A stretch of 64,000 nucleotides of DNA. Origin: Terriglobia bacterium. GTDB lineage: Bacteria > Acidobacteriota > Terriglobia > JAJPHL01. Made by a program: the position numbers and the translations under genes. Position 1 is the stretch's first letter, and each line of letters opens with the position of its first letter. This document shows positions 1 through 64,000 of this stretch, one piece after another. A model generated the notes under the pieces. That model was not told where the DNA came from. It searched no databases and worked only from the letters and a program-made list of their open reading frames with translations. The stretch lies in the NCBI GenBank assembly GCA_021325275.1, contig JAJPHL010000045.1, positions 62,001-126,000 on the forward strand, given 5' to 3'.

Positions 1-515
1 CCGTGGCCGAAAACGATTTGGGCAACGTGCAGCACAGCATGTCGCAAGGCGGACTCAAGGTGAACGTATCGCTGCCCGACGATTCCGGGCCGCCGCTCAC
101 CGGCGACGTGACGTTTGTCGACAACGCGGTGCAGGAAGGCACCGGCACGGTCACGTTGCGCGCGACAATTCCCAATGGCGCGCATCGCTTGTGGCCGGGA
201 CGCTTCGTCAAAATCCGCTTGATCCTCAGCAACAAGCCGGGCGCCGTGTTGATCCCCGCAGCCGCGCCGCAAATGTCGGCGCGCGGGCCGTTTGTCTACG
301 TGATTCACGACGATTCCACGGCGGAGCTTCGACTCATCACCACGGGACAGCGCCAAGGCGATTTGCTCGTGGTGGAATCGGGACTCGCGGCCGGTGAACG
401 CGTGGTTGTGAATGGTCAGTTGGGCGTGGCGCCGAACGCGAAAGTGAAAGTTGTGCCGGCCCCTGGGGCCACGGGAAGCAGCGGCGCCGCGGCTACCACG
501 GGAGCGAGCAAGTGA
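1..515 (+). CDS. RND efflux periplasmic adaptor subunit, C-terminal part (5' end outside window)
   Basis: The reading frame is open to the window edge, so this is the C-terminal end (about 170 residues) of a membrane-fusion protein; the GTG at position 3 is probably not the start. What remains is the beta-barrel and membrane-proximal part of an HlyD/AcrA-type adaptor: a T-G-x-V-T-F-x-D-N strand, a T-V-T-L-R-A stretch, a W-P-G-R-F motif and a V-L-I-P-A-A segment, then a low-complexity Gly/Ala/Ser tail. Adaptors of this family bridge an inner-membrane RND pump to an outer-membrane channel across the periplasm. Its stop overlaps the GTG start of the permease by 4 bases (GTGA), and the channel gene follows directly, so this is the first visible gene of a tripartite efflux operon. 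The substrate cannot be read from this fragment. Confidence 0.9.
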   Translation, partial: VAENDLGNVQHSMSQGGLKVNVSLPDDSGPPLTGDVTFVDNAVQEGTGTVTLRATIPNGAHRLWPGRFVKIRLILSNKPGAVLIPAAAPQMSARGPFVYVIHDDSTAELRLITTGQRQGDLLVVESGLAAGERVVVNGQLGVAPNAKVKVVPAPGATGSSGAAATTGASK

Positions 516-3500
516 ATCTCTCCGAACCATTTATTCGCCGGCCCGTGATGACGGCGGTGCTGACGCTCTCGGTGATTCTCTTCGGAGTGCTCGCCTACTT
601 GCAGCTTCCGGTGAACGATCTTCCGGCCGTCGACTATCCGGTGATCAGCGTTTCGGCGTCGTATCCGGGCGCGAATCCCGAGACGATGGCGAACAACGTC
701 GCCACGCCGCTCGAGCGCCAGTTCATGCAGATCAACGGCCTGGACCTGGTCACATCGACGAGCGTGCAGGGTCAAACCAATTTCACGCTGCAATTCGCGC
801 TGGAAAAAAGCATCGACGCCGCGGCCACCGACGTGCAAACGGCGATCACGCAGGCCACCGGACAGTTGCCGCTCGACATGCCCGCGCCGCCCAGCTACAC
901 GAAGACGAATCCCAACGATCAGCCGGTGTTGTACATCTCGCTCACCAGCGATTCGGTCACGCAAGGGCAACTTTACGACTACGCCGCCACGCAAATCGGG
1001 CAGCGCATCAGCATTCTCGAAGGCGTGAGCCGCGTGAACGTGTTCGGCGCGAAGGCCGCGGTGCGCATCAAGGCCGATCCTTCCAAGATGTGGGCGCGGG
1101 GAATTTCCATTGACGATCTCTCGGCCGCCATTCGCAATGGAACCAGCTACGCCGGCGCGGGACAATTTGACGGATCGAGTGGAACGTACTTGTTGCGGCC
1201 GCGCGGTCAGTTGGACACCGCGGCGTCCTACAACGATTTGATCGTGGGAGCGCAGAACGGCGCGCCGGTTTTCCTGCACGATGTCGCACGCGCCGTGGAT
1301 TCGCTGCAAGACGAGCGCATCCGCATGCAATTCTGGTTGCGCGGCTATCCGGTGCCCACCGCCACCACAACGCTCGGCGTTTTTCGCCGCGCCGGCGCGA
1401 ACGCCGTGGAAGTGGCGCAACGAGTGCGAGCCATTCTTCCGATTGTCGCGCGTGAAATTCCCGCGTCGGTGACCATCACGCCGTCCTACGACCGCTCGAA
1501 GACCATCGTCAACTCCATCGACGAAGTGCAGCAAACGCTGCTCATCGCGTTCGTGCTGGTCGTCATCGTGATTTACGTGTTCCTCGGCCGCGCCACGGAC
1601 ACGTTGATCCCCGCGGTGGCGCTGCCGCTCTCCTTGCTGCTGACGTTCGTCGTCATGAAGATTCTCGGCTACAGCCTGGACAATCTCTCGTTGATGGCGC
1701 TGACGCTGGCGATCGGATTCCTGGTGGACGACGCGATCGTGTTTTTGGAAAACACGGTCCGCCGTATGGAGCGCGGCGAAAAAGCGCTCGACGCCGCTTT
1801 GAACAGCGCGCGGGAAATCAGTTTCACGATTGTTTCGATGACGGTTTCGCTGGCGGCGGTGTTTCTTCCGCTCGTCTTCATGCCGGGACTTGTGGGGCGC
1901 ATTTTCCGCGAGTTCGCCATCACCATCGTCGTATCGATTTTCGCATCCGGCATCGTTTCCCTCACGCTGACGCCACTCATGTGCGCACGGCTACTGAAGG
2001 ATCGCGGCGAGGGCACGAAGAAAACGTGGATGGAGCGGGTCATCGGCGCGATCGAGCGCGGCGTCCTCAACGTGTATGGAAAATCCCTGCATTGGTTTTT
2101 GAAGTGGCGTTTTGTTTCCGCGATCATTTGGTTGATTTGTTTGGGCGGGACAATTTGGCTCTTTCGCGCTGTACCAAAAGCCTTCCTCCCGGTCGGCGAC
2201 AGCGGATTTCTCCGCGGAATTTACCTTGCGCGAGAAGGAACGTCGCCGGAGCAGATGCACGCGATTCAGGATCAAGTGGCGGAAATCATTCGCGCCGATC
2301 CCAACGTGTTGAGCAACTTTTCGATGACCGGCAACGCCGGGTTCACATCGTCGAATCAAGGATTCGTGGGACTCTTCCTGAAGCCGGTGAACGAACGCAA
2401 GCCGATTCAAGCGGTCGGCGCCGAGTTCATGCAAAAGGTGAATCAGATTCCCGGCATCTTCGCGTTCTTCCAGCCGAATCCGGTGCTGCAAATCTCCACG
2501 GGCGCCACGCAGCAGACGCAGGGGCAATACGCTTACGCGCTCTCGGGCGTCGATCCCGTGGAAGTGCGCGCCACCGCCGTGAAGATGATGGCCAAGCTGC
2601 GCGACTATCCGGGCATCGCCACGCTGACGTCGGATTATTTCGCAAACACGCCGGGACTCGAGATCGACATCCGCCGCGAGCAAGCGCGCACGCGCGGCGT
2701 TTCCGAGGCGCGCATCTTAACGCTGCTGCGCAATGCGTATTCCCAAAACTATTTGTACTTGATCAAGCGTCCGACCGATCAGTACCAAGTGATTCTCGAA
2801 GTAAAAGACAACGAGCGCTCGGAGCCCGGCGACCTGTCGCTGCTCTACATCAAGAGCGACGACGGGCGCAGCATGATTCCATTGCGTGAACTGGTGGAAT
2901 GGAGGCCGACCCTCGGACTTCAGAGCGTGAATCACTTGAATCAGTTCACCAGCGTCACCCTGTTCTTCAACGTAAAGCCGGGCGTGGCGCTGGGCGACGT
3001 TACGGACTACATCGCCAAGGTCGCCGGCGAAGTCGTGCCGCTCACCGTGCGCGCCGGATTACAAGGCGAGGCCCTGACGTTCAGCTCGACCGTGCAGCAA
3101 CTCACGATTCTCATGGGACTCGCGGTCTTCGTGATGTACGTGATTCTGGCGATCTTGTACGAAAGCTACTTGCATCCCATCACGGTGCTTTCCACGCTGC
3201 CCACCGCGCTGGTCGGCGGATTGCTCACGCTGTATCTGGCGCACGAGCAAGCGTCGCTGTACGCGTTCGTCGGAATGTTTATGCTGATGGGAATTGTGAA
3301 GAAGAACGGAATCCTCATCGTCGATTTCGCGATTCAACGGGTGGAGCAAGGCGAAACGGCGCTGCAATCGATTCATGACGCGAGTCTCGATCGCTTCCGT
3401 CCGATTCTGATGACCACGCTGGCGGCGGTGATCGGCGCGCTGCCGATTGCGGCGGGATACGGCGCGGACGGCGCGTCGCGGCGTCCGCTGGGTTTGGTCA

Positions 3501-3679
3501 TTATCGGCGGACTCGTGGTGTCGCAGTTCATCACGCTGTACGTCACGCCGGTGATTTACCTCTACCTTGAAGATTTTCAGGAAAAAGTGCTCGACCGCAC
3601 TTCCTTCTTTCACTCCGCGCACTCGAAGTTGCCGAGCGCCATGAGCGGAGCCGCGCCGCTGGCGGTGAAGGAGCACTAG
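512..3679 (+). CDS. RND efflux transporter permease (AcrB/MdtBC-like, HAE1 type)
   Basis: A 1055-residue inner-membrane proton antiporter, the usual length for the AcrB/MexB/MdtB group. The start reads N-L-S-E-P-F-I-R-R-P-V, typical of these pumps, followed by the first transmembrane helix. The two periplasmic porter regions, each flanked by blocks of transmembrane helices, are present. The proton-relay aspartate pair is seen in G-F-L-V-D-D-A-I-V in the fourth helix. The second half has the matching G-I-V-K-K-N-G-I-L-I-V motif. The gene starts with GTG overlapping the adaptor stop, and the outer-membrane channel gene begins on the base after its stop codon, so the three products are co-translated and should form one pump. 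The substrate is unknown; heavy-metal (CusA) pumps are less similar by eye. Confidence 0.95.
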   Translation: MNLSEPFIRRPVMTAVLTLSVILFGVLAYLQLPVNDLPAVDYPVISVSASYPGANPETMANNVATPLERQFMQINGLDLVTSTSVQGQTNFTLQFALEKSIDAAATDVQTAITQATGQLPLDMPAPPSYTKTNPNDQPVLYISLTSDSVTQGQLYDYAATQIGQRISILEGVSRVNVFGAKAAVRIKADPSKMWARGISIDDLSAAIRNGTSYAGAGQFDGSSGTYLLRPRGQLDTAASYNDLIVGAQNGAPVFLHDVARAVDSLQDERIRMQFWLRGYPVPTATTTLGVFRRAGANAVEVAQRVRAILPIVAREIPASVTITPSYDRSKTIVNSIDEVQQTLLIAFVLVVIVIYVFLGRATDTLIPAVALPLSLLLTFVVMKILGYSLDNLSLMALTLAIGFLVDDAIVFLENTVRRMERGEKALDAALNSAREISFTIVSMTVSLAAVFLPLVFMPGLVGRIFREFAITIVVSIFASGIVSLTLTPLMCARLLKDRGEGTKKTWMERVIGAIERGVLNVYGKSLHWFLKWRFVSAIIWLICLGGTIWLFRAVPKAFLPVGDSGFLRGIYLAREGTSPEQMHAIQDQVAEIIRADPNVLSNFSMTGNAGFTSSNQGFVGLFLKPVNERKPIQAVGAEFMQKVNQIPGIFAFFQPNPVLQISTGATQQTQGQYAYALSGVDPVEVRATAVKMMAKLRDYPGIATLTSDYFANTPGLEIDIRREQARTRGVSEARILTLLRNAYSQNYLYLIKRPTDQYQVILEVKDNERSEPGDLSLLYIKSDDGRSMIPLRELVEWRPTLGLQSVNHLNQFTSVTLFFNVKPGVALGDVTDYIAKVAGEVVPLTVRAGLQGEALTFSSTVQQLTILMGLAVFVMYVILAILYESYLHPITVLSTLPTALVGGLLTLYLAHEQASLYAFVGMFMLMGIVKKNGILIVDFAIQRVEQGETALQSIHDASLDRFRPILMTTLAAVIGALPIAAGYGADGASRRPLGLVIIGGLVVSQFITLYVTPVIYLYLEDFQEKVLDRTSFFHSAHSKLPSAMSGAAPLAVKEH

Positions 3680-5065
3680 ATGCGGCGCATTTTCATCGCG
3701 GCGGCGTTGACGGCGTGCTTAACGGGCTGCGCGCATCCGGTGGCCTATCAGCGCCCGGCCGTCGATCTGCCGCCGGCATTCCGCGGCGCGCCGGAAACAC
3801 CGGCGCCGGCGAACACTTCGATTGGCGATCAGAAATGGACCGAAGTTTTCCAAGACTCTGAACTGCAATCGTTGATCAAGAAGGCGGCCGAGAATAACTA
3901 CGACGTTCGCATCGCTGCCACGCGCGTGCTCGAAGCGGAGCAGCAAGTGACGATCGCGCGGGCCGATCGCTTTCCCACAGTCACGGGCGGTCTTGGCGGC
4001 ACGGCGCAGCGCGCCGCGCGCGCGGGTGTCGTGCCCGCGTACTCGTTCGCGGCGGGATTGTTGACGGTCAACGGCGCGTGGAATCCCGATTTTTGGGGAC
4101 GATATAAATCCGCCACAGAAGCAGCGCGCGCGAATTTGCTGGCCGCCGGGTGGGCGAAACAGGAAGTGGCGCGGACGCTCGTGGCCAGCGTCGCCTCGGG
4201 GTACTTCGATTTGCGCGAGCTCGACTTGGAACGCGAGATTTCCGGCGCCGCCGTGAAATCGCGGCAAGAATCGCTCGAATTAACGCGCACGCGCGAGTCG
4301 CACGGTTTGGCTTCGCTTCTTGATGTCCGGCAAGCCGAGCAATTGGTGCAAGCGGCCGCCACGCAAATCCCCGATCTCGACCGCCGCATCCAGCAGCAGG
4401 AAAACGCGCTCAGCACGCTGCTGGGCGAGAATCCTCGCGCGATTGTGCGCGGCATCAAGTTAGAGGAGCAACCGCAACTTCCTGAAGTTCCCGCGGGACT
4501 CCCTTCATCTCTGCTGGAGCGGCGTCCCGACGTGAGAGAAGTGGAAGCGCAACTGGTGGCCGCGGGCGCCGAGTTGAATGTCGCGCGCGCCGCGCTGTTG
4601 CCTTCATTTTCACTGACCGGCAGCACCGGCTTGCAAAGTTCGGCGCTCAACTCCATCCTCGATCCCAACGCGGTGATCGTGAATCTGGCCGCGCAACTGA
4701 CCCGGCCGATTTTCAACGCCGGGAAACTGAAGGCACAAGTGCGCTTGGCCGAAGCGCAGCAGCAAGAATTGGTTCTTGTGTATCGCAAGACGATCTTGAA
4801 CGCGCTGCAAAGCGTCTCGGATTCGCTGGTCGCGTATCGCAAGAGCCGCGAGTTCCGCACCGAACAAGCCAAGCTCGCCGACGCCGCGAAAGACGCCGCG
4901 CGCCTCTCGAATTTGCGCTACAACGCGGGCGAAACGGATTACTTGGAAGTGCTGACCAACGAAACCAACGCCCTGGCCGCCGACTTGGGCTTGGCGCAGG
5001 CGCGCTTGAACGAATTGCTGTCGCTGGTGCAGCTCTATCAGTCGCTCGGCGGCGGCTGGCAATAA
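3680..5065 (+). CDS. Outer-membrane efflux channel lipoprotein (OprM/NodT family)
   Basis: A 461-residue TolC-like channel subunit. The N-terminus is a lipoprotein signal with lipobox L-T-G-C (Cys17). It is followed by the early conserved text of the NodT group (x-Y-x-R-P-A-V-x-L-P) and then two long helical repeats with the pattern R-R-P-D-V-R-E-V-E-A-Q-L in the second half, diagnostic for OprM-type channels. It would trimerise in the outer membrane and take substrate from the adaptor-permease complex encoded upstream. ATG follows the permease stop with no gap. The last 28 bases overlap the 3' end of the convergent SpoU methyltransferase gene. Confidence 0.95.
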   Translation: MRRIFIAAALTACLTGCAHPVAYQRPAVDLPPAFRGAPETPAPANTSIGDQKWTEVFQDSELQSLIKKAAENNYDVRIAATRVLEAEQQVTIARADRFPTVTGGLGGTAQRAARAGVVPAYSFAAGLLTVNGAWNPDFWGRYKSATEAARANLLAAGWAKQEVARTLVASVASGYFDLRELDLEREISGAAVKSRQESLELTRTRESHGLASLLDVRQAEQLVQAAATQIPDLDRRIQQQENALSTLLGENPRAIVRGIKLEEQPQLPEVPAGLPSSLLERRPDVREVEAQLVAAGAELNVARAALLPSFSLTGSTGLQSSALNSILDPNAVIVNLAAQLTRPIFNAGKLKAQVRLAEAQQQELVLVYRKTILNALQSVSDSLVAYRKSREFRTEQAKLADAAKDAARLSNLRYNAGETDYLEVLTNETNALAADLGLAQARLNELLSLVQLYQSLGGGWQ

Positions 5066-5604
5066 CCGGACGACAGCGCGCGATACTTTCGCAATAGCTC
5101 GTACATCACCACCGCTCCCGCGGATGCCACATTCAACGAATGCTTGCGACCGAGCATGGGGATTCGCACGTGCGTGTCGCACGCCGCGGAAACCTCCGCC
5201 GTGAGGCCGTCCGTCTCGTGACCGAAAAGTACGCACACCGGAAATCGCGGCGACCAATCGAACAAATCGACCGCTTGTGGCGATGTCTCCACGGCCGCGA
5301 TTTCGTAACCCGCGTCTCGCAATCGTGCGATCACAGGCATCGTTTCGCGCAAGTGTTCCCAGGCGACCGATTCCTCTGCGCCCAGCGCGGTTTTCGAAAT
5401 CATGGGCTTGGGTGGATATCCGGTGATGCCCGTGAGATACAACTTTTGCAGCGCGACCGAATCGGCGGTGCGAAAAAACGCTCCGACGTTGTACAGGCTG
5501 CGGACGTTTTCCAGCAAGACGCATGCCGGCAGTGTGCGGATCGCTTCGTACGCGGCCGCGCGTGTGGTGGCGCGATAGGGAAGGCGAGTGTCGTTCGTGG
5601 ACAA
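5038..5604 (-). CDS. SpoU/TrmH-family RNA 2'-O-methyltransferase
   Basis: A 188-residue SPOUT-class methyltransferase. All three SpoU motifs are visible: motif 1 N-V-G-A-F-F-R-T-A-D near residue 40, motif 2 F-G-H-E-T-D-G-L near residue 127, and motif 3 I-P-M-L-G-R-K-H-S-L-N-V-A-S-A near residue 148, which forms the trefoil knot that binds S-adenosylmethionine. The protein is short and lacks an extra N-terminal RNA-binding domain, so it resembles the TrmL/TrmH-like minimal type; the target RNA and nucleotide cannot be told. It is the downstream gene of a minus-strand pair, 4 bases after the small membrane protein gene. Confidence 0.88.
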   Translation of the reverse strand: MSTNDTRLPYRATTRAAAYEAIRTLPACVLLENVRSLYNVGAFFRTADSVALQKLYLTGITGYPPKPMISKTALGAEESVAWEHLRETMPVIARLRDAGYEIAAVETSPQAVDLFDWSPRFPVCVLFGHETDGLTAEVSAACDTHVRIPMLGRKHSLNVASAGAVVMYELLRKYRALSSGYCQPPPSD

Positions 5605-5608
5605 GAGC

Positions 5609-6064
5609 CTAGACGCGGTGATAATCCGGCCGCCAGTTCTTGATCGCTTGCTTGATGGCTTTCGGCTCGCTCAATTCGCCGGCGAGCACCCGTGCAGCGA
5701 GTCCCGGCAATTCGTCGTCGGGCGCAAAACGCAGCGCGATGATTTGGCTCCGGCCCACTTCGGAGAATCGCTTGGCGAGATCCGGCGAGAGCACTTCTTT
5801 CCAGCGCAGTTTTTCTTCCAGGCGAATCACGCGATCCTGCGCCTGCAATGCGAAGATGCGCGCCGCCAGCGCCAAGCCGATCAGAATGAACGCCACCAGC
5901 AAATCGAGCAGCGGCTGCGCGCGTCCATGCGAATCGTTGATGACGAGATACACGCGATAGCCGCGCCAAAGCAGGTTGACGAACAACAGCGGCAACAAGA
6001 CGAAATGGAATAACGGCACGAGCTTGGTGTGATTCGAGAAATTCTGGGGGGCTTGGTCGGCCAT
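5609..6064 (-). CDS. Small two-helix membrane protein (DUF6526-like)
   Basis: A 151-residue protein with the N-terminal pattern N-F-x-N-H-T-K-L-V-P-L-F-H-F. Two hydrophobic segments follow (about residues 15-36 and 52-72), then a soluble tail containing an amphipathic region R-L-E-E-K-L-R-W. From memory this matches a conserved uncharacterised family (DUF6526) found in Bacteroidota and Acidobacteriota; the function is unknown. The tail's A-L-R-F-A-P-D-D-E-L-P-G-L is typical of the family. It lies 4 bases upstream of the SpoU gene and 32 bases downstream of the TPR gene, all on the minus strand, so the three may be one transcript. Confidence 0.75.
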   Translation of the reverse strand: MADQAPQNFSNHTKLVPLFHFVLLPLLFVNLLWRGYRVYLVINDSHGRAQPLLDLLVAFILIGLALAARIFALQAQDRVIRLEEKLRWKEVLSPDLAKRFSEVGRSQIIALRFAPDDELPGLAARVLAGELSEPKAIKQAIKNWRPDYHRV

Positions 6065-6096
6065 GTTTTCTCCTCGAAGGGGATTCGGCAGCGCGA

Positions 6097-6513
6097 CTAT
6101 TTCTCTGCGTCTTTTTCCAGCTTTTCGATCTTCTTCTTGATTTCCTTCGCTTGCTTGTCTCCGGGCGCCAGCTCCACGAACTTGCGATAGGCCTGAACCG
6201 CGCGCGCCGGATCGTCTTTTCTCTCGAGCGCCTCGCCGAGTTTCAAGTAGGCGAGCGCGTTTTTCGGCTGCCAGCGCGTGGCTTCCGTATAGCGATTCGC
6301 GGCTGCATTGAAACTGCCTTTCTTCATGTAGAAATCGCCGATCTTCATTTCATCCGCCGACTTCTTTGGATCGAGCGTGTATTCCTTCACGTCGCCGGCG
6401 ATGTCGGCATCTTCGTCGCGCAGCATCCGCGCCTGCGGCTTATCCGGCGGAGGAGCAGGGACGGGCTTGGGCGGATCTTGCGCCAACACTGCGACAAGCA
6501 TCCAGAACATCAT
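6097..6513 (-). CDS. Exported TPR-repeat protein
   Basis: A 138-residue protein when started at the ATG at 6513, which gives a short hydrophobic leader (M-M-F-W-M-L-V-A-V-L-A-Q) and then a Pro-rich linker. A longer frame up to 6576 exists but adds a non-hydrophobic, non-conserved N-terminus, so I prefer the internal start. Residues about 60-130 hold two tetratricopeptide units (G-D-F-Y-M-K-K-G-S-F-N-A-A-A-N-R-Y and L-K-L-G-E-A-L-E-R-K-D-D-P-A-R-A). It ends in a Lys/Glu-rich helix. TPRs act as protein-binding scaffolds; the partner is unknown. The leader suggests export to the periplasm. Confidence 0.75.
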   Translation of the reverse strand: MMFWMLVAVLAQDPPKPVPAPPPDKPQARMLRDEDADIAGDVKEYTLDPKKSADEMKIGDFYMKKGSFNAAANRYTEATRWQPKNALAYLKLGEALERKDDPARAVQAYRKFVELAPGDKQAKEIKKKIEKLEKDAEK

Positions 6514-6641
6514 GCGGGTATTGTAGCATTTTTGCGACACGATGAGCGTCAGCGGCGGGCAGTGACGAGCGTACAATATGGCTATTCCAACGCCCGGGAG
6601 TTCTGTGTGATGAGTCGAAACGCAAATTCAGGAGGTGAGCT

Positions 6642-7658
6642 TTGCAATTTTTCGCGGCTCAAGACGATCCTCGATGGCAATACCCAACCGATTGCCCCGG
6701 TTTTCTCGGTACCTCTCCCGCCATGCGGGAACTTTCCGAAAGCATCCGCCGTTTCTCACGGCACAACCACACTGTTCTGATCGCCGGCGAGCGCGGCTCC
6801 GGCAAGGAGCTGGCGGCGCGCGCCATTCACACGCTGGGACCGCGCGCATCGCGTCCGTTTCTCGTTTACACTTGCCGATCGCACACTATGACGGATCAGG
6901 AGAGCGACTTATTCGGATATGCTCGCGGCGCGTTTCCCCGTGCGATCTCGACCAGTCCGGGACTGCTGGAGACGGCGCGCGGCGGCACGCTGTTCTTGGA
7001 CGATGTCGACGAGATGCCGCTCGACGTGCAAGGGAAACTCCTGCAGACATTGCAAGAGCGGGAGTTTCAAGCGGTCGGCGGCGCGCGTCCAGTGAAACTT
7101 GCCGCGCGGATTCTGGCGGGTGCCAGCCGCTCGGTGGACTCCGCCGTTCGCGCGGGTACATTTCGCCGCGACCTTTACCATCGCTTGACGCTGGTCACAC
7201 TGCGCGTGCCGTCGCTGCGAGAGCACAAGAGCGACATTCCGGTGTTGGTGAATCATTTTCTGCAAAAGTATCGCGTGGCTGGACGGCCGCAGCCCAGCAT
7301 TTCCGACGAGGCGATGCGTTTGTTGCAGAGTCATAACTGGCCGGGCAACGTGCGTCAATTGGAGAAATGCATTCGCCGCGCGTTGGCCTCGGGCGCCGGG
7401 CCGGTGTTGCGATGCGCCGATCTGGCCGGGGACTTGATGGCCGGAAATTCGCTGCCGGCTCGCGCCCAGGAAGTCGCGCCGCTCGTTGACGCCGGCCTCA
7501 GCGCGACTGAGACGATTCCTTTGGCGGAAGTGGAAAAGCAGGCGATCCTGCGCGCGATCCTGGTGAGCCGCGGCGACAAAGTGCTCGCCGCGCGCCGCCT
7601 GGGAATCGGCAAGACCACGGTGTATCGAAAGCTGAAGGAGTACGGCGTTACGTCCTAA
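6642..7658 (+). CDS. AAA+ enhancer-binding-protein-like regulator with altered GAFTGA loop
   Basis: A 338-residue NtrC-class protein without a receiver domain. The start is TTG at 6642, chosen because a strong Shine-Dalgarno (AGGAGGT, 6630-6636) lies 5 bases upstream. Visible elements are Walker A G-E-R-G-S-G-K-E (49-56), Walker B G-G-T-L-F-L-D-D-V-D-E-M-P (114-126), the arginine-finger region F-R-R-D-L-Y-H-R-L, sensor II W-P-G-N-V-R-Q-L-E, and a C-terminal Fis-type helix-turn-helix ending T-T-V-Y-R-K-L-K-E-Y-G. The loop that contacts sigma-54, normally G-A-F-T-G-A, reads G-A-F-P-R-A (96-101). By family knowledge that should impair sigma-54 activation, so it may act on another polymerase form or be a non-activating relative. 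It is convergent with the efflux operon, overlapping its end by 4 bases. Confidence 0.9.
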   Translation: MQFFAAQDDPRWQYPTDCPGFLGTSPAMRELSESIRRFSRHNHTVLIAGERGSGKELAARAIHTLGPRASRPFLVYTCRSHTMTDQESDLFGYARGAFPRAISTSPGLLETARGGTLFLDDVDEMPLDVQGKLLQTLQEREFQAVGGARPVKLAARILAGASRSVDSAVRAGTFRRDLYHRLTLVTLRVPSLREHKSDIPVLVNHFLQKYRVAGRPQPSISDEAMRLLQSHNWPGNVRQLEKCIRRALASGAGPVLRCADLAGDLMAGNSLPARAQEVAPLVDAGLSATETIPLAEVEKQAILRAILVSRGDKVLAARRLGIGKTTVYRKLKEYGVTS

Positions 7659-10600
7659 GCTTGTTTCTCCGCTGCCGCGTGGTGATCACGTCCGCTCAGC
7701 ACATAGTGGACCACCGGGGTCACGAGCAGCGACAACACCATCGACGCCAGCAATCCGCCGATCACGGCGATCGCCAGCGGTTGCAGCATTTGCGACCCCG
7801 CGCCCACCGCCAGCGACAGCGGAATCATGCCGGCGACGGTCGCCAGCGCGGTCATCAGGATGGGACGCAAGCGGCGCTCGCCCGCTTCCAGCATCGCTTC
7901 CCTCGGCGACGCGCCTTGCGCGCGGAATTTTTGGTCCGCATCGAGCAGCAGGATTCCGTTCTTCGCCACGATACCCACAACCATGATCAGTCCCATGAAC
8001 GACGAGATGTTGAACGACGTCCGTGTGACTAACAACGCGAAGAAAACGCCGGATGTCGAGAGCAGGGCGGAGGTAACGATCGCGGTGGGCGCGGCGAAAT
8101 CGCGGAACTCGAAGAGCAGCACCATGAAGACGAGCACCACGGCCAAAACGAGAACGAACGCCAAGTCCTTGTATGCTTTCTGCTGCTCCTCGTAGACCCC
8201 GCCATAAATCACGCGGATTTCCGGCGGAACTTGCAATTCGGCGACGGCTTTCTGCACGATCGCCATTCCTTTGCCCAAGCTGAGTCCGCCGCGGAATCGT
8301 CCCGTGACCGCGATATATCGCTGCAAGTTTTCGCGGCGCACCTCAGTCTGTCCCACTTCCGTGGTGATCGTGGCCAGCGCGCCGAGTGTGGCCGTTTTTC
8401 CCGTGGCGTTACTGGTGATGATGGTGTCGCGGATGCGGTCGAGCGACATTTTCTTGCCTTGCGGGAAGCGCACGCGAATGGTGTACGCGCGATCGTTCAC
8501 CACCACGGGCGTGGCCGCTTCTTCGCCTTGCAGGAGCGCGCTGACGTCGGTCTCGATTTCCTGCGCCGTGAATCCTGCGCGCGCCGCTACGCCGGCGTCC
8601 ACGGTCATTACCAGCGCCGGTCCGCTGATGGTGCTTTCGATTCCATCTTTGACCTCGTCGACGCCTTCAATCTTTTTCACTTTGTTGGCGACTTTCGGTC
8701 CCCAAACTTTCAGCAGCGCGGGATCTTGCGAGAACAGCTTGATCTCCATCGGCTCGGGCGAGCCGGTGAGATCACCGATCATGTCTTGCAGCAATTGCGG
8801 GAATTCCACGTCGAGCTGCGGATACTGTGCTTGAACTTTCTTGCTGATGTCGGCGATCACGGCGTCGACGCTGCGCCGCGGCGTGGGCTTCAGGCGCACG
8901 GAGAAATCGCCTCGGTGCGCTTCGGTGACGGCGGCCAATCCCAGCTCCAGTCCCGTGCGGCGCGACGTTCCCGCGACTTCCGGCGTCGCTTGCAGGATTT
9001 TTTCCACGCCCAGCAATACTTTGTTCGTGTCCTCCAGGGAAGACCCTGCCGGCATCAAGTAATCGAGAATAAATCCGCCTTCGTCCATCGCCGGCAGCAG
9101 ATCGGAATCGAGCGCCTGAAAACAGAAATACGACCCAGCGACGAGCACGATCGATCCCAACCCGAGCGCCCAAGGATAATCGAGAACCAACTTCAACGCG
9201 CGATCATAGATCGCGGTCAAGCGGCCCATGAAGCCGCTTGTGTGTTCATGGCCACCCTCGTGTTCCTCGTGTTTGCGCTCGCCGCGCAGCAAATAGTGGC
9301 TGAGCGTCGGCGTCCAAGTGACCGCCAGCGCCAGCGAGGTGAGCAGCGCCGCGCCCACCGTGACCGCCAGGGCGCGGAAAAACGTGCCCGTGACTCCGGC
9401 AATCGAAATCAGCGGCAGGAAGACCACGATCGGCGTGATCGTCGACCCGACCAGGGGCACGCGAATCTCGCGCAGCGCGCTGCGGATGGCGTCGGCGCGC
9501 GATTGTCCGGAGTCGCGGTGTAGCACGATGTTTTCGACAACCACGATGGCGTCGTCGATCACCAGACCCACGGCGGCGGCGAGTCCGCCGAGCGTCATCA
9601 AGTTTAAGCTCTGGCCGATCGCACGCAGCACAATCAGCGTGATCGCGATGGTAGCGGGAATCACCAGACCCGCGACGAGCGAACTGCCCCAATCGCGCAG
9701 GAAAAGCACCAGGATGACGGCGGCGAGAATCAATCCAATGATGATCGCGTCACGCACGCTGGCGATGGAGTCGCGCACCAGCTCCGATTGGTCGTAGTAC
9801 GTTTGCACTTGCACGCCGCTCGGCAGCGTTTTCTTGATGTCGCTGAGTTCTTGTTCCGCCAGATCGCGCACGGCGACGGTGTTGGAGTTTGGTTGGCGAA
9901 AAATATTCACGAGCACCGCGGGCTTGCCGTTCGCCGTGACCATCGTATAGACCGGCATCACCGACGTATGCACGGTCGCCACGTCGCGCACGCGCACCGG
10001 CACGCCGTTCGGCGTCGTGCGGATCACGATGTCGGCGATTTGCGAGGGATCCTTGGTTTGCCCGGTGACGAGCGCGAGCGAGAGCTCGTGATTGTTCTCG
10101 ATCAAGCCGGGCGAATCGATCATGTTGGTCTTGGCGACGGCGTCGAGAATCGCCGGCACCGAAACTTGCGCCTGCAAGAGCTTCGCGGGATCGGGCTCGA
10201 TCTGAAACTCCGGAACTTTTCCGCCCTGGACCACCACCATCGACACGCCGATCACGCGATTCAAGCGTGGCTTCAGCGTGTAGGTGGCCAGCTCCCACAA
10301 ATCGCTTTGCGTCATACTCTGCGACGTGAGACTGTAGGCGAGAATCGGGAACGCCGCAAACGTCAGGCGATTCGATGTGACTTTTGCGGTGGGCGGCAAG
10401 TTCGCTTGGGCGCGCGCCAGCGCCGCATTTACGTATTGCAGCGTCTGGAACATGTCCACGTTCCAGTTGAAGAACAAATCCACTTCCGCATCGCCGCGGG
10501 CCGTGATGGAGCGGACCATTTCCAGACCCGGCACGCTGTTCATCGCTTCTTCGATCGGTCGCGTGACCGTGACTTGCGTTTGATTGATGGGGGAAACGCC

Positions 10601-10780
10601 GTTATCGACGCCCACCACGACGCGCGGGAAATCGGTGGACGGGAAGACCGATACCGGAATCGAAAACGCCAGATACGCGCCCACCGCCACGAACGTGACG
10701 ATGACGAAGATCACGGGTTTCGAGAAGCGCGCGGTCCAGTGCTCCGCACCGCTCTCGATCTGATCGGGCCGCTCGCTCAT
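7655..10780 (-). CDS. RND efflux transporter permease (second pump)
   Basis: A 1041-residue inner-membrane RND pump. Typical features are the N-terminal helix around residue 25 followed by F-P-S-T-D-F-P-R-V-V-V, the proton-relay aspartates in G-L-V-I-D-D-A-I-V-V-V-E-N, and G-I-V-A-K-N-G-I-L-L-L-D in the second half. A charged Glu/His stretch (H-E-E-H-E-G-G-H-E-H) lies in the cytoplasmic loop between the two halves. It is the last gene of a minus-strand operon in the order channel, adaptor, permease, each overlapping the next by 4 bases. This order differs from the first pump in the window (adaptor, permease, channel), so the two operons are not a recent tandem duplication. The substrate is unknown; the His-rich loop hints at a metal but is weak evidence. 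Confidence 0.94.
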   Translation of the reverse strand: MSERPDQIESGAEHWTARFSKPVIFVIVTFVAVGAYLAFSIPVSVFPSTDFPRVVVGVDNGVSPINQTQVTVTRPIEEAMNSVPGLEMVRSITARGDAEVDLFFNWNVDMFQTLQYVNAALARAQANLPPTAKVTSNRLTFAAFPILAYSLTSQSMTQSDLWELATYTLKPRLNRVIGVSMVVVQGGKVPEFQIEPDPAKLLQAQVSVPAILDAVAKTNMIDSPGLIENNHELSLALVTGQTKDPSQIADIVIRTTPNGVPVRVRDVATVHTSVMPVYTMVTANGKPAVLVNIFRQPNSNTVAVRDLAEQELSDIKKTLPSGVQVQTYYDQSELVRDSIASVRDAIIIGLILAAVILVLFLRDWGSSLVAGLVIPATIAITLIVLRAIGQSLNLMTLGGLAAAVGLVIDDAIVVVENIVLHRDSGQSRADAIRSALREIRVPLVGSTITPIVVFLPLISIAGVTGTFFRALAVTVGAALLTSLALAVTWTPTLSHYLLRGERKHEEHEGGHEHTSGFMGRLTAIYDRALKLVLDYPWALGLGSIVLVAGSYFCFQALDSDLLPAMDEGGFILDYLMPAGSSLEDTNKVLLGVEKILQATPEVAGTSRRTGLELGLAAVTEAHRGDFSVRLKPTPRRSVDAVIADISKKVQAQYPQLDVEFPQLLQDMIGDLTGSPEPMEIKLFSQDPALLKVWGPKVANKVKKIEGVDEVKDGIESTISGPALVMTVDAGVAARAGFTAQEIETDVSALLQGEEAATPVVVNDRAYTIRVRFPQGKKMSLDRIRDTIITSNATGKTATLGALATITTEVGQTEVRRENLQRYIAVTGRFRGGLSLGKGMAIVQKAVAELQVPPEIRVIYGGVYEEQQKAYKDLAFVLVLAVVLVFMVLLFEFRDFAAPTAIVTSALLSTSGVFFALLVTRTSFNISSFMGLIMVVGIVAKNGILLLDADQKFRAQGASPREAMLEAGERRLRPILMTALATVAGMIPLSLAVGAGSQMLQPLAIAVIGGLLASMVLSLLVTPVVHYVLSGRDHHAAAEKQA

Positions 10781-12141
10781 GGTTTCTTCGCCCCGGTTGA
10801 AGACGCTTTGCCGGTGGCGCCCTTCGCACCGTCTTCCGGTTTCTCTTCGTCGGCGTTCTCGTCCTCGTCTTCTTCCTGCTTCGGCGCTTGCACCGTGACC
10901 TTGGCTTTGTCCTCCAGACCCAAGCCGCCGCTCGTCACCACTTGCTCGCCTTCCTGCAATCCACTGATGATTTGGACGCGCGCGCCTTGACGCACGCCCA
11001 CATTGATGCGGCGCTCGTGGGCTTTGTTGTCGGAGGTGACGACCATCACTTTTTGTCCGCCGTCGTCGGCGTTCAGCAACGCGGTCGCCGGCACGACGAT
11101 GGTGTTCTGGATCGTTTCCGCAACGATCGCGACGCGCACCGTTCCCCCGGGCTTCAATTTCTCTTCCTTATTTTCCGCCTGCACCCAAACTTCCACGGTT
11201 GTCGTGTTCGGATCCACCGCGGGACTCACTACCGTGACTTTTCCGGGGATGTCGCCGTCCGGTCCGGTCAGTCGCGCGGGCCGGCCGACTTTGATCGCCG
11301 CCGCGTCTTTCACCGGAACATTGGCGCGCGCGACGATTTCATGAATGTCGACGATCGTGATGAGCGGCGCGCCGTTCGCCGGCATTTCTCCCGGATAAAG
11401 CGGACGGTCGGCGACAATTCCCGCGATCGGGCTGTGAATTTCCGCGTACTGCACTTGCGCGGCGGCCGTTTCGTAATGCGCTTTGGCGGCGCTCATCTGC
11501 GCTTGCGCGGTGCGGATCGACTCCCGCCGCGACACGTTTGTGAATCCCTCGAGGTGCCGCTTCGCGGTGTCGTATTGGCTCTGCGCCTGCACCATGGCCA
11601 CGCGCGCGTCGTCCACCAGTTTTGCGGCGAGCGCGCCTTCCTGCTGAAGCTTCACGCGATTCTCGTAAACGCGTTTGGCGGCTTCGAGGGCTTGCTCGTC
11701 CGCTTTCACATCGGATTCCGCTTTCGTCTTGTCTTCTTCCACCGTGGCGCCGGTCAGCGTTTGATACGCGGCTTGCGCGGCGTCGTATTGCTGTTTGCTT
11801 TCCTCGGCCGCGGCGGTGAGGTCGGTGCCTTCCAGTGTCAGGAGCAACTTGCCGGCCGTGACATGATCGCCGCGATTCACGAGCACCTTTTTCACCGGCG
11901 CGCTCATCTTCGACGTCACATTCGCCTGGTTGATTGGATACAACACGGCGTCGGCGCTGATCACGTGATCGATGGCGCCGCGCGACGCGGCTTCCACCGT
12001 CACTGGCGTGGGCGCTTCAGCTTCCTTCTTTTCGTCGGCGTCTTTCTTACAGCCGGCGGCCACAAACAATGACGCGGCGAGCAAGACCGGTACCAAGGTC
12101 TTGCCAAGGAAGAAAGTCTTGCGATGGATGGGCATGATCAA
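10777..12141 (-). CDS. RND efflux periplasmic adaptor lipoprotein
   Basis: A 454-residue membrane-fusion protein with a lipoprotein signal ending V-A-A-G-C (Cys31). The body follows the AcrA/MdtA plan: a lipoyl-like half motif (K-V-L-V-N-R-G-D-H-V-T-A-G-K-L-L), a long coiled-coil hairpin (about 95-195), the returning lipoyl half (I-H-S-P-I-A-G-I-V), then beta-barrel and membrane-proximal domains. The C-terminal 40 residues are an unusual acidic then Lys/Ala/Gly-rich tail (E-E-D-E-D-E-N-A-D-E-E). The ATG three codons in (M-P-I-H-R-K) is an equally good start. It overlaps both neighbours by 4 bases and is part of the same pump as the flanking permease and channel. Confidence 0.93.
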   Translation of the reverse strand: MIMPIHRKTFFLGKTLVPVLLAASLFVAAGCKKDADEKKEAEAPTPVTVEAASRGAIDHVISADAVLYPINQANVTSKMSAPVKKVLVNRGDHVTAGKLLLTLEGTDLTAAAEESKQQYDAAQAAYQTLTGATVEEDKTKAESDVKADEQALEAAKRVYENRVKLQQEGALAAKLVDDARVAMVQAQSQYDTAKRHLEGFTNVSRRESIRTAQAQMSAAKAHYETAAAQVQYAEIHSPIAGIVADRPLYPGEMPANGAPLITIVDIHEIVARANVPVKDAAAIKVGRPARLTGPDGDIPGKVTVVSPAVDPNTTTVEVWVQAENKEEKLKPGGTVRVAIVAETIQNTIVVPATALLNADDGGQKVMVVTSDNKAHERRINVGVRQGARVQIISGLQEGEQVVTSGGLGLEDKAKVTVQAPKQEEDEDENADEEKPEDGAKGATGKASSTGAKKP

Positions 12142-13457
12142 AAAGTCCCCATGAGAATTTGCAAGTTAGCGACGGCCACGCGATAGCGCACCAAGCCGTC
12201 GTCGGCGGCATTGCGCGCGGCCGTGACGGTATTTTGCGCGTCCACCACTTCGAACGCCGTCGATTCACCGGCTTGATAGCGCAACAGCGTGAGACGGAGG
12301 TTTTCCTTAGCCAAGTCGAGCGACGAGCGCAGCGATTCGACTTGCTTTTGCGACGTATCGGCTTCGGCGTGCGCCTGCGCGATGTTGCTTTGCACCGTGC
12401 GTCGCGCCGTCGCGAGGTCGATGGCCGCTTGGTCGCGCTTGTACTCGGCTTGTTTCACTTTGCTGCGCGTCGATCCCCAATTCCACACGGGAATGTTTAG
12501 CGTGGCTTGCGCGGCGTATCCCACATTGAGGCGGCGAACCTCTTCGCCCGGCACGTCTCCGGGGACGGTGATGTGGAGCGCGAACTGGGTGGAGTTCAGT
12601 CCGTAGAAAAAGTCCAGGCCGAACGATGGCAGATACTGGTACCTGGCCACGACAATTTCCAGGCCCGCTTCTTTCAACTCCGCTTCGGCCGCTTGCAGGT
12701 CGGGATTCGTTGCCGACGCCTGCGCGGCAGCCTCGGGCTTCGCGGGAAGCGCGGGCGATTGCTGCAAATCGTCCTCGACGTTGTAGTCGGCGTTGAAATC
12801 CGGAAAAATCAAAACGCCCAGCGCCATTTTGGCTTTCTGCACCGCGAGATTCGCGTCCACGACATCGCGCTGGCGCTGCTGCAAATCGATTTGCGCCTTG
12901 ATCACGTCGGAGTGCGCGGCCTCGCCGCCCTTTTCTTGCTTCTGCGTGATGTCGAGGAAATGAGCCGCTTCCTCGACACTGGTGGTTTGATTCGCGGCGT
13001 GCCGCTCGGCGCCGATGATCGCGTAATAGTCCTGCACGACGGTGTTGTTCAATCCGCGCGACGCGACCTCGGCTTTCGCGCGTGTTACCGCTTCGGCGGC
13101 CATGGCGCGGCGCACTTCGCCTTGTCGGATAGCGTCGAGCAACTCCTCGTGGACCTGCGCTTGTTCGTTGTAGACGTGAACGCCGTCGTTGGAAATGAAA
13201 ACCCCGGACGACGAGCCGTTGGGTTGCGTGTAGATAAATTGATTGAGGGCATTCACCGTGGGCAACTTGGCGGCCTTGGCTTGAAACGTGTCTTCTTTTG
13301 CCAGGAGCACGTTGAGGTTGGCGCTTTGGATTTGTCCGGCGTATTTCCGGGCCCGTTCAAGCGCGTCCTTCAACGTGATGTTGGGCGTTTGGGCGGCGAG
13401 GCCCGCGCACACGAAGATCCAAGCTAGACGGTGAATCATTGTGTTCCATTGGACCAT
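12138..13457 (-). CDS. TolC-family outer-membrane efflux protein
   Basis: A 439-residue outer-membrane channel protein. A signal peptide (I-H-R-L-A-W-I-F-V-C-A-G-L-A-A-Q) leads into I-T-L-K-D-A-L-E-R-A, the usual opening of TolC repeats, and two helical halves follow (second conserved block N-P-D-L-Q-A-A-E-A-E-L-K-E-A). Unlike the channel of the first operon it has no lipobox. Start: ATG 13457 has an AAGGA ribosome site 5-9 bases upstream, while the in-frame ATG at 13439 gives a more compact signal peptide; both are possible. It is the first gene of the operon, facing a YncE-like gene across 80 bases that carry two direct-repeat operators, one of which overlaps this gene's ribosome-binding site. 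Confidence 0.92.
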   Translation of the reverse strand: MVQWNTMIHRLAWIFVCAGLAAQTPNITLKDALERARKYAGQIQSANLNVLLAKEDTFQAKAAKLPTVNALNQFIYTQPNGSSSGVFISNDGVHVYNEQAQVHEELLDAIRQGEVRRAMAAEAVTRAKAEVASRGLNNTVVQDYYAIIGAERHAANQTTSVEEAAHFLDITQKQEKGGEAAHSDVIKAQIDLQQRQRDVVDANLAVQKAKMALGVLIFPDFNADYNVEDDLQQSPALPAKPEAAAQASATNPDLQAAEAELKEAGLEIVVARYQYLPSFGLDFFYGLNSTQFALHITVPGDVPGEEVRRLNVGYAAQATLNIPVWNWGSTRSKVKQAEYKRDQAAIDLATARRTVQSNIAQAHAEADTSQKQVESLRSSLDLAKENLRLTLLRYQAGESTAFEVVDAQNTVTAARNAADDGLVRYRVAVANLQILMGTF

Positions 13458-13463
13458 GTGTTC

Positions 13464-13515
13464 CTTAAGAAACGCTTAAGCGTCGGCCGCGGCGGCTTCT
13501 TCAGATAACTTTCAG
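13464..13515. promoter_or_regulatory. Two OmpR/PmrA-type direct-repeat boxes between divergent genes
   Basis: Box 1 is CTTAAG-N5-CTTAAG (13464-13469 and 13475-13480), a perfect 6-base direct repeat with an 11-base period. Box 2 is CTTCAG-N5-TTTCAG (13499-13504 and 13510-13515), again with an 11-base period. OmpR/PhoB-family response regulators bind such repeats one helical turn apart, and box 1 equals the PmrA-type consensus as I remember it. The boxes lie between the efflux operon start (13457, minus) and the YncE-like gene start (13538, plus) and could control both. Box 1 overlaps the ribosome-binding site of the channel gene. No matching response regulator is encoded in the window. Confidence 0.6.
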
Positions 13516-13537
13516 CTTACGCGGTTACGCTGGCGGC

Positions 13538-14533
13538 ATGAAAAAAACGATTCTAGCTCTTCTCGTTGTCACGGGCTTGGCGTTCGCCGCGCCGCCCACT
13601 TATAAGGTTGTCACGAAGATCAAGATTGGCGGGGCCACTCGCTGGGATTACGGTTATCTTGACAGCGACAATCATCGCCTCTATGTTTCGCACGGCACGC
13701 AAACCGAAGTGATCGATACCACGACGGACAAACTCGTCGGCACGATCCCGGATACGAAGGGCGTGCACGGCATCGCGATTGCCAACGACTTGGGCAAAGG
13801 TTTCACGAGCGACGGCCAGGATAACGACGTCACCATGTTCGACATCAAGACGCTTAAGGTGTTGGGCAAAATCAAGACAGGCCAAAATCCCGACGCCATC
13901 ATCTACGAGCCGGTCACGCATCGCGTCTTCACCTTCAACGGACGCTCCAGCGATGCCACCGCAATCGACGCGAAGACCGGCGACGTTCTCGCCGCGTCGA
14001 TTCCGGTGGGTGGGAAGCCTGAGTTCGCGCAAGTCGACGGCAAGGGTCACATCTACGCGAACATCGAGGACAAGAACGAGATCATCGAGGTCGACGCCAA
14101 GAACAACGTGGTGGCCAAGCGTTACTCCATCGCGCCCTGCGACGGTCCAAGCGGATTGGCGATGGATCCCAAGAAACTGCGGCTCTACTCGGTGTGCAGC
14201 AACAAAATGATGGTGGTGAGCGATCCAGCGACGGGCAAAGTGCTGGCCTCGCCAGCGGCGGGCCCCGGCATGGACGGCGTGGCGTTCGACGACGGCTACG
14301 CGTTTAGCGCCAATGGCGGTGATGGCACGATCACGATGGTCGGCGAAACATCGCCGGGGAAATTCGAACCGGTAGCGACGATCCAAACGATGAAACTCGC
14401 GCGCACCATCGCGGCGGATCAGAAAGCGCACAAACTCTATTTGCCGGTGGCGGAACTCGGCGATCAGAAGGACGCCAAAGGCCGCCCGCAGCCGGTGCCC
14501 GATAGCTTCCAGATCATCGTAGTAGGGCGTTAG
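13538..14533 (+). CDS. Exported YncE-like beta-propeller protein
   Basis: A 331-residue protein with a clear Sec signal peptide (K-K-T-I-L-A-L-L-V-V-T-G-L-A-F-A, cleavage before A-P-P). The rest is a run of beta-propeller blades of the YVTN/YncE type: L-Y-V-S-H-G-T-Q-T-E-V-I-D, V-T-M-F-D-I-K-T-L-K-V-L-G-K-I-K-T-G-Q-N-P-D and similar, about seven. Such proteins sit in the periplasm or on the surface; YncE itself binds DNA but most members have no assigned role. Divergent from the RND operon and possibly under the same regulator. A GC-rich hairpin follows the stop codon. Confidence 0.85.
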   Translation: MKKTILALLVVTGLAFAAPPTYKVVTKIKIGGATRWDYGYLDSDNHRLYVSHGTQTEVIDTTTDKLVGTIPDTKGVHGIAIANDLGKGFTSDGQDNDVTMFDIKTLKVLGKIKTGQNPDAIIYEPVTHRVFTFNGRSSDATAIDAKTGDVLAASIPVGGKPEFAQVDGKGHIYANIEDKNEIIEVDAKNNVVAKRYSIAPCDGPSGLAMDPKKLRLYSVCSNKMMVVSDPATGKVLASPAAGPGMDGVAFDDGYAFSANGGDGTITMVGETSPGKFEPVATIQTMKLARTIAADQKAHKLYLPVAELGDQKDAKGRPQPVPDSFQIIVVGR

Positions 14534-14553
14534 CGCCCGCGCGGTCCTCAACG

Positions 14554-14577
14554 CCGGGCGAGTCAAGCCTCGCCCGG
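14554..14577 (+). terminator. GC-rich hairpin after the YncE-like gene
   Basis: A perfect 9-base-pair stem (14554-14562 with 14569-14577) with a 6-base loop, 20 bases after the stop codon. It has no T-tract, so it is either a weak or factor-assisted terminator or only a 3'-end stabiliser. Confidence 0.4.
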
Positions 14578-14657
14578 TGATGGTGGCTCAAACCGCCGCA
14601 CTCCAAAAAAGATTCTGGTTCTCTCGACACGCGGCAAGCGCATAATGATGCGTGCTG

Positions 14658-17600
14658 ATGGACCAGCCGATCTCCCTTTGTCAGGTTCTCGAAGAAGAAT
14701 TTGCCGGATTGCACAGCGACTCCGCGCACGGACTCGATCCCTACCGCGCGCCCGCTAGCGCCGAGGAAGAACAGCGGCGCCTGGAAGATTTGCGCGCGCG
14801 CATTCACGCGCTGCACCGCAAGCAGTCGGCATTGTGCATCTCCGGCGGCGGCATTCGCAGCGCCACTTCGGGACTCGGCGCGCTGCAAGGATTGGCGCGC
14901 AACGGGCTTCTCGCGCAATTCGATTATCTCTCCACGGTTTCCGGCGGCGGCTACGTCGGCGGATGGCTCACCGCGTGGATGCATCATCACACCAACGCCG
15001 TGTTGCAACACGCGCTGGACGCGGCGAAGAAAGACGTTTGCGCCGCCGAGCACGCCGGCGCTGCTCTCGACGGCTGGAATCTGAGCGCGGAAGCAGCGCA
15101 CGCGGCACTCGGGAAAGCGTTGCGACAGTCGCGCGCGGCCGCCATGCTTTCGTTGGAGAAGCTGAGCTCGCTGGCGATATATCACGCCAGCCGAGGGCTG
15201 GAGATTTGGCCCGATCCCGCGGCGGATAGCTCGGCGACCGCCGAAATCCAGCCGCCGTTTGAATCGGCGTGCCGTTGGCTTCTGCGATTGCGCGAACGAT
15301 GCCGCGAACACCCGCAGGCCGAACCGCGCGTCGGCCAAATTCGCGCGTCGGCGGAGCTTTGCTACTACAAATTGCGCGAAATCGACGACGCCGTTCGCGG
15401 CACACCGGACACGCCGGCCTCCGCCGGGGCGCTCGACGCGCTGGGCAATCACGCCGAATGCGTGGAGAAATGGCGCGCCGCCTCGGACGCCGCGCTCGAC
15501 GCGGTGAATCGACTCGCGTCGCAAGTGCGGCGCGCGTCATTGCGCTCGGGCCCCGACGTCGTCGCGGTTTTGAGGCAACCGAACGCCGCCGAGGAGGTCA
15601 CGCGAGAGGCGCTACATGCGCTTATCGCGCAAGACTTGTTGTGCCGGCGCGACGGCGACGATCGCGACAAGTTCATCGAGATGCACGAGTCGCGCGGTTT
15701 CTGGGCGCGCTGCTGGTGGAAATGGCGGCACGTGAACTTTCTCGGTTTTCACATGCATCCAGCGCGGGAAGTTGGCGTGCAATCGCTCTCCCATCCGGTG
15801 CGCGACGCCGCGTATCAAATTTCGCGGCGCGCGGTGTTCTCGGGACTAGGCACGTCGGCCGGCCACGGAGATAAACTCGATCCCGAAGCGGAGCCGATTC
15901 GGCGGCTGCGCCAGAACAGCAACTACCTCGATCCGCGCGTCGGCCTGCTCTCCGCCGATACTTGGACTCTGGGCGCCACGGTGATTCGCAATTTGCTGCT
16001 GAACTGGATCGTTTTGCTTCCGGCGCTCGCGGCGATCCTGATGATCCCGCGTTTGCACTTATCGTTCTCCGTGTTGCCGTACCCGCCGTCGCCGTTCGCG
16101 TCGGACAACGAGTGGGGGATGCGGTTGGTTACGATCATGTTCGCCTGCGCCGCGATTCTCTATGGGGCATCCTACTTCCGTCTGCGCCTGGCGTTGCCAA
16201 GCACGGGCGGCAAGCCGCTGACCGAAAACCAGTTTGTCCGCGGCATTTTTCTCGGCTTGCTGGGATTCTCCTGGATCGCCTCCGCGTTGTGGAGTTGGTG
16301 GCGCGAGTCCGACTGGCTGCCGGCCGAATTCCTCTACCGGGCCAATAGCCTGCACCCTGGAGCCGAAGTCCTCATCCTGGCGATCTTGGCGCTGCTGGCC
16401 TTTACGTTTCTCGGTTGGCTCGCCGTGCCGTGGAACCGGATTCGCGAAGACGTTCTCTCGGCGTTTCTTTCCGGGCGCCGCATCGCGGATTTTTTCGCGA
16501 TGCTCATTGTCAACGCCGCCCAGTGGATCCTTATCGTTGCACTGGCGGGCAAGATCAAAACATTCGCCGAGCCGTACCCGTACATTTCCGCGTACGCATG
16601 CTGGGCCACGCCCACCATTCTGCTCACGTTTTGGTTGTCGTTGACCCTCTACCTGGGAATCGCCAGCATGTACACCACCGATGAGGATCGCGAGTGGCAC
16701 GCGCGCACCGGCGGCTGGATTCTGATGGTCCTGGCCGTGATCACCGGCCTCAACGTGATCGTGATTTACGGCGTGCCCCTGTTGCTGAAGGCCAAGGCGC
16801 TGGCGCTCGGCGTGGGAGGCGGCAGCGGAATTATCGCCGTGTGGCTCGGCCGGCAGTCGGCGTCGAAGCCGGGGACGGAGAACTCGCGGCCGGCCTGGGC
16901 TCGGGTGATCTACGATTTCGCGCCGCGGCTGGCGGCGCCGGTTTTCGTCGTACTCTTGCTCGCGTCGCTTTCGTTCGGGACCACGTGGTCGCTGGCCAAG
17001 TTCACTACGATCATGGAACCCTCGAACACGGCGCACGATCAAGCGCAAGAACAGCAGCCCGAATTCGATCCCGACAATGTTCGTCTCAAAGACTTCGCAT
17101 TTAAGGGCGTTACTTCCGCCGCCCATGTGAAGGTCTTGGTCGGCAGCGATCCGCGCGTGTTGCTGGGAATCACCGCTGGTTTGGTGGGGTTGAGCATGCT
17201 GGCCGGCTGGCTGATCAACATGAATAAGTTTTCGCTGCACTTCATGTATCGCAACCGCCTGATCCGCGCCTATCTGGGCGCGTCACGCTCGGCGGCGGAG
17301 CGATCGCCCGATCCGTTTACCGGCTTCGATCAGGACGACAACATCGCCATGCATCAGTTGAGCCGCTATCAAAAGCCGTTCCACGTCTTGAATCTGAATT
17401 TGAATTTGTCGGCGAGCCGGAATCTGGCGTGGCAGCAGCGCATGGGACAATCGTTCACGGTTTCGCCGCTGCACGTAGGGAGTCTGGCGCTAAAGACGCC
17501 GTGCGTACCGTCTCCGCTGTACGGCGCGTATCGCCGGGCGCGCGAATATGCCAGCCTTCCGTCGCAGCACGTCGACCAACATGGAATCACGCTGGGAACG

Positions 17601-18380
17601 GCGGTGGCGATTTCGGGTGCGGCGGCGAATCCCAACATGGGTTACAACTCGTCGACCATCGTGGCGTTTCTCATGACGTTGTTCAACGCCCGCCTGGGCG
17701 CGTGGCTCGGCAATCCGGCGTTCCAGCAAGGGCGCTTGGGGCGCTTCGTACGCTTCAAGCCGCCCTGGATGCTGACCGCGCCGCGATTCTCGCTGTTCGC
17801 GTTGCTGGCGGAAGCATTTTCACTCACCGGCGACACCAGTCCTTACGTGAATCTATCGGATGGCGGACACTTCGAGAATCTCGCGCTTTACGAAATGGTC
17901 TTGCGGCGCTGCCACTTCATCATGGTGCTCGACAACGGCAAGGACAATTGCAGCGCCGATGAATACTCCTTCGAGGATTTAGGCAACGCCATTCGAAAAA
18001 TCCGCGTGGATTTGGGCGTGCCCATCGAAATCGATTTCCGGCCGATCCGCGAGCGGAAAACGCACTTTGTCGAAGGGCGAATCAAGTACTCGGCGGTGGA
18101 CGGCGAGGACGTTTCCGACGGCGTGCTGGTTTTGGCGAAACCGGTGCTCGCCGAAAACGACGAGCCGGCCGACGTTTTCAACTACGCCACAGCCAATCCC
18201 GATTTTCCGCAGCAATCGACCAACGATCAGTGGTTCAACGAGTCGCAATTTGAGAGCTATCGCGAGCTGGGATTGCACAGCACGATGAAAATGCCGGCGG
18301 AGGCGTGGCACGCGATCATCGATGGACGCGTCGCGCCGGAACCGCCCGCGCGTCCGGTGGCCGCCGCGGCGCACGGGTAA
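14658..18380 (+). CDS. Large patatin-like phospholipase with an inserted multi-spanning membrane domain
   Basis: About 1240 residues from ATG 14658 (GTG at 14652 is two codons earlier). The patatin parts are split. The oxyanion motif G-G-G-I-R-S-A and nucleophile elbow S-T-V-S-G-G-G (Ser near residue 95) lie within the first 110 residues. The catalytic Asp motif N-L-S-D-G-G-H-F-E-N lies near residue 1070. Between them is an alpha-helical region (about 150-390), then eight or nine hydrophobic helices (about residues 430-860). The elbow has Thr where classical G-x-S-x-G has Gly. This suggests a lipid acyl hydrolase anchored in the membrane; the substrate is not predictable. It stands alone between a possible terminator and a small unknown gene. 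Confidence 0.85.
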   Translation: MDQPISLCQVLEEEFAGLHSDSAHGLDPYRAPASAEEEQRRLEDLRARIHALHRKQSALCISGGGIRSATSGLGALQGLARNGLLAQFDYLSTVSGGGYVGGWLTAWMHHHTNAVLQHALDAAKKDVCAAEHAGAALDGWNLSAEAAHAALGKALRQSRAAAMLSLEKLSSLAIYHASRGLEIWPDPAADSSATAEIQPPFESACRWLLRLRERCREHPQAEPRVGQIRASAELCYYKLREIDDAVRGTPDTPASAGALDALGNHAECVEKWRAASDAALDAVNRLASQVRRASLRSGPDVVAVLRQPNAAEEVTREALHALIAQDLLCRRDGDDRDKFIEMHESRGFWARCWWKWRHVNFLGFHMHPAREVGVQSLSHPVRDAAYQISRRAVFSGLGTSAGHGDKLDPEAEPIRRLRQNSNYLDPRVGLLSADTWTLGATVIRNLLLNWIVLLPALAAILMIPRLHLSFSVLPYPPSPFASDNEWGMRLVTIMFACAAILYGASYFRLRLALPSTGGKPLTENQFVRGIFLGLLGFSWIASALWSWWRESDWLPAEFLYRANSLHPGAEVLILAILALLAFTFLGWLAVPWNRIREDVLSAFLSGRRIADFFAMLIVNAAQWILIVALAGKIKTFAEPYPYISAYACWATPTILLTFWLSLTLYLGIASMYTTDEDREWHARTGGWILMVLAVITGLNVIVIYGVPLLLKAKALALGVGGGSGIIAVWLGRQSASKPGTENSRPAWARVIYDFAPRLAAPVFVVLLLASLSFGTTWSLAKFTTIMEPSNTAHDQAQEQQPEFDPDNVRLKDFAFKGVTSAAHVKVLVGSDPRVLLGITAGLVGLSMLAGWLINMNKFSLHFMYRNRLIRAYLGASRSAAERSPDPFTGFDQDDNIAMHQLSRYQKPFHVLNLNLNLSASRNLAWQQRMGQSFTVSPLHVGSLALKTPCVPSPLYGAYRRAREYASLPSQHVDQHGITLGTAVAISGAAANPNMGYNSSTIVAFLMTLFNARLGAWLGNPAFQQGRLGRFVRFKPPWMLTAPRFSLFALLAEAFSLTGDTSPYVNLSDGGHFENLALYEMVLRRCHFIMVLDNGKDNCSADEYSFEDLGNAIRKIRVDLGVPIEIDFRPIRERKTHFVEGRIKYSAVDGEDVSDGVLVLAKPVLAENDEPADVFNYATANPDFPQQSTNDQWFNESQFESYRELGLHSTMKMPAEAWHAIIDGRVAPEPPARPVAAAAHG

Positions 18381-18382
18381 AA

Positions 18383-18410
18383 GCCGGTTGCCAGTCGCCG
18401 GTTGCCGGTT
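18383..18410. repeat. Short tandem repeat GCCGGTTGCC
   Basis: Two copies of the 10-base word GCCGGTTGCC (18383-18392 and 18397-18406) with a 14-base period, and a partial third copy, directly after the patatin-like gene. It is built in the same way as the repeated-word hairpins elsewhere in the window but is too short to fold well alone. Confidence 0.5.
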
Positions 18411-18423
18411 ATATCATCCCGAA

Positions 18424-18702
18424 ATGCCCGACACGCCTGCCGGCACTCCCGTCAACTGCCGCGAGTTCACCGGAATCTCGCGCGACGCCGTCAACAAATT
18501 CCGCGAGCAAGTGGAAAAAGCGGGACAACCGCTGCCGCCCGGCGACTCCTACACGATCGAGCGGAGTGGCGTGAAACTCAGCGTCGATTACACTGAGGTG
18601 TCCGAAACGCTACGCTTGTGTATCGTCGAAAAGCCCGGCTTCATTCCCGACTCCATGGTGTGGTCGATCGTCGAGGATCAAATGCGCCGTGGCGCGCCGT
18701 AG
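18424..18702 (+). CDS. Small protein of unknown function
   Basis: A 92-residue soluble protein starting at ATG 18424; the open frame extends further upstream but overlaps the patatin-like gene and repeat, so the ATG after the repeat is preferred. It has an N-terminal helical part (S-R-D-A-V-N-K-F-R-E-Q-V-E-K-A-G) and then beta-rich text (S-Y-T-I-E-R-S-G-V-K-L-S-V-D-Y). There is no signal peptide and no motif I recognise. Codon use resembles the neighbours, which supports it being real. Confidence 0.6.
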   Translation: MPDTPAGTPVNCREFTGISRDAVNKFREQVEKAGQPLPPGDSYTIERSGVKLSVDYTEVSETLRLCIVEKPGFIPDSMVWSIVEDQMRRGAP

Positions 18703-18793
18703 GTTTGTTTTCTAAAAACCCACCTAGAGCTAACCCCAAGAGGTAGAACCGGACGGTCAATCGGTTCATTAGTTTCCATAGAGACGGCAAAAA

Positions 18794-18811
18794 TGTGCAA
18801 TCTGTTGCACA
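18794..18811. promoter_or_regulatory. Palindromic upstream activator-like site
   Basis: TGTGCAA-TCTG-TTGCACA is a perfect 7-base inverted repeat with a 4-base spacer. Its centre lies about 73 bases upstream of the -24 element of the sigma-54-type promoter at 18874, a normal distance for an enhancer-binding-protein site. PEP-CTERM genes are known in other bacteria to be activated by the PrsK/PrsR two-component system with sigma-54; whether this site binds a PrsR-like protein is inference. Confidence 0.5.
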
Positions 18812-18873
18812 GGCGGCTCTAGTACATCTAGAATAGGTCTTTGATACTAAGCCACTTAAGACAATTCCTAGGT

Positions 18874-18889
18874 TGGCACTCCAGGTGCA
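18874..18889 (+). promoter_or_regulatory. Sigma-54 (-24/-12) promoter for the PEP-CTERM gene
   Basis: TGGCAC-N5-GTGCA (TGGCAC 18874-18879, GTGCA 18885-18889). The invariant GG (18875-18876) and GC (18887-18888) are 12 bases apart, as required for sigma-54. Only the first T of the consensus TTGCW differs. The predicted transcript start is near 18900, leaving a leader of about 46 bases before the ATG at 18946. The rest of the 18703-18945 intergenic region shows no gene. Confidence 0.65.
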
Positions 18890-18945
18890 TTGGTGAGAAA
18901 CGCATCGTTTTACGTTAGGTCCCATTCTGTTCTGGGGGTGCGTCT

Positions 18946-21900
18946 ATGCTGGGTCGACCGAGCGCCTTGCGCGCCGTATTTGTTATTGTTGCTTTTTTAG
19001 CCCTTACACAACAGCAGGCCCAAGGGGCCTCCTTCTTCTGGAGCCAAACCAGCAGTTCCAACTGGAGCGACGGTAATAATTGGTCTGACATTTTCAGCAA
19101 TACCGGCACTGGTCCCGGCCAGGGCGACGACGCCTTCCTGACGCTAGCGAACAGCAACTTAGTCTATGATCTGACCTCCGCCGGAAACCCTGCGGGAGCG
19201 TTCCCGTCTTCCACGATCAACTCGCTGACCTTCCAGACCGGAAACACGACGCTGACGCTTGGGTCGGGAACCTCGTTGAATGTCACGAACGGCGTCAATT
19301 TGTACCCGGACAACGGCAGCTCCAGTTACCCAGGGGCGATCAACAACGCCATCACGCTGCAAGGGGCCACGATGACCGCAGGCGGGACGTTCCTCAATCA
19401 AGGAACCCTCACGTTGCAGCAGGACATCAGCGCCAACTCCTCGTCGCTCACAGCCGGCAAACTCGTAAACGTCGGTGTTGATTCCGCTACCGGCGTGGCG
19501 ACCGCGTCAGTGAATGTAAATGGAGGCTCGACGTTAGGCACGACAGGCGATCTGGTTAACGGGTCCGCTCTCAACGCGTCGTCGGGCTACATCAGCGTGG
19601 GTGGCAATTTCAAGAACATCACCGGCGGCGCGATCGTTGGCGGGGGATCTTTGACTCTCGACCAAAGCTCCTCGATGCTAGTGAGCGGCAATTTTACGAA
19701 TCCCACCTACTCCAGCGCCGGCTCTCTGTCCTATAGCGGCACCCCCGGTTCGAGTCTGATCAGCACACCGGGCGCCGGCAGTGTCAGCGTGTCGAACAGC
19801 AGCACCCTTGAAGTCGACGGTACCTTCACCAATAGCGGCGGATCAGTTGTTGTTTCGGGCGGTGGGCAGTACATCGGCGGATCCCTGACCATTCCTGCCG
19901 GGACGTTCCAAGTTACTGGCGGCGGGAGTGCCCAGGTGGACAGCTTGGTCGTGGGCCTGACCCCGTTTGGTCATAGCGAGAACGGCCTGCTGCAAGTAGA
20001 CTCCGGCTCTACGCTGACGGCGAGCACCTGGGGCAACGTGGTACCGGACGTTATTTTTTCCGGCAACGCGATTCCGGGAGCTACACTCTACGGCGGCAAT
20101 TACGCGATTTCTGGAACGCTGACCTATCACGGAGATGGCAGCTACGCTGCGTCGGTTATCAATACTATCGGCCAGAACACCACCGTGTCCCTGCTTCCTG
20201 GCGGCCTGATCACCGATAATGGCGTCCTCTCGACCTTCTCCCCGTTTGTTGTCGATGGCACGTTGCGGCTCGACAATGGCGCCACATTCACGCCCGACGC
20301 TCCTCAGCCGCTTACGGTCGGTTCGAGCGGCACGCTGGAAATCGATGCCGGCACAACGTATCAATCGTCGCGAGGTATGACGAATCTGGTCCCCGTATAT
20401 GGGAACGGCGGCCTGATCACCTCTGCCACGCTCACCGGCGGAACGTATATCGTCGGCGGAACGTTCCAAACCGGCGGCCCGGCGATCGGATTTGGCGATC
20501 CCAGGGTTACGATCGGCGCGATCACCGCCGGAACAAGCGTGACGATGGTGGGATCGGGCTTTTTCACATCGGACGGCACGCACGACGCGCTCGCCACGCT
20601 AACCAACCTAAACGGATCGCTGGCCTATACCCAGGGCGCCAATGAGACGCTGACTTCGAGCGGCTTGACGCTGGGAAGCCAGGCCAGCCTGCAGGTCGAT
20701 CCGTCAAGCACACTCACGATGAACAACTGGGGCAATCTGAGCGGCGCAACGTCGCAGACTCCAGGACTGTTGAGCGGCGGCAGCTACAACATCGGTGGAA
20801 CGTTGCAATACTCGGGCGCGGCCGATGGGACGCCACTCCAGACGATCAACACGATTGACACCGGCACCAGCGTAACGCTCAACGGCGGGAGTGCTCTGAT
20901 CACGCCTGGCCTCGACCAGAACAACAACCCGATCGATGCGATGGCCACGCTGAGCCAGTTGAACGGTTCGCTGTCCTTACTCAATGGCGCGCAGGAAACA
21001 CTCTCCGGCAATCTCACGGTGGGCAACCAAGGAAGCCTGACAATCGATAATACGGGGAGCAGCGCCCTCACGATCACCGGCAACTGGGGCAATGTGAGCG
21101 GCGCCTCATCGGGCCAAGCTGGGGTGCTCAGCGGCGGGACTTACAACATTGGCGGAACGTTGCAATACGCGGGCGACGCCGATGGCAATACCGGCACGAC
21201 GATCAATACGATCGCCTCCGGCACCAGCCTGACACTCAACGGCTCGGGCGCGTCTATTACGATGGACGGCCTAGCCCAAAACGATGCGCTCGTGAATCTC
21301 AGCGTGAACAACGGCACGTTTGTGCTTACCGGCGGCGCGGGCTTGGCCACTTCCCAGACTAACTTCACGAATAACGGAACGCTGCAAATCGACGCCAACA
21401 GTTCCCTCAACATTGGCGGCTCCTGGACGAATCTCAGCGCAAACTCGGCGGGATTGCTGAGCGGTGGCACTTATATCGTCGGCGGCACGCTCATGTATGG
21501 CTCGGACAATCTCGGGACCCAGGGACAGGGCATCACGGGCATCGACACGGGCACGAACTTGACCCTGAGCGGAAGTGGGTTCATCACCGCTACGGGCGAA
21601 ACCAACGCTTTGAGCACGCTCTCGAGCAACGCGGGCACGCTGACACTCAACAATGAAGCGCTTTTGGGAGTGAGCGGAGATCCCAACAATAACGGACTTT
21701 TCACCAATTCCGGTTCGCTCACGGTGACGGGTTCGGTTTTCTGCGGCGGCAATGATTGCGGGCTGGTGAGCACCGAGTTGGATGTAGCCGGCGGATTGAC
21801 GAATACGGCCACGGGTAACGTGACGGTTTCGCAAGGAGGGCTTCTGACGCTCTCCAGCGTTCAGGCCGGCGATTTTACCAACAACAACGCCGTGACGATC

Positions 21901-23499
21901 GACTCGGGCAGCGCGATTTTCGTGAACAACGGCAATTTCGTCAACAACGGCACCTTGACGATGACCTCGGACTCCGGCACTTACGGTCCCTACGGTTACT
22001 ACTCTGCGATCACGCACAACAACCTTGTCGCACCCAGCAACTATCTGGAGACCACCGGCGGGTTCACCAACAACGGAACGCTGGCCCTGAACGGCACCGA
22101 CGGCCATGTCAGCTACGGCGTGAATGTACTGGTGGCTGACACGACGTTCACGAACTCATTGGGCGGTACCGTAACCATCGGCGGTGGCGTGAACGGCGGA
22201 GCCGGCGCTGCGGTGGAAGTGGGAAGCGGCGGACCGGGCTTCGCCGAGAACGCCGGCACCCTGACCATCGGCGGCGGCGGCTCGGCCAACGCGCTCAACC
22301 AGCAAGCCGGCACTTTTGGATCGCTGGTGGTTTTCAATGGCGACATGCAGAATGACTCCACCGGCAAACTCACGCTCCAGGGCGGCACCAACAACGGCTT
22401 CGGCGGACTCATCTCCACGCCTCAAGGCAACTTCACGAATTACGGCTCGGTCGTCATGAACGGCGCGAGCGACGGTTCCAACGCGGTGGGCGGCGGCCTT
22501 CAAGTGGGTGGCACGCTGACCAACGTCCAGGGCGGGACGATGACCGTCGGTGGCGGTGACAGCGGCAGTTATGGCGCGCAAGTACTCGCGGGCAACGTCA
22601 ACAATCTGGGCCAAATGACGCTGCAAGGTGGAACGAACGGCAGCTTCGATAACTTTTTCGGTCCGGGCAATTTGTCGAATGTCTACGGCGGCGGCGAACT
22701 GACGGCGCTTCAAACGTTCAACAATTACGGGTTGCTGACATTAAACGGCGGCGACTTCAACTCCGGTGCATCCGGAGCGGAACTGTACAGCGGCACGTTC
22801 AACAATTACGGTACGGTTATCATCAACGGCACCGGCGGTCCCGGCGATTCCCCTTCGGCGTATCAATCGGCGCAGGACTTCGCCCAGGCTTATCTGTCGG
22901 TGGACGGCGTGGATTTCAATGAAACCGGCAACTACACGCAATATTCCGGCGGCACGCTGGTGAACGGTGTTCTTGGAGCCAACTTGGTGGAGATTGCCGG
23001 CGGAATTCTGGGCGGCGACGGCTTGATCGACGCCAACGTGCAGATCGATTCCAACGGCACGATTTCTCCTGGCGCGATGATCGCCGGCGATCCTGCCGAT
23101 ATGACGATCTTCGGCGGTCTCACGATGGACGGCACATTCCTCGAGAACATCGCCGATGAGCCGAATACCGGCAACTTCGACAATATCGACGTGAACGGCA
23201 GCGTCAATATCGATGGATTGCTCAACGTCAATTTGCTCGGCACTTTTGTGCCGACGGGCGGCGAGCAATACCTGATTCTCGAGTGGTCCGGCGCCACCGG
23301 CGACGAAAACCTCACGATTGTCGATCCCAACTTCGGCGACGGCTTGACTTGGAGCCTGGATTGGGTCAGCACGAACGGTGGCGGCGAGCTCTTCTTGGTT
23401 GCGAGCCAGGAAAACAACTCGACACCGGAGCCGGGAACGATGTTGCTGCTGGGCACGGGCATTGCCAGCCTGCTGGCGGCGCGCCGGAAGCGGAAGTAG
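18946..23499 (+). CDS. Large repetitive PEP-CTERM surface protein
   Basis: A 1517-residue exported protein. An N-terminal signal (hydrophobic core A-V-F-V-I-V-A-F-L-A-L) leads into W-S-D-G-N-N-W-S-D, common at the start of autotransporter-like and PEP-CTERM proteins. The long middle is Gly/Thr/Asn/Ser-rich beta-helix text with T-N-N-G-T-L repeats. The C-terminus is a full PEP-CTERM sorting signal: T-P-E-P-G-T, a hydrophobic helix (M-L-L-L-G-T-G-I-A-S-L-L), then A-R-R-K-R-K. By family knowledge this tail is processed by an exosortase, usually in exopolysaccharide-producing bacteria; no exosortase gene is in the window. Cys is almost absent. A sigma-54 promoter lies upstream. An isolated, monocistronic gene, probably for the cell envelope or biofilm matrix. 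Confidence 0.92.
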   Translation: MLGRPSALRAVFVIVAFLALTQQQAQGASFFWSQTSSSNWSDGNNWSDIFSNTGTGPGQGDDAFLTLANSNLVYDLTSAGNPAGAFPSSTINSLTFQTGNTTLTLGSGTSLNVTNGVNLYPDNGSSSYPGAINNAITLQGATMTAGGTFLNQGTLTLQQDISANSSSLTAGKLVNVGVDSATGVATASVNVNGGSTLGTTGDLVNGSALNASSGYISVGGNFKNITGGAIVGGGSLTLDQSSSMLVSGNFTNPTYSSAGSLSYSGTPGSSLISTPGAGSVSVSNSSTLEVDGTFTNSGGSVVVSGGGQYIGGSLTIPAGTFQVTGGGSAQVDSLVVGLTPFGHSENGLLQVDSGSTLTASTWGNVVPDVIFSGNAIPGATLYGGNYAISGTLTYHGDGSYAASVINTIGQNTTVSLLPGGLITDNGVLSTFSPFVVDGTLRLDNGATFTPDAPQPLTVGSSGTLEIDAGTTYQSSRGMTNLVPVYGNGGLITSATLTGGTYIVGGTFQTGGPAIGFGDPRVTIGAITAGTSVTMVGSGFFTSDGTHDALATLTNLNGSLAYTQGANETLTSSGLTLGSQASLQVDPSSTLTMNNWGNLSGATSQTPGLLSGGSYNIGGTLQYSGAADGTPLQTINTIDTGTSVTLNGGSALITPGLDQNNNPIDAMATLSQLNGSLSLLNGAQETLSGNLTVGNQGSLTIDNTGSSALTITGNWGNVSGASSGQAGVLSGGTYNIGGTLQYAGDADGNTGTTINTIASGTSLTLNGSGASITMDGLAQNDALVNLSVNNGTFVLTGGAGLATSQTNFTNNGTLQIDANSSLNIGGSWTNLSANSAGLLSGGTYIVGGTLMYGSDNLGTQGQGITGIDTGTNLTLSGSGFITATGETNALSTLSSNAGTLTLNNEALLGVSGDPNNNGLFTNSGSLTVTGSVFCGGNDCGLVSTELDVAGGLTNTATGNVTVSQGGLLTLSSVQAGDFTNNNAVTIDSGSAIFVNNGNFVNNGTLTMTSDSGTYGPYGYYSAITHNNLVAPSNYLETTGGFTNNGTLALNGTDGHVSYGVNVLVADTTFTNSLGGTVTIGGGVNGGAGAAVEVGSGGPGFAENAGTLTIGGGGSANALNQQAGTFGSLVVFNGDMQNDSTGKLTLQGGTNNGFGGLISTPQGNFTNYGSVVMNGASDGSNAVGGGLQVGGTLTNVQGGTMTVGGGDSGSYGAQVLAGNVNNLGQMTLQGGTNGSFDNFFGPGNLSNVYGGGELTALQTFNNYGLLTLNGGDFNSGASGAELYSGTFNNYGTVIINGTGGPGDSPSAYQSAQDFAQAYLSVDGVDFNETGNYTQYSGGTLVNGVLGANLVEIAGGILGGDGLIDANVQIDSNGTISPGAMIAGDPADMTIFGGLTMDGTFLENIADEPNTGNFDNIDVNGSVNIDGLLNVNLLGTFVPTGGEQYLILEWSGATGDENLTIVDPNFGDGLTWSLDWVSTNGGGELFLVASQENNSTPEPGTMLLLGTGIASLLAARRKRK
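20090..21700 (+). repeat. Five internal coding repeats of about 335-356 bases
   Basis: Within the PEP-CTERM gene a module of about 112-119 codons recurs five times. Its landmark G-G-x-Y-x-I/V-x-G-T-L/F is encoded near 20090, 20436, 20773, 21129 and 21463. Each landmark is followed by an I-x-T-I/G-x-x-G-T-x-x-T-L/M segment. Copies 3 and 4 are also close at DNA level over about 50 bases (20770-20820 against 21127-21177), which suggests fairly recent duplication or gene conversion. Confidence 0.75.
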
Positions 23500-23614
23500 C
23501 GGTCGCCGGCCGAGACAGGTTTTCCGGCAACCGGTCCGTCAGCAGTAATCACTCCTGAACGTCGCGCACCATTTCTAAACGCAGATTGCGGAAAGGTATA
23601 GTACAGTACCGCTC

Positions 23615-24010
23615 ATGAACGCTAAACAACGCGGAATGGGGAACCTGTCATTGATCGTGACAGTCGTGGTTCTTCTGATCGTCGCTCTAGCGGCGTACAT
23701 GTTTCTGGGACGCGTGCGCCTGACGGCCACGTATTACGCCGTTTTCCTCGATAGCGGCCAAGCATACTTCGGCAAACTCGACAGCCTGGGCGCGCCGTGG
23801 GCGCCCTACATCACGCTCACCGACGTTTACTACGTGCAGAGCGTGACCAACCAAGAAACTAAGCAGACCAGCAACATTCTCGTGAAGCGGGGCAAGGAAT
23901 GGCACGGTCCCGATCGCATGATCATCAACACGCGTCACTTGGTTTTGGTGGAGCCGGTGTCGGAAGGCTCGAAAGTCGCGCAGTTGATCACGGAATCCAA
24001 AGGGAAATAG
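23615..24010 (+). CDS. Small membrane-anchored protein of unknown function
   Basis: A 131-residue protein: a short basic N-terminus, one transmembrane helix (about residues 12-31, I-V-T-V-V-V-L-L-I-V-A-L-A-A-Y), then an extracytoplasmic beta-rich domain with the conserved-looking text A-V-F-L-D-S-G-Q-A-Y-F-G-K-L and L-V-K-R-G-x-E-W-H-G-P-D-R-M-I-I-N. I recall similar unnamed proteins in Acidobacteriota and some candidate phyla; no function is known to me. The stop codon directly abuts the large hairpin repeat at 24011. Confidence 0.75.
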   Translation: MNAKQRGMGNLSLIVTVVVLLIVALAAYMFLGRVRLTATYYAVFLDSGQAYFGKLDSLGAPWAPYITLTDVYYVQSVTNQETKQTSNILVKRGKEWHGPDRMIINTRHLVLVEPVSEGSKVAQLITESKGK

Positions 24011-24095
24011 AAAAGCAACCGCCGATGAACGCAGATAAACGCCGATCAGGATCAAGCTTATCGGCGTTTATCTGCGTTTATAGGCGGTTGCTTTT
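24011..24095. repeat. Long hairpin repeat element, copy 1 (bidirectional terminator position)
   Basis: The left arm 24011-24046 and right arm 24060-24095 are complementary at 34 of 36 positions, with a 13-base loop. The arms contain repeats of related words (GCCGATGAAC, GCAGATAAAC). The element begins on the base after the stop codon of the plus-strand gene and ends 2 bases before the stop of the minus-strand gene, with A-rich and T-rich ends, so it is placed to terminate transcription in both directions. A second copy lies at 57527-57614; corresponding arms match at 33 of 36 positions. Confidence 0.85.
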
Positions 24096-24097
24096 TC

Positions 24098-24454
24098 TTA
24101 GGACGCCAGGGTCAGCGATTGCCGCTGTCGCACGAACGCATCCGCGTCCGGTTTGATTCCGGCAAGCAGGCAAAGATCCGTGTAGATCGCCTCAGCCTCG
24201 TGCCATGCTTCGGTCGACCCTCCGGGCAGTCCGCCGTCCATGTACATGGAGTGCCGTCCGAACAACCACGCTACCAGCGCCAGGCTCTCGCCGTCCACGG
24301 GGCTGTTGGGCACCATGACGATCGGTACCGGTTCACGCTTGCCGACGATGATGCGGTAGCCATAACTTGCGTCATTGCGTCCGCAGATCAACATGCGGCC
24401 CCACGACAGCGCGCGGTGCGAAGCGTATTCGATTGCCAATTCGAGAAGGCTCAT
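24098..24454 (-). CDS. Protein of unknown function
   Basis: 118 residues from ATG 24454 (M-S-L-L-E-L-A-I-E-Y-A-S-H-R); the open frame extends to 24508, but the extra residues look non-coding. Soluble and mixed alpha/beta, with no signal peptide. Text such as Y-G-Y-R-I-I-V-G-K-R-E-P-V-P-I-V and E-A-E-A-I-Y-T-D-L-C-L-L-A-G suggests a small globular domain that I cannot place. No convincing ribosome site. Monocistronic and convergent with the previous gene. Confidence 0.55.
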   Translation of the reverse strand: MSLLELAIEYASHRALSWGRMLICGRNDASYGYRIIVGKREPVPIVMVPNSPVDGESLALVAWLFGRHSMYMDGGLPGGSTEAWHEAEAIYTDLCLLAGIKPDADAFVRQRQSLTLAS

Positions 24455-24591
24455 ATGGGCACAGGTCCGGTCACCTATAGAATCGGTCAAAACCCCCCAA
24501 TAGTTCAATGGGACGGTGGTATTAACCTGGGGCAGTACTATAGGTTAGGTCTTGCCCTGTTTAGCCCCGGAAAGCATTACACTAGAAAGCC

Positions 24592-25620
24592 ATGACCCTA
24601 CACGCACGTCAATCCTATCGCATTCTTCTGCTCGCTTTCGCAGCAGTCGCCATTTCTCCGCTGGTCACGGCGCAAGGCGCCGAGAAAGTGCTGAAGGCCA
24701 CGCCCCAGAATATCCAGTGGGGACATTACGACGCCGACATGAAGCCGGCCATTGTTGTGAAGTCCGGTGAAACGATCCGCGTGGAAACGGTCAGCGGCAA
24801 TCCGAATCGTCTGATCTCGAGCGGCGCGCCCGATGACGACGTGATGAAGGAACTGAAGACCGTCTACGCCGATACGAAAGACCGCGGACCCGGCGGGCAT
24901 TTGCTCACGGGACCGATTGGCGTCGAGGGCGCGGAGCCCGGCGACGTCTTGCAGATCGACATTCTGCAAATCATTCCGCGCGTGCCGTACGGCTACAACG
25001 GTTTTGGCCCGGCATCCGGCATCTTGAACGACGAATTTCCGTATTCCAAGCAAAAAATCATCAAGCTCGACATGGCCACGATGACATGCGAGTTCGCGCC
25101 GGGCATTCATTTTCCCGCGCATCCGTTTTTCGGCAGCATGGGCGTCGCGCCGGTGAATGGCCGCATCAACAGCGCGCCGCCGGGATACTACGCCGGCAAC
25201 ATGGACAACAAGGAATTGGTCGCCGGCACGACGCTCTACATTCCCGTTCAGCGTCCGCTGGCATTGCTGAACATCGGCGACGGACATCTCGCGATGGGCG
25301 ACGGCGAAGTCGACGTGACGGCGGTGGAATCGTCGCTCACCGGCGTGCTTCGCTTGACGGTTCGCAAAGACATGCATTTGCTTTACCCGCGCGCCGAAAC
25401 GCCCACCCACATCATCGCCATGGGATTCCACGAGAATCTCGACGAAGCGGCACGCCGCGCGACGCGCGAGATGATCGACTATCTGGTGACCACCAAAGGC
25501 CTGAGCCGCGAGGACGCCTACATGCTGACGAGCGTCGCCATCGACATGCACGTGACGCAAGTGGTCGACGGCGTGCGCGGCATCCATATGATGATGCCGA
25601 AATCCATTTTCGTTAAATGA
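24592..25620 (+). CDS. Exported acetamidase/formamidase family protein
   Basis: A 342-residue FmdA/AmdA-family protein with a signal peptide (I-L-L-L-A-F-A-A-V-A-I-S-P-L-V-T-A-Q). Family text is present: G-P-I-G-V-E-G-A-E-P-G-D-V-L, H-P-F-F-G-S-M-G-V-A-P, and H-L-A-M-G-D-G-E-V. Members hydrolyse short amides to the acid and ammonia. Most known enzymes are cytoplasmic, so the exported form suggests periplasmic amide use or a different substrate. The stop overlaps the ATG of the flavoprotein gene (ATGA at 25617), so the two are co-translated, though no shared pathway is obvious. Confidence 0.9.
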   Translation: MTLHARQSYRILLLAFAAVAISPLVTAQGAEKVLKATPQNIQWGHYDADMKPAIVVKSGETIRVETVSGNPNRLISSGAPDDDVMKELKTVYADTKDRGPGGHLLTGPIGVEGAEPGDVLQIDILQIIPRVPYGYNGFGPASGILNDEFPYSKQKIIKLDMATMTCEFAPGIHFPAHPFFGSMGVAPVNGRINSAPPGYYAGNMDNKELVAGTTLYIPVQRPLALLNIGDGHLAMGDGEVDVTAVESSLTGVLRLTVRKDMHLLYPRAETPTHIIAMGFHENLDEAARRATREMIDYLVTTKGLSREDAYMLTSVAIDMHVTQVVDGVRGIHMMMPKSIFVK

Positions 25621-26948
25621 ACAGATCCGAGCTTCTGGTGATCGGCGGCGTGGCCGCGGGAATGTCGGCGGCGAGCCGCGCCCGCCGCGCCGACCCGCGT
25701 TTGTCGATCACCGTGCTCGAAAAAAGTCGCGACGTCAGCTACTCGGCGTGTGGATTGCCATGGCTCGCGGCGGGAAAACTGGCGGCGCGCGATCTCGTTG
25801 TCCACGACGCCGATTTTTTCCGCCAGAAACGCGAGATCGACGTACGCACCGGCGTGGAGGCTCGCGAAATCGAGCTCGGCCGGAGGCTCGTCCGCGGCGT
25901 TGAGACGGAAACCGGCAGGGAACAGACTTTTCACTTCGATCGCCTGGTGATCGCGACGGGTGCGCGCGTCGCATGGCCCACGATTGAGCGGCTACCTCAT
26001 ATGTTTTCTGCGAACACACTGGCGTCTGTGGGCGCGCTCGATGTATGCATCCGTCAAACGAACGCGCGGCAGGCCGTCGTTTTGGGCGGCGGGTACATCG
26101 GGCTCGAAACCGCCGACGCCTTGCGCACGCGCGGACTCTCGGTGACGGTGCTGCAACGCGCCGAGCGCATCTTGCGCCCCTTCGACGACGAGATTACGTC
26201 GCGTGTCGAGCACACCATGACTGCGCGCGGAATCAGCCTGCGCAAAGGATCGGCCGCCGTCGCGGTGAACGATTCGGAAGTCGTGTCGGACGCCGGACGC
26301 CATCCCGCGCAGCTTGTCGTCGTCGCCACGGGGATGCGGCCCGACACCGATCTCGCTGAGACCGCCAGCCTGACTCTTGGACCCACCGGTGCGATCGCGG
26401 TCGACGACCGCATGCGCACAAGCGAGCCGTCAATTTTTGCCGCGGGCGATTGCGCGGAGTCGCGCCACTTGGTGACGGGCCGCGCCGTGTGGCTGCCGCT
26501 CGGCACCACCGCGAACAAACAAGGCCGTGTCGCGGGCGAAAACGCCGCCGGGCTCTCCGGCCACGCGCGATTTCCCGGCGTCGCCGGAACCATGGTCACC
26601 GAAATCTGCGGACTCGAGTGCGCGCGCACAGGACTCTCGGAGCGCGAAGCCGAAGCCTTCTCGCTGCGCACTCGATCCGTGGGAATCGAGCAATACACGC
26701 ACGCCAGTTATTTAGGAGCAGGCAAGGTCTTCGCGAAGCTGACCGCCGAGCGCGGCAGCGGCCGTTTGCTCGGCGCGCAGATGGCCGGACCCGGCGCAGG
26801 CAAGCGCATCGACGTGGCCGCGACGGCGATCACCGCGCGCATGACCGTCGAGGAGCTTTCGCAATTGGACTTGAGTTATCATCCCGCCGTCGCGCCGGTG
26901 TGGGAAGCGCTGCTGGTGGCGGCCCATGAGATAATGAAGCAAGTCTAG
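25617..26948 (+). CDS. FAD-dependent pyridine nucleotide-disulfide oxidoreductase (CoA-disulfide reductase-like)
   Basis: A 443-residue flavoprotein. FAD site G-G-V-A-A-G-M-S-A near residue 10; single active-site Cys45 in Y-S-A-C-G-L-P-W, the pattern of CoA-disulfide reductase, NADH oxidase and NADH peroxidase rather than the two-Cys glutathione-reductase type; NAD(P)H site G-G-G-Y-I-G-L-E-T-A near residue 157; second FAD motif I-F-A-A-G-D-C-A-E near residue 277. The C-terminal dimerisation domain is complete (Y-H-P-A-V-A-P-V-W). Probable role: thiol/disulfide or oxygen redox chemistry in the cytoplasm; the exact substrate is open. It overlaps the acetamidase gene by 4 bases and is followed after 21 bases by the SBBP gene. 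Confidence 0.9.
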   Translation: MNRSELLVIGGVAAGMSAASRARRADPRLSITVLEKSRDVSYSACGLPWLAAGKLAARDLVVHDADFFRQKREIDVRTGVEAREIELGRRLVRGVETETGREQTFHFDRLVIATGARVAWPTIERLPHMFSANTLASVGALDVCIRQTNARQAVVLGGGYIGLETADALRTRGLSVTVLQRAERILRPFDDEITSRVEHTMTARGISLRKGSAAVAVNDSEVVSDAGRHPAQLVVVATGMRPDTDLAETASLTLGPTGAIAVDDRMRTSEPSIFAAGDCAESRHLVTGRAVWLPLGTTANKQGRVAGENAAGLSGHARFPGVAGTMVTEICGLECARTGLSEREAEAFSLRTRSVGIEQYTHASYLGAGKVFAKLTAERGSGRLLGAQMAGPGAGKRIDVAATAITARMTVEELSQLDLSYHPAVAPVWEALLVAAHEIMKQV

Positions 26949-26969
26949 TTGCACTGCGAGGAGGTGTTT

Positions 26970-29900
26970 GTGAAGAGAGTCTTCTCGTTGCTTGCCGCTC
27001 TGCTCCTGACCTGTTTTTCCCTTTTCGCTGAGAAGCCTGCCGAAAGGCTTTTCGGACACTTCCCATTGAGTTTCGAGCCGGCGGGTGATCGGCCCTCCGA
27101 ATTCATCGCCCATGGCTCCGGCTACTCCGTTCGACTGTCGCCGGCCGCGGTGACCATCGACGGCGTCACGATGCACTTCGCCGGCGCTATCGCGAACGCT
27201 CTCGCCACGCCTTTGGATCTTCTGCCGGGCCAGACCAACTATTTGTTTGGCAGCGATCCGCAACGCTGGCGCACCGGCGTCGCGAATTACGCGAGGATTC
27301 GCTTTCACAACATTTATCCGGGCATCGACGTTGTCTACTTCGGCCGTGAAGGAAAATTGGAATACGACTTCATCGTGCAGCCCGGCGCCGATCCCGCCGC
27401 GATTCGTTTGGCGTTCGAGCGCGACGTCAAGCCGCGCGTGAATTCAGCGGGCGATCTTGTCACCGCGGCCCTCACGCATCGGCGTCCGGTAGCGTATCAG
27501 GATATCGACGGTGTTCGCCGCCCGATTCGCGCGGCATATCACGCCCGGCGCGACTCTGTCCGATTCCGGACGGGCGCCTACGATCGTAGTCAGCCGCTGG
27601 TGATCGATCCGACGCTTGTGTACTCGCAAGTTGTCGGCTTTGCGAATCCGTCGAACTTTCAATTCGATTCGGGCGAAGCAATTGCCATCGATAGTTCCGG
27701 AAATAGCTACGTCGTCGGACGAACCTCTCGCGGATTTCTCACGCTCCCCGCGCCGCCCTCTACCACCGACGGCCATTTCGTGATGAAGCTCGATCCCACC
27801 GGCAGCACGGTGCTCTATACGACGTACCTCAGTGGAGTTTTCGTCGGAATGTCGATCGCCGTCGACGCCGGCGGAAACGCGTACTTAACCGGCAGCGTTT
27901 CCTCGGGACTCGCGACGACAGCCGGATCCTTTCAGCCCAACTTTGCGGGAGCTCCCAACGTTCCTACCAACAACGCGACGTGCATCGTCAACGCCGGCGA
28001 CGCGTTCGTGACCAAACTCAATCCCATGGGATCGGGCCTGGTGTACTCTACGTATCTTGGCGGCAGCGGATGCGATGCTGCGGGCGGCATCGCTGTCGAT
28101 TCCAATGGTCGCGCCTATGTGGCGGGAACCACCACGTCACTCGATTTTCCGGTGAAAAATGCGATCCAAAGCACGGCGCGCGGCGGCGCCTGCAATGTCA
28201 CGGGCTATCCGAACTCGCCGTGTACGGATGTCTTCGTGTCGGTTTTGGACTCGCAAGGCGCCAATTTGGTTTTCTCCACCTATCTCGGCGGCGCGGGATT
28301 CGATGTCGCCAACGGAATCAAATTGGACGCTTCGGGAAACATCTACGTTGTCGGATCGACGGCGTCCTCGGACTTTCCGGTAACGCCGGGCGCGTTGCAA
28401 TCGCAATACCCAGGCGTCACGGCGTGTCAACAAGGTCATGGCTTCGCCGCGAAACTCGCGCCGCTCGGCGCGTCGCTAACCTATGCGACATACCTCGGCG
28501 GATCGAATTGCGACGGCGCCGATGCCGTGGCCATCGACTCGAGCGGCAACGCCTACGTCGCCGGCGCGACCTCGTCGCTTGATTTTCCCACAACAGCCGG
28601 CGCGTTTCAGAGCGGCATGACGTCCGAGCCGGCGCCCTGCATTTTTTTCACCATCGGCGGTCCGGCCTTCGTCAGCAAAATCAACGCCACCGGATCGGCT
28701 TTGGTCTACTCAACGTATTTGGGGTCGAGTTGTGCGCAACCCTCCGCGATTTCACTCGACTCGAGCGGCAATGCTTACGTATTTGGCACGACGTCTTCTT
28801 GGGACTTCCCCTTGCTCTCGCCGCTCCAAGTGATTCTCGATGCTCCGTGCGCGCAGAAATTCCTCAGTTGTCGCGTTGTTGATTTTGTGACGGCGCTCAA
28901 TTCCACCGGCCAAGCACTCGTATACTCCACCGAACTCGGCGACCATGGTCAAGGCGCGGCGGGAGGCCTGGCCGCTGATGCGTCCGGCAATGTTTACGTG
29001 ACGGGAACGAACACATTTGGCGCCGCGTCGTTTTTCCCTCGAGTAGGAACGCAACTCCAGCCGTATCCATCGCAGAATCCGGGATCGATTTTTATCGCCA
29101 AGATCGCGCCAGGAGGTACACCGGCGACCACCTACGTACCGCCCAATACGCTGACCGTGACGCAATCGGGAAATGCACAGACGGGCGCGCCCGATACCGC
29201 GTTGCCCGTTCCGCTTTCGTATACCGTCACCGATAACTCCGGCCAACTGGTGGCCGCGTCGCCCACGTGGGTCGTCACATCCGGCGGAGGTTGGATCGGG
29301 CTGTCGAATTCCGCAACGACGGGACAATACTCCGCGAATTGGCTGCTCGGACCGGCCGTGGGAACGCAAACCGTAGCGGCCTACGGAACCTCAGCGAGCG
29401 GCGGAACCGTGGTCGCAATCTTCACGGCGACTGCGCCCGCCGGCACAACCACGCCTTCGCTGAACTCGGGCGGCGTGGTGAACGCTGCCGGTTACACTTT
29501 CTCGCCTGCGGCGATTTCTCCGGGCTCCATTGTGTCTGTCTTCGGTACAAACCTGAGCAATGCTCCGCCCTCAGGCGTCAGCGCGAGCTATTTTGTGAGT
29601 CAGACGCTCATCGGCGCACTCGACGGCACCGCCGTAACTTTCAACGGCATTCCGGGACCGCTCTTCTACGTGAGTCCCACACAGATCAATGTGCAAGTGC
29701 CGTTCGCAACTTCGGGACTCCAGACGGTCCGCGTTCAAGTCCTGCGTGCGGGCGTCGCGTCCGCGCCGTTGCAGGTGCCGGTCCAAAGTATCGCGCCGGG
29801 GATTTTCACCGCTGCCGCGAATGGAACCGGCGCTGCTGCGGCGTTGAATCCCGACTTCTCGGCGAATTCGGCGTCCAATCCCATTGCTCGCGGCGGCGTC

Positions 29901-30179
29901 ATCGCATTCTTCGCCACGGGTCTCGACTTGAAACTCATCAACAGTCAGAATTTTTTCTCGGGCGCGCCAATCTCTTCCAGCGTTCTTTGCGCGACCACAC
30001 CACAGGTGACGATTGGCGCCCAGCCCGCAACGATCCAGTATTGCGGGCCGGCGCCTGGTTTCGTAGGACTATGGCAGGTCAACGCGCAGGTGCCCGCATC
30101 GATCGCCGCGGGGCAAACCCAGGTAGCGATGACCGTAGGCGGTCAACTCGCAAATCCGGTGAGCATTTTTGTGAAGTAG
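26970..30179 (+). CDS. Exported SBBP-repeat beta-propeller protein with Solibacter-type C-terminal domain
   Basis: About 1069 residues. GTG 26970 is chosen because GAGGAGGTG (26958-26966) lies just before it and the product then begins with a signal peptide (V-F-S-L-L-A-A-L-L-L-T-C-F). Residues about 25-215 form the N-terminal domain usual before SBBP repeats (Y-F-G-R-E-G-K-L-E-Y-D-F). Then follow seven or more SBBP units of the pattern Y-S-T-Y-L-G-G-S-x-x-D-x-A-x-G-I-A-V-D, a short Ig-like segment, and a C-terminal domain (V-V-N-A-A-G-Y, P-G-S-I-V-S-V-F-G, Q-I-N-V-Q-V-P) that I recognise as the domain first defined in Solibacter. Probably secreted or surface bound; the function of the class is unknown. 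Confidence 0.92.
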   Translation: MKRVFSLLAALLLTCFSLFAEKPAERLFGHFPLSFEPAGDRPSEFIAHGSGYSVRLSPAAVTIDGVTMHFAGAIANALATPLDLLPGQTNYLFGSDPQRWRTGVANYARIRFHNIYPGIDVVYFGREGKLEYDFIVQPGADPAAIRLAFERDVKPRVNSAGDLVTAALTHRRPVAYQDIDGVRRPIRAAYHARRDSVRFRTGAYDRSQPLVIDPTLVYSQVVGFANPSNFQFDSGEAIAIDSSGNSYVVGRTSRGFLTLPAPPSTTDGHFVMKLDPTGSTVLYTTYLSGVFVGMSIAVDAGGNAYLTGSVSSGLATTAGSFQPNFAGAPNVPTNNATCIVNAGDAFVTKLNPMGSGLVYSTYLGGSGCDAAGGIAVDSNGRAYVAGTTTSLDFPVKNAIQSTARGGACNVTGYPNSPCTDVFVSVLDSQGANLVFSTYLGGAGFDVANGIKLDASGNIYVVGSTASSDFPVTPGALQSQYPGVTACQQGHGFAAKLAPLGASLTYATYLGGSNCDGADAVAIDSSGNAYVAGATSSLDFPTTAGAFQSGMTSEPAPCIFFTIGGPAFVSKINATGSALVYSTYLGSSCAQPSAISLDSSGNAYVFGTTSSWDFPLLSPLQVILDAPCAQKFLSCRVVDFVTALNSTGQALVYSTELGDHGQGAAGGLAADASGNVYVTGTNTFGAASFFPRVGTQLQPYPSQNPGSIFIAKIAPGGTPATTYVPPNTLTVTQSGNAQTGAPDTALPVPLSYTVTDNSGQLVAASPTWVVTSGGGWIGLSNSATTGQYSANWLLGPAVGTQTVAAYGTSASGGTVVAIFTATAPAGTTTPSLNSGGVVNAAGYTFSPAAISPGSIVSVFGTNLSNAPPSGVSASYFVSQTLIGALDGTAVTFNGIPGPLFYVSPTQINVQVPFATSGLQTVRVQVLRAGVASAPLQVPVQSIAPGIFTAAANGTGAAAALNPDFSANSASNPIARGGVIAFFATGLDLKLINSQNFFSGAPISSSVLCATTPQVTIGAQPATIQYCGPAPGFVGLWQVNAQVPASIAAGQTQVAMTVGGQLANPVSIFVK

Positions 30180-30180
30180 A

Positions 30181-30246
30181 AAAACAGTGCTGAGTCCTGA
30201 GTCGGCGCGACTCAGCACTCAGCACTCAGCACTCAGCACTGGTTTT
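30181..30246. repeat. Hairpin with tandem CAGCACT repeat (terminator position)
   Basis: The inner stem 30186-30204 pairs with 30208-30226 at 18 of 19 positions around a 3-base loop. The word CAGCACT is repeated four times head to tail at 30213-30240. The last copies can pair with the same left arm, with AAAA and TTTT ends at 30181 and 30243, giving alternative long stems. It sits exactly between convergent genes (stops at 30179 and 30245), so it probably terminates both. Confidence 0.8.
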
Positions 30247-30802
30247 ACGGGTGCTTTGTTTCCGCCGCGAGAATATCCATCACGCGCTGATACTCGGGCG
30301 TCGTGAGTGAGGTCACTTCCCACCCGCCGTCTTTTTCGGTCAGCGTCGCGGTGGCCTCGTATTCCTGGTCCTTCTTGGGAGGCTTGCTGAACAGCTGCGA
30401 CGCGTCGGTGAACTCGGACCACGTATAGAAGAACACGACTTCTCGTTTGTCGCCCACCGGTTGTACGCTCTTGATCGCGGAAACTTGCCGCTTGCCCACA
30501 ATCAAATCGCCGGCGATTTCCTTGCCGTTGTCGCCGAAAATGTTTTGGCCTTTCGGCGTGAGAACCACGCCCTTCTCCGACCAATCCCAGAAGCCGACGT
30601 CCCTGCCGCGTCCTAAAAATCCCTGCGGATCCCAGCGGATGTCTTTGCGGAATTGCAACTTCATGGTCGGTTGGGCAAACGGGGTGTAGAGTTCGATGGC
30701 CTCGCGCGCTACGCGCTCGCGCGTGTGGACCACGGCCCACCAGGGCAGCATCACCACGAGCACCGCGCCTACGAATCCCCACTTGAGGTAAGCGGAGTTC
30801 AA
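30245..30802 (-). CDS. Membrane-anchored protein of unknown function
   Basis: 185 residues with one N-terminal transmembrane helix (about 8-25, W-G-F-V-G-A-V-L-V-V-M-L-P-W-W) and a periplasmic domain of mixed beta strands (V-V-F-F-Y-T-W-S-E-F, E-Y-E-A-T-A-T-L-T-E-K-D-G-G-W-E-V). It has no Cys and no motif I can assign. It lies 3 bases downstream of the S41-like gene in the same direction, so it is probably translated from the same mRNA and may act with it in the periplasm. Confidence 0.7.
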   Translation of the reverse strand: MNSAYLKWGFVGAVLVVMLPWWAVVHTRERVAREAIELYTPFAQPTMKLQFRKDIRWDPQGFLGRGRDVGFWDWSEKGVVLTPKGQNIFGDNGKEIAGDLIVGKRQVSAIKSVQPVGDKREVVFFYTWSEFTDASQLFSKPPKKDQEYEATATLTEKDGGWEVTSLTTPEYQRVMDILAAETKHP

Positions 30803-30805
30803 TCT

Positions 30806-32014
30806 TTAGCTCTTGATCCCGCGAAGAATGTCGAGCGCCTTCCTGAGAATCAAGTCTTCCTTCGGTTCTTTTTCTTCGGGCGCCGGCGGCAACGGATTGT
30901 CTTCGTCGGAGACGGCTTCGCGCGGCTGGCGCGATTCGGCCACTTGCACACCGGGCGTGATTCCGTTTTCCTGAATCGCTTTACCGCCGGGCGTGTAATA
31001 TTTCGCGACCGAAAGCAGCAGCGCCGAGCCATCGTCGAGTGCGATGATCTTCTGCATGCTGCCGACGCCGTAGGTGCGTTCGCCGATGGTTTCGGCGCGG
31101 CCATTCTCCTTAAGGGCGGCTGCCAGTAGTTCAGCGGGACCCGCGGTGCCGCGATTCACCAGGACCACGAGCGGAATCGTGTACTTGTTCTTCCCGGGCT
31201 TGGCGTCGAAATTCTGGCGCGCGACTTTTTGTCCTTGCAGATAACCGATCAAGCCATGATCGAGGAAGACGTCGGCCAGATCCACGGCTTCGGATTCCTC
31301 GCCCTCGGCGCAGTTGCGCACGTCGAGCACCAGGCTCTTGGCCCCTTGCGACACGAGTTTTTGCATGTGCTGCACGACTTCGGTGGCACGTCCCTTGGGA
31401 AACGCTTCGATGCGAATGTAGCCGACGCCCGGCTCCGAGATTTTCGCAAACACCGCGGGCGTGGGCAACGAGTCGCGCTTCAACGTGATTTTCTGGGGCT
31501 CCGCGCGGCTCGCGCGGATCACCGAAAGCGTCACGGAGCTGCCGGGTTTGCCGTTCAGCGATGAATCCACTTTCTCGAGAGACATTTCGCGCGTCGAGGC
31601 GTCGTCGATCGATTCGATGATGTCGCCGGAATAGATGCCGGCCTTTGCCGCCGAGCTTCCGGGGAGCGATGTGATGACCGAAACGTATCCAAATTTTTTG
31701 GCGACAACCAAACCTACTTCGCCCTTCTGCACGGATTTCTTTTGGTACGCTTGATACTCTTCCGGCGTCAAGTAGCTGCTAAAGGAATCGAGCGATTCCA
31801 GCAATCCATGAAGCGCGCCGTTGGTGGCTTCCTTGATGTCGGGCTCTTCCACGTAGTCGCTGCGCACGCGCGCCAGTACTTCCTCGTAGACCTTCAGTTG
31901 CCGATAGGCGCCGTCGCCGTTCGGTGCGCTGCTCTTGGAGATTCCGCTGCCGACAACGAGGAATACCGCCAGGATGCTTGATGCTAAGACCACGCCAAGC
32001 TTCGATTTGCTCAT
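30806..32014 (-). CDS. S41 (CtpA-type) peptidase homologue lacking the catalytic Ser and Lys
   Basis: A 402-residue C-terminal-processing-protease homologue from ATG 32014, preceded by AAGGAG; the open frame runs on to 32305 but is not protein-like. It has an N-terminal membrane or signal segment (8-24), a helical dimerisation region with S-L-D-S-F-S-S-Y-L-T, a PDZ domain (about 98-185) and the S41 core (about 190-360). Where active enzymes have N-x-G-S-A-S-A-S-E, this reads N-R-G-T-A-G-P-A-E, with Gly292 at the nucleophile. Where they have G-x-x-T-F-G-K-G, it reads G-E-R-T-Y-G-V-G, with Val317 at the Lys. The spacing of 25 residues matches the family. It probably works as a PDZ binding scaffold, not a protease. 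Confidence 0.9.
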   Translation of the reverse strand: MSKSKLGVVLASSILAVFLVVGSGISKSSAPNGDGAYRQLKVYEEVLARVRSDYVEEPDIKEATNGALHGLLESLDSFSSYLTPEEYQAYQKKSVQKGEVGLVVAKKFGYVSVITSLPGSSAAKAGIYSGDIIESIDDASTREMSLEKVDSSLNGKPGSSVTLSVIRASRAEPQKITLKRDSLPTPAVFAKISEPGVGYIRIEAFPKGRATEVVQHMQKLVSQGAKSLVLDVRNCAEGEESEAVDLADVFLDHGLIGYLQGQKVARQNFDAKPGKNKYTIPLVVLVNRGTAGPAELLAAALKENGRAETIGERTYGVGSMQKIIALDDGSALLLSVAKYYTPGGKAIQENGITPGVQVAESRQPREAVSDEDNPLPPAPEEKEPKEDLILRKALDILRGIKS

Positions 32015-32115
32015 CGCAACTCCTTGAAGGGTCGTTCTAAGTGCAGTATAGCACGTTGAAGAAAGTGGATTCCGTGGCGGAAACAAACGATTACAAACGT
32101 TGGTAGGGTATTCCC

Positions 32116-32433
32116 TTATAAGCGCCCCTCGGCAGCCAACACCGCCTTCAGTCCGCGTTGAACCAACAACGCTCTTGATATGCCCAGGCTTCGCGCCAGC
32201 ACGTCGGTTTGAGCAAGCAAGTCCTGCTCCACACTGACGGAGATCACTTTGCTCCCGCGTCCACGCCTCGGACGTCCGGGCTGGCGACGCACTCGCTTCC
32301 ACCACGCGAGCTCTTCCGCTGTAAGCGGCCGGGACTGGTCCACGATCATATCCTTGTCGAAGGCTGCGCTTGCCGTATGCAGCTCGCGGGCGCTCATCTT
32401 CTCGTACTTTGCCACTACTTTCTTACCGTGCAT
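32116..32433 (-). CDS. brnA: BrnA-like antitoxin (ribbon-helix-helix)
   Basis: 105 residues from ATG 32433, which shares one base with the toxin stop codon (TGATG) and has an AAGGAG ribosome site. The N-terminal half is the toxin-wrapping region (M-S-A-R-E-L, T-A-E-E-L-A-W-W). The C-terminal half is a ribbon-helix-helix DNA-binding fold (V-I-S-V-S-V-E-Q-D-L-L followed by two helices). BrnA neutralises BrnT and represses the operon. The toxin-first gene order is the usual one for this system. Confidence 0.85.
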   Translation of the reverse strand: MHGKKVVAKYEKMSARELHTASAAFDKDMIVDQSRPLTAEELAWWKRVRRQPGRPRRGRGSKVISVSVEQDLLAQTDVLARSLGISRALLVQRGLKAVLAAEGRL

Positions 32434-32729
32434 CACCGTCTCCTTCTTCGATGCGATCTCTTTTCCCGATTCGTTAGCGGTCGAGCATGAATCACAAAGG
32501 CCGTACCGTCGTCGTCCAGGACGAATATCACTTGCAGCAGCTTTCCGCCGGAACCGGGGCCCCAAACCAAGAGTTTGTCGTCGCCGATCAATCTCGGAAA
32601 TGGACCACTCGCCGACTCCACGACTTCTTCAGCTTCCTCCGGGGTGACGCCATGGCCGGCGATGTGCTCGACGTTCCATTCGTTCCAGCGAAAATCCACC
32701 GAGCCCCTCCAGACACTCGACGCGTCCAT
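32433..32729 (-). CDS. brnT: BrnT-family ribonuclease toxin
   Basis: 98 residues from ATG 32729; a TTG at 32777 would add 16 residues with no family match. Family landmarks: F-R-W-N-E-W-N-V-E-H-I-A-G-H-G-V near the N-terminus, a central D-D-K-L-L-V-W-G strand, L-L-Q-V-I-F-V-L-D-D-D-G-T, and the C-terminal A-R-P-L-T-N-R-E-K-R active-site region. BrnT is a RelE-like fold that cleaves RNA and stops growth when its antitoxin is lost. A long Arg-rich C-terminal tail (H-R-R-R-R-R) ends the protein. Confidence 0.85.
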   Translation of the reverse strand: MDASSVWRGSVDFRWNEWNVEHIAGHGVTPEEAEEVVESASGPFPRLIGDDKLLVWGPGSGGKLLQVIFVLDDDGTAFVIHARPLTNREKRSHRRRRR

Positions 32730-32777
32730 CCAGTCCAAACCAAGAGCAATGATGGCACCCTTGTTTAGTTTCTTCAA

Positions 32778-33086
32778 TAAGAAATCGAACGAAATCTTGG
32801 GCCCGAATGAGGTTGGTCGGTGTACTTACGCTGTGTTGGGAATTTTGTGGGGAACTGCGATGCGGAGTTGTTTCCCGATCCCCCGATTGAAGCCAGCGGG
32901 TTTTCCGCCGAGCCGCGCCAGCATCTTTGGTCCTTGCCGGCCCCAACCGGGAGGTCGGGAATCCTTGTCTACCGCCTTGGTAAAAGGCAAGTGGATAGCC
33001 AAACGGCGGGGCGAGCACGGTGTAGCAGAATCAGGCAGTTGGTTGCAGCACATGCAAGTGCGCGGCACGCCGGTGTGTCGTCCGGT
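32778..33086. other. Non-coding stretch upstream of the toxin-antitoxin operon
   Basis: This part of the 366-base gap before the small gene at 33144 shows no convincing gene. Overlapping open frames on both strands have Arg/Pro/Ser-rich translations without structure. I see no repeat or RNA feature here; it may be decayed DNA at an insertion point of the BrnTA module. Confidence 0.5.
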
Positions 33087-33135
33087 GTGTCGCGATGACA
33101 CGCCGCCGTGTCGCGAGGACACAATCGGTTATACT
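33087..33135 (+). promoter_or_regulatory. Paired palindromic operator with a -10 element
   Basis: GTGTC-GCGAT-GACAC (33087-33101) and GTGTC-GCGAG-GACAC (33108-33122) are two copies of one 15-base palindrome, 21 bases apart, which is two helical turns. TATACT at 33130-33135 follows and would serve as a -10 element, leaving almost no leader before the ATG at 33144. A dimeric repressor bound here would cover the promoter. No regulator gene adjoins it. Confidence 0.5.
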
Positions 33136-33143
33136 TGACCACC

Positions 33144-33356
33144 ATGGACAACGAAAAGATCGCCGCCGCGATCCTTGCGGCCGGGTTTGCCGCCGGACAA
33201 CGCCAGCCGCTTTCCGGCGGTGTGTTGGAAGATTCGCTCAAGGAAAAGTACGTGGAGTTTCTGGCCTTCATTCGGGCCCAGGACGCCGCGGCGGCCGCCG
33301 CGACCGCACCCTGGGCGTCCAGCAAGACGTCAGGGAAGGCCAAGCGCAAGAAATAG
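33144..33356 (+). CDS. Small Ala-rich protein of unknown function
   Basis: 70 residues from ATG 33144: a helical protein (K-I-A-A-A-I-L-A-A-G-F-A-A-G, L-K-E-K-Y-V-E-F-L-A-F-I-R-A-Q) with an Ala-rich stretch and a basic tail. It has no Shine-Dalgarno, and the likely -10 box is only 8 bases upstream, so it may be a leaderless mRNA. It overlaps the convergent rsmA gene by 27 bases. The function is unknown. Confidence 0.55.
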   Translation: MDNEKIAAAILAAGFAAGQRQPLSGGVLEDSLKEKYVEFLAFIRAQDAAAAAATAPWASSKTSGKAKRKK

Positions 33357-34094
33357 CTCGATCATTTTTTCCACCGACAACTCTTCGGCACGCGCCGTTT
33401 CCTTCAGCGCCACGGCCCCCAGCGCCGCTTTCACGCGATCCGTTCCGTACGATTGCTTCAGGTTGTTCATTAGCGTCTTTCGCTTTTGCGCAAACGCCTC
33501 CTTGGCCATGCGGAAAAACGCCTTTTCGCCGGCCAGTTCTTTCGGCGCGATTTTCATTTCCACGACCGCGGAAAAAATCTTCGGCCGCGGTTGAAACGCT
33601 CCCGGCGGAATCGTGAAAAGCATCCTCACCGACGTATAGAAGTTTGCGGTCACGGTGAGAAGTCCGTAGTCGCGCGTGCCGGGCTGGGCGCTCAGCCGCT
33701 CGGCCACCTCCTGCTGCACCATCACCACGATGCGATCGAAGCGTCGCGCGTTTTCAAAGAGCCGCAACAGGATCGGCGACGTAATGTAGTACGGCAGATT
33801 TCCGAACGCGCGGACCGGCGCGGGCCAGGCATCCAGTGGCACACGAAGAATGTCGGCCTGAACGATCTCCACGCGCGGGTTTTCCACGAACTGTTCTCTC
33901 AATCGCGCGGCCAGCACCGGATCGATCTCGACGGCGATGAGCCGGCCGGCTCTTTCCGCAATCAATGCCGTCAATTCGCCGCGCCCCGGGCCGATTTCGA
34001 GAACCGTCTCGCGGCCGGTCAGGCGCAAGGCGTCGAGAATCCGCTTTCGATATCCTTCAGAAGCGAGAAAATGCTGTCCGAGATGCGCGCCCAT
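33330..34094 (-). CDS. rsmA: 16S rRNA (adenine1518/1519-N6)-dimethyltransferase RsmA (KsgA)
   Basis: A 254-residue Rossmann methyltransferase. It opens L-G-Q-H-F-L, followed by motif I V-L-E-I-G-P-G-R-G-E-L-T (S-adenosylmethionine site), acidic motif V-E-I-D near residue 57, and the catalytic F-G-N-L-P-Y-Y-I-T-S motif near residue 105, which positions the target adenines. The C-terminal small helical domain is complete. It dimethylates two adjacent adenines in helix 45 during 30S subunit maturation. It lies 18 bases after the acyl-CoA carboxylase gene on the minus strand. Confidence 0.95.
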   Translation of the reverse strand: MGAHLGQHFLASEGYRKRILDALRLTGRETVLEIGPGRGELTALIAERAGRLIAVEIDPVLAARLREQFVENPRVEIVQADILRVPLDAWPAPVRAFGNLPYYITSPILLRLFENARRFDRIVVMVQQEVAERLSAQPGTRDYGLLTVTANFYTSVRMLFTIPPGAFQPRPKIFSAVVEMKIAPKELAGEKAFFRMAKEAFAQKRKTLMNNLKQSYGTDRVKAALGAVALKETARAEELSVEKMIELFLALGLP

Positions 34095-34112
34095 TCGTTT
34101 TCGCTCGCTTTG

Positions 34113-35669
34113 CTACAGGGGAATGTTGCCGTGCTTTTTGCGCGGCATTGATTCGCGCTTGTTTTCGAGCATGGCCAGCGCGCGAATGATGCGCGGCCGC
34201 GTTTCACGCGGCTGAATCACGGCGTCCACGTAGCCGCGCTCCGCCACGGTGTAGGGATTCGCAAAGCGCGCGCGAAACTCTTCTATTTTTTCCGCGCGCA
34301 AGGCCGGCACGTCGCCGGCCGCCGCGAGTTCGCGGCGATACACAATGTTGATCGCGCCTTCCGGTCCCATCACCGCGACTTCCGCCGTGGGATATGCGTA
34401 GTTCACGTCCGTGCGTACTTGCTTCGATCCCATCACACAGTAAGCCCCGCCGTATGCTTTGCGCGTGATGATGGTGATCTTCGGCACGGTCGCTTCGCAG
34501 TACGCGAACAACAGTTTGGCGCCGTGGCGAATGATGCCGCCGTATTCCTGCTGCGTTCCCGGCAAAAATCCCGGCACGTCTTCAAACGTCACGATGGGAA
34601 TGTTGAACGCATCGCAGAAGCGCACGAAGCGCGCGCCTTTCGTTGACGAATTGATGTCCAGCACGCCGGCGAGCACCGCCGGTTGATTCGCGACAATTCC
34701 CACAGGCCGTCCGTCGAATCTGGCGAATCCCACCACGATGTTGCCGGCGTAGTGTTCTTGCACTTCGAAAAAATCGCCATCGTCGACCACGCGATGAATG
34801 ATGTCCTTGATGTCGTATGGCTGATTCGATTCGACGGGCACGGCGGAATCGAGTTCCGGATCGCCACGATCGGCGGGATCGGTCGAGGCGCGCCGTGGCG
34901 GATCTTCCAAGTTATTCGATGGCAGAAATCCCAGTAACTCGCGGATCATCGCAATGCAATCGGCGTCGTCGCGAGAGATGAAATGCGCTACGCCGCTCGT
35001 CGCATTGTGCGTCATCGGCCCGCCGAGTTCTTCCTTGGTGACTTCCTCGTGCGTCACGGTGCGGATCACGTCGGGACCGGTGACGAACATGTAGGAATTC
35101 TTCGCCATGAAAATGAAATCGGTGATCGCCGGCGAGTAAACCGCGCCGCCCGCGCATGGTCCCAGCACGGCGGAGATTTGCGGCACGACGCCTGAGGCCA
35201 GCGTGTTACGCAGGAAAATGTCCGCGTATCCGGCGAGCGATGCCACGCCCTCCTGAATGCGTGCACCGCCGGAATCGTTGAGACCAACCACCGGCGCGCC
35301 CGCTTTCATTGCGGTGTCCATGAGTTTGCAAACTTTTCCGGCGTTCGCTTCGGAAAGGGATCCGCCGAAAACGGTGAAATCCTGCGCGAACGCGAAAACC
35401 AGACGGCCTTCCACGCGGCCGTAGCCCGCGACCACGCCGTCGCCGGGCGTGGTTTGCGTCTCCATGCCGAAATCGTGGCAGCGGTGCGCGAGGAGTTTGT
35501 CCATTTCCTCGAACGTGCCGTCGTCGAAGAGCAGATCGATGCGCTCGCGCGCGGAAAGTTTGCCTTCCTTGTGCTGGCGTGCGACGCGTTCCGCGCCGCC
35601 GCCTGCTTCGGCCAGGGCGTGGCGGCGATTCAGCTCGTCGAGCTTGTCCTGAAAGGTCATGATGGCCAT
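34113..35669 (-). CDS. Acyl-CoA carboxylase carboxyltransferase (beta) subunit
   Basis: 518 residues from ATG 35669 (M-A-I-M-T-F; the second Met at 35660 is also possible), the usual length of propionyl-CoA carboxylase beta subunits. Two crotonase-like halves are present. The N half has the [15 protein letters not shown] opening and G-G-A-R-I-Q-E-G; the C half has [10 protein letters not shown] and the acyl-CoA pocket around [12 protein letters not shown]. It transfers carboxyl from biotin to propionyl- or acetyl-CoA, or acts in methylmalonyl-CoA decarboxylation. The biotin-bearing alpha subunit is not in the window. It is divergent from rsmD across 33 bases. Confidence 0.93.
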
Positions 35670-35702
35670 TTTATACGCGCGCGATAGAATAGCCGCCAGC
35701 CC

Positions 35703-36236
35703 ATGCGAATTATTGCCGGAGAATTTCGCAGCCGACGCCTGAAGACCCTTCCAGGGATGTTGCTGCGTCCCACAAGCGGTCGTCTGCGGGAAACGCTCTT
35801 CAACGTTCTCGGCGACTCCGTTCGCGGCGCGCGCTTTGTCGATTGCTATGCGGGCAGCGGCGCAGTGGGACTTGAAGCGCTCAGCCGCGGTGCGGCGTCG
35901 GCGGTGTTTGTCGAGCAATCGAAAGCCGCGCTGCGCGTGTTGCACGAGAACATCCGCGCGCTCGGCGTGGGCGCGCGCACGACCGTGATCGAAAGTCCCG
36001 TGGATCGCGCGTTACGACGGATGGATCCAGCGGCCACCGACATTGTTTTCCTCGATCCGCCGTACGCTGCGGCCGAGGAGTACGCGGCGTCTCTTGAGGC
36101 GCTGCATGATTTTACTGCGCTGATCGTTGCAGAACACGCCTCGCGCACCGAGATCGCCGCGCCATGGGCGCTGGAACGCGTGAGGCTGCTCAAACAGGGA
36201 GACAGCGCGTTGAGCTTCTTCAGGCGAATTGCTTAA
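35703..36236 (+). CDS. rsmD: 16S rRNA (guanine966-N2)-methyltransferase RsmD
   Basis: A 177-residue methyltransferase with the RsmD opening [13 protein letters not shown], the R-P-T-S-G-R-x-R-E-T-L-F-N motif, the S-adenosylmethionine site [13 protein letters not shown] and the catalytic D-P-P-Y near residue 120. It modifies G966 of 16S rRNA. The stop codon runs into the hairpin repeat at 36236. Confidence 0.94.
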
Positions 36237-36290
36237 CAGGATGGACAGGATATACAGGATCAGAACTCGTTCTTATCCTGTCCATCCTGT
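36236..36290. repeat. Hairpin repeat of CAGGAT words (terminator position)
   Basis: The left arm 36236-36251 is a perfect 16-base complement of 36275-36290. The left side holds three CAGGAT words (ACAGGAT, GGACAGGAT, ATACAGGAT) and the loop contains a small stem AGAAC/GTTCT. It starts inside the rsmD stop codon and separates rsmD from the convergent amidase gene, again the position of a bidirectional terminator. Confidence 0.8.
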
Positions 36291-36307
36291 GAATTCGTCC
36301 TATTGAC

Positions 36308-38134
36308 CTAAGCAGACTTCTCCGGGCTTGCCGGACCCTCGCGCAGGGTCGGATGCTTCGTGTTCCAGTCCGTTGCGCGCTGATACGCCATCGCCACACG
36401 CAACGGGGCCGCTTCGTCGTAAAGCCCGCCTGTGAACATGATGTTTTGCGGCAGCGTGACGCCCGCCGCGTTCTTAATGAATCCGCACGGCACCACGCAC
36501 GCCGGATGTCCCGTGAGATTCGTCACCGTGAGACTCGCGCTGCCGGTCGGCGTCACGAAAACGTCCCACTTGCTCATCAGCTCGTCCATTTGACGCATCA
36601 AGAGCGTGCGGGCGCGCTGCGCGCGGATGTACTCCACCGCCGGAATGAAGCGCGCCGTGCGGAACGCGTTCGGCCAATCGCCGCGGCCTTGTCCGGAAAG
36701 CTGATTCACTCCGCCCGAGCGCGTCAAATCATCGAAGGCCGCTGCCGCTTCGGCGTTCAAGATGATTCGCAGCGATCCCGAATCGAACTCCGGCAGCTTC
36801 ATCTCCTGAAGATTCGCGCCGAGTTTGCGCAGTTGGTCGAGCGCATCCTCGTACATCTTGCGACGCTCCGCCACCAACGCCGCGAATTGCGGGTTATTTC
36901 CGCCGCGCCCGCCGCCCTGTCCGCCCTCGAATTCCGATTTGATGTAGCCGATGCGCATTTTCGCCAGCGGCATCGCCGCGGGATTCCAGTTGAATCCCAC
37001 CGTCGTCACCGTGAGATCGCGGCCGTCGGGACCATAGATCGCGTTCAACACCGCGGCGCAATCTTCCACGCCGCGCGCGATCGGTCCGATTTTGTCCATG
37101 CTCCAGCTCAGACCCATCGCGCCGTAGCGGCTTACGCGGCCATACGTCGGGCGCAGACCGCTGACGCCGCATCGCGAAGACGGCGACACGATCGAACCAA
37201 GCGTCTCGGTGCCGAGCGCAAATCCGACGAGACCCGCCGACGTTGCGGCGGCCGATCCCGCCGACGATCCCGAAGATCCTTGCTGCGTTTCATCCGGCTC
37301 CCACGGATCGCGCGTCATGCCGCCGAACCAGCGGCCGCCTTGCGCCAGCGCGCCCATCGAAAGTTTTGCGACGAGCACGGCCCCGCCTTCACGGAGGCGA
37401 TCGACCACGTGTGCGTCGTAGGGAATCATTTGATCTCGATACGGCTCGGCGCCCCACGTGGTCTTGATGCCCTTGGTGGCGAACAAATCCTTGGCGCCCC
37501 ACGGAACGCCATGCAACGGTCCGCGAATTTTTCCGGCGGCGACTTCTTTGTCGGCCTTGGCGGCTTGTTCGAGCGCGAGCTCCTCGGTGAGCGTCACCAC
37601 GCACAAGAGGTTCGGGCCGTAGCGCTTCAGGCGATCGAGATACATTTTCGTGATCGCGGTCGAGGTGATCTTCTTGGCGCGAATCAGCGCGCCCAATTCG
37701 AGCGCCGTGGCGAAGGCCAGATCCTCGGGCTGCTTGAACGGAGGTAGCTTCGCGACGGTCGGCACGAAGGCCGGCGTGGTCTTCGGCAGCTTGCGTCCGC
37801 CGTACGCGGGATGGAACCACATCGCCGGATCGGTATCCAGCGGGATATCGATTTTTCGCAGATTCTCGTAGCTCGACAGATTGCCGTCGACGCCGCGCAG
37901 CGCCATTTCTTCCTGCGCGTCGGTGAGTTCGAGACCCATCAACTCCTCGGCGGCGTGCATCGAATCTTTTTTCACGCGCACAGGTGCATTGTTGCCGCCG
38001 CGACCTTGGCGTCCAGCGCCGGTGCCGCCCGTCGCGCCGGCAGGAGGTTGCGCGGGTAGCTTGCTTGCCGCCGCGGCTGCGCCGGCCAAAGGAATCATGC
38101 GAAGGAAATTGCGTCGATTGGTTTGTTTTTTCAT
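36308..38134 (-). CDS. Tat-exported amidase (amidase signature family)
   Basis: A 608-residue amidase-signature enzyme with a twin-arginine signal (R-R-N-F-L-R-M followed by A-G-A-A-A-A-A). The Ser-cisSer-Lys triad regions are present: Lys in G-V-P-W-G-A-K-D-L-F, cis-Ser in G-S-S-G-S-S-A-G-S-A, and nucleophile Ser in G-T-E-T-L-G-S-I. Closest in plan to GatA and broad-substrate amidases, but the Tat signal makes a tRNA amidotransferase role unlikely; it probably hydrolyses amides in the periplasm after folding in the cytoplasm. A Gly/Arg-rich linker follows the signal. The order of motifs is complete, with no sign of decay. Confidence 0.9.
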   Translation of the reverse strand: MKKQTNRRNFLRMIPLAGAAAAASKLPAQPPAGATGGTGAGRQGRGGNNAPVRVKKDSMHAAEELMGLELTDAQEEMALRGVDGNLSSYENLRKIDIPLDTDPAMWFHPAYGGRKLPKTTPAFVPTVAKLPPFKQPEDLAFATALELGALIRAKKITSTAITKMYLDRLKRYGPNLLCVVTLTEELALEQAAKADKEVAAGKIRGPLHGVPWGAKDLFATKGIKTTWGAEPYRDQMIPYDAHVVDRLREGGAVLVAKLSMGALAQGGRWFGGMTRDPWEPDETQQGSSGSSAGSAAATSAGLVGFALGTETLGSIVSPSSRCGVSGLRPTYGRVSRYGAMGLSWSMDKIGPIARGVEDCAAVLNAIYGPDGRDLTVTTVGFNWNPAAMPLAKMRIGYIKSEFEGGQGGGRGGNNPQFAALVAERRKMYEDALDQLRKLGANLQEMKLPEFDSGSLRIILNAEAAAAFDDLTRSGGVNQLSGQGRGDWPNAFRTARFIPAVEYIRAQRARTLLMRQMDELMSKWDVFVTPTGSASLTVTNLTGHPACVVPCGFIKNAAGVTLPQNIMFTGGLYDEAAPLRVAMAYQRATDWNTKHPTLREGPASPEKSA

Positions 38135-38192
38135 GAATTTGTTCCGAAGTGCCTTTGTACCTTGATGGGGAACACTTCGTCAAGCTGCGATC

Positions 38193-38585
38193 TTACATCT
38201 TCACGAGGCCTAAGCTGATTTTGATGGCTTGATCAACTTGCTCGAGCGTCGACGAATCAACTACGCCGAGTCGCTTGACGAGACGCTGGAGGTCGACGGT
38301 CCTGATTTGATCCAACTGAATGGACGATCGGACGTGCAGCCCGTTGCCTTTGGTCGGTTCTACGGGGACCTCTACAGGAAAGGGATCAGGCGAAATCTTC
38401 GAGGTGATCGCGGCGACGATCGTCAAGGGACTGTAGCCATTGCCGACATCGTTCTGAATCACCAACGCGGGACGCGTCTTCTGGATTTCATGGCCTACGG
38501 TCGGATCGAAGGAGACCAAATAGATCTCGCCGCGCCAGATGTTGGCTATTTTCTCTTGGTGCTGGTGCCGCGACGTTTTTGCCAC
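38193..38585 (-). CDS. MazF/PemK-family mRNA interferase toxin
   Basis: About 130 residues from GTG 38585, supported by a GGAGGAAGAGG ribosome site; an ATG at 38609 would lengthen it by 8 residues. The MazF core opens W-R-G-E-I-Y-L-V-S-F-D-P-T-V-G-H-E, followed by K-T-R-P-A-L-V-I-Q-N-D, which carry the residues that bind and cleave RNA. The end L-E-Q-V-D-Q-A-I is typical. It overlaps the antitoxin gene by 40 bases and is cotranscribed with it. Confidence 0.88.
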   Translation of the reverse strand: MAKTSRHQHQEKIANIWRGEIYLVSFDPTVGHEIQKTRPALVIQNDVGNGYSPLTIVAAITSKISPDPFPVEVPVEPTKGNGLHVRSSIQLDQIRTVDLQRLVKRLGVVDSSTLEQVDQAIKISLGLVKM

Positions 38586-38809
38586 GCCTCTTCCTCCAAC
38601 GGAAACCACTCGGCTGCGATCCGCAAGCTGTCTTCGGCCCTGGCCTGATAGCCTGCCTTCAGTTGTTGGTGCAGACGCTGGCGTCCTTGGCTCTCAACAA
38701 AACTTAGAACCGCTTGGGAGATGAACGAGCTTCGTCTGCCCTTGGGTGCCACCCGATCTAGAACAGCGATCGTCTTTTCCGGCAGCACGATGTTGAGGCG
38801 TTTGCTCAT
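38546..38809 (-). CDS. Ribbon-helix-helix antitoxin of the MazF module
   Basis: 87 residues from ATG 38809. The N-terminal strand K-R-L-N-I-V-L-P-E-K-T and two helices (T-I-A-V-L-D-R-V, S-S-F-I-S-Q-A-V-L-S-F-V) form a CopG/MazE-like DNA-binding fold. The rest (S-L-R-I-A-A-E-W-F-P-L-E-E-E-A-W) is the acidic, aromatic tail that occupies the toxin groove. It precedes and overlaps the toxin gene. Confidence 0.82.
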   Translation of the reverse strand: MSKRLNIVLPEKTIAVLDRVAPKGRRSSFISQAVLSFVESQGRQRLHQQLKAGYQARAEDSLRIAAEWFPLEEEAWQKRRGTSTKRK

Positions 38810-38863
38810 TGCCAAAGCATACACACCTTTTGTGTGGATGTCGAGGTGCGTGGGTGAGAAACT

Positions 38864-38938
38864 TGGTAGCGCTAAAGGGAATCGAACCCTTATTTGGGCC
38901 TTGAGAGGGCCCCGTCCTAACCGTTAGACGATAGCGCC
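38864..38938 (-). tRNA. tRNA-Glu (anticodon CTC)
   Basis: A full cloverleaf on the minus strand: acceptor GGCGCTA paired with TAGCGCT (first pair G-U), D-arm with GGTTAGGAC, anticodon stem GGGCC/GGCCC around the loop CTCTCAA, T-arm with GGTTCGATTC, discriminator A and an encoded CCA (38864-38866). The anticodon CTC reads GAG glutamate codons. There is no integrase or duplicated tRNA end nearby. Confidence 0.95.
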
Positions 38939-38951
38939 TTGCGTTCTTTTC

Positions 38952-38980
38952 AGAATACGCTACGGCCTTGCGAAAAGCAA
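38952..38980 (-). promoter_or_regulatory. Sigma-70-type promoter for tRNA-Glu
   Basis: On the minus strand TTGCTT (38975-38980), a 17-base spacer and TATTCT (38952-38957) form a good -35/-10 pair ending 13 bases before the tRNA. Confidence 0.7.
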
Positions 38981-39058
38981 TCGGACCTTCTTAGGCGGTA
39001 TCCGCATCGATCTACTGTCCCGGTCTAAAGAATCCTTCCGCTAATCCCAATGACTGCT

Positions 39059-39074
39059 TGGCACGCGAATTGCT
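39059..39074 (+). promoter_or_regulatory. Consensus sigma-54 promoter upstream of the ECF sigma gene
   Basis: TGGCACG-N4-TTGCT (39059-39065 and 39070-39074) matches the sigma-54 consensus at every fixed position; GG (39060-39061) and GC (39072-39073) are 12 bases apart. The predicted start is near 39085, leaving a leader of about 150 bases before the ATG at 39234. The remaining 38981-39233 region shows no gene, and I found no clear palindromic activator site in it. Confidence 0.7.
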
Positions 39075-39233
39075 CCTATCACAGTCGCTCCCCCCAGGTT
39101 AGGTCTCCAGTTTCAACATGATGTCACTGCAAGGCACACTTCGGACCCGATAGCGATTGCCAAAATCTGTCATACGAGCGACAGGATTTTGTCGCCTTTG
39201 GTCAAACGGGGTCCTTGCAGCGGGAGGTTAGCG

Positions 39234-39845
39234 ATGTCTGACTGCGACCAGATCACGGAACAACTCCAGGCATGGCGCTCCGGTGACGCCGCCGCCCTGG
39301 AGCAATTGACCCCCTACTTGTACAACGAACTCCGCCGCCTCGCGCGACGCTATCTCAGCGGTGAACGTCCCGACCACACCTTAACGCCTACCGCGCTCAT
39401 CAACGAAGCGTACTTGCGACTGCTCGGACAAAAACTGCCCGACTGGCAGAATCGCCAGCACTTCGTCGGAGTGGTGGCGCACTTGATGCGGCAAATTCTC
39501 GTCGACTTCGCACGCCATCGGCGCGCCAACAAACGCGGGGGCGGTCGCGAGGACGTGCCACTCGACGAGGCCAAACCGCAGGGTATACCTCCCGAGGCCG
39601 ATCTCGTCGATCTCGACCAGGCGCTCCAGCGGCTCGAGCAGACCGACGCGCGCAAGGCTCGCGTGATCGAGTTGCGCTATTTTGCCGGATTCACGGCGGA
39701 CGAAGCGGCGCAAGTCCTGGAAGTTTCGCCGGCCACCATCCATCGCGAATTGCGCATGGCGGAAGCGTGGCTGTGCCGGGAATTGGGCGCCAACCGTCCC
39801 GAAGCTCTGAAGTATGCCGCCGGCGCCGGTGGTGCCGGAGCATAG
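39234..39845 (+). CDS. ECF-type RNA polymerase sigma factor (Acidobacteria-type)
   Basis: 203 residues from ATG 39234, set by GGGAGGT (39222-39228) 5 bases upstream; the open frame begins earlier at 39189. Region 2 is seen as Y-N-E-L-R-R-L-A-R-R-Y-L and, after the linker, H-L-M-R-Q-I-L-V-D-F-A-R; region 4 as V-I-E-L-R-Y-F-A-G-F-T-A-D-E-A-A followed by the helix-turn-helix S-P-A-T-I-H-R-E-L. This subgroup typically pairs with Ser/Thr kinases rather than anti-sigma factors, and a kinase follows 112 bases downstream. A sigma-54 promoter upstream suggests a two-step sigma cascade. Confidence 0.92.
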   Translation: MSDCDQITEQLQAWRSGDAAALEQLTPYLYNELRRLARRYLSGERPDHTLTPTALINEAYLRLLGQKLPDWQNRQHFVGVVAHLMRQILVDFARHRRANKRGGGREDVPLDEAKPQGIPPEADLVDLDQALQRLEQTDARKARVIELRYFAGFTADEAAQVLEVSPATIHRELRMAEAWLCRELGANRPEALKYAAGAGGAGA

Positions 39846-39957
39846 CGTTCGGCGTAACCGCTTAGTATCGAAAAAAGTTGCGTTGGACAGGCAAGGATGC
39901 CCGCCCAACTGACAGATTTGGCCCCGTTTTTTCGCATTATATGGCGTGAGATTGCTT

Positions 39958-42870
39958 ATGTCGGAATCCCCTGAATCAGGTCTCGCCGAATTCGCCGCCC
40001 GGCCTTCCGCGGATTCCGGGGAAGATCCCGCCGACGCCATCACCGATGCGGCCCGCCGTTGGCGGCTCGTAGAAGAATTGTTCCATGCCGCCGCGGCCGT
40101 TCCGGAACGCGAGCGCGGCCCGTATCTCGCATTGATGTGCGCGGGCGATTCGCAACTCCAACTCGACGTCGAGTCGCTGCTGGCTTTCGATCAGGTCAAC
40201 GAAGATTCCACCGGCGCGCCGTTCGCGGGACTCGTGAGCCGCGCGGCGCACGAACTCACCGACGGCGTGGCGTGGGCCGGAATGCGCGTGGGTCCTTACG
40301 TGATTTTGCGGGAGATCGGTTGCGGCGGCATGGGCACGGTCTACCTGGCCGAGCGCGCCGACGGCCAGTTCAAGCAGAAAGTCGCGTTGAAAGTGATCAA
40401 TGGATTTTGTTCGCGCGCCGGACGCGAACGGTTTTTGAACGAGCGTCAGTTGCTGGCGAATCTCGATCATCCGCACATCGCGCGATTGCTCGATGGCGGC
40501 GAGACCGAGCAGGGCCAGCCCTATTTCGTGATGGAGTATCTCGAAGGAGAGTCCATCACGTCGTACTTCGCGCGGCAAAAATCGTCCACCGCCGCGCGCC
40601 TGGAGATCTTTGATCAAGTTTGCGGCGCGGTTCACTACGCGCATCAAAAGTTGGTGATCCACCGCGACCTCAAGCCGTCGAACATTCTGATCGTGACGAC
40701 GGAGACGGCCAGCGGTCCCGTGCCGATGGCGAAAGTTTTCGATTTCGGCATCGCCAAGTTGATCGACGAGACCGCGCCCAATGACGCGACCGAGCCCGAG
40801 GCGATGACGCCGGGCTACGCGAGTCCCGAGCAGTTTCTCGGACGTTCTGTTTCGACGGCCAGCGATGTGTACTCGCTGGGCGCCGTGTTGTACGAAATCT
40901 TGAGCGGCCATCGCCCCTATGATCTCCAGGGAAAATCGCCGGCGGAGATGGAACTGGCGATTTGTCAGGACGACCCGCTGCCGCTGAGCCACGCCGCACT
41001 ACGTGAAGGCGGACGCCGCACCGAACCCGCCACCAAGGTGTGGCGCGAACTGCGCGGCGATCTCGACAAGATTGTCGCGATGGCCATGGCCAAGGAGCCC
41101 GACCGCCGTTACGGATCGGCGCAAGCGCTCTCGGAAGATTTGCGGCGCTGCCGCCAGGGATTTCCGGTGCGCGCGAACGCGGGCGGCGTGCTCTATCGCT
41201 GGGGCAAGCTTTGGAAGCGGCACCGCTTGGCGTTCGCTGGCGCGGCGCTGTTGATCGTGTCGTGGCTGAGTGGAACGTTCATGATCGTGCGCGAGTCACG
41301 CAGCACGCGCGAGCACGAAAAGCGTGAGCGCAATCTCGCCGCGGCGCTGTTGGTGGACGCGCCGGAACAAACCTCCGGGCTCACGCTGGAAGAACGCACC
41401 GAAGTCGTGAAACTGGCGCTCGAAAGTTTGAATCGCTTGGCCGGCGAACGCCGCGGTGATCCCGGACTGGACTTGCAGCGCGCCAAGGCATACGAGCGCA
41501 TCGGGGACCTGCAGGGTCATCCGATGGCCAGCAGTATGGGTGATTCCGGTGGAGCGGCGACGAGCTATCACGAGGGTCTCTTAGTCCTGGAACGCTTGGC
41601 GAAAGCGACTCCCGATAACGTGGCGGTGCTGCACCAGCAAGTTCGCTTGTACGAACGTCTGGGCGTGCTGATGGGACACGCGCGCGGCGCGAGCGCCGGC
41701 ATCCAAACCATGCGGCCGGCTGTGGAAATAGCCGAAAGAGCGCTGCAACTTGCACCTACAGATAACGGGCTCTACGACGACGCCGGACAGTTGTTCGATG
41801 CCTTGACCCGCTTTTATTCCACCGAATCGCGTCGTGCGGAAGCGAAGGAGATGCTCGACCGTTCCTGTCAAGTTTTCCAAACTCTTTTGGAACGCGAGCC
41901 ACAGAATTGGGATTATCGCAACGGCGCGGCGAATTGCCATGCGGCGAGGTCGAATAACGAACTCAATTTCGGCGATATCGGCAAGGCCATCGAGGAAGCG
42001 AAAGAGAATCTGCGCCTTCGCGAACAACTCGCGGAGGAGGCGCCGAACAATCCCGAAGCGCGGCGCAACCTGATGATCGCGTACGCGCGCGTCGGCGACT
42101 ACCTGGGTTATCCGGTGCTGCGCAACGCCGGCGATCACAAGGGCGCGATGGTTTATATGCGCAAAGTCCTCTCGATGGCGGAGGCGCAGTCGAGCGGGCT
42201 GCCCAGTGACGCGAACGCGCTCTACGATCTGGCGATGGCGCGCAAAAGGTTTTCCCTGACCGCCATTGCCGCCGGCGATCGTGCCGAGGCGGCGCCGCAA
42301 ATGCAGATCGGTTGGGAGGAAGTCCAGCGATTGCTGAAAACCGATCCTACGCACAAACGCTACTTGGTGCTGGGCGCGACATTTCAGGAACGCCTCGGAG
42401 AGTCCGCGGGGCTGAACGGGCAATTCGACGATGCCGAACGGTATTTCGATCGCGCCGAAGCATTGGCGCAAGTGGTCCTCGACCGCGATCCGTACGAAAG
42501 CGAGTCGGAAATGACTTATCTGGAGATTGAAGGTTTGCGGTTGGACATGGAAACGCGACACATGCGTTTAGTGGAATTCGATCGCTCCGAAATGCGCTTG
42601 ACGGTATTGACCGGCCAGTGGCTGAAGGGTCACCCGAAATCTCCGGGCCGCGCCTATCTTTACTATTCGGCGATGGCCAAGGACAACGATGCGATCGGAC
42701 GCAAGGATCACGCGCGCCAGTGGTACGAAAAAAGCTTGGCCGGTTGGCGGCAGATGGAGAAGGACGGCGTGATGACGCCGCTCTACGCGAAGGAACCGGA
42801 GCGCGTGGAGCGCGCGCTGGCCGCGCTCAATGCGCCTGCATCGGCCAAACTAACGCGGTTTCCAAACTAG
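39958..42870 (+). CDS. Transmembrane Ser/Thr protein kinase with TPR-rich extracytoplasmic region
   Basis: 970 residues from ATG 39958 (GTG 39946 is possible). A helical N-terminal region (about 30-80) common to this class is followed by the kinase domain (about 115-395): Gly loop G-C-G-G-M-G-T-V, Lys in V-A-L-K-V, H-R-D-L-K-P-S-N near residue 238, D-F-G-I-A-K near 263, A-S-P-E-Q. All catalytic residues are present. One transmembrane helix lies near 425-445, then about 520 residues of TPR-like helical repeats outside the membrane that may sense a ligand or partner. Being next to the ECF sigma gene, it probably phosphorylates that sigma factor or a linked regulator. Its last 21 bases overlap the convergent flavoprotein gene. 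Confidence 0.93.
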   Translation: MSESPESGLAEFAARPSADSGEDPADAITDAARRWRLVEELFHAAAAVPERERGPYLALMCAGDSQLQLDVESLLAFDQVNEDSTGAPFAGLVSRAAHELTDGVAWAGMRVGPYVILREIGCGGMGTVYLAERADGQFKQKVALKVINGFCSRAGRERFLNERQLLANLDHPHIARLLDGGETEQGQPYFVMEYLEGESITSYFARQKSSTAARLEIFDQVCGAVHYAHQKLVIHRDLKPSNILIVTTETASGPVPMAKVFDFGIAKLIDETAPNDATEPEAMTPGYASPEQFLGRSVSTASDVYSLGAVLYEILSGHRPYDLQGKSPAEMELAICQDDPLPLSHAALREGGRRTEPATKVWRELRGDLDKIVAMAMAKEPDRRYGSAQALSEDLRRCRQGFPVRANAGGVLYRWGKLWKRHRLAFAGAALLIVSWLSGTFMIVRESRSTREHEKRERNLAAALLVDAPEQTSGLTLEERTEVVKLALESLNRLAGERRGDPGLDLQRAKAYERIGDLQGHPMASSMGDSGGAATSYHEGLLVLERLAKATPDNVAVLHQQVRLYERLGVLMGHARGASAGIQTMRPAVEIAERALQLAPTDNGLYDDAGQLFDALTRFYSTESRRAEAKEMLDRSCQVFQTLLEREPQNWDYRNGAANCHAARSNNELNFGDIGKAIEEAKENLRLREQLAEEAPNNPEARRNLMIAYARVGDYLGYPVLRNAGDHKGAMVYMRKVLSMAEAQSSGLPSDANALYDLAMARKRFSLTAIAAGDRAEAAPQMQIGWEEVQRLLKTDPTHKRYLVLGATFQERLGESAGLNGQFDDAERYFDRAEALAQVVLDRDPYESESEMTYLEIEGLRLDMETRHMRLVEFDRSEMRLTVLTGQWLKGHPKSPGRAYLYYSAMAKDNDAIGRKDHARQWYEKSLAGWRQMEKDGVMTPLYAKEPERVERALAALNAPASAKLTRFPN

Positions 42871-44103
42871 TATGTCCTGGGAGACAAGAAACGACAGCGC
42901 GGAGAGAAACGCGGCGAGCGTGACCGGCTGCTCGCGTCGCGTATAGCTTTCGTACAGCGATGGTACGTCGCGATGCCGCGAGGTCATTTCCGCGAGCGTT
43001 GCAAGATTCACGCCGTAATAAAACTCGCCGGCATTATCCGGCGCGCCATTCGCCCGTTGCAATCGCAGCTCTGGTTCCTTCCGCAATCGCGCCAGAGCCG
43101 CGCGCATTTTTGGCGCGCCGTCATGATATGCGGCGCGAGTTTTCCAAAACGGAGCAGGGAATCGCCGGGCACACCTTGCGTAGTGCGCGGCGGCTTGTCG
43201 CAGATGGTTCGCGTAGGCTTGCTTTTCGTGCGCTTCGAAGTATTCCATGGCTTGCGCGCGGCGTTCGGGATACCGCAAGTTCGTGTCGACGACCGCCGCG
43301 GCGATCCACGCGGACGTGAGCGCCTTCTTCACGCCGAACGATGAAATGGGATCGGCGAACGATGCCGCGTCGCCCACAAACAATGTGTTCTCGTGCGTGT
43401 ATTGACGCGACGAATAGAGCGATGCGTCGCATCCCCAGGGCTGCCCCTCGCGCTCGCATTTCGCGAGCAGTTTGCGTATGGCCCGCGACTGCCGTAACTC
43501 CTCGTCATAGCGGCGTCCCCGTTCGGTCATCACCGTTACGTAGCGGCGATCGAGCGCCAGCGGGATCGACCAAATCCAGCCGTTGCGATACGCCTCCACG
43601 AGGGTGTGCGTGGGATCGACGTCGCGCGTGCGTCCGCGCCAAACGGCAGAGAGCGCGAGCGTGCGAAATCCCGCTTGCGGCACGCGAAATCCGCGCGCCA
43701 CGACGCCCGCGCGTCCCGAGCAATCGAGTGTGAATCGCGGCGTGCCGGCAGCAACGCCCGTGGTGATGCGAACGCCGGCTTCCGCGGCGAGTCTCAGGAG
43801 TAGCGCGTCGAAATCCACGCGCAAAACTTGATAGCCGGATGCGTCGCGATACTCTTCCTCGCGTTTCCGCGACGATTCCCACCACGACGTGTTGCCGGTG
43901 GTGCGATAGAATCCCGCGGCGTCGATTTGTTTTTGAATCTTGAGGAGATGAAAGACGTTGCGAATGCTGGGCGGCAAGGTTTCCGCGAGCGAGTGGCGGG
44001 CGGGCGCCGGCTTGTGTTGGAGCACGACGGAGAAGCCACGCTGCGCGAGTAGTCGCGCTGCCGTCGCGCCGGCTGGTCCGCCGCCAATCACAAGTACGTC
44101 CAC
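42850..44103 (-). CDS. Halogenase-like FAD-dependent oxidoreductase
   Basis: A 417-residue flavoprotein: FAD site V-I-G-G-G-P-A-G-A-T-A-A at the N-terminus and the second FAD motif L-F-V-G-D-A-A-S-F-A-D-P near residue 257. It carries W-I-W-S-I-P at 176-181, which fits the W-x-W-x-I-P motif of flavin-dependent halogenases and their close relatives such as LodB-type maturation enzymes. I cannot align the halogenase Lys with confidence. It is shorter than tryptophan halogenases (about 510-540). No biosynthetic cluster surrounds it, so a tailoring, protein-modifying or redox role are all open. Confidence 0.75.
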   Translation of the reverse strand: MDVLVIGGGPAGATAARLLAQRGFSVVLQHKPAPARHSLAETLPPSIRNVFHLLKIQKQIDAAGFYRTTGNTSWWESSRKREEEYRDASGYQVLRVDFDALLLRLAAEAGVRITTGVAAGTPRFTLDCSGRAGVVARGFRVPQAGFRTLALSAVWRGRTRDVDPTHTLVEAYRNGWIWSIPLALDRRYVTVMTERGRRYDEELRQSRAIRKLLAKCEREGQPWGCDASLYSSRQYTHENTLFVGDAASFADPISSFGVKKALTSAWIAAAVVDTNLRYPERRAQAMEYFEAHEKQAYANHLRQAAAHYARCARRFPAPFWKTRAAYHDGAPKMRAALARLRKEPELRLQRANGAPDNAGEFYYGVNLATLAEMTSRHRDVPSLYESYTRREQPVTLAAFLSALSFLVSQDILVWKPR

Positions 44104-44128
44104 GCGCGGATGCTATCATGTGGGCATT

Positions 44129-45274
44129 ATGCGGAAATTGGTAATTCTGCTGATCGCCTCGATGCTGCCTGCGTTGGCCGGAGCCGCAGACAAATGCAAT
44201 CAGCCGGCGGCGGAGCCCGTGGTTGCCGTGTCGGTTCCGAGCCAACCATTCGCCGCGATTCCTTCGCTCGACGGTTGCACGATTTTCGTGACCATGCCGC
44301 AAAGTAAGTCCGTCGCCGTGATGAGTCGCACCGGCGGCGTTGTGAGACTCGAGCGGACCATCGATGTGCACGAGGGTCCCACCGGCGCGGTGCTCACGCA
44401 CGACGGCGCGCTGCTGATCGCGGCGGCCCAGGACGGAGCCGTCGTTTTGGACACGACGCGCGGCTCCTTTGTGGGGCACATCAAGGCGCCACCGTCGGGG
44501 GCGCGCATTGGGTCCGTCTATGTGAACATCACGGCGGACGATCGCACGCTGTTCATCAGCGATGAATACGCGCAGCGAATCACGGTGATCGATTTTGCGA
44601 AGGCGCGGACGTCGAAGTTCCACGATTCGGCGGTTATCGGCACGATTCCCACGGGCTTTCTTCCTATCGCCCTCACGTTTTCCCCTGACGAGCACTATCT
44701 CTACACCACAAGCGAAGCGGCCGGCGATTGGGGATGGCCCAAAGTTTGCGTGGCGGAAGGCGCCAAGTCGCAGGAACATTTTCCGGAAGGCGCCCTGCTC
44801 GTAATCGACGTGGCGCGCGCGCGAACCGATCCGGCCCACGCCGTGATCGCGAAAATGCCTGCCGGATGCAGCGCGGTGCGTTTGGCGCTTTCTCCAGGCG
44901 GCGATCGCGCGTATGTGACGGCGCGCAATGCCAATGCGATGCTGGCGTTCGACACCGCGAAATTACTCGGCGATCCCGAGCACGCGCTGATCGGAAGAGT
45001 GCCGGTGGGCAGCTCGCCTGTGGGCGTGGCCGTGGTCGACGACGGCAAGAAGATAGTGGTCGCGAACTCCAACCGCTTCGCCGGCGGCGCCAACGACCAC
45101 TCAACGCTCTCGGTGATCGATGCCGCGAGTCTCACCGTGTTGGGCACGATCCCGGCCGGCGCGTTTCCGCGCGAAATGCGTCTCACCGCCGACGGCCGGA
45201 CCTTGCTGGTCACGAATTTCGCTTCGAAAAACTTGCAGATCATCGATGTTTCGCGAATGCCGATCACCAAGTGA
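44129..45274 (+). CDS. Exported YncE-like beta-propeller protein
   Basis: 381 residues from ATG 44129, which gives a clean signal peptide (R-K-L-V-I-L-L-I-A-S-M-L-P-A-L-A-G-A-A, cleavage before D-K-C). YVTN-type blades follow, for example L-F-I-S-D-E-Y-A-Q-R-I-T-V-I-D and L-T-F-S-P-D-E-H-Y-L-Y-T-T. It has three Cys pairs' worth of isolated Cys residues in the first half, possibly disulfides. Divergent from the halogenase-like gene with 25 bases between starts; its 3' end overlaps the convergent VapC gene by 11 bases. Periplasmic or secreted; the ligand is unknown. Confidence 0.85.
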   Translation: MRKLVILLIASMLPALAGAADKCNQPAAEPVVAVSVPSQPFAAIPSLDGCTIFVTMPQSKSVAVMSRTGGVVRLERTIDVHEGPTGAVLTHDGALLIAAAQDGAVVLDTTRGSFVGHIKAPPSGARIGSVYVNITADDRTLFISDEYAQRITVIDFAKARTSKFHDSAVIGTIPTGFLPIALTFSPDEHYLYTTSEAAGDWGWPKVCVAEGAKSQEHFPEGALLVIDVARARTDPAHAVIAKMPAGCSAVRLALSPGGDRAYVTARNANAMLAFDTAKLLGDPEHALIGRVPVGSSPVGVAVVDDGKKIVVANSNRFAGGANDHSTLSVIDAASLTVLGTIPAGAFPREMRLTADGRTLLVTNFASKNLQIIDVSRMPITK

Positions 45275-45647
45275 TCCGCTGCAGCCCGGGAATGTAGTCG
45301 AAATGCTTGTCGCGTGAAAGAAGGGGAAGATTGTGCTGGCGGCAGAGTGCGGCGATCCAGACATCGTTGGTGGGGACCGGCTGGCCGGCCCGCCGCAATT
45401 CGCTGCGAATGTCTGCGTACCAGGTTGATGTTTCGTTGGTGATATCCAGAACCGAAAAGCGATCCAGCAGTTGCTTCAACCAGTGCTCCCTCGCATTCCG
45501 ATCGCGGGACCATGCCAGCCCAAATCTATATTCCCCAAGGACAACGCTCGGGATCTCCACCGTTCCAGCCTTCACAATGATCGTTGTTAGTTCAGCGTGT
45601 CCATCGGCGAGATCGGAAATGCCGTTTGTGTCGAGGATCAACGCCAC
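45264..45647 (-). CDS. VapC-type PIN-domain toxin
   Basis: A 127-residue PIN nuclease: first acidic residue in L-I-L-D-T-N, Glu in V-V-L-G-E-Y-R-F-G, and the later acidic cluster in P-T-N-D-V-W-I-A-A and S-R-D-K-H-F-D-Y. These bind the metal ions used to cut tRNA or rRNA. The start overlaps the antitoxin end by 10 bases. Intact and probably functional. Confidence 0.9.
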   Translation of the reverse strand: MALILDTNGISDLADGHAELTTIIVKAGTVEIPSVVLGEYRFGLAWSRDRNAREHWLKQLLDRFSVLDITNETSTWYADIRSELRRAGQPVPTNDVWIAALCRQHNLPLLSRDKHFDYIPGLQRITW

Positions 45648-45901
45648 AGCTCCGGTTCGATTTGTTCGAACTCTTCTTCGATGATTGCGTTGATGCGCGG
45701 GGTTTCGTCGTTCAGGTGGCTGAGGGCGCCAGACAGTTTCAGTATTGCTTCCATGTTGGCGGCCTGTTCCTCTGCTGTTGGGTGCGCCCGAATCTCTTTT
45801 TCGACAAGTTCCGTGACAAGTTCGGACACGGAGATCCCGCGCTCCATCGCGAGTGCTTCCGCTCGGCTCAGGATAGGCTCGGGGATTTGCAACGCCGCCA
45901 T
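45638..45901 (-). CDS. VapB-like antitoxin
   Basis: 87 residues from ATG 45901; the open frame upstream (to 46174) overlaps the molybdenum-hydroxylase gene on the other strand and is not protein-like. The N-terminal part (I-P-E-P-I-L-S-R-A-E-A-L-A, V-S-E-L-V-T-E-L-V) looks like a ribbon-helix-helix. The C-terminus E-E-E-F-E-Q-I-E-P-E-L-W-R is nearly the same as that of the antitoxin at 49995-50252, so the two loci belong to one VapBC subfamily. Confidence 0.82.
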   Translation of the reverse strand: MAALQIPEPILSRAEALAMERGISVSELVTELVEKEIRAHPTAEEQAANMEAILKLSGALSHLNDETPRINAIIEEEFEQIEPELWR

Positions 45902-46022
45902 ACCAGAATGTTCACACAAGGTATGGCGAAATTCAAGAGGCGGGTCCTTCGGCCGCTCGGGACTTTCCAAAAGTTCAGTGCTATTCTGAGGAAGGGCCAG
46001 CGCACTGGCACGAGGTTCATTC

Positions 46023-46529
46023 TTGCGGAAGGAACTAGTCGACCTCAGCATCAACGGACGCCGCCATGAACTAGCGGTTGAGCCGAATCGAACGCTGCTC
46101 GACGTCCTGCGCGAGGACCTCCGCCTGACCGGCACAAAATGCGGCTGCGACGATTCCAGTTGCGGCGCCTGCACGGTGGTCGTCGACGGTCAGCCGATGC
46201 TCTCGTGCCTCCTGCTCGCCGTCAGCTATCAGGATTCCCAAATTCAAACCATCGAAAGTTTGGCGACACAGGGCGAACTCGGCGCCTTGCAGCGCGGCTT
46301 CGTGCAGGAAGGCGGATCGCAGTGCGGATTCTGCACGCCCGGCATGGTGATGTCGCTGCACACCCTGCTCGAATCCACCGCCGATCCCACGGAGGAAGAA
46401 GTACGCGCCGCGATTTCCGGGAATATTTGCCGCTGCACGGGCTACATGCAGATTTGCCGCGCGGTCCGCCACGCCGTCGCGGAAATTCGCGAGGAGGAAA
46501 TTCGCGAGAAAGAGCGGCTGCATGCCTGA
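46023..46529 (+). CDS. Molybdenum hydroxylase 2Fe-2S subunit (HcrC/CoxS-like)
   Basis: 168 residues from TTG 46023 (GAGG lies about 8 bases upstream and no ATG is in frame). Plant-type 2Fe-2S motif C-G-C-D-D-S-S-C-G-A-C with a later Cys (L-S-C), then the second cluster Q-C-G-F-C-T-P-G and I-C-R-C-T-G-Y. This is the small electron-transfer subunit of xanthine dehydrogenase-type enzymes. It overlaps the large-subunit gene by 8 bases; the third gene also overlaps, so the three form one complex. Confidence 0.93.
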   Translation: MRKELVDLSINGRRHELAVEPNRTLLDVLREDLRLTGTKCGCDDSSCGACTVVVDGQPMLSCLLLAVSYQDSQIQTIESLATQGELGALQRGFVQEGGSQCGFCTPGMVMSLHTLLESTADPTEEEVRAAISGNICRCTGYMQICRAVRHAVAEIREEEIREKERLHA

Positions 46530-48786
46530 AACGGCGCCTGGCTTTGCGGTGATCGGCAAATCCGCTCCCATGCTCGATGGCAAGGCTCGCGTTTCCGGCC
46601 TCGCCGTCTACACCGCCGACATGACCCTGCCCGGCATGCTCTACGGCAAGGTCCTGCATTCCACTGTTCCCCATGCGCGCATCGTTCGCATCGACACCTC
46701 GCGCGCCGGCGCGCTGCCGGGCGTGCACGCGGTCGTGGTGGGAAACGAATTTCCGAACCGCTACGGAATCTTGCCGATTGGTCACGACGAAGCCGCGATC
46801 GCCGTCGACAAAGTGCGTTACATCGGCGACAACGTGGCCGCCGTTGCCGCGGACACCGAGGCGATCGCCGATGAGGCGCTGCGTCTGGTGCAAGTGGAAT
46901 ACGCGCCGCTGCGCGCCTGGTTCGATGCCGAGGAATCCATGCGGGCCGAGCGAGACCTGATTCACGACGATCGTCCCCACAACATTGAGAAGCACTACAG
47001 CCACAACTTTGGCGATGTCGACACCGCGTTCGCGCGCGCCCATCTGGTTCGCGAAGATCGCTTCCGCTGTCCCGCGGTGACGCACGCGGCGATGGAGCCG
47101 CACGCCACGCTCGCCGCCATGCAGATCGACGGTGGAATCACGGTCTGGTCGTCGACGCAGGTTCCGTATTACTTGCAGCGCACCATCGCGAACGTTTTGG
47201 AAATGCCGGAAAGCGCCGTGCGCGTGATCAAACCGGCGGTGGGCGGCGGATTCGGCGGGAAGAGCGAAGTGTGTCCGCTCGAAGTAATCGCCGCGATGCT
47301 CTCCAAGAAGTGCGGCCGGCCCGTGCGCATCACGTATTCGCGCGAGGAAGTATTCTTCACGCATCGCGGCCGGCCGTCGCAGATCGTCGACCTGAAAACG
47401 GGCGTCGACCGCGACGGAAAAATCCTCGCCGTGGCCGCGGCCACGATTCAGGATGGCGGCGCGTTCTGCGGCTACGGCCCGGTCACGGTGCTGTACTCCG
47501 GAAACTTGCTGGCCGGGATTTACCAGATCGAAAACCTCCGCTACGACGGATTTCGCGTCCTGACGAACAAGCCTTCCTGCGGCGCGATGCGCGGGCACGG
47601 GACCGTCAACATGCGTTTTGCCTTCGAGTCGCAACTCGACATGATCGCTTCGCAGCTTGGAATCGATCCGGTGGAAATGCGCCGCCGCAATCTGCTGAAG
47701 CCGCCCTGCTTCACTGTGAACAATCTGCGCGTGACCAGCTACGGTTTTCCAGAATGCATCGATCGCGTTGTCGAGGCGTCGGGATGGCGCGAGCGCAAAG
47801 GCAAAATGCCGCGAGGCCGGGGATTGGGAGTGGCGGGTAGTCATTACGTCACCGGTGCGGCGAATCCCATCAATCGTTCGGACATGCCGCATTCTTCCGT
47901 CACGCTGAAGGCCGATCGCGATGGAGCCTTCACGATTTATTCCGGCGCATCCGACATCGGGCAAGGCTGCGACGTGATGCAAGTGATGATCGTAGCCGAG
48001 GTGCTGGGCGTCGATCCGTCGCGCGTGCGGCTGGTTGCGGCCGACACCGGGACGACGCCTGTGGACTTGGGCAGCTACTCCAGTCGCGTTACGTTCATGT
48101 GCGGCAACGCCGCCAAGCGCGCCGCGGAAGAGTTGAAGAAAGAAATCTACAGGGTTTCCGCGGAAGCGCAGAAAGCTTCCGGAAAACCAATCCCACAAAA
48201 CTTCGATGAAGCGCTGCGACTTGCGTTGGAAGCGAGCGGCGTCATCGTCGCGCATGGACACTATGCGCCGCCCGAGGCGGCGCGCGGAGGGCACTTCAAG
48301 GGCGCGGGCGTGGGCCCGTCACCGTCGTACAGCTACAGCGCGCAGGTGGCCGAAGTTGTGGTCGATGAGGAAACCGGCGAAGTGCGAATCGAGAAAATTT
48401 GGGCCGCGCACGATTGTGGACGCGCGCTCAATCCCGTGGCCGTCGAAGGTCAGGTGATCGGATCCGTCTCCATGGGATTGGGGCAGGCGCTGCAAGAAGA
48501 AATGATTTGGCGGAACGGATTTTTGATGAATCCCGGTCTGCTGGAATATCGTTCGCCGGCGTCGTGCGACGCGGCCTCGCCCGACATCGAGTCGTTCATC
48601 GTGGAGAGCATCGATCCGGAAGGGCCGTTTGGGGCGAAAGAAGCGAGCGAAGGATCGCTGGCCGCTTCGATTCCCGCCGTCGCCAACGCAATTTACGACG
48701 CCGTGGGTGTGCGAATCATGGAACTGCCGTTGACGCCGGAAAAAATCCTGCGGGCGCTCAAGCAAAAGAAGAAGGCGGCGGCATGA
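46522..48786 (+). CDS. Molybdenum hydroxylase molybdopterin-binding subunit (HcrA/CoxL-like)
   Basis: A 754-residue catalytic subunit. It opens with I-G-K-S-A-P-M-L-D-G-K-A-R-V-S-G, typical of the family. Further motifs: molybdopterin contact G-G-G-F-G-G-K-S near residue 240, R-G-H-G-T-V-N in the middle, D-I-G-Q-G-C-D-V, and the C-terminal catalytic Glu in G-A-K-E-A-S-E-G. The cofactor is molybdopterin, often with cytosine dinucleotide. Together with a 4Fe-4S-type FAD subunit this is most like 4-hydroxybenzoyl-CoA reductase, which removes a phenolic hydroxyl, but the substrate is not proven by sequence. No maturation gene is in the window. Confidence 0.93.
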   Translation: MPETAPGFAVIGKSAPMLDGKARVSGLAVYTADMTLPGMLYGKVLHSTVPHARIVRIDTSRAGALPGVHAVVVGNEFPNRYGILPIGHDEAAIAVDKVRYIGDNVAAVAADTEAIADEALRLVQVEYAPLRAWFDAEESMRAERDLIHDDRPHNIEKHYSHNFGDVDTAFARAHLVREDRFRCPAVTHAAMEPHATLAAMQIDGGITVWSSTQVPYYLQRTIANVLEMPESAVRVIKPAVGGGFGGKSEVCPLEVIAAMLSKKCGRPVRITYSREEVFFTHRGRPSQIVDLKTGVDRDGKILAVAAATIQDGGAFCGYGPVTVLYSGNLLAGIYQIENLRYDGFRVLTNKPSCGAMRGHGTVNMRFAFESQLDMIASQLGIDPVEMRRRNLLKPPCFTVNNLRVTSYGFPECIDRVVEASGWRERKGKMPRGRGLGVAGSHYVTGAANPINRSDMPHSSVTLKADRDGAFTIYSGASDIGQGCDVMQVMIVAEVLGVDPSRVRLVAADTGTTPVDLGSYSSRVTFMCGNAAKRAAEELKKEIYRVSAEAQKASGKPIPQNFDEALRLALEASGVIVAHGHYAPPEAARGGHFKGAGVGPSPSYSYSAQVAEVVVDEETGEVRIEKIWAAHDCGRALNPVAVEGQVIGSVSMGLGQALQEEMIWRNGFLMNPGLLEYRSPASCDAASPDIESFIVESIDPEGPFGAKEASEGSLAASIPAVANAIYDAVGVRIMELPLTPEKILRALKQKKKAAA

Positions 48787-49763
48787 CCCTACCGGAGTTC
48801 ACGCTGCTGCGTCCGCGAAACTTGCCGGAAGCGATCGATTCGCTCGACCGGCATCGCGGCGACATTCAAGTCATCGCCGGAGGCACGGACTTGGTGCCGA
48901 GTCTCAAGCAGCGCTTGTTCGCGCCGCGCTATTTGCTCGACCTGAAACCGATCCGCGATCTGCGCGGCATTCGCAACGGGCACGGGCTGACGATTGGCGC
49001 GATGACCACCGTCGGCGCGATCGCCGACTCTCCGCTGGTGGCCGAAAAATTCCCGGTGCTGGCAGCGGCGGCAGCGGCCATCGCCAGTCCTGTGCTGCGC
49101 ACCACCGGAACGCTGGGCGGTAATCTGTGTCTCGATACCCGCTGTCTTTGGTACAACCAATCTCCATTCTGGCGGGCTTCTTGCGGATTCTGTTTAAAGA
49201 AAGATGGAAAGGTTTGTCACGTCGCACCCGGCGGCGAGAAATGCTGGGCCGTTTTTTCCGGCGATACCGCCCCGGCCTTGCTGGCGCTGGGCGCGGAAAT
49301 TGAAATCGCCTCTCCCCGCGCGTCGCGCCGCCTTCCTCTCGCCGACTTCTACACCGGCGACGGGATGGCGCGCATCAAACTCGCCGGGGACGAAATTCTC
49401 ACCCGCGTACACCTGCCGGAGTCGTCGGCGGGCCTGCGCGGAGCGTATTTCAAGTATCGTTTGCGTGGATCGATCGACTATCCGCTCGCCGGCGTCGCGG
49501 TGGCGCTCGATTTGGCGCCGGACGGGACGTGCCGGCGCGGCGCGCTGGCAGTGACCGCGCTCAATCCGAAGCCGCAGTTGATTCCAGGCGCTGAGGCGGC
49601 CCTTCGCGGATCGCGCTTAAGCGACGATCTGCTCGACCGGCTCGCCGAACTTACGAATCGCGCCATCAAACCGCTCAGCACGTCGGCCTCGACGCCGGAT
49701 TATCGCCGCCACATCGCGCGTGTGTTTGTGCGGCGCGCCGTGCGCCAAGCTTGGCAGGCGTGA
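48783..49763 (+). CDS. Molybdenum hydroxylase FAD subunit with 4Fe-4S insertion (HcrB-like)
   Basis: 326 residues from ATG 48783, overlapping the large-subunit stop (ATGA); an upstream open frame is ignored. FAD-binding text: V-I-A-G-G-T-D-L-V-P near residue 35 and T-T-G-T-L-G-G-N-L near 113. Immediately after it lies an insertion with Cys at 116, 121, 134, 137, 145 and 154. Cys121, 137, 145 and 154 have the spacing (16, 8, 9) I remember for the 4Fe-4S ligands of Thauera 4-hydroxybenzoyl-CoA reductase beta subunit. Ordinary CoxM or xanthine dehydrogenase FAD subunits lack it. The cluster would carry electrons inward from ferredoxin, suiting a reductase. Confidence 0.92.
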   Translation: MTLPEFTLLRPRNLPEAIDSLDRHRGDIQVIAGGTDLVPSLKQRLFAPRYLLDLKPIRDLRGIRNGHGLTIGAMTTVGAIADSPLVAEKFPVLAAAAAAIASPVLRTTGTLGGNLCLDTRCLWYNQSPFWRASCGFCLKKDGKVCHVAPGGEKCWAVFSGDTAPALLALGAEIEIASPRASRRLPLADFYTGDGMARIKLAGDEILTRVHLPESSAGLRGAYFKYRLRGSIDYPLAGVAVALDLAPDGTCRRGALAVTALNPKPQLIPGAEAALRGSRLSDDLLDRLAELTNRAIKPLSTSASTPDYRRHIARVFVRRAVRQAWQA

Positions 49764-49994
49764 TCGATGGCTGGAACCGAGGCTTGCCGGCTGGCGGCAA
49801 AGGCGTCATGTGCGTGGGCGGGGCGTATTCCAGCAAGCGGCGGTTGTTCTCTGCCGGTTGGGATCGCGAGTTGACTCGCCTTGAAGCGACTTGCGGTTGC
49901 CTATCGAGATACCGAAGGAGCGCACGGCCTACGATTTCGCCGATCCCATGGCATGATGGTTGGAATGGACACGCTCTACTACGGAAACAACTTC

Positions 49995-50252
49995 ATGAAG
50001 ACGACGCTTGAGATTCCAGATAAGACGTTTCGCAAAGCCAAGGCTCGCGCGGCACAGCAAGGCATTCCGCTCTGCGAGTTCGTGACCAAAGCGGTGGAGC
50101 GCGAGCTTGAAACAAGCGCGTCGCGGGCGAACGGCGAGCCGCCGTGGATGAAGCACATCGGCAAACTAAAACATCTCAAGAAAGAACTCGAGGAGTTCGA
50201 TCGGATCATCGAGGTGGAATTCGAGCAGATTGATCCGGAGATGTGGAAGTGA
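49995..50252 (+). CDS. VapB-like antitoxin of a decayed locus
   Basis: 85 residues from ATG 49995 (M-K-T-T-L-E-I-P-D-K-T-F). The N-terminal ribbon-helix-helix is intact (K-A-K-A-R-A-A-Q-Q-G-I, E-F-V-T-K-A-V-E-R-E-L). The C-terminus E-F-E-Q-I-D-P-E-M-W-K matches the antitoxin at 45638-45901 in all but a few places. Its toxin partner is truncated right after it. The 231 bases upstream (49764-49994) hold no gene I can support. Confidence 0.8.
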   Translation: MKTTLEIPDKTFRKAKARAAQQGIPLCEFVTKAVERELETSASRANGEPPWMKHIGKLKHLKKELEEFDRIIEVEFEQIDPEMWK

Positions 50253-50333
50253 TTACTGACACGAACGCCCTCTCAGCAATGGCCGAAGGCGCCCCGCTGA
50301 ACTCGTTGTCCCATATTTATGGGAAGGTCTACT
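50249..50333 (+). pseudogene. Truncated VapC toxin remnant
   Basis: A GTG at 50249 overlaps the antitoxin stop (GTGA) and begins V-I-T-D-T-N-A-L-S-A-M-A-E-G, the N-terminal strand of a PIN toxin with its first metal-binding Asp. After about 20-25 codons the similarity ends and the frame runs into the 3' end of the convergent PQQ-like gene, so more than 100 codons, including all other active-site residues, are missing. The product cannot be a nuclease. Confidence 0.75.
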
Positions 50334-51668
50334 CTACGGTTGCTTTTTCTCGCCCACCGCAAACAAAGTATGCTGCGCGCGGAAAAACAGCACGCCATCG
50401 GAGATCGCCGGCGACGACATCATCGGCTCGCCTAACGGATTGCTGGCGATGAATTCATACGCTTCGCCGGCCTTGGCGACTTTGATTTCGCCGTCTTCAT
50501 TCGGAATGTACAGCTTTCCGTCGCCCGCTACCGGTGACGACGTGTAGCCACCGCCTGAGTTCGGCAAACGCTGCTGGAAGACGCGCTCGCCGGTCTTGAT
50601 TTTGTACGCCGCCAGCACGCCTTGATTGTTCACAGTGTAAAAGTAGTCGCCGTACGCCACGGGCGTCGGCATGTAGGGGCCGCCCGATTTCTTGCGCCAA
50701 GCGATAAATTCGCTCGAGTCCTTGTCGTCGGGCAACGTCAAGTCGCCCGTGCCGCCGGGACGAATCGCGTAGATCGGCTGGCGCGGCGCGTAGCCGTTGG
50801 TCGCGAACACAATTCCTTGCGCCACGATCGGCGTGGGCGTGGTGATTTCGGAATTCGGCCCGAGCTTCCACAATTCTTTCCCCGTGGCGGGATCGTAGCC
50901 GCGCGTGAACTTCGTCGCTTGCAGGATTAACTCATTGCGCGGCGCGCCCTCGTAAATCGCCGGCGTCGACCAACCCGGTAGTTCGTCGCGCATCGTTTTC
51001 CAAACCTGCTTGCCGTCTTTCAGGCTATACGCCGCGACGAACGAGCCTTTCTGAATGTCCGCTTGCACGATCACCATGTCCTTGTAGATGATCGGCGAAC
51101 TTCCGTACGACCACTGATAGTCGGGATCGTAGAACCATCCGGCGTCGAGCACGCCCAGATCGTCTTTCCACAGGAGTTTTCCGTCGGGGTCGTAGCAATA
51201 CATGCCTTCCGCACCGAAAATCGCCACGACGTGTTTGCCGTCGGTCGCGGGCGTCGAGGACGCATAGCTTGATTTCGGATGGCGCTTCGTGCGCGGCACG
51301 CCTTCGTACGCCAAGCGCTCCCAAACGATCTTGCCGGATTTCTTGTCGATCGCGTAAACCTTGAACTGATGTTTCGATTGATCCTTGGCCGGCTCGACGT
51401 CGCCAAAAAGTCCATGACGAAATTCGGAATTCGGATCCGAACTGATCGCCGTGGTCACGTAAATGCGATCGCCCCACACAATGGGACTGGAGTGCGCGAG
51501 TCCGGGAATCGGCGTCTTCCACAAAATGTTTTCGTTCTTCTCGGCGTTAAACGTGGACGCCAGCGTCTTGCCGTCGGCGACGCCCGACGCGCCCGTTCCG
51601 CGGAATTGCGGCCAGTTTTGCGCCGCACACGCCCCGGCCAGCGTCAATAGAATGATTGCGCGTTTCAC
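50334..51668 (-). CDS. Exported PQQ-like beta-propeller protein
   Basis: 444 residues: signal peptide (R-A-I-I-L-L-T-L-A-G-A-C-A-A) directly followed by N-W-P-Q-F-R-G, the entry motif of this class. Propeller blades are seen as V-Y-A-I-D-K-K-S-G-K-I-V-W, M-Y-C-Y-D-P-D-G-K-L-L-W and T-R-G-Y-D-P-A-T-G-K-E-L-W. There is no quinoprotein dehydrogenase Cys-Cys or cytochrome motif, so PQQ binding or catalysis is not supported; BamB-like scaffolding is as likely. It is cotranscribed with the ankyrin gene (4-base overlap at 51665). Confidence 0.88.
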   Translation of the reverse strand: MKRAIILLTLAGACAAQNWPQFRGTGASGVADGKTLASTFNAEKNENILWKTPIPGLAHSSPIVWGDRIYVTTAISSDPNSEFRHGLFGDVEPAKDQSKHQFKVYAIDKKSGKIVWERLAYEGVPRTKRHPKSSYASSTPATDGKHVVAIFGAEGMYCYDPDGKLLWKDDLGVLDAGWFYDPDYQWSYGSSPIIYKDMVIVQADIQKGSFVAAYSLKDGKQVWKTMRDELPGWSTPAIYEGAPRNELILQATKFTRGYDPATGKELWKLGPNSEITTPTPIVAQGIVFATNGYAPRQPIYAIRPGGTGDLTLPDDKDSSEFIAWRKKSGGPYMPTPVAYGDYFYTVNNQGVLAAYKIKTGERVFQQRLPNSGGGYTSSPVAGDGKLYIPNEDGEIKVAKAGEAYEFIASNPLGEPMMSSPAISDGVLFFRAQHTLFAVGEKKQP

Positions 51669-52504
51669 TTTGCCTCCACTTTCTTGTACTCGAACGTCAT
51701 ACCGCCTTGTTGAAGCGCCAGCCCCGTCACTTTGCCGTCTTCGGACTTGAACGTGATCGTGATTTGATCGAACTCCACGGTGGTGAATTTCTCTTTGTTG
51801 AACGCCGCCATGGTCAGCGTGGGTTGTCCTGACGGCTGCAGCATCAGCTTGCCGTCCTTGAACGTAAAATCGAAATCCGGCGGACCCGGATTCTTTGGCT
51901 TGTAGCTGCCCGCGTAGCTCTTCAGCGTGTCGTCATCCACTTTGAAACTCGGCGACTCCGCGGGGACCGCGCCGGCTTTCTTCAGCATGTCGGCGATTTC
52001 GTCCTGCTTGGCCTTGGTCGCCGAGGTTAACGCGCGCGTCAGCGACGCCGGCTTGACTTCGCCCGAGGCCAGCACCCACTTCACCAGCGCGGCGTCCTTG
52101 TTTCCGACCGCGCCTACGAGCGCCTCGTCGCGCGACCCGCCGTGTTCCACCAGCATCTTCACGACGTCGGAGTGTCCGTGGTCGAGCGCCCAGCCCATCG
52201 GCGTCTGGTGATAAAACGTGTCCTGCACGTTGACCTTGGCGCCGTGTTCGAGCAGCACCTTGACCACCTCGGTATGGCCCTTGTCGCACGCCGGGAAGAG
52301 CGCCGTTTGGTCGTAGCGCCACTTGGCGTTGGCGTCGACGCCTTTCTTCAACAGCGCTTCGACGGCACCGGCGTCGCCCTTGCGGGCGGCGGCGAAGAGT
52401 TGTTCCGTTGTATCGTCTTGCGATATAATTCCGGCGTGTGTGCTCGCGGCCAAAAGCAGCATCGCCGCCAGCGGCGCGGCGCGGCGGACGGAAACTGGAA
52501 ACAT
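51665..52504 (-). CDS. Exported ankyrin-repeat protein
   Basis: 279 residues from ATG 52504, set by GGAGGAG 7 bases upstream; the longer frame to 52558 is rejected. A signal peptide (A-A-P-L-A-A-M-L-L-L-A-A-S-T-H-A) precedes about four ankyrin repeats (D-A-G-A-V-E-A-L-L-K-K-G-V-D-A-N, H-T-E-V-V-K-V-L-L-E-H-G-A-K-V-N). A beta-rich C-terminal domain of about 90 residues (D-D-D-T-L-K-S-Y-A-G-S-Y) resembles those attached to beta-lactamase-like proteins. A periplasmic protein-binding role is likely. The following PQQ-like protein is its natural candidate partner. Confidence 0.87.
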   Translation of the reverse strand: MFPVSVRRAAPLAAMLLLAASTHAGIISQDDTTEQLFAAARKGDAGAVEALLKKGVDANAKWRYDQTALFPACDKGHTEVVKVLLEHGAKVNVQDTFYHQTPMGWALDHGHSDVVKMLVEHGGSRDEALVGAVGNKDAALVKWVLASGEVKPASLTRALTSATKAKQDEIADMLKKAGAVPAESPSFKVDDDTLKSYAGSYKPKNPGPPDFDFTFKDGKLMLQPSGQPTLTMAAFNKEKFTTVEFDQITITFKSEDGKVTGLALQQGGMTFEYKKVEAK

Positions 52505-52588
52505 ATTTTCACTCCTCCGTGAAAACGCTTTTGTTAGAATATGTACGGAGTATACCATCCGAGTGTTTCAACAATTGTCATCTTGCTT

Positions 52589-54976
52589 ATGAGACCCCAT
52601 CGCCTCTTCGCTGCCGTTCCGTTCGTCGTTTCGACTTTTGCACTGACTTTTGTGGGAGCCGCGCCGGGATGGGCGGCTGATTGGCCGGATTGGCGCGGTC
52701 CCATGCGCGACGGCAAATCGCTGGAGCAGAACTTGCCGGAAAAATGGACCTTGGCCGGCGAGAATCTCGCCTGGAAGGCGCCGTTCGGCGGACGCTCCGC
52801 GCCCGTCGTGAAAGGCGATCGCGTGTACGTGCAGAACGCCTTCGGCAAGGGCAAAGACGAGATGGAGCGCGTGTTGTGCTTGAGCGCGGCCACCGGAAAA
52901 GTCTTGTGGGAATATAAGTTCAACGTCTTTTCCACCGACGTTCCCACGCATCGCATCGCTTGGGCGTCGCCGGTGATCGATGAAGCGACCGGCAACGTCT
53001 ACGTGCAGGGGGGCGACGGCCAAATGCTGGCGCTGAACGGCACAACCGGCAAACTGATTTGGACCCGCTACATGACCGAGGAGATGGGCGCGATTACCAC
53101 GCACGGCGGACGCACGGTCACACCGATCATCGACGGCAACTTGGTGATCGTGGGTTTCGTCAGCTTCGCGTGGGGTGTGCATTCCGGTGGCGCCTATCGT
53201 ATTCTCGCTTTCGATAAGACGAACGGAAACATCGAATGGGTAGCCCAACCCGGCGGACGCCCCACCGACACCGTGTATTCCTCGCCGATCGTCGGCATCT
53301 TCAATGGACTCCGCGAATTCATCATCGGCGGCTCCGACGGCGGCGGTCACGCGCTGAAGCCGCAGGATGGCGAGTGGATCTGGAGCTTCCCGATGGCGAA
53401 GCGTGGCATCAACACCGACTTCGTCGTCAAGGACAATCTCGTCTACGGCAGCCATTCCGAGGAGAATTTCGACTCGTCGGAGGAAGGCTTGGTGGTCGCG
53501 GTGGACGCCACGCAGAAGGGCAATATCCAAAAACCCGTGTGGGCCGACAAGGGTCTGCAAATGGGTTATTCGTCGGCGGTAGTCGTCGGCGACATCTACT
53601 ATCAGGTGGACAACGGCGCGCAACTCTACGCGCTCGACGCCAATACCGGTAAGCAATTGTGGAAGGAAAACTTGGGCACCGTGCAAAAAGCGTCGCTCGT
53701 GTACGGCGACGGCAAATTGTACGTCGGCACCGAGAGCGGAAAGTTCTGGATTCTGCGGCCGAGCCGCGAAAAATGCGAGACCCTGAGTGAAGTCACGTTG
53801 GCGGTGGCGCGCCGCAAGGACGGCGCCGCCGCTCCGTCGGCGAAACCGCGCGCAGACGCTGAGAGCGAAGACCCAGCGTCGGGCACGCCCGACGAGCAGG
53901 TGCTGGCGTCGGCCGCGATTTCAGGTGGCCGCGTTTTCGTAGTTTCCACCGACGCGATCTACGCGATCGGCAAAACTCCCAAGCCCGACACGACAAAGAT
54001 CGTCACCGTACCGCCGCCCGCGATGGGTCACGGCGATCCCGCGTACATGATCGTTGCTCCGACGGAAGTCATGGTAAAACCGGGCGAGAGCGTTCAGCTT
54101 CACGCCAAGCTTTTCGACAAAGACGGCGCGTTTCTTCGCGAGGAAAAGGCTGAATGGCTCGTGAATCCGCCGCAGCGGACGCTGCCGAACACACCGCCGT
54201 TGATCAGCAATCTTCCGGGCGCGGTGACCGATGGGAAATACACGGTCCCCGCGGATGCCAAACTGTCCGCCGGCGAAATCCAAGCGACCGTCGGATCGTT
54301 GAAAGCAGTGTCGCGCTTGCGCGTGATTCCTCCCATGCCGTACAGCGAGAATTTCGATTCTCTGGCGCTCGGTCAGGCGGGCGTTCCCAACGCGTGGGTG
54401 AACGGTCTGGGCAAATACGAAATCCGCGAAGTGGACGGTCAAAAGGTTCTGGTGAAATTGCGAATCGAGTTGCCGTTCCGCGAACGCGCGCGCACTTTCT
54501 TCGGCATGCCCGATTGGCACGACTACACGATGGAAGCCGACGTTCGCTCGGAGTACAAACGCCGCCAAATGGGCGACGCCGGTTTGATCTGCCAGAATTA
54601 CACGATGATCCTGGTCGGCAATTCACAGCGCGTCGAACTGGAATCGTGGAGCTATGAAGGTCAGCGCTCGGTGAAGGTTGATTTTCCGTGGAAGCAAGAC
54701 ACTTGGTATCACATGAAGCTCGAGGCCAGGAATCTGCCCGGCGGCAAAGTGTTGGTTCACGGAAAAGTTTGGCCGAAAGGTGATCCCGAGCCGGCCAAAT
54801 GGACGGTGGAACGCACCGATCCGGTGGGTGAACGCCGTGGCGCGGCGGGAATCTATGGCAATGCGCTAGCCGAAGTCTATTTCGACAATTTGAAGGTGAC
54901 GCCGAACGCACCGCAAGCGATGGTCCATCCGGCCGCGCATCCTGCGGCGAAGGCGCCTGCGAAGAAGGGCATGTAA
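52589..54976 (+). CDS. PQQ-like beta-propeller protein fused to a C-terminal jelly-roll domain
   Basis: 795 residues from ATG 52589, which starts the signal peptide (F-A-A-V-P-F-V-V-S-T-F-A-L-T-F-V, cleavage near A-A-D-W). It opens D-W-P-D-W-R-G, then blades such as V-L-C-L-S-A-A-T-G-K-V-L-W up to about residue 480. A linker holds an Ig-like strand set (V-M-V-K-P-G-E-S-V-Q-L-H-A). From about residue 590, N-F-D-S-L-A-L-G-Q-A to the end is a LamG/DUF1080-like jelly roll of the type that binds carbohydrate. First gene of a four-gene plus-strand run. Its role may be surface glycan recognition, which is inference. Confidence 0.85.
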   Translation: MRPHRLFAAVPFVVSTFALTFVGAAPGWAADWPDWRGPMRDGKSLEQNLPEKWTLAGENLAWKAPFGGRSAPVVKGDRVYVQNAFGKGKDEMERVLCLSAATGKVLWEYKFNVFSTDVPTHRIAWASPVIDEATGNVYVQGGDGQMLALNGTTGKLIWTRYMTEEMGAITTHGGRTVTPIIDGNLVIVGFVSFAWGVHSGGAYRILAFDKTNGNIEWVAQPGGRPTDTVYSSPIVGIFNGLREFIIGGSDGGGHALKPQDGEWIWSFPMAKRGINTDFVVKDNLVYGSHSEENFDSSEEGLVVAVDATQKGNIQKPVWADKGLQMGYSSAVVVGDIYYQVDNGAQLYALDANTGKQLWKENLGTVQKASLVYGDGKLYVGTESGKFWILRPSREKCETLSEVTLAVARRKDGAAAPSAKPRADAESEDPASGTPDEQVLASAAISGGRVFVVSTDAIYAIGKTPKPDTTKIVTVPPPAMGHGDPAYMIVAPTEVMVKPGESVQLHAKLFDKDGAFLREEKAEWLVNPPQRTLPNTPPLISNLPGAVTDGKYTVPADAKLSAGEIQATVGSLKAVSRLRVIPPMPYSENFDSLALGQAGVPNAWVNGLGKYEIREVDGQKVLVKLRIELPFRERARTFFGMPDWHDYTMEADVRSEYKRRQMGDAGLICQNYTMILVGNSQRVELESWSYEGQRSVKVDFPWKQDTWYHMKLEARNLPGGKVLVHGKVWPKGDPEPAKWTVERTDPVGERRGAAGIYGNALAEVYFDNLKVTPNAPQAMVHPAAHPAAKAPAKKGM

Positions 54977-54988
54977 TTCGGAGCAATC

Positions 54989-56434
54989 ATGAAAAATTCT
55001 TTCGTTCGTAAGTTTGCACTCGTGGCACTGGCGATTGTCGCCGTGATGGTCTGGGCGGTTTCCGGCATTCTGGCTTCCGAACCTGGTTCCGGCGATTGGC
55101 CGATGTGGGGCGGCACGCCGGACCGCAACATGGTATCCGATGCCAAGGGCATCGTGACCACGTGGGACGTCAACAGCAAGAAGAACGTGAAGTGGGTTTC
55201 GGAACTCGGCTCGCAAAACTACGGCAATCCCACGGTGGCCGACGGCAAAGTCTTCGTCGGCACCAACAACGAGGGCAATCGCGACAAGAAGTTCACCGGC
55301 GACAAGGGCGTCCTGATGGCTTTCAACGAATCGGACGGCAAATTCCTGTGGCAGCAAGTGAACGACAAGCTGTCGCAGGGGCGCGCCAACGACTGGCCGT
55401 ATCAAGGCGTGGCGTCCTCGCCGATCGTCGAAGGCAAACGCCTGTATTACACGACGAATCGCAGCGTGGTGATGTGCCTGCACACCGATGGGTTCAAGGA
55501 CGGCGTTAACAACGTCAAAGATCCCACGCGCATCAGCATCACCGACGCCGACGTGATCTGGAAGTTCGACATGATGGAAGAGCTCGGCAACTATCCGCAC
55601 AATTTGTCGAACTCGTCGCCGCTGATTTGGAACAACCTCCTGATTCTCTCCACTGGCAACGGACAGGACGAAACCCACAATCACATTCCTTCGCCGAAAG
55701 CGCCGAGCGTAGTCGCGCTCGATAAGAACACGGGCAAGGAAGTCTACGAGATCAACGACGTGGGCGAGCGAATCCTGCACGGACAGTGGTCGACGCCGGC
55801 GGTTGGAAAGATTGGTGACGTCACGCAGTTGGTCAGCGGGCAGGGCGACGGTTGGGTGCGCGGCTACGACGTGACCAACGGAAAGAAACTTTGGGAATTT
55901 GACATGAACCCCAAGGACTCGGTGTGGAACAAGACGCGCAATGAAGTGATTTCCACGCCGGTGATTGTCGATAACGTTGTGTACCTGGCCAACGGTCAAG
56001 ACCCCGAGCACGGTGAAGGTGTCGGGCACATGTACGCGATCGACGGGACAAAACGGGGAGATATCACGCAGTCTGGACGCATCTGGCACTACGACAAGAT
56101 TCGCCGGTCGATCTCCACCGCTGCCGTTCACAACGGTCTGGTGTATGAAGCGGACTTCAGCGGATTCCTGCACTGCCTCGACGCCAAAACCGGCAAGCCG
56201 TATTGGACCTACGATATGCTTTCGGCCGTCTGGGCGTCGCCGTACGTGGTGGACGGCAAGGTTTATCTCGGCGACGAAGACGGGGATGTGCGCGTATTCG
56301 CGGAAGGCAAGGAGATGAAGAAAGTCTCCGAAGTGAATATGGGCAGTTCCGTGTACTCATCGGCAGTGGTGGCACACGGCGTGCTCTTCCTGACGAATCG
56401 CAATCAGCTCTTCGCGCTCACCGACAAGAAATAG
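54989..56434 (+). CDS. Exported PQQ-like beta-propeller protein
   Basis: 481 residues with an N-terminal signal or anchor (A-L-V-A-L-A-I-V-A-V-M-V-W-A-V) and the class motif D-W-P-M-W-G-G-T-P-D-R-N. Full set of blades: L-M-A-F-N-E-S-D-G-K-F-L-W, V-V-A-L-D-K-N-T-G-K-E-V-Y, L-H-C-L-D-A-K-T-G-K-P-Y-W. It starts 12 bases after the fusion gene, and the alcohol dehydrogenase GTG shares one base with its stop (TAGTG), so translation is coupled. No catalytic quinoprotein motif is seen. Confidence 0.88.
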   Translation: MKNSFVRKFALVALAIVAVMVWAVSGILASEPGSGDWPMWGGTPDRNMVSDAKGIVTTWDVNSKKNVKWVSELGSQNYGNPTVADGKVFVGTNNEGNRDKKFTGDKGVLMAFNESDGKFLWQQVNDKLSQGRANDWPYQGVASSPIVEGKRLYYTTNRSVVMCLHTDGFKDGVNNVKDPTRISITDADVIWKFDMMEELGNYPHNLSNSSPLIWNNLLILSTGNGQDETHNHIPSPKAPSVVALDKNTGKEVYEINDVGERILHGQWSTPAVGKIGDVTQLVSGQGDGWVRGYDVTNGKKLWEFDMNPKDSVWNKTRNEVISTPVIVDNVVYLANGQDPEHGEGVGHMYAIDGTKRGDITQSGRIWHYDKIRRSISTAAVHNGLVYEADFSGFLHCLDAKTGKPYWTYDMLSAVWASPYVVDGKVYLGDEDGDVRVFAEGKEMKKVSEVNMGSSVYSSAVVAHGVLFLTNRNQLFALTDKK

Positions 56435-57525
56435 TGGAATTTCAATTGAAACTGCCCACGCGCGTGATTGCCGGAGCGGGAAGTTTCTCCCGCCTCGGCG
56501 AAATCGCCTCGGAGTTGCGCTTTCGGCGCGCGTTCTTGGTCGCGGATCGCGGCATGGAAGCCGCGGGATACGCGGCTCGTGCCGCGGAGTCGATGCGTGC
56601 GCGAGGCATCGAAGTATTTTCCTTCCACGATTTTCCCGAGAGTCCCGATAGCTCAGCGGCGGAGGTCGCGCGCGATGCGGCCGCGTCGATTCGAGCCGAC
56701 TCGATCGTAGGACTAGGCGGCGGTAGCTCGCTCGACACCGCGAAAGCCGCAAATTTTCTGCTGACCGGCGGCGGGCACATGCGCGACTATCGCGGCTACG
56801 GAAAAATCTCCGGCGAAATGCTGCCGATGATCGGCGTTCCCACAACGGCCGGCACGGGAAGCGAAGCGCAATCGTATTGCGTGATTTCAGATGCCGACAC
56901 GCACGTGAAGATGGCGTGCGGTGCGCCCGGCGCGGCGTTTCGCGCGGCCATTCTCGATCCTTTGCTGCTGATTTCCGCGCCGCGCAACGTCATCGCGCAA
57001 GCGGGCTACGATGCGATTTCTCATGCGGTGGAAAGCTTTGTCACGCGACGCCGCACACCGTTGTCACAAAGCTTTTCGCGCGAAGCCTGGCGATTGCTCG
57101 ACGCCAATTACTTGCGTGTCCTGCGCGATCCGGCCGATGCGGTCGCGCAGGAGGGCATGCAGACCGGCGCGTTTCTCGCAGGACTCGCCATCGAACACTC
57201 CATGCTCGGCGCGACGCACGCCTGCGCGAATCCCTTGAGTGCGAACTACGGCACCGCGCACGGCGTGGCGATCGCCATGCTTTTGGAGAAAGTGGTTCGA
57301 TGGAATGCCGACGCAAGATATGCCGAGCTTCATGCGAACTTGCCGCTGCGTCTCGACGAATTGGCGCACGCCGCGGGATTGCCTCGCCGTCTCCGCGATC
57401 GCAACATTGTCGAGAGCGATCTTCCCAAGCTCGCGTCCGAAGCCGCGCAACAGTGGACCGGAACGTTCAACCCACGGCCGTTCGATGCGGCCGGCGCGCT
57501 GGAGATTTACCAATGGGCATACTAA
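56434..57525 (+). CDS. Iron-containing alcohol dehydrogenase
   Basis: 363 residues from GTG 56434; an upstream open frame overlaps the previous gene. NAD site G-L-G-G-G-S-S-L-D-T-A-K near residue 92, P-T-T-A-G-T-G-S-E, and metal ligands in the order D-A-I-S-H-A-V-E, E-H-S-M-L-G-A-T-H-A and G-T-A-H-G-V-A. This is a group III (Fe-type) dehydrogenase of 1,2-propanediol/butanol class length, cytoplasmic, with no signal peptide. It is the only plainly enzymatic member of the propeller cluster. The next gene starts inside its 3' end. Confidence 0.92.
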   Translation: MEFQLKLPTRVIAGAGSFSRLGEIASELRFRRAFLVADRGMEAAGYAARAAESMRARGIEVFSFHDFPESPDSSAAEVARDAAASIRADSIVGLGGGSSLDTAKAANFLLTGGGHMRDYRGYGKISGEMLPMIGVPTTAGTGSEAQSYCVISDADTHVKMACGAPGAAFRAAILDPLLLISAPRNVIAQAGYDAISHAVESFVTRRRTPLSQSFSREAWRLLDANYLRVLRDPADAVAQEGMQTGAFLAGLAIEHSMLGATHACANPLSANYGTAHGVAIAMLLEKVVRWNADARYAELHANLPLRLDELAHAAGLPRRLRDRNIVESDLPKLASEAAQQWTGTFNPRPFDAAGALEIYQWAY

Positions 57526-58748
57526 AAAAAGCAACCGCCGATGAACGCCGATGCACGCCGATTCGAGCAGCGGACTCCATCGGCGTTTATCTGCGTTCGT
57601 CGGCGGTTGCTTTTCTGTTTTGCTTTTCCTGTTCGTTTATCCAAGCACAGGATTGGCCCCAGTTTCGCGGCAACCCGACACTCACCGGCGTCGCGACATC
57701 GTCGTTACCCGACACACTGAAATTGCTCTGGACCTACGATGCCGCCGAAAACGAAAAAGACAAGATGGACGCGTCGATCGAGTCATCCGCGGCGATTGTG
57801 GGCGGCGTGGTCTACGTCGGATCGATGAGCGGATACTTGCTGGCGATCGATCTCGCGACAGGAAAAGAAAAGTGGAAATACAAAGCCGCGCAACAGATCG
57901 AAGAATCGTCGCCGGCGGTGGCGAGCGGCACGGTTTATGTGGGCGATCTCTCAGGCGTTTTCCATGCCGTCGACGCGGTAACCGGAAAAGCGAAGTGGAC
58001 CTTCAAGACGGGCGGGGAAATCAAATCGTCGCCTGTGGTATTCACTGAGGGCGGCGTGGAGAAAGTGCTGATCGGCTCCTACGACCAGTCGCTTTATTGC
58101 TTGAACGCCAAGACAGGTGCGGTCCTCTGGAAGTTTTCCATCAACGGTCCCGTGCACGCGACGCCTTCGATCAACAACGGCGTCGCGTATCTCACCGGAT
58201 GCGACGAAGTCTTTTACGGCATTCGCCTGACCGACGGAAAAGAAGTGCAGCACATTGCGTCGGGCGCTTATACGGGCGCGTCGCCCGCGTTGTTGCTCGC
58301 GGGACCGCAGTCGCAGATGGCGTTTTTCGGTACATTCAACAACGACGTGGTCGGCGTAAACCTCGTCACCAAGCGAATCATGTGGCGCTACGAAAATCCC
58401 ACGCGTCACTTTCCGTTCTACGCCTCGGCGGCGATCACGCCGTCGCTCGTGATTGTCGGTGGCCGCGACAAATCTGTTCACGCACTCGTGCCGAAGCCCG
58501 GCACGGTGAAAGGCAAAGCTGCGTGGACCTTCGCGACGAAAGCGCGCGTGGAATCGTCGCCCGCCATTGCGGGATCGCGAATTTACGTGGGCTCGAACGA
58601 CGGCATTCTATATGTGCTCGATCTCGCGACCGGAAAGAAGCTCTGGGAGTTTACCGCCGGCGCTCCGATTTCGGCGTCGCCCGCCATCGGAGGCGGCCGC
58701 CTCGTGGTCGGCGATCAGGACGGAAAGCTTTACTGCTTCGGTGGATAA
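57513..58748 (+). CDS. Exported PQQ-like beta-propeller protein whose N-terminus is encoded by a hairpin repeat
   Basis: 411 residues from ATG 57513, the only reasonable start, which overlaps the dehydrogenase gene by 13 bases. Residues about 5-34 are encoded by the hairpin repeat at 57527-57614. The right arm supplies I-G-V-Y-L-R-S-S-A-V-A-F-L-F, and the hydrophobic run continues C-F-S-C-S-F-I-Q-A to a likely cleavage site before Q-D-W-P-Q-F-R-G, the class motif. The propeller follows (L-A-I-D-L-A-T-G-K-E-K-W, Y-C-L-N-A-K-T-G-A-V-L-W). The signal peptide thus has an unusually long n-region. An alternative is that a non-AUG start inside the repeat is used. Confidence 0.85.
   Translation: MGILKKATADERRCTPIRAADSIGVYLRSSAVAFLFCFSCSFIQAQDWPQFRGNPTLTGVATSSLPDTLKLLWTYDAAENEKDKMDASIESSAAIVGGVVYVGSMSGYLLAIDLATGKEKWKYKAAQQIEESSPAVASGTVYVGDLSGVFHAVDAVTGKAKWTFKTGGEIKSSPVVFTEGGVEKVLIGSYDQSLYCLNAKTGAVLWKFSINGPVHATPSINNGVAYLTGCDEVFYGIRLTDGKEVQHIASGAYTGASPALLLAGPQSQMAFFGTFNNDVVGVNLVTKRIMWRYENPTRHFPFYASAAITPSLVIVGGRDKSVHALVPKPGTVKGKAAWTFATKARVESSPAIAGSRIYVGSNDGILYVLDLATGKKLWEFTAGAPISASPAIGGGRLVVGDQDGKLYCFGG
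57527..57614. repeat. Long hairpin repeat element, copy 2
   Basis: The left arm 57527-57562 and right arm 57579-57614 pair at 32 of 36 positions around a 16-base loop. It belongs to the same family as 24011-24095 (33 of 36 identical in each arm). It begins 2 bases after the dehydrogenase stop codon. Unlike copy 1 it lies within an open frame and is translated as part of the following gene. Confidence 0.85.
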
Positions 58749-58872
58749 TCCAGCCGCCCCGGGCCAACAGGGAACAACAGGTATGCAACGAGACTGATAT
58801 GCAATGAGAAAAGTCGTTCAGTCGACTGCAATGAGGTAAGATAGCGTTGAGCAGCAATAGCCAGATAAGGCA

Positions 58873-59565
58873 ATGTCTAACTTGCAACTGCACATACCCG
58901 AATACCTTCACCCAGCCTTGAAGCAGCTAATGGCGTTATCCGAGAGTGACTCGGAGCGTTTAGTGGCCGCGCTAACCGAAGAGAAGCCTGCCTTTCTTAG
59001 CACCGGCCTGGCCGCGCAGGTTGCTGAACGTTCTCAGTTAGATCCCGTATTGGTCTCGCGATTGACGGACGCATTAACATCTGTCCGATCCGTGTGGGAT
59101 TCGACGCATGTGCCGTTGGAAGCATTTCTCGGGGTTTTTTGCGCCGCTCTAGAGCAGCAGGGCCTCAAACCTCAAGATGACGCGACTTGGGATCGTTTTC
59201 AACGAACGTTAGGAATCTTGCTCAGTCACGAAGGGGCCCTCGCCGCTGCCTCGAAAGCCTTGAGCGTCGTAGCAGATCTTCGCAGCATCTTTCAGGACGC
59301 GCGAATTCTAACGGATCTAAGGCCGGTTTTTAGGCAAGATGCAACGGAACGGCCTTTTTCATTTGCAATTATTCATACACTGAGGATAACGTTTCATCAC
59401 GAAGGTCACAATCGTCGCTTCTTTGTTGCTCTTGACGACCACGACGTGTTGAGGCTCAGGCGAATTCTCGAGCGAGCCGAAGAAAAATCCCAAACGCTCC
59501 GATCGCTCGCTGACTCCGCGAACATGCCTATTCTCAAAATTGAACCACAGGAGGGTCCATGGTAG
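58873..59565 (+). CDS. Unknown protein, first gene of a three-gene cassette
   Basis: 230 residues, soluble, no signal peptide. The N-terminal 150 residues are helical (L-K-Q-L-M-A-L-S-E-S-D-S-E-R-L). The C-terminal 70 residues form a sheet-then-helix unit (F-A-I-I-H-T-L-R-I-T-F-H-H-E-G, F-F-V-A-L-D-D-H-D-V-L-R-L, long charged helix) that in outline recalls the eukaryotic COMM domain; this is a visual impression only. Codon use is less G+C-biased than that of the flanking genes. The 124 bases before it (58749-58872) hold three GCAAYGAG words and no clear promoter. It overlaps the next gene by 7 bases. Confidence 0.75.
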   Translation: MSNLQLHIPEYLHPALKQLMALSESDSERLVAALTEEKPAFLSTGLAAQVAERSQLDPVLVSRLTDALTSVRSVWDSTHVPLEAFLGVFCAALEQQGLKPQDDATWDRFQRTLGILLSHEGALAAASKALSVVADLRSIFQDARILTDLRPVFRQDATERPFSFAIIHTLRITFHHEGHNRRFFVALDDHDVLRLRRILERAEEKSQTLRSLADSANMPILKIEPQEGPW

Positions 59566-60101
59566 CACCTCAAATGGCATGGCCCATTTCGGAACCAGTA
59601 ATCGCTGCGCGCCAGCAGATGCTGGAGCAACTATACGCTCATAGGACCATCTCTCGCAGGCCGGTGGCAACGGGCAATACAAAAATGTGGACCTCCAGGT
59701 GTTTCGGAGCAGGCGCGGAGAGGAGCTTGAAACGCGTTCGAGATAGTATCGAGGCTTCTCGCTATGTCCTTGCGTTAAGTCGCGATTGGGACGGTGAGGG
59801 GGCGACTCCGATTGCTGTCGAGACATGGCGGCGGGCGACCGAGTTTTTGTCGAGGAACGCTGAGGCATTATGGGCCGCGCACGGTGTTCAGGTCTATGCA
59901 CCGCGAATCCTACCTGTTCCAGACGGTTCGCTTGACATCCATTGGAAAACGATCAGGCGGGAATTGCTTGTGAACATTCCTCGATGCCCAAATGATCGGG
60001 CTAAATATTATGGCGACGACCAGAATGGGCGCCAAGTCGTCGAAGGAGACCTGGATACAACGGCGGCGAATCACTGGCTACTAATGTGGCTGACTGAGTA
60101 A
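59559..60101 (+). CDS. Unknown protein, second gene of the cassette
   Basis: 180 residues from ATG 59559, which overlaps the previous stop codon (ATGGTAG). The centre reads L-S-R-D-W-D-G-E-G-A-T-P-I, a motif I recall from scattered uncharacterised proteins of many bacteria, followed by helices and a beta-rich part (G-S-L-D-I-H-W-K, L-L-V-N-I-P). No membrane segment or known catalytic signature. G+C is lower than around it. Tight packing suggests it works with both neighbours. Confidence 0.72.
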   Translation: MVAPQMAWPISEPVIAARQQMLEQLYAHRTISRRPVATGNTKMWTSRCFGAGAERSLKRVRDSIEASRYVLALSRDWDGEGATPIAVETWRRATEFLSRNAEALWAAHGVQVYAPRILPVPDGSLDIHWKTIRRELLVNIPRCPNDRAKYYGDDQNGRQVVEGDLDTTAANHWLLMWLTE

Positions 60102-60104
60102 TGG

Positions 60105-60491
60105 ATGGATTGGCAGACGGAACTGATTCCAGATTCAGCGAGTCTCTTTCGGCGCGTTCATCGCTCTCTCTTGCGGGGCGACGAAGTCACTACGGGTGCG
60201 TTTCAAAACTCGAAAGGTGAGAGTGGAATGTCAGTTGACTGGGCTGCCTACTCATCTGCTGAGGAATCGAGGAATCGGGCCAAGAATCCCAGTGACAACG
60301 CCATTATTAGGCTTGTCGCAGGGCAAGTTCGTCAGGTACCTAATCAGTCCGTACAGCATTCGCCTATCGACGCCAACCGGTCTCATACCACCGTCGAAGG
60401 GGAAAAGACTCCAAGAGTACGCCTGGCTCTTCAAAGGATATCGTCTCTGGTGATTCCAATCGAACCGCCTGCTCGCTCGGAAAGCACATAG
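60105..60491 (+). CDS. Unknown protein, third gene of the cassette
   Basis: 128 residues from ATG 60105, 3 bases after the previous stop. It opens L-I-P-D-S-A-S-L-F-R-R-V-H, then A-F-Q-N-S-K-G-E-S-G-M-S-V-D-W and, after a helix, I-R-L-V-A-G-Q-V-R and H-T-T-V-E-G-E-K-T. The order R-R-x-H, M-S-V-D, a G-x-V/A-R helix and a late H-x-x-V-x-G-x-K motif resembles an unnamed small-protein family I have seen in many bacteria. The function is unknown and there is no signal peptide. The cassette ends here; the next gene is convergent. Confidence 0.7.
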   Translation: MDWQTELIPDSASLFRRVHRSLLRGDEVTTGAFQNSKGESGMSVDWAAYSSAEESRNRAKNPSDNAIIRLVAGQVRQVPNQSVQHSPIDANRSHTTVEGEKTPRVRLALQRISSLVIPIEPPARSEST

Positions 60492-60531
60492 CTCTCGTGG
60501 GCAGCGTAAGCCACGTAGCATTGGAGCACGG

Positions 60532-61065
60532 CTATTTCGGATCGTAACCGACAAACGCGTCGAGATACGTATTGCCCTTGTACTCCATGTCGCGATGGAT
60601 CCCGATATCCGATGTGTAGTACGCGTGCACTGTTTGCTTCTTCAGTTCGACAAAGAACTCTCCTTCCATCGTTTTGGGTTCGTCATCATCCGGCGAGATG
60701 CTTTCGAGCAGTTCAATGCGAGTCTTGGGAGTCGCCTCGATGAACGACACGTTGTATCGGCTGTCGCAGAGGTTGTCGATGAGGCGCAATCCGTCGCGCC
60801 ATATTTGCCGCGGCTCCGGCTCCCACACGTCTGCCAACCATGTATCAATGTACGCCGCGACTTTCGCGGCGCGCGCACCGGGAGAATGCGCGTCCGTGGG
60901 AATAATCATCTCGGTCAATTCGTCGACGAGCGCGAACTCAGCGGGCGTGAAGAACTTCGGCGCGTGCGCGAAGACCACTTTCGGCAGCGGCACACGCTTG
61001 GCTTGCGCCGCAGCCAGCGGAGCAGAGGCCGCCATCTTCAACGCATCGCGACGCGTCCGTTTCAT
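60532..61065 (-). CDS. Gluconate 2-dehydrogenase subunit 3 family protein
   Basis: 177 residues with a Tat-like leader (R-T-R-R-D-A-L-K-M-A-A-S-A-P-L-A-A-A). Family text: F-F-T-P-A-E-F-A-L-V-D-E-L-T-E-M-I-I-P-T-D, G-A-R-A-A-K-V-A-A-Y-I-D, and Y-K-G-N-T-Y-L-D-A-F near the end. This is the small, non-catalytic subunit that helps export and mature a GMC-type flavin dehydrogenase. It overlaps the GMC gene by 4 bases, so the two should form one enzyme in the periplasm. Confidence 0.9.
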   Translation of the reverse strand: MKRTRRDALKMAASAPLAAAQAKRVPLPKVVFAHAPKFFTPAEFALVDELTEMIIPTDAHSPGARAAKVAAYIDTWLADVWEPEPRQIWRDGLRLIDNLCDSRYNVSFIEATPKTRIELLESISPDDDEPKTMEGEFFVELKKQTVHAYYTSDIGIHRDMEYKGNTYLDAFVGYDPK

Positions 61066-62846
61066 ACGTTCCCTCGCTTCATCTCATCCGCCAAGTGATC
61101 GCACGACCGCCACGCCAGCGCCATGATCGTCCACGTGGGATTCTGGCATGATGCGCTCACATGACTACTGCCGTCGACCACCAGCAGATTTGGCACGTCG
61201 TGCGAGCGTTGAAATTGATTCAGCACCGACGCCTTCGGGTCCGCGCCCATGCGCGCCGTGCCCAACTCATGAATCGACCATCCTTCGGTGAGCACTTTTC
61301 GATCGGAATCGACCACCTCGATGCCGGCCGCTTCCATCATTTCGCCCGCGGCCGCCGCCATGTCGGCCGCCATCTTTTTTTCGTTATCGGAAAAGCGATA
61401 GTGGAACCGCAGCACCGGAATTCCCCACCGATCTTTGACGTCGGGATCGACGTCCACGTAGTTCTCATAGCGCGCCAAGACTTCGCCGAACCCGCCCATG
61501 CTGATGAATGCGCCCGCTTCTTGTCGCACACGCTTCTTGAACTCCGCGCCGAAGCCGGGCGCGGAATTGGCGTTGTCGGGAAACATCGTTGTGCCGGAAT
61601 CGCCTTCGAACCCGTAGCCACGCAGAAAATCAGGATGGCGGTCGGCAAGATTCCGGAAACGCGGCACATAAAAGCCGCCAGGACGCCCGTCATCGAGCGA
61701 GCGCGGCTTGCCGGCAAGCTCCTTGCAAAATCCCGTGACGTTCGGTCCCATCACGTGCTCGCAAAAATTGTGGCCCACGTGTCCGCTCGAATTGCCGATG
61801 CCGTTGGGATACTGCGACGACTTGGAAAGCAGCATCAAGCGCGCCGATTCGAGAGTCGAGGCTGCGAGAATAACAACGCGCGCTTTCGCTTCGTAGATTT
61901 GTCCCGTCACCGCATCAATGAAAGCAACGCCCGACGCGCGCCCGGTGTCGGCGTCCACCGTCACTTCACGCGCAATCGAATGAGTGCGCAGCGTCAGATG
62001 TCCGGTGTCGCGCGCCGGATAGATTAAACCCGTTGGTGAATCGAAGGCCGCGTGAATGTCGCAGCCGCCCGGACGTCGATTGCATGCGCCGCGCCGGTAG
62101 CAGCGCTGGCGATACTTGTTGTTCACGCCGTCGGTGGTTACCCCCGCGCGATACGGCGTCAACACGCGCTCCATCTTGGCGAGGGCGTGACGCAATTTCA
62201 CTTCCGCGTAGTTTAGTTTGATCGGCGACTGAAACAAGCTGTCGGGCAGGTGCGGAAGATTTTCCTTCTGTCCGGAGATTCCCAGCAGGCGATCCACTTT
62301 GTCGTAGTACGGTGCGACATCGGCGTAGGAAATCGGCCAATCGTCGCCGTAGCCGTCGTGCGACCTCGCTTTGAAATCGAAATCGGAGAGGCGCAGCGCG
62401 AGCCGTCCCCAAATATTGGTTTTTCCGCCGAGGCAGCGTGCGCGCACCCACGCGTACGGCGTGCCGGTATAAGGATGGTCCTTTTCGTTGACGACAATAT
62501 TCTTGCTGTAGTCGTTGCCGCCCCACGTTTGCACATACGAACCGACAAATTTGTACGGACTCTCGGCGGCGTACGGCGGCTGGCGGATCGCGTACTCGCG
62601 TGACGAGAGTCCGTGATATCCCGGCGGCATATCGCCGCGTCGCGGATGCTCGTACGGCCATTCCATGGACTTCAGTTCGCTCTCGATGTTGAGCTTTTTG
62701 CCCGCTTCAAGCAGCAGTACGTTCATGCCGTGTGACGTCAGCACATACGCGGCCATGCCGCCCGCCGCGCCCGAGCCGACGATCACCGCGTCGTAGACGC
62801 GCTTCAGATCCACCGAGGGCTCGGATTGTCTGGCCTGAATTAGCAT
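61062..62846 (-). CDS. GMC-family FAD-dependent oxidoreductase
   Basis: 594 residues: FAD site V-I-V-G-S-G-A-A-G-G-M-A-A near residue 25, G-G-K-T-N-I-W-G-R near residue 130 as in membrane-type dehydrogenases, and the C-terminal active-site pair in D-G-S-S-H-V-S-A-S-C-Q-N-P-T (His and Asn). It has no signal peptide of its own, as expected when a Tat-bearing subunit 3 carries it. It probably oxidises a sugar or sugar acid and passes electrons to a cytochrome c or quinone; no cytochrome subunit is in the window. Confidence 0.92.
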   Translation of the reverse strand: MLIQARQSEPSVDLKRVYDAVIVGSGAAGGMAAYVLTSHGMNVLLLEAGKKLNIESELKSMEWPYEHPRRGDMPPGYHGLSSREYAIRQPPYAAESPYKFVGSYVQTWGGNDYSKNIVVNEKDHPYTGTPYAWVRARCLGGKTNIWGRLALRLSDFDFKARSHDGYGDDWPISYADVAPYYDKVDRLLGISGQKENLPHLPDSLFQSPIKLNYAEVKLRHALAKMERVLTPYRAGVTTDGVNNKYRQRCYRRGACNRRPGGCDIHAAFDSPTGLIYPARDTGHLTLRTHSIAREVTVDADTGRASGVAFIDAVTGQIYEAKARVVILAASTLESARLMLLSKSSQYPNGIGNSSGHVGHNFCEHVMGPNVTGFCKELAGKPRSLDDGRPGGFYVPRFRNLADRHPDFLRGYGFEGDSGTTMFPDNANSAPGFGAEFKKRVRQEAGAFISMGGFGEVLARYENYVDVDPDVKDRWGIPVLRFHYRFSDNEKKMAADMAAAAGEMMEAAGIEVVDSDRKVLTEGWSIHELGTARMGADPKASVLNQFQRSHDVPNLLVVDGSSHVSASCQNPTWTIMALAWRSCDHLADEMKRGNV

Positions 62847-62862
62847 GCTACGGGCATTTTGA

Positions 62863-62964
62863 CACAGAGATCACCGAGAACACAGCGAACACAGAGAAAA
62901 ACGAAGGAAGAATAAAGAGGTGTTGCTTTTCTCTGTGTCCTCTATTTGCTCTGTGATCTCTGTG
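62863..62964. repeat. Hairpin repeat of CACAGAG words
   Basis: The left arm 62863-62900 and right arm 62927-62964 pair at 32 of 38 positions. Each arm repeats a CACAGAG/CACAGCGAA-like word. It lies between two minus-strand genes (GMC start at 62846, winged-helix stop at 62980), so it may end the upstream transcript. It is a different sequence family from the other hairpins but has the same architecture. Confidence 0.75.
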
Positions 62965-62979
62965 CTAAATATGCACGAC

Positions 62980-64000
62980 CTACGCGCTCATCTTACGTAA
63001 CTGCGCGATTCGCGGCGCGCGGCTCTTGGGACTATCCAAGCTGAACGACCGCGCGTCGCCGAGTTCGTCGCGCACGAAGGCTTCCGCCTTTTTGACCGCG
63101 GCTTTCAAGTCCGCGTTCGGCTTGATAAACGGCGCCCACACAATTTCTTGTTTCTCAGGATCGAATTCCCACAATCCCACAATGCGCCCCCGATCGACAA
63201 TTGCGTGACACGGCAAATCTTTCACCGTTCCCGGCGCGGCCATGCCGCGTTTGTCGCCGGGCCATTGGCGTTTCGTGTCGGAGGGATCGACCAATTCCAT
63301 CAGATCACGGCGCAGAATCGCGATGCCGTCGATCGGTCCCACGAGAGCGTATTGCTCGTCCTTCGGCGTTCTGAAATCGGCGAGCTCATCGAGATGGGCG
63401 GGCAGCATCAAGCGATCGCTGCCTGCTTCGAGCGGCACCAGTTTCAGCGGCTCGATCGCCGCCTTCGCGGCTTTTCCGCTCAGCGCGGAGAATCCCTGGA
63501 AGTCGGCAATCGTCGCGGGACCGGCCCACGAAAAATAGAGTCGAGCCAGTTCCGTTTGCACTTGCTCGGGAGAAAGCGTGAAGCCCTTCAGCGGATTCGG
63601 CTGCCACAGCGTGTATTTGTAGCGCTGCTGATCGAGGCGTCCGTTGACGGGCACACGGCGAATGTCACCCGACGGTTGCAACCGTTCGAACGCCAGCGGA
63701 AGCGTCGTGGTCACACCCTTTTTCTTTCCTGCTTCCCCAAGACTTCGTGACAACGAACCGGTGGCCGCGCGGATTCCGTCCGGATCGAGCGGACCGCGCT
63801 TCAAAGCTTCGAGCACACCCGCGCAAAGTTTGTCGATTTCCTTGTCGGTGACGCCCAGTTTGCGGGCGGCGTTTAGATCGCTCCCCGCGAACGGCTGTCC
63901 GGCTTTCAGTCCCAGCGCGAAATCGCGCTTCGGCAACACGTAAGTGCAATTGCGCGCCGCGGGAAGCTCGTGGATCTCGAGCGCGGCTACGGCGCGATCA
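62980..64000 (-). CDS. AlkZ/YcaQ-like winged-helix DNA-binding protein, 5' end outside window
   Basis: At least 339 residues; the frame stays open to position 64000, so the GTG at 63939 is not the true start (the extension reads L-P-A-A-R-N-C-T-Y-V-L-P). Repeated winged-helix text of the HTH_42 family: F-T-L-S-P-E-Q-V-Q-T-E-L-A-R-L-Y-F-S-W, F-S-A-L-S-G-K-A-A-K, P-I-D-G-I-A-I-L-R-R, V-D-R-G-R-I-V-G-L-W-E-F-D. AlkZ (YcaQ) members are DNA glycosylases that unhook crosslinks; the diagnostic Q-x-Q/Q-x-D motif near the N-terminus would lie outside the window, so activity cannot be judged. Confidence 0.85.
   Translation of the reverse strand, partial: DRAVAALEIHELPAARNCTYVLPKRDFALGLKAGQPFAGSDLNAARKLGVTDKEIDKLCAGVLEALKRGPLDPDGIRAATGSLSRSLGEAGKKKGVTTTLPLAFERLQPSGDIRRVPVNGRLDQQRYKYTLWQPNPLKGFTLSPEQVQTELARLYFSWAGPATIADFQGFSALSGKAAKAAIEPLKLVPLEAGSDRLMLPAHLDELADFRTPKDEQYALVGPIDGIAILRRDLMELVDPSDTKRQWPGDKRGMAAPGTVKDLPCHAIVDRGRIVGLWEFDPEKQEIVWAPFIKPNADLKAAVKKAEAFVRDELGDARSFSLDSPKSRAPRIAQLRKMSA

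What the first reader, a model, noticed from the sequence alone, without database searches (positions are those of the whole stretch)
58873..60491. Compact cassette of three unknown soluble proteins with lower G+C
Three genes are joined by a 7-base overlap and a 3-base gap, all without signal peptides or known motifs, in DNA visibly less G+C-rich than the flanks. The layout resembles a mobile functional module such as a defence, toxin or regulatory system. Protein 1 ends in a COMM-like sheet-helix unit; proteins 2 and 3 carry motifs (D-W-D-G-E-G-A; M-S-V-D) that I recall from unnamed families. This is the strongest candidate for an undescribed system in the window.
Basis: partly seen in the sequence, partly recalled or inferred. 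Interest (0 to 1): 0.62.

Follow-up and report, generated by a model that had tools for sequence, protein, structure and literature searches.

The report
COMMD-like ring protein's three-gene cassette
A small, probably horizontally acquired cassette in an acidobacterial genome joins a bacterial relative of the eukaryotic COMMD ring proteins to two conserved small proteins; homologues in other phyla and in virus-like contigs keep the same three genes together and look like interchangeable toxin or defence modules.

Summary
In detail: three genes (A 58873-59565, B 59559-60101, C 60105-60491), a 7-base overlap, a 3-base gap, and the lowest-G+C stretch of its size in the window (53.7% against 60.4%). 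The set is real and conserved. The order A-B-C recurs in other Acidobacteriota, Deltaproteobacteria, Pedobacter and three IMG/VR contigs. Protein A is a bacterial COMMD-like protein: its family profile finds PDB 9q6a at E 9.6e-39, and its AlphaFold model matches that octamer subunit (TM 0.73-0.79) and, more weakly, the human Commander COMMD ring. B and C are homologous to proteins found behind TIGR04255 genes, and each weakly matches one partner of PADLOC's candidate system PDC-M32. The parts are interchangeable. A also leads cassettes ending in DUF7689, a domain that in one relative tips an RHS protein. B-C also follow TIGR04255 or other first genes, and a TIGR04255 gene also leads a MazF cassette. 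B occurs alone in two phages. Best reading: a toxin-antitoxin-like or abortive-infection module with A as oligomeric scaffold or sensor, B as adaptor or antitoxin, and C as effector. The architecture is shown; toxicity, the B-C relation and phage defence are inferred. Most homologues do not sit in defence islands.

The parts
58873..59565 (+). gene A: COMMD-like protein, 230 aa; N-terminal bundle of seven helices, then a COMM-type domain (three strands and a long helix)
   Evidence: profile match to PDB 9q6a/9q6c/9q6d, E 9.6e-39; single sequence E 3.3e-10; AF2 model pLDDT 83; Foldseek to 9q6a E 1.5e-11 and to human COMMD ring chains E about 1e-6 to 1e-4
59559..60101 (+). gene B: DWDG-motif protein, 180 aa, variable N-terminus and conserved core; middle gene, inferred adaptor or antitoxin
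   Evidence: homologues in the same position in all A-B-C loci; PADLOC PDC-M32A C-terminal part E 5.6e-4; hhalign 97% to TIGR04255-linked B
60105..60491 (+). gene C: MSVDW-motif protein, 128 aa; inferred effector
   Evidence: homologues; AF2 model pLDDT 92.5; PADLOC PDC-M32B E 9e-3; hhalign 97% to TIGR04255-linked C
59549..59554 (+). Shine-Dalgarno motif AGGAGG of gene B, inside the end of gene A
   Evidence: sequence
58784..58835 (+). three short direct repeats TGCAAYGAG upstream of gene A (58784, 58800, 58827); possible operator, may be chance
   Evidence: sequence; two of the three reported
58749..60531 (.). interval between two convergent native genes that holds the low-G+C cassette

Best explanation
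The cassette is one member of a combinatorial family of three-gene conflict modules. Gene 1 encodes an oligomeric scaffold or sensor: here a COMMD-like protein, expected to form a ring through its COMM domain; in relatives a TIGR04255 protein or another type. Gene 2 (B, the DWDG family) is a partner that binds and restrains, or couples, the effector. Gene 3 (C) is the effector. Most likely mechanism: the complex is silent while intact; a cue such as phage infection changes or disrupts it and frees C, which stops growth, as in toxin-antitoxin or abortive infection. Shown here: A has the COMMD fold; the three genes are conserved together across phyla; genes 1 and 3 are exchanged between cassettes; the cassette has foreign composition; relatives lie on virus-like contigs. 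Inferred: ring assembly of this particular A, B as antitoxin, C as toxin, and the trigger.
For: (1) COMMD-like A. (2) A-B-C in the same order in L010/L003, L016/L002, L013, L012, L017, L020 and in IMG/VR contigs L032, L033, L106. (3) In a search of 396 phylum genomes with the A profile, all 5 hits start a three-gene set: one A-B-C (this window), three A-'HPSYQ/IIGxG'-DUF7689, one A-212 aa-154 aa. Two further A-'HPSYQ'-DUF7689 sets are in L050 and L053. (4) B-C also follow TIGR04255 (L028, L030, L035), a short DUF3467-like protein (L014, L025) or another first gene (L019, L031). (5) Third genes include effector-like families: PemK/MazF behind TIGR04255 in L040, E 1.7e-11, and DUF7689, which in L055 forms the C-terminal tip of an RHS-repeat protein, the usual toxin place. 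(6) B and C each hit one partner of the same PADLOC candidate, PDC-M32, and are strongly homologous to the TIGR04255-linked B and C (97%). (7) Solitary B in two phages, as expected if B neutralises C. (8) Low G+C; one relative (L035) next to a tyrosine integrase on a viral contig.
Against: No toxicity or defence data. C has no significant fold match (best PDB E 0.5, best BFVD E 0.016) and no proven catalytic motif. Most loci have housekeeping neighbours. The PADLOC hits are weak, and PDC-M32 itself is unproven. DUF7689 is inferred, not shown, to be a toxin. The TIGR04255-MazF pairing rests on one locus, and the HEPN match in L039 (E 0.043) is below Pfam's cut-off.
Confidence: 0.5

Rival explanations
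1. A dedicated anti-phage system in which the COMMD-like ring senses a phage product and B-C carry out the response, not a selfish toxin-antitoxin pair.
For: PADLOC PDC-M32 matches; complete cassettes on virus-like contigs L031, L032, L033, L035, L106; solitary B in two phages as possible counter-defence; defence-like neighbours in L014 (AriA-like AAA ATPase) and L035 (methyltransferase).
Against: Most cellular loci lie among housekeeping genes such as transketolase, GMP synthase and recA; nothing defence-like lies near the window cassette.
Confidence: 0.3
2. A selfish toxin-antitoxin-like addiction element with no host benefit, kept by post-segregational killing.
For: Sporadic distribution (the A profile finds 5 of 396 phylum genomes), low G+C, MazF in the third place of one related cassette.
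Against: Three genes with a large scaffold-like first protein are unusual for simple addiction modules; no match of B, C or A to PLSDB plasmids in the searches run.
Confidence: 0.2
3. C is an enzyme of the ADP-ribosyltransferase-like group (RES or Tpt1 type) that consumes NAD+ or modifies RNA or protein (a sub-hypothesis about C, compatible with the main model).
For: Weak Foldseek hits to a phage RNA 2'-phosphotransferase and to the RES toxin VPA0770 (RES NADase according to PMC12204516); conserved R, S, R, H, R positions.
Against: E-values 0.8-2.2, not significant; profile-profile comparison of C with RES proteins shows nothing.
Confidence: 0.15
4. A metabolic or protein-quality complex, unrelated to conflict, using the COMMD-like ring as a scaffold.
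For: Eukaryotic COMMD rings scaffold a trafficking complex; most cassettes lie among housekeeping genes.
Against: Sporadic distribution, foreign composition, exchangeable partners, virus-borne copies.
Confidence: 0.15

Closest known systems
Bacterial COMMD-like protein MBK5214510 (PDB 9q6a, 9q6c, 9q6d; Flavobacteriaceae; octamer)
   Same: same family as protein A by profile (E 9.6e-39) and by fold (TM 0.73-0.79)
   Different: only the single protein is deposited; I found no paper on it and could not read its operon, so whether it has B and C partners is unknown here
Eukaryotic COMMD1-10 ring of the Commander (CCC) complex
   Same: helical N-terminal part plus COMM domain in the same order; Foldseek E about 1e-6 to 1e-4
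   Different: about 10-16% identity; not recognised by any Pfam COMM model; no resemblance of B and C to the CCDC22 and CCDC93 partners was seen (no PDB sequence hits)
PADLOC PDC-M32 (M32A, M32B), a phage defence candidate
   Same: B resembles the last third of M32A, C resembles M32B; PDC-M32 is reported in a Sinorhizobium prophage (PMC12429752)
   Different: M32A is a 375-residue single protein whose first 240 or so residues find no match in A, B or the tested TIGR04255 proteins; this cassette has a separate COMMD-like gene
TIGR04255-led operons with DWDG and MSV proteins (L028, L030, L035)
   Same: homologous second and third genes (97% hhalign probability), same order
   Different: first gene of a different family (TIGR04255) instead of the COMMD-like protein

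Membership tests
COMMD / COMMD-like | helical N-terminal domain followed by a COMM domain of three strands and a C-terminal helix | tested here: met
   AF2 model: seven helices, three strands, long helix; Foldseek to 9q6a and human COMMD chains
COMMD / COMMD-like | profile-level sequence homology to a solved COMMD-like protein | tested here: met
   E 9.6e-39 over almost the whole protein
COMMD / COMMD-like | match to the curated Pfam COMM domain model | tested here: not met
   no COMM hit up to E 10; hence 'COMMD-like', not a member of the curated eukaryotic family
COMMD / COMMD-like | ring or dimer assembly through the COMM domain | not testable with these tools
   no complex prediction available; inferred from the octameric relative
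PADLOC PDC-M32 | M32A over its whole length | tested here: not met
   only M32A positions 284-362 of 375 match B
PADLOC PDC-M32 | M32B partner | tested here: inconclusive
   C E 9e-3 over positions 4-55 of 123; a linked C from L030 matches 2-106 at E 1.3e-3
toxin-antitoxin system | toxic product neutralised by a partner | not testable with these tools
   needs expression tests
toxin-antitoxin system | compact operon with sporadic distribution | tested here: met
defence-island system | neighbours enriched in defence genes | tested here: not met
   75 flanking ORFs of 14 loci: few defence-type hits, mostly housekeeping; no statistical control run
RES / ART toxins (for C) | detectable sequence or fold similarity | tested here: inconclusive
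   non-significant Foldseek hits, hhalign negative

The most novel reading that the evidence does not exclude
COMMD-like rings are a bacterial conflict platform: interchangeable two-gene effector modules plug into a COMMD-like (or TIGR04255) sensor scaffold, phages counter it with stand-alone copies of the B protein, and the eukaryotic Commander COMMD ring descends from such a mobile immune or toxin component.
Probability: 0.2. Interest if true: 0.9.

Novelty: new variant of a known kind. Interest (0 to 1): 0.62.

Why it matters
COMMD proteins are known mainly from the eukaryotic endosomal Commander complex, and their origin is unclear. Finding a full-length COMMD-like protein as the fixed first gene of a conserved bacterial cassette, with exchangeable effector-like partners, gives it a genomic setting and makes its function testable. 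It also links PADLOC's unexplained PDC-M32 candidate, TIGR04255 and DUF7689 into one combinatorial scheme, and names a possible phage counter-measure (solitary B).

Tried and rejected
Pfam, NCBIfam and PHROGs: nothing significant for A, B or C. Single-sequence scan of genome contigs with C: nothing; an alignment was needed. Plasmid searches with A, B and C: no matches. Phage searches with C: no matches. RES/ART membership of C by profile comparison: not supported. Tpt1/KptA could not be compared, because no relative encoded it. The idea that all first genes share the COMM unit: not supported by hhalign for the DUF3467-like and L019/L031 first genes, though those were single sequences. The idea that M32A is a TIGR04255-B fusion: not supported, the TIGR04255 proteins tested did not match M32A. 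Empty-site test: the closest relative of the neighbouring GMC oxidoreductase gene lies in G052, but synteny ends there, so no empty site could be read. Papers on bacterial COMMD-like proteins, TIGR04255 or DUF7689: none in the library.

Full report
WHAT IS THERE. The window lies in a 6.9-Mb genome whose nearest relatives are Acidobacteriota (G000). Between two convergent native genes (a PQQ-type propeller protein ending at 58748 and a gene ending at 60532 on the minus strand) lie three plus-strand genes: A 58873-59565, B 59559-60101, C 60105-60491. A and B overlap by 7 bases, and B and C are 3 bases apart. B has a strong Shine-Dalgarno motif inside the end of A. The stretch is 53.7% G+C against 60.4% for the window, the lowest of its size, and third-position G+C is 51-56% against 72-77% in neighbouring genes.

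PROTEIN A IS COMMD-LIKE. Pfam does not recognise it, but a profile of ten homologues matches PDB 9q6a/9q6c/9q6d, 'COMMD-like protein MBK5214510', at E 9.6e-39, and the single sequence does so at E 3.3e-10. The AlphaFold model (mean pLDDT 83, pTM 0.59) has seven helices, three strands and a long C-terminal helix, the order found in COMMD proteins. Foldseek gives the bacterial octamer subunits first (E 1.5e-11, TM 0.73-0.79), then chains of the human Commander COMMD ring (E about 1e-6 to 1e-4). Low whole-chain TM-scores to the human chains may reflect a different angle between the two domains (inference). No paper on bacterial COMMD-like proteins was found in the library.

PROTEINS B AND C. Neither has a significant Pfam, NCBIfam, PHROG or PDB sequence relative. 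In PADLOC, B matches the last third of PDC-M32A (E 5.6e-4) and C matches PDC-M32B (E 9e-3), the two partners of one candidate system. These are weak hits. They are backed by profile comparison: the B and C families match the B and C found behind TIGR04255 genes with 97% probability (E about 1e-11), and one of those C proteins matches PDC-M32B along its length. The C model is confident (pLDDT 92.5) but has no significant match in the PDB or BFVD. The faint hits to a phage 2'-phosphotransferase and to the RES toxin VPA0770 (an NADase-type toxin according to PMC12204516) are a lead only; hhalign against RES proteins is negative.

CONSERVATION AND EXCHANGE. The order A-B-C recurs in Acidobacteriota (L010/L003, L013, L016/L002, L017), Deltaproteobacteria (L012), Pedobacter (L020) and three IMG/VR contigs (L032, L033, L106). 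B-C occur with other first genes: TIGR04255 (L028, L030, L035), DUF3467-like (L014, L025), or another type (L019, L031). L015 has B-C with no recognisable first gene. A occurs with other second and third genes: a 'HPSYQ/IIGxG' protein plus DUF7689 in L022, L023, L050, L053 and L100, and two unknown proteins in L024. In a search of 396 phylum genomes with the A profile, all five hits begin a three-gene set. The third place therefore looks like the exchangeable effector. DUF7689 in L055 is the C-terminal tip of an RHS-repeat protein, the usual place of a toxin domain, and behind a TIGR04255 gene in L040 the third gene is a PemK/MazF toxin (E 1.7e-11).

MOBILITY AND CONTEXT. Cassettes of this kind lie on virus-like contigs, one next to a tyrosine integrase (L035). 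But most chromosomal relatives sit alone among housekeeping genes. Of 75 flanking ORFs at 14 loci, few match PADLOC models, mainly an AriA-like ATPase in L014 and a methyltransferase in L035. A defence-island association is not supported; no statistical control was run. The cassette is rare (5 of 396 phylum genomes carry A).

A POSSIBLE COUNTER-MEASURE. Two phages carry only the conserved core of B, with no A or C within about 4-5 kb: a 636-kb phage (LR756504.1, L101; hmmsearch E 2e-38) and an 86-kb IMG/VR contig (L034; E 3e-21). If B restrains C, such phages could use B as an antitoxin. This is an inference from two genomes.

HOW IT PROBABLY WORKS. A forms an oligomeric scaffold or sensor (ring assembly inferred from the octameric relative); B couples or restrains; C acts. 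A cue frees C and growth stops. The fold of A, the gene association, the exchange of partners and the foreign composition are shown. Toxicity of C, neutralisation by B, the trigger and any phage defence are inferred.

VERDICT. A real, conserved cassette with an unexpected COMMD-like first protein. It is a variant linked to known but unexplained candidate families, not a proven defence system.

Noticed in passing
L101 4001-4378 (LR756504.1); L034 5001-5453: Stand-alone B core proteins in two phages, without A or C nearby; possible phage-borne antitoxin or decoy.
   Followed up: partly
L040 1-555, minus strand: TIGR04255 gene followed by a 96-aa protein ending DWDAPGMELYD and a PemK/MazF toxin, with overlapping genes.
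   Followed up: partly
L055 (G053:C5): DUF7689 domain at the C-terminal tip of a 4777-aa RHS-repeat open frame, suggesting that DUF7689 is a toxin domain.
   Followed up: partly
L037; L041 and L059: TIGR04255-DWDG cassettes lie next to gyrB in G055 and G091, with gyrA downstream (gyrase identity from reading the sequence).
   Followed up: no
L036, L045, L047: TIGR04255 genes followed by a variable protein and a third protein with 'QGxxL' and 'CDL' motifs, another possible effector type.
   Followed up: no
window 58784-58835: Three direct repeats TGCAAYGAG just upstream of gene A; possible operator of the cassette.
   Followed up: no
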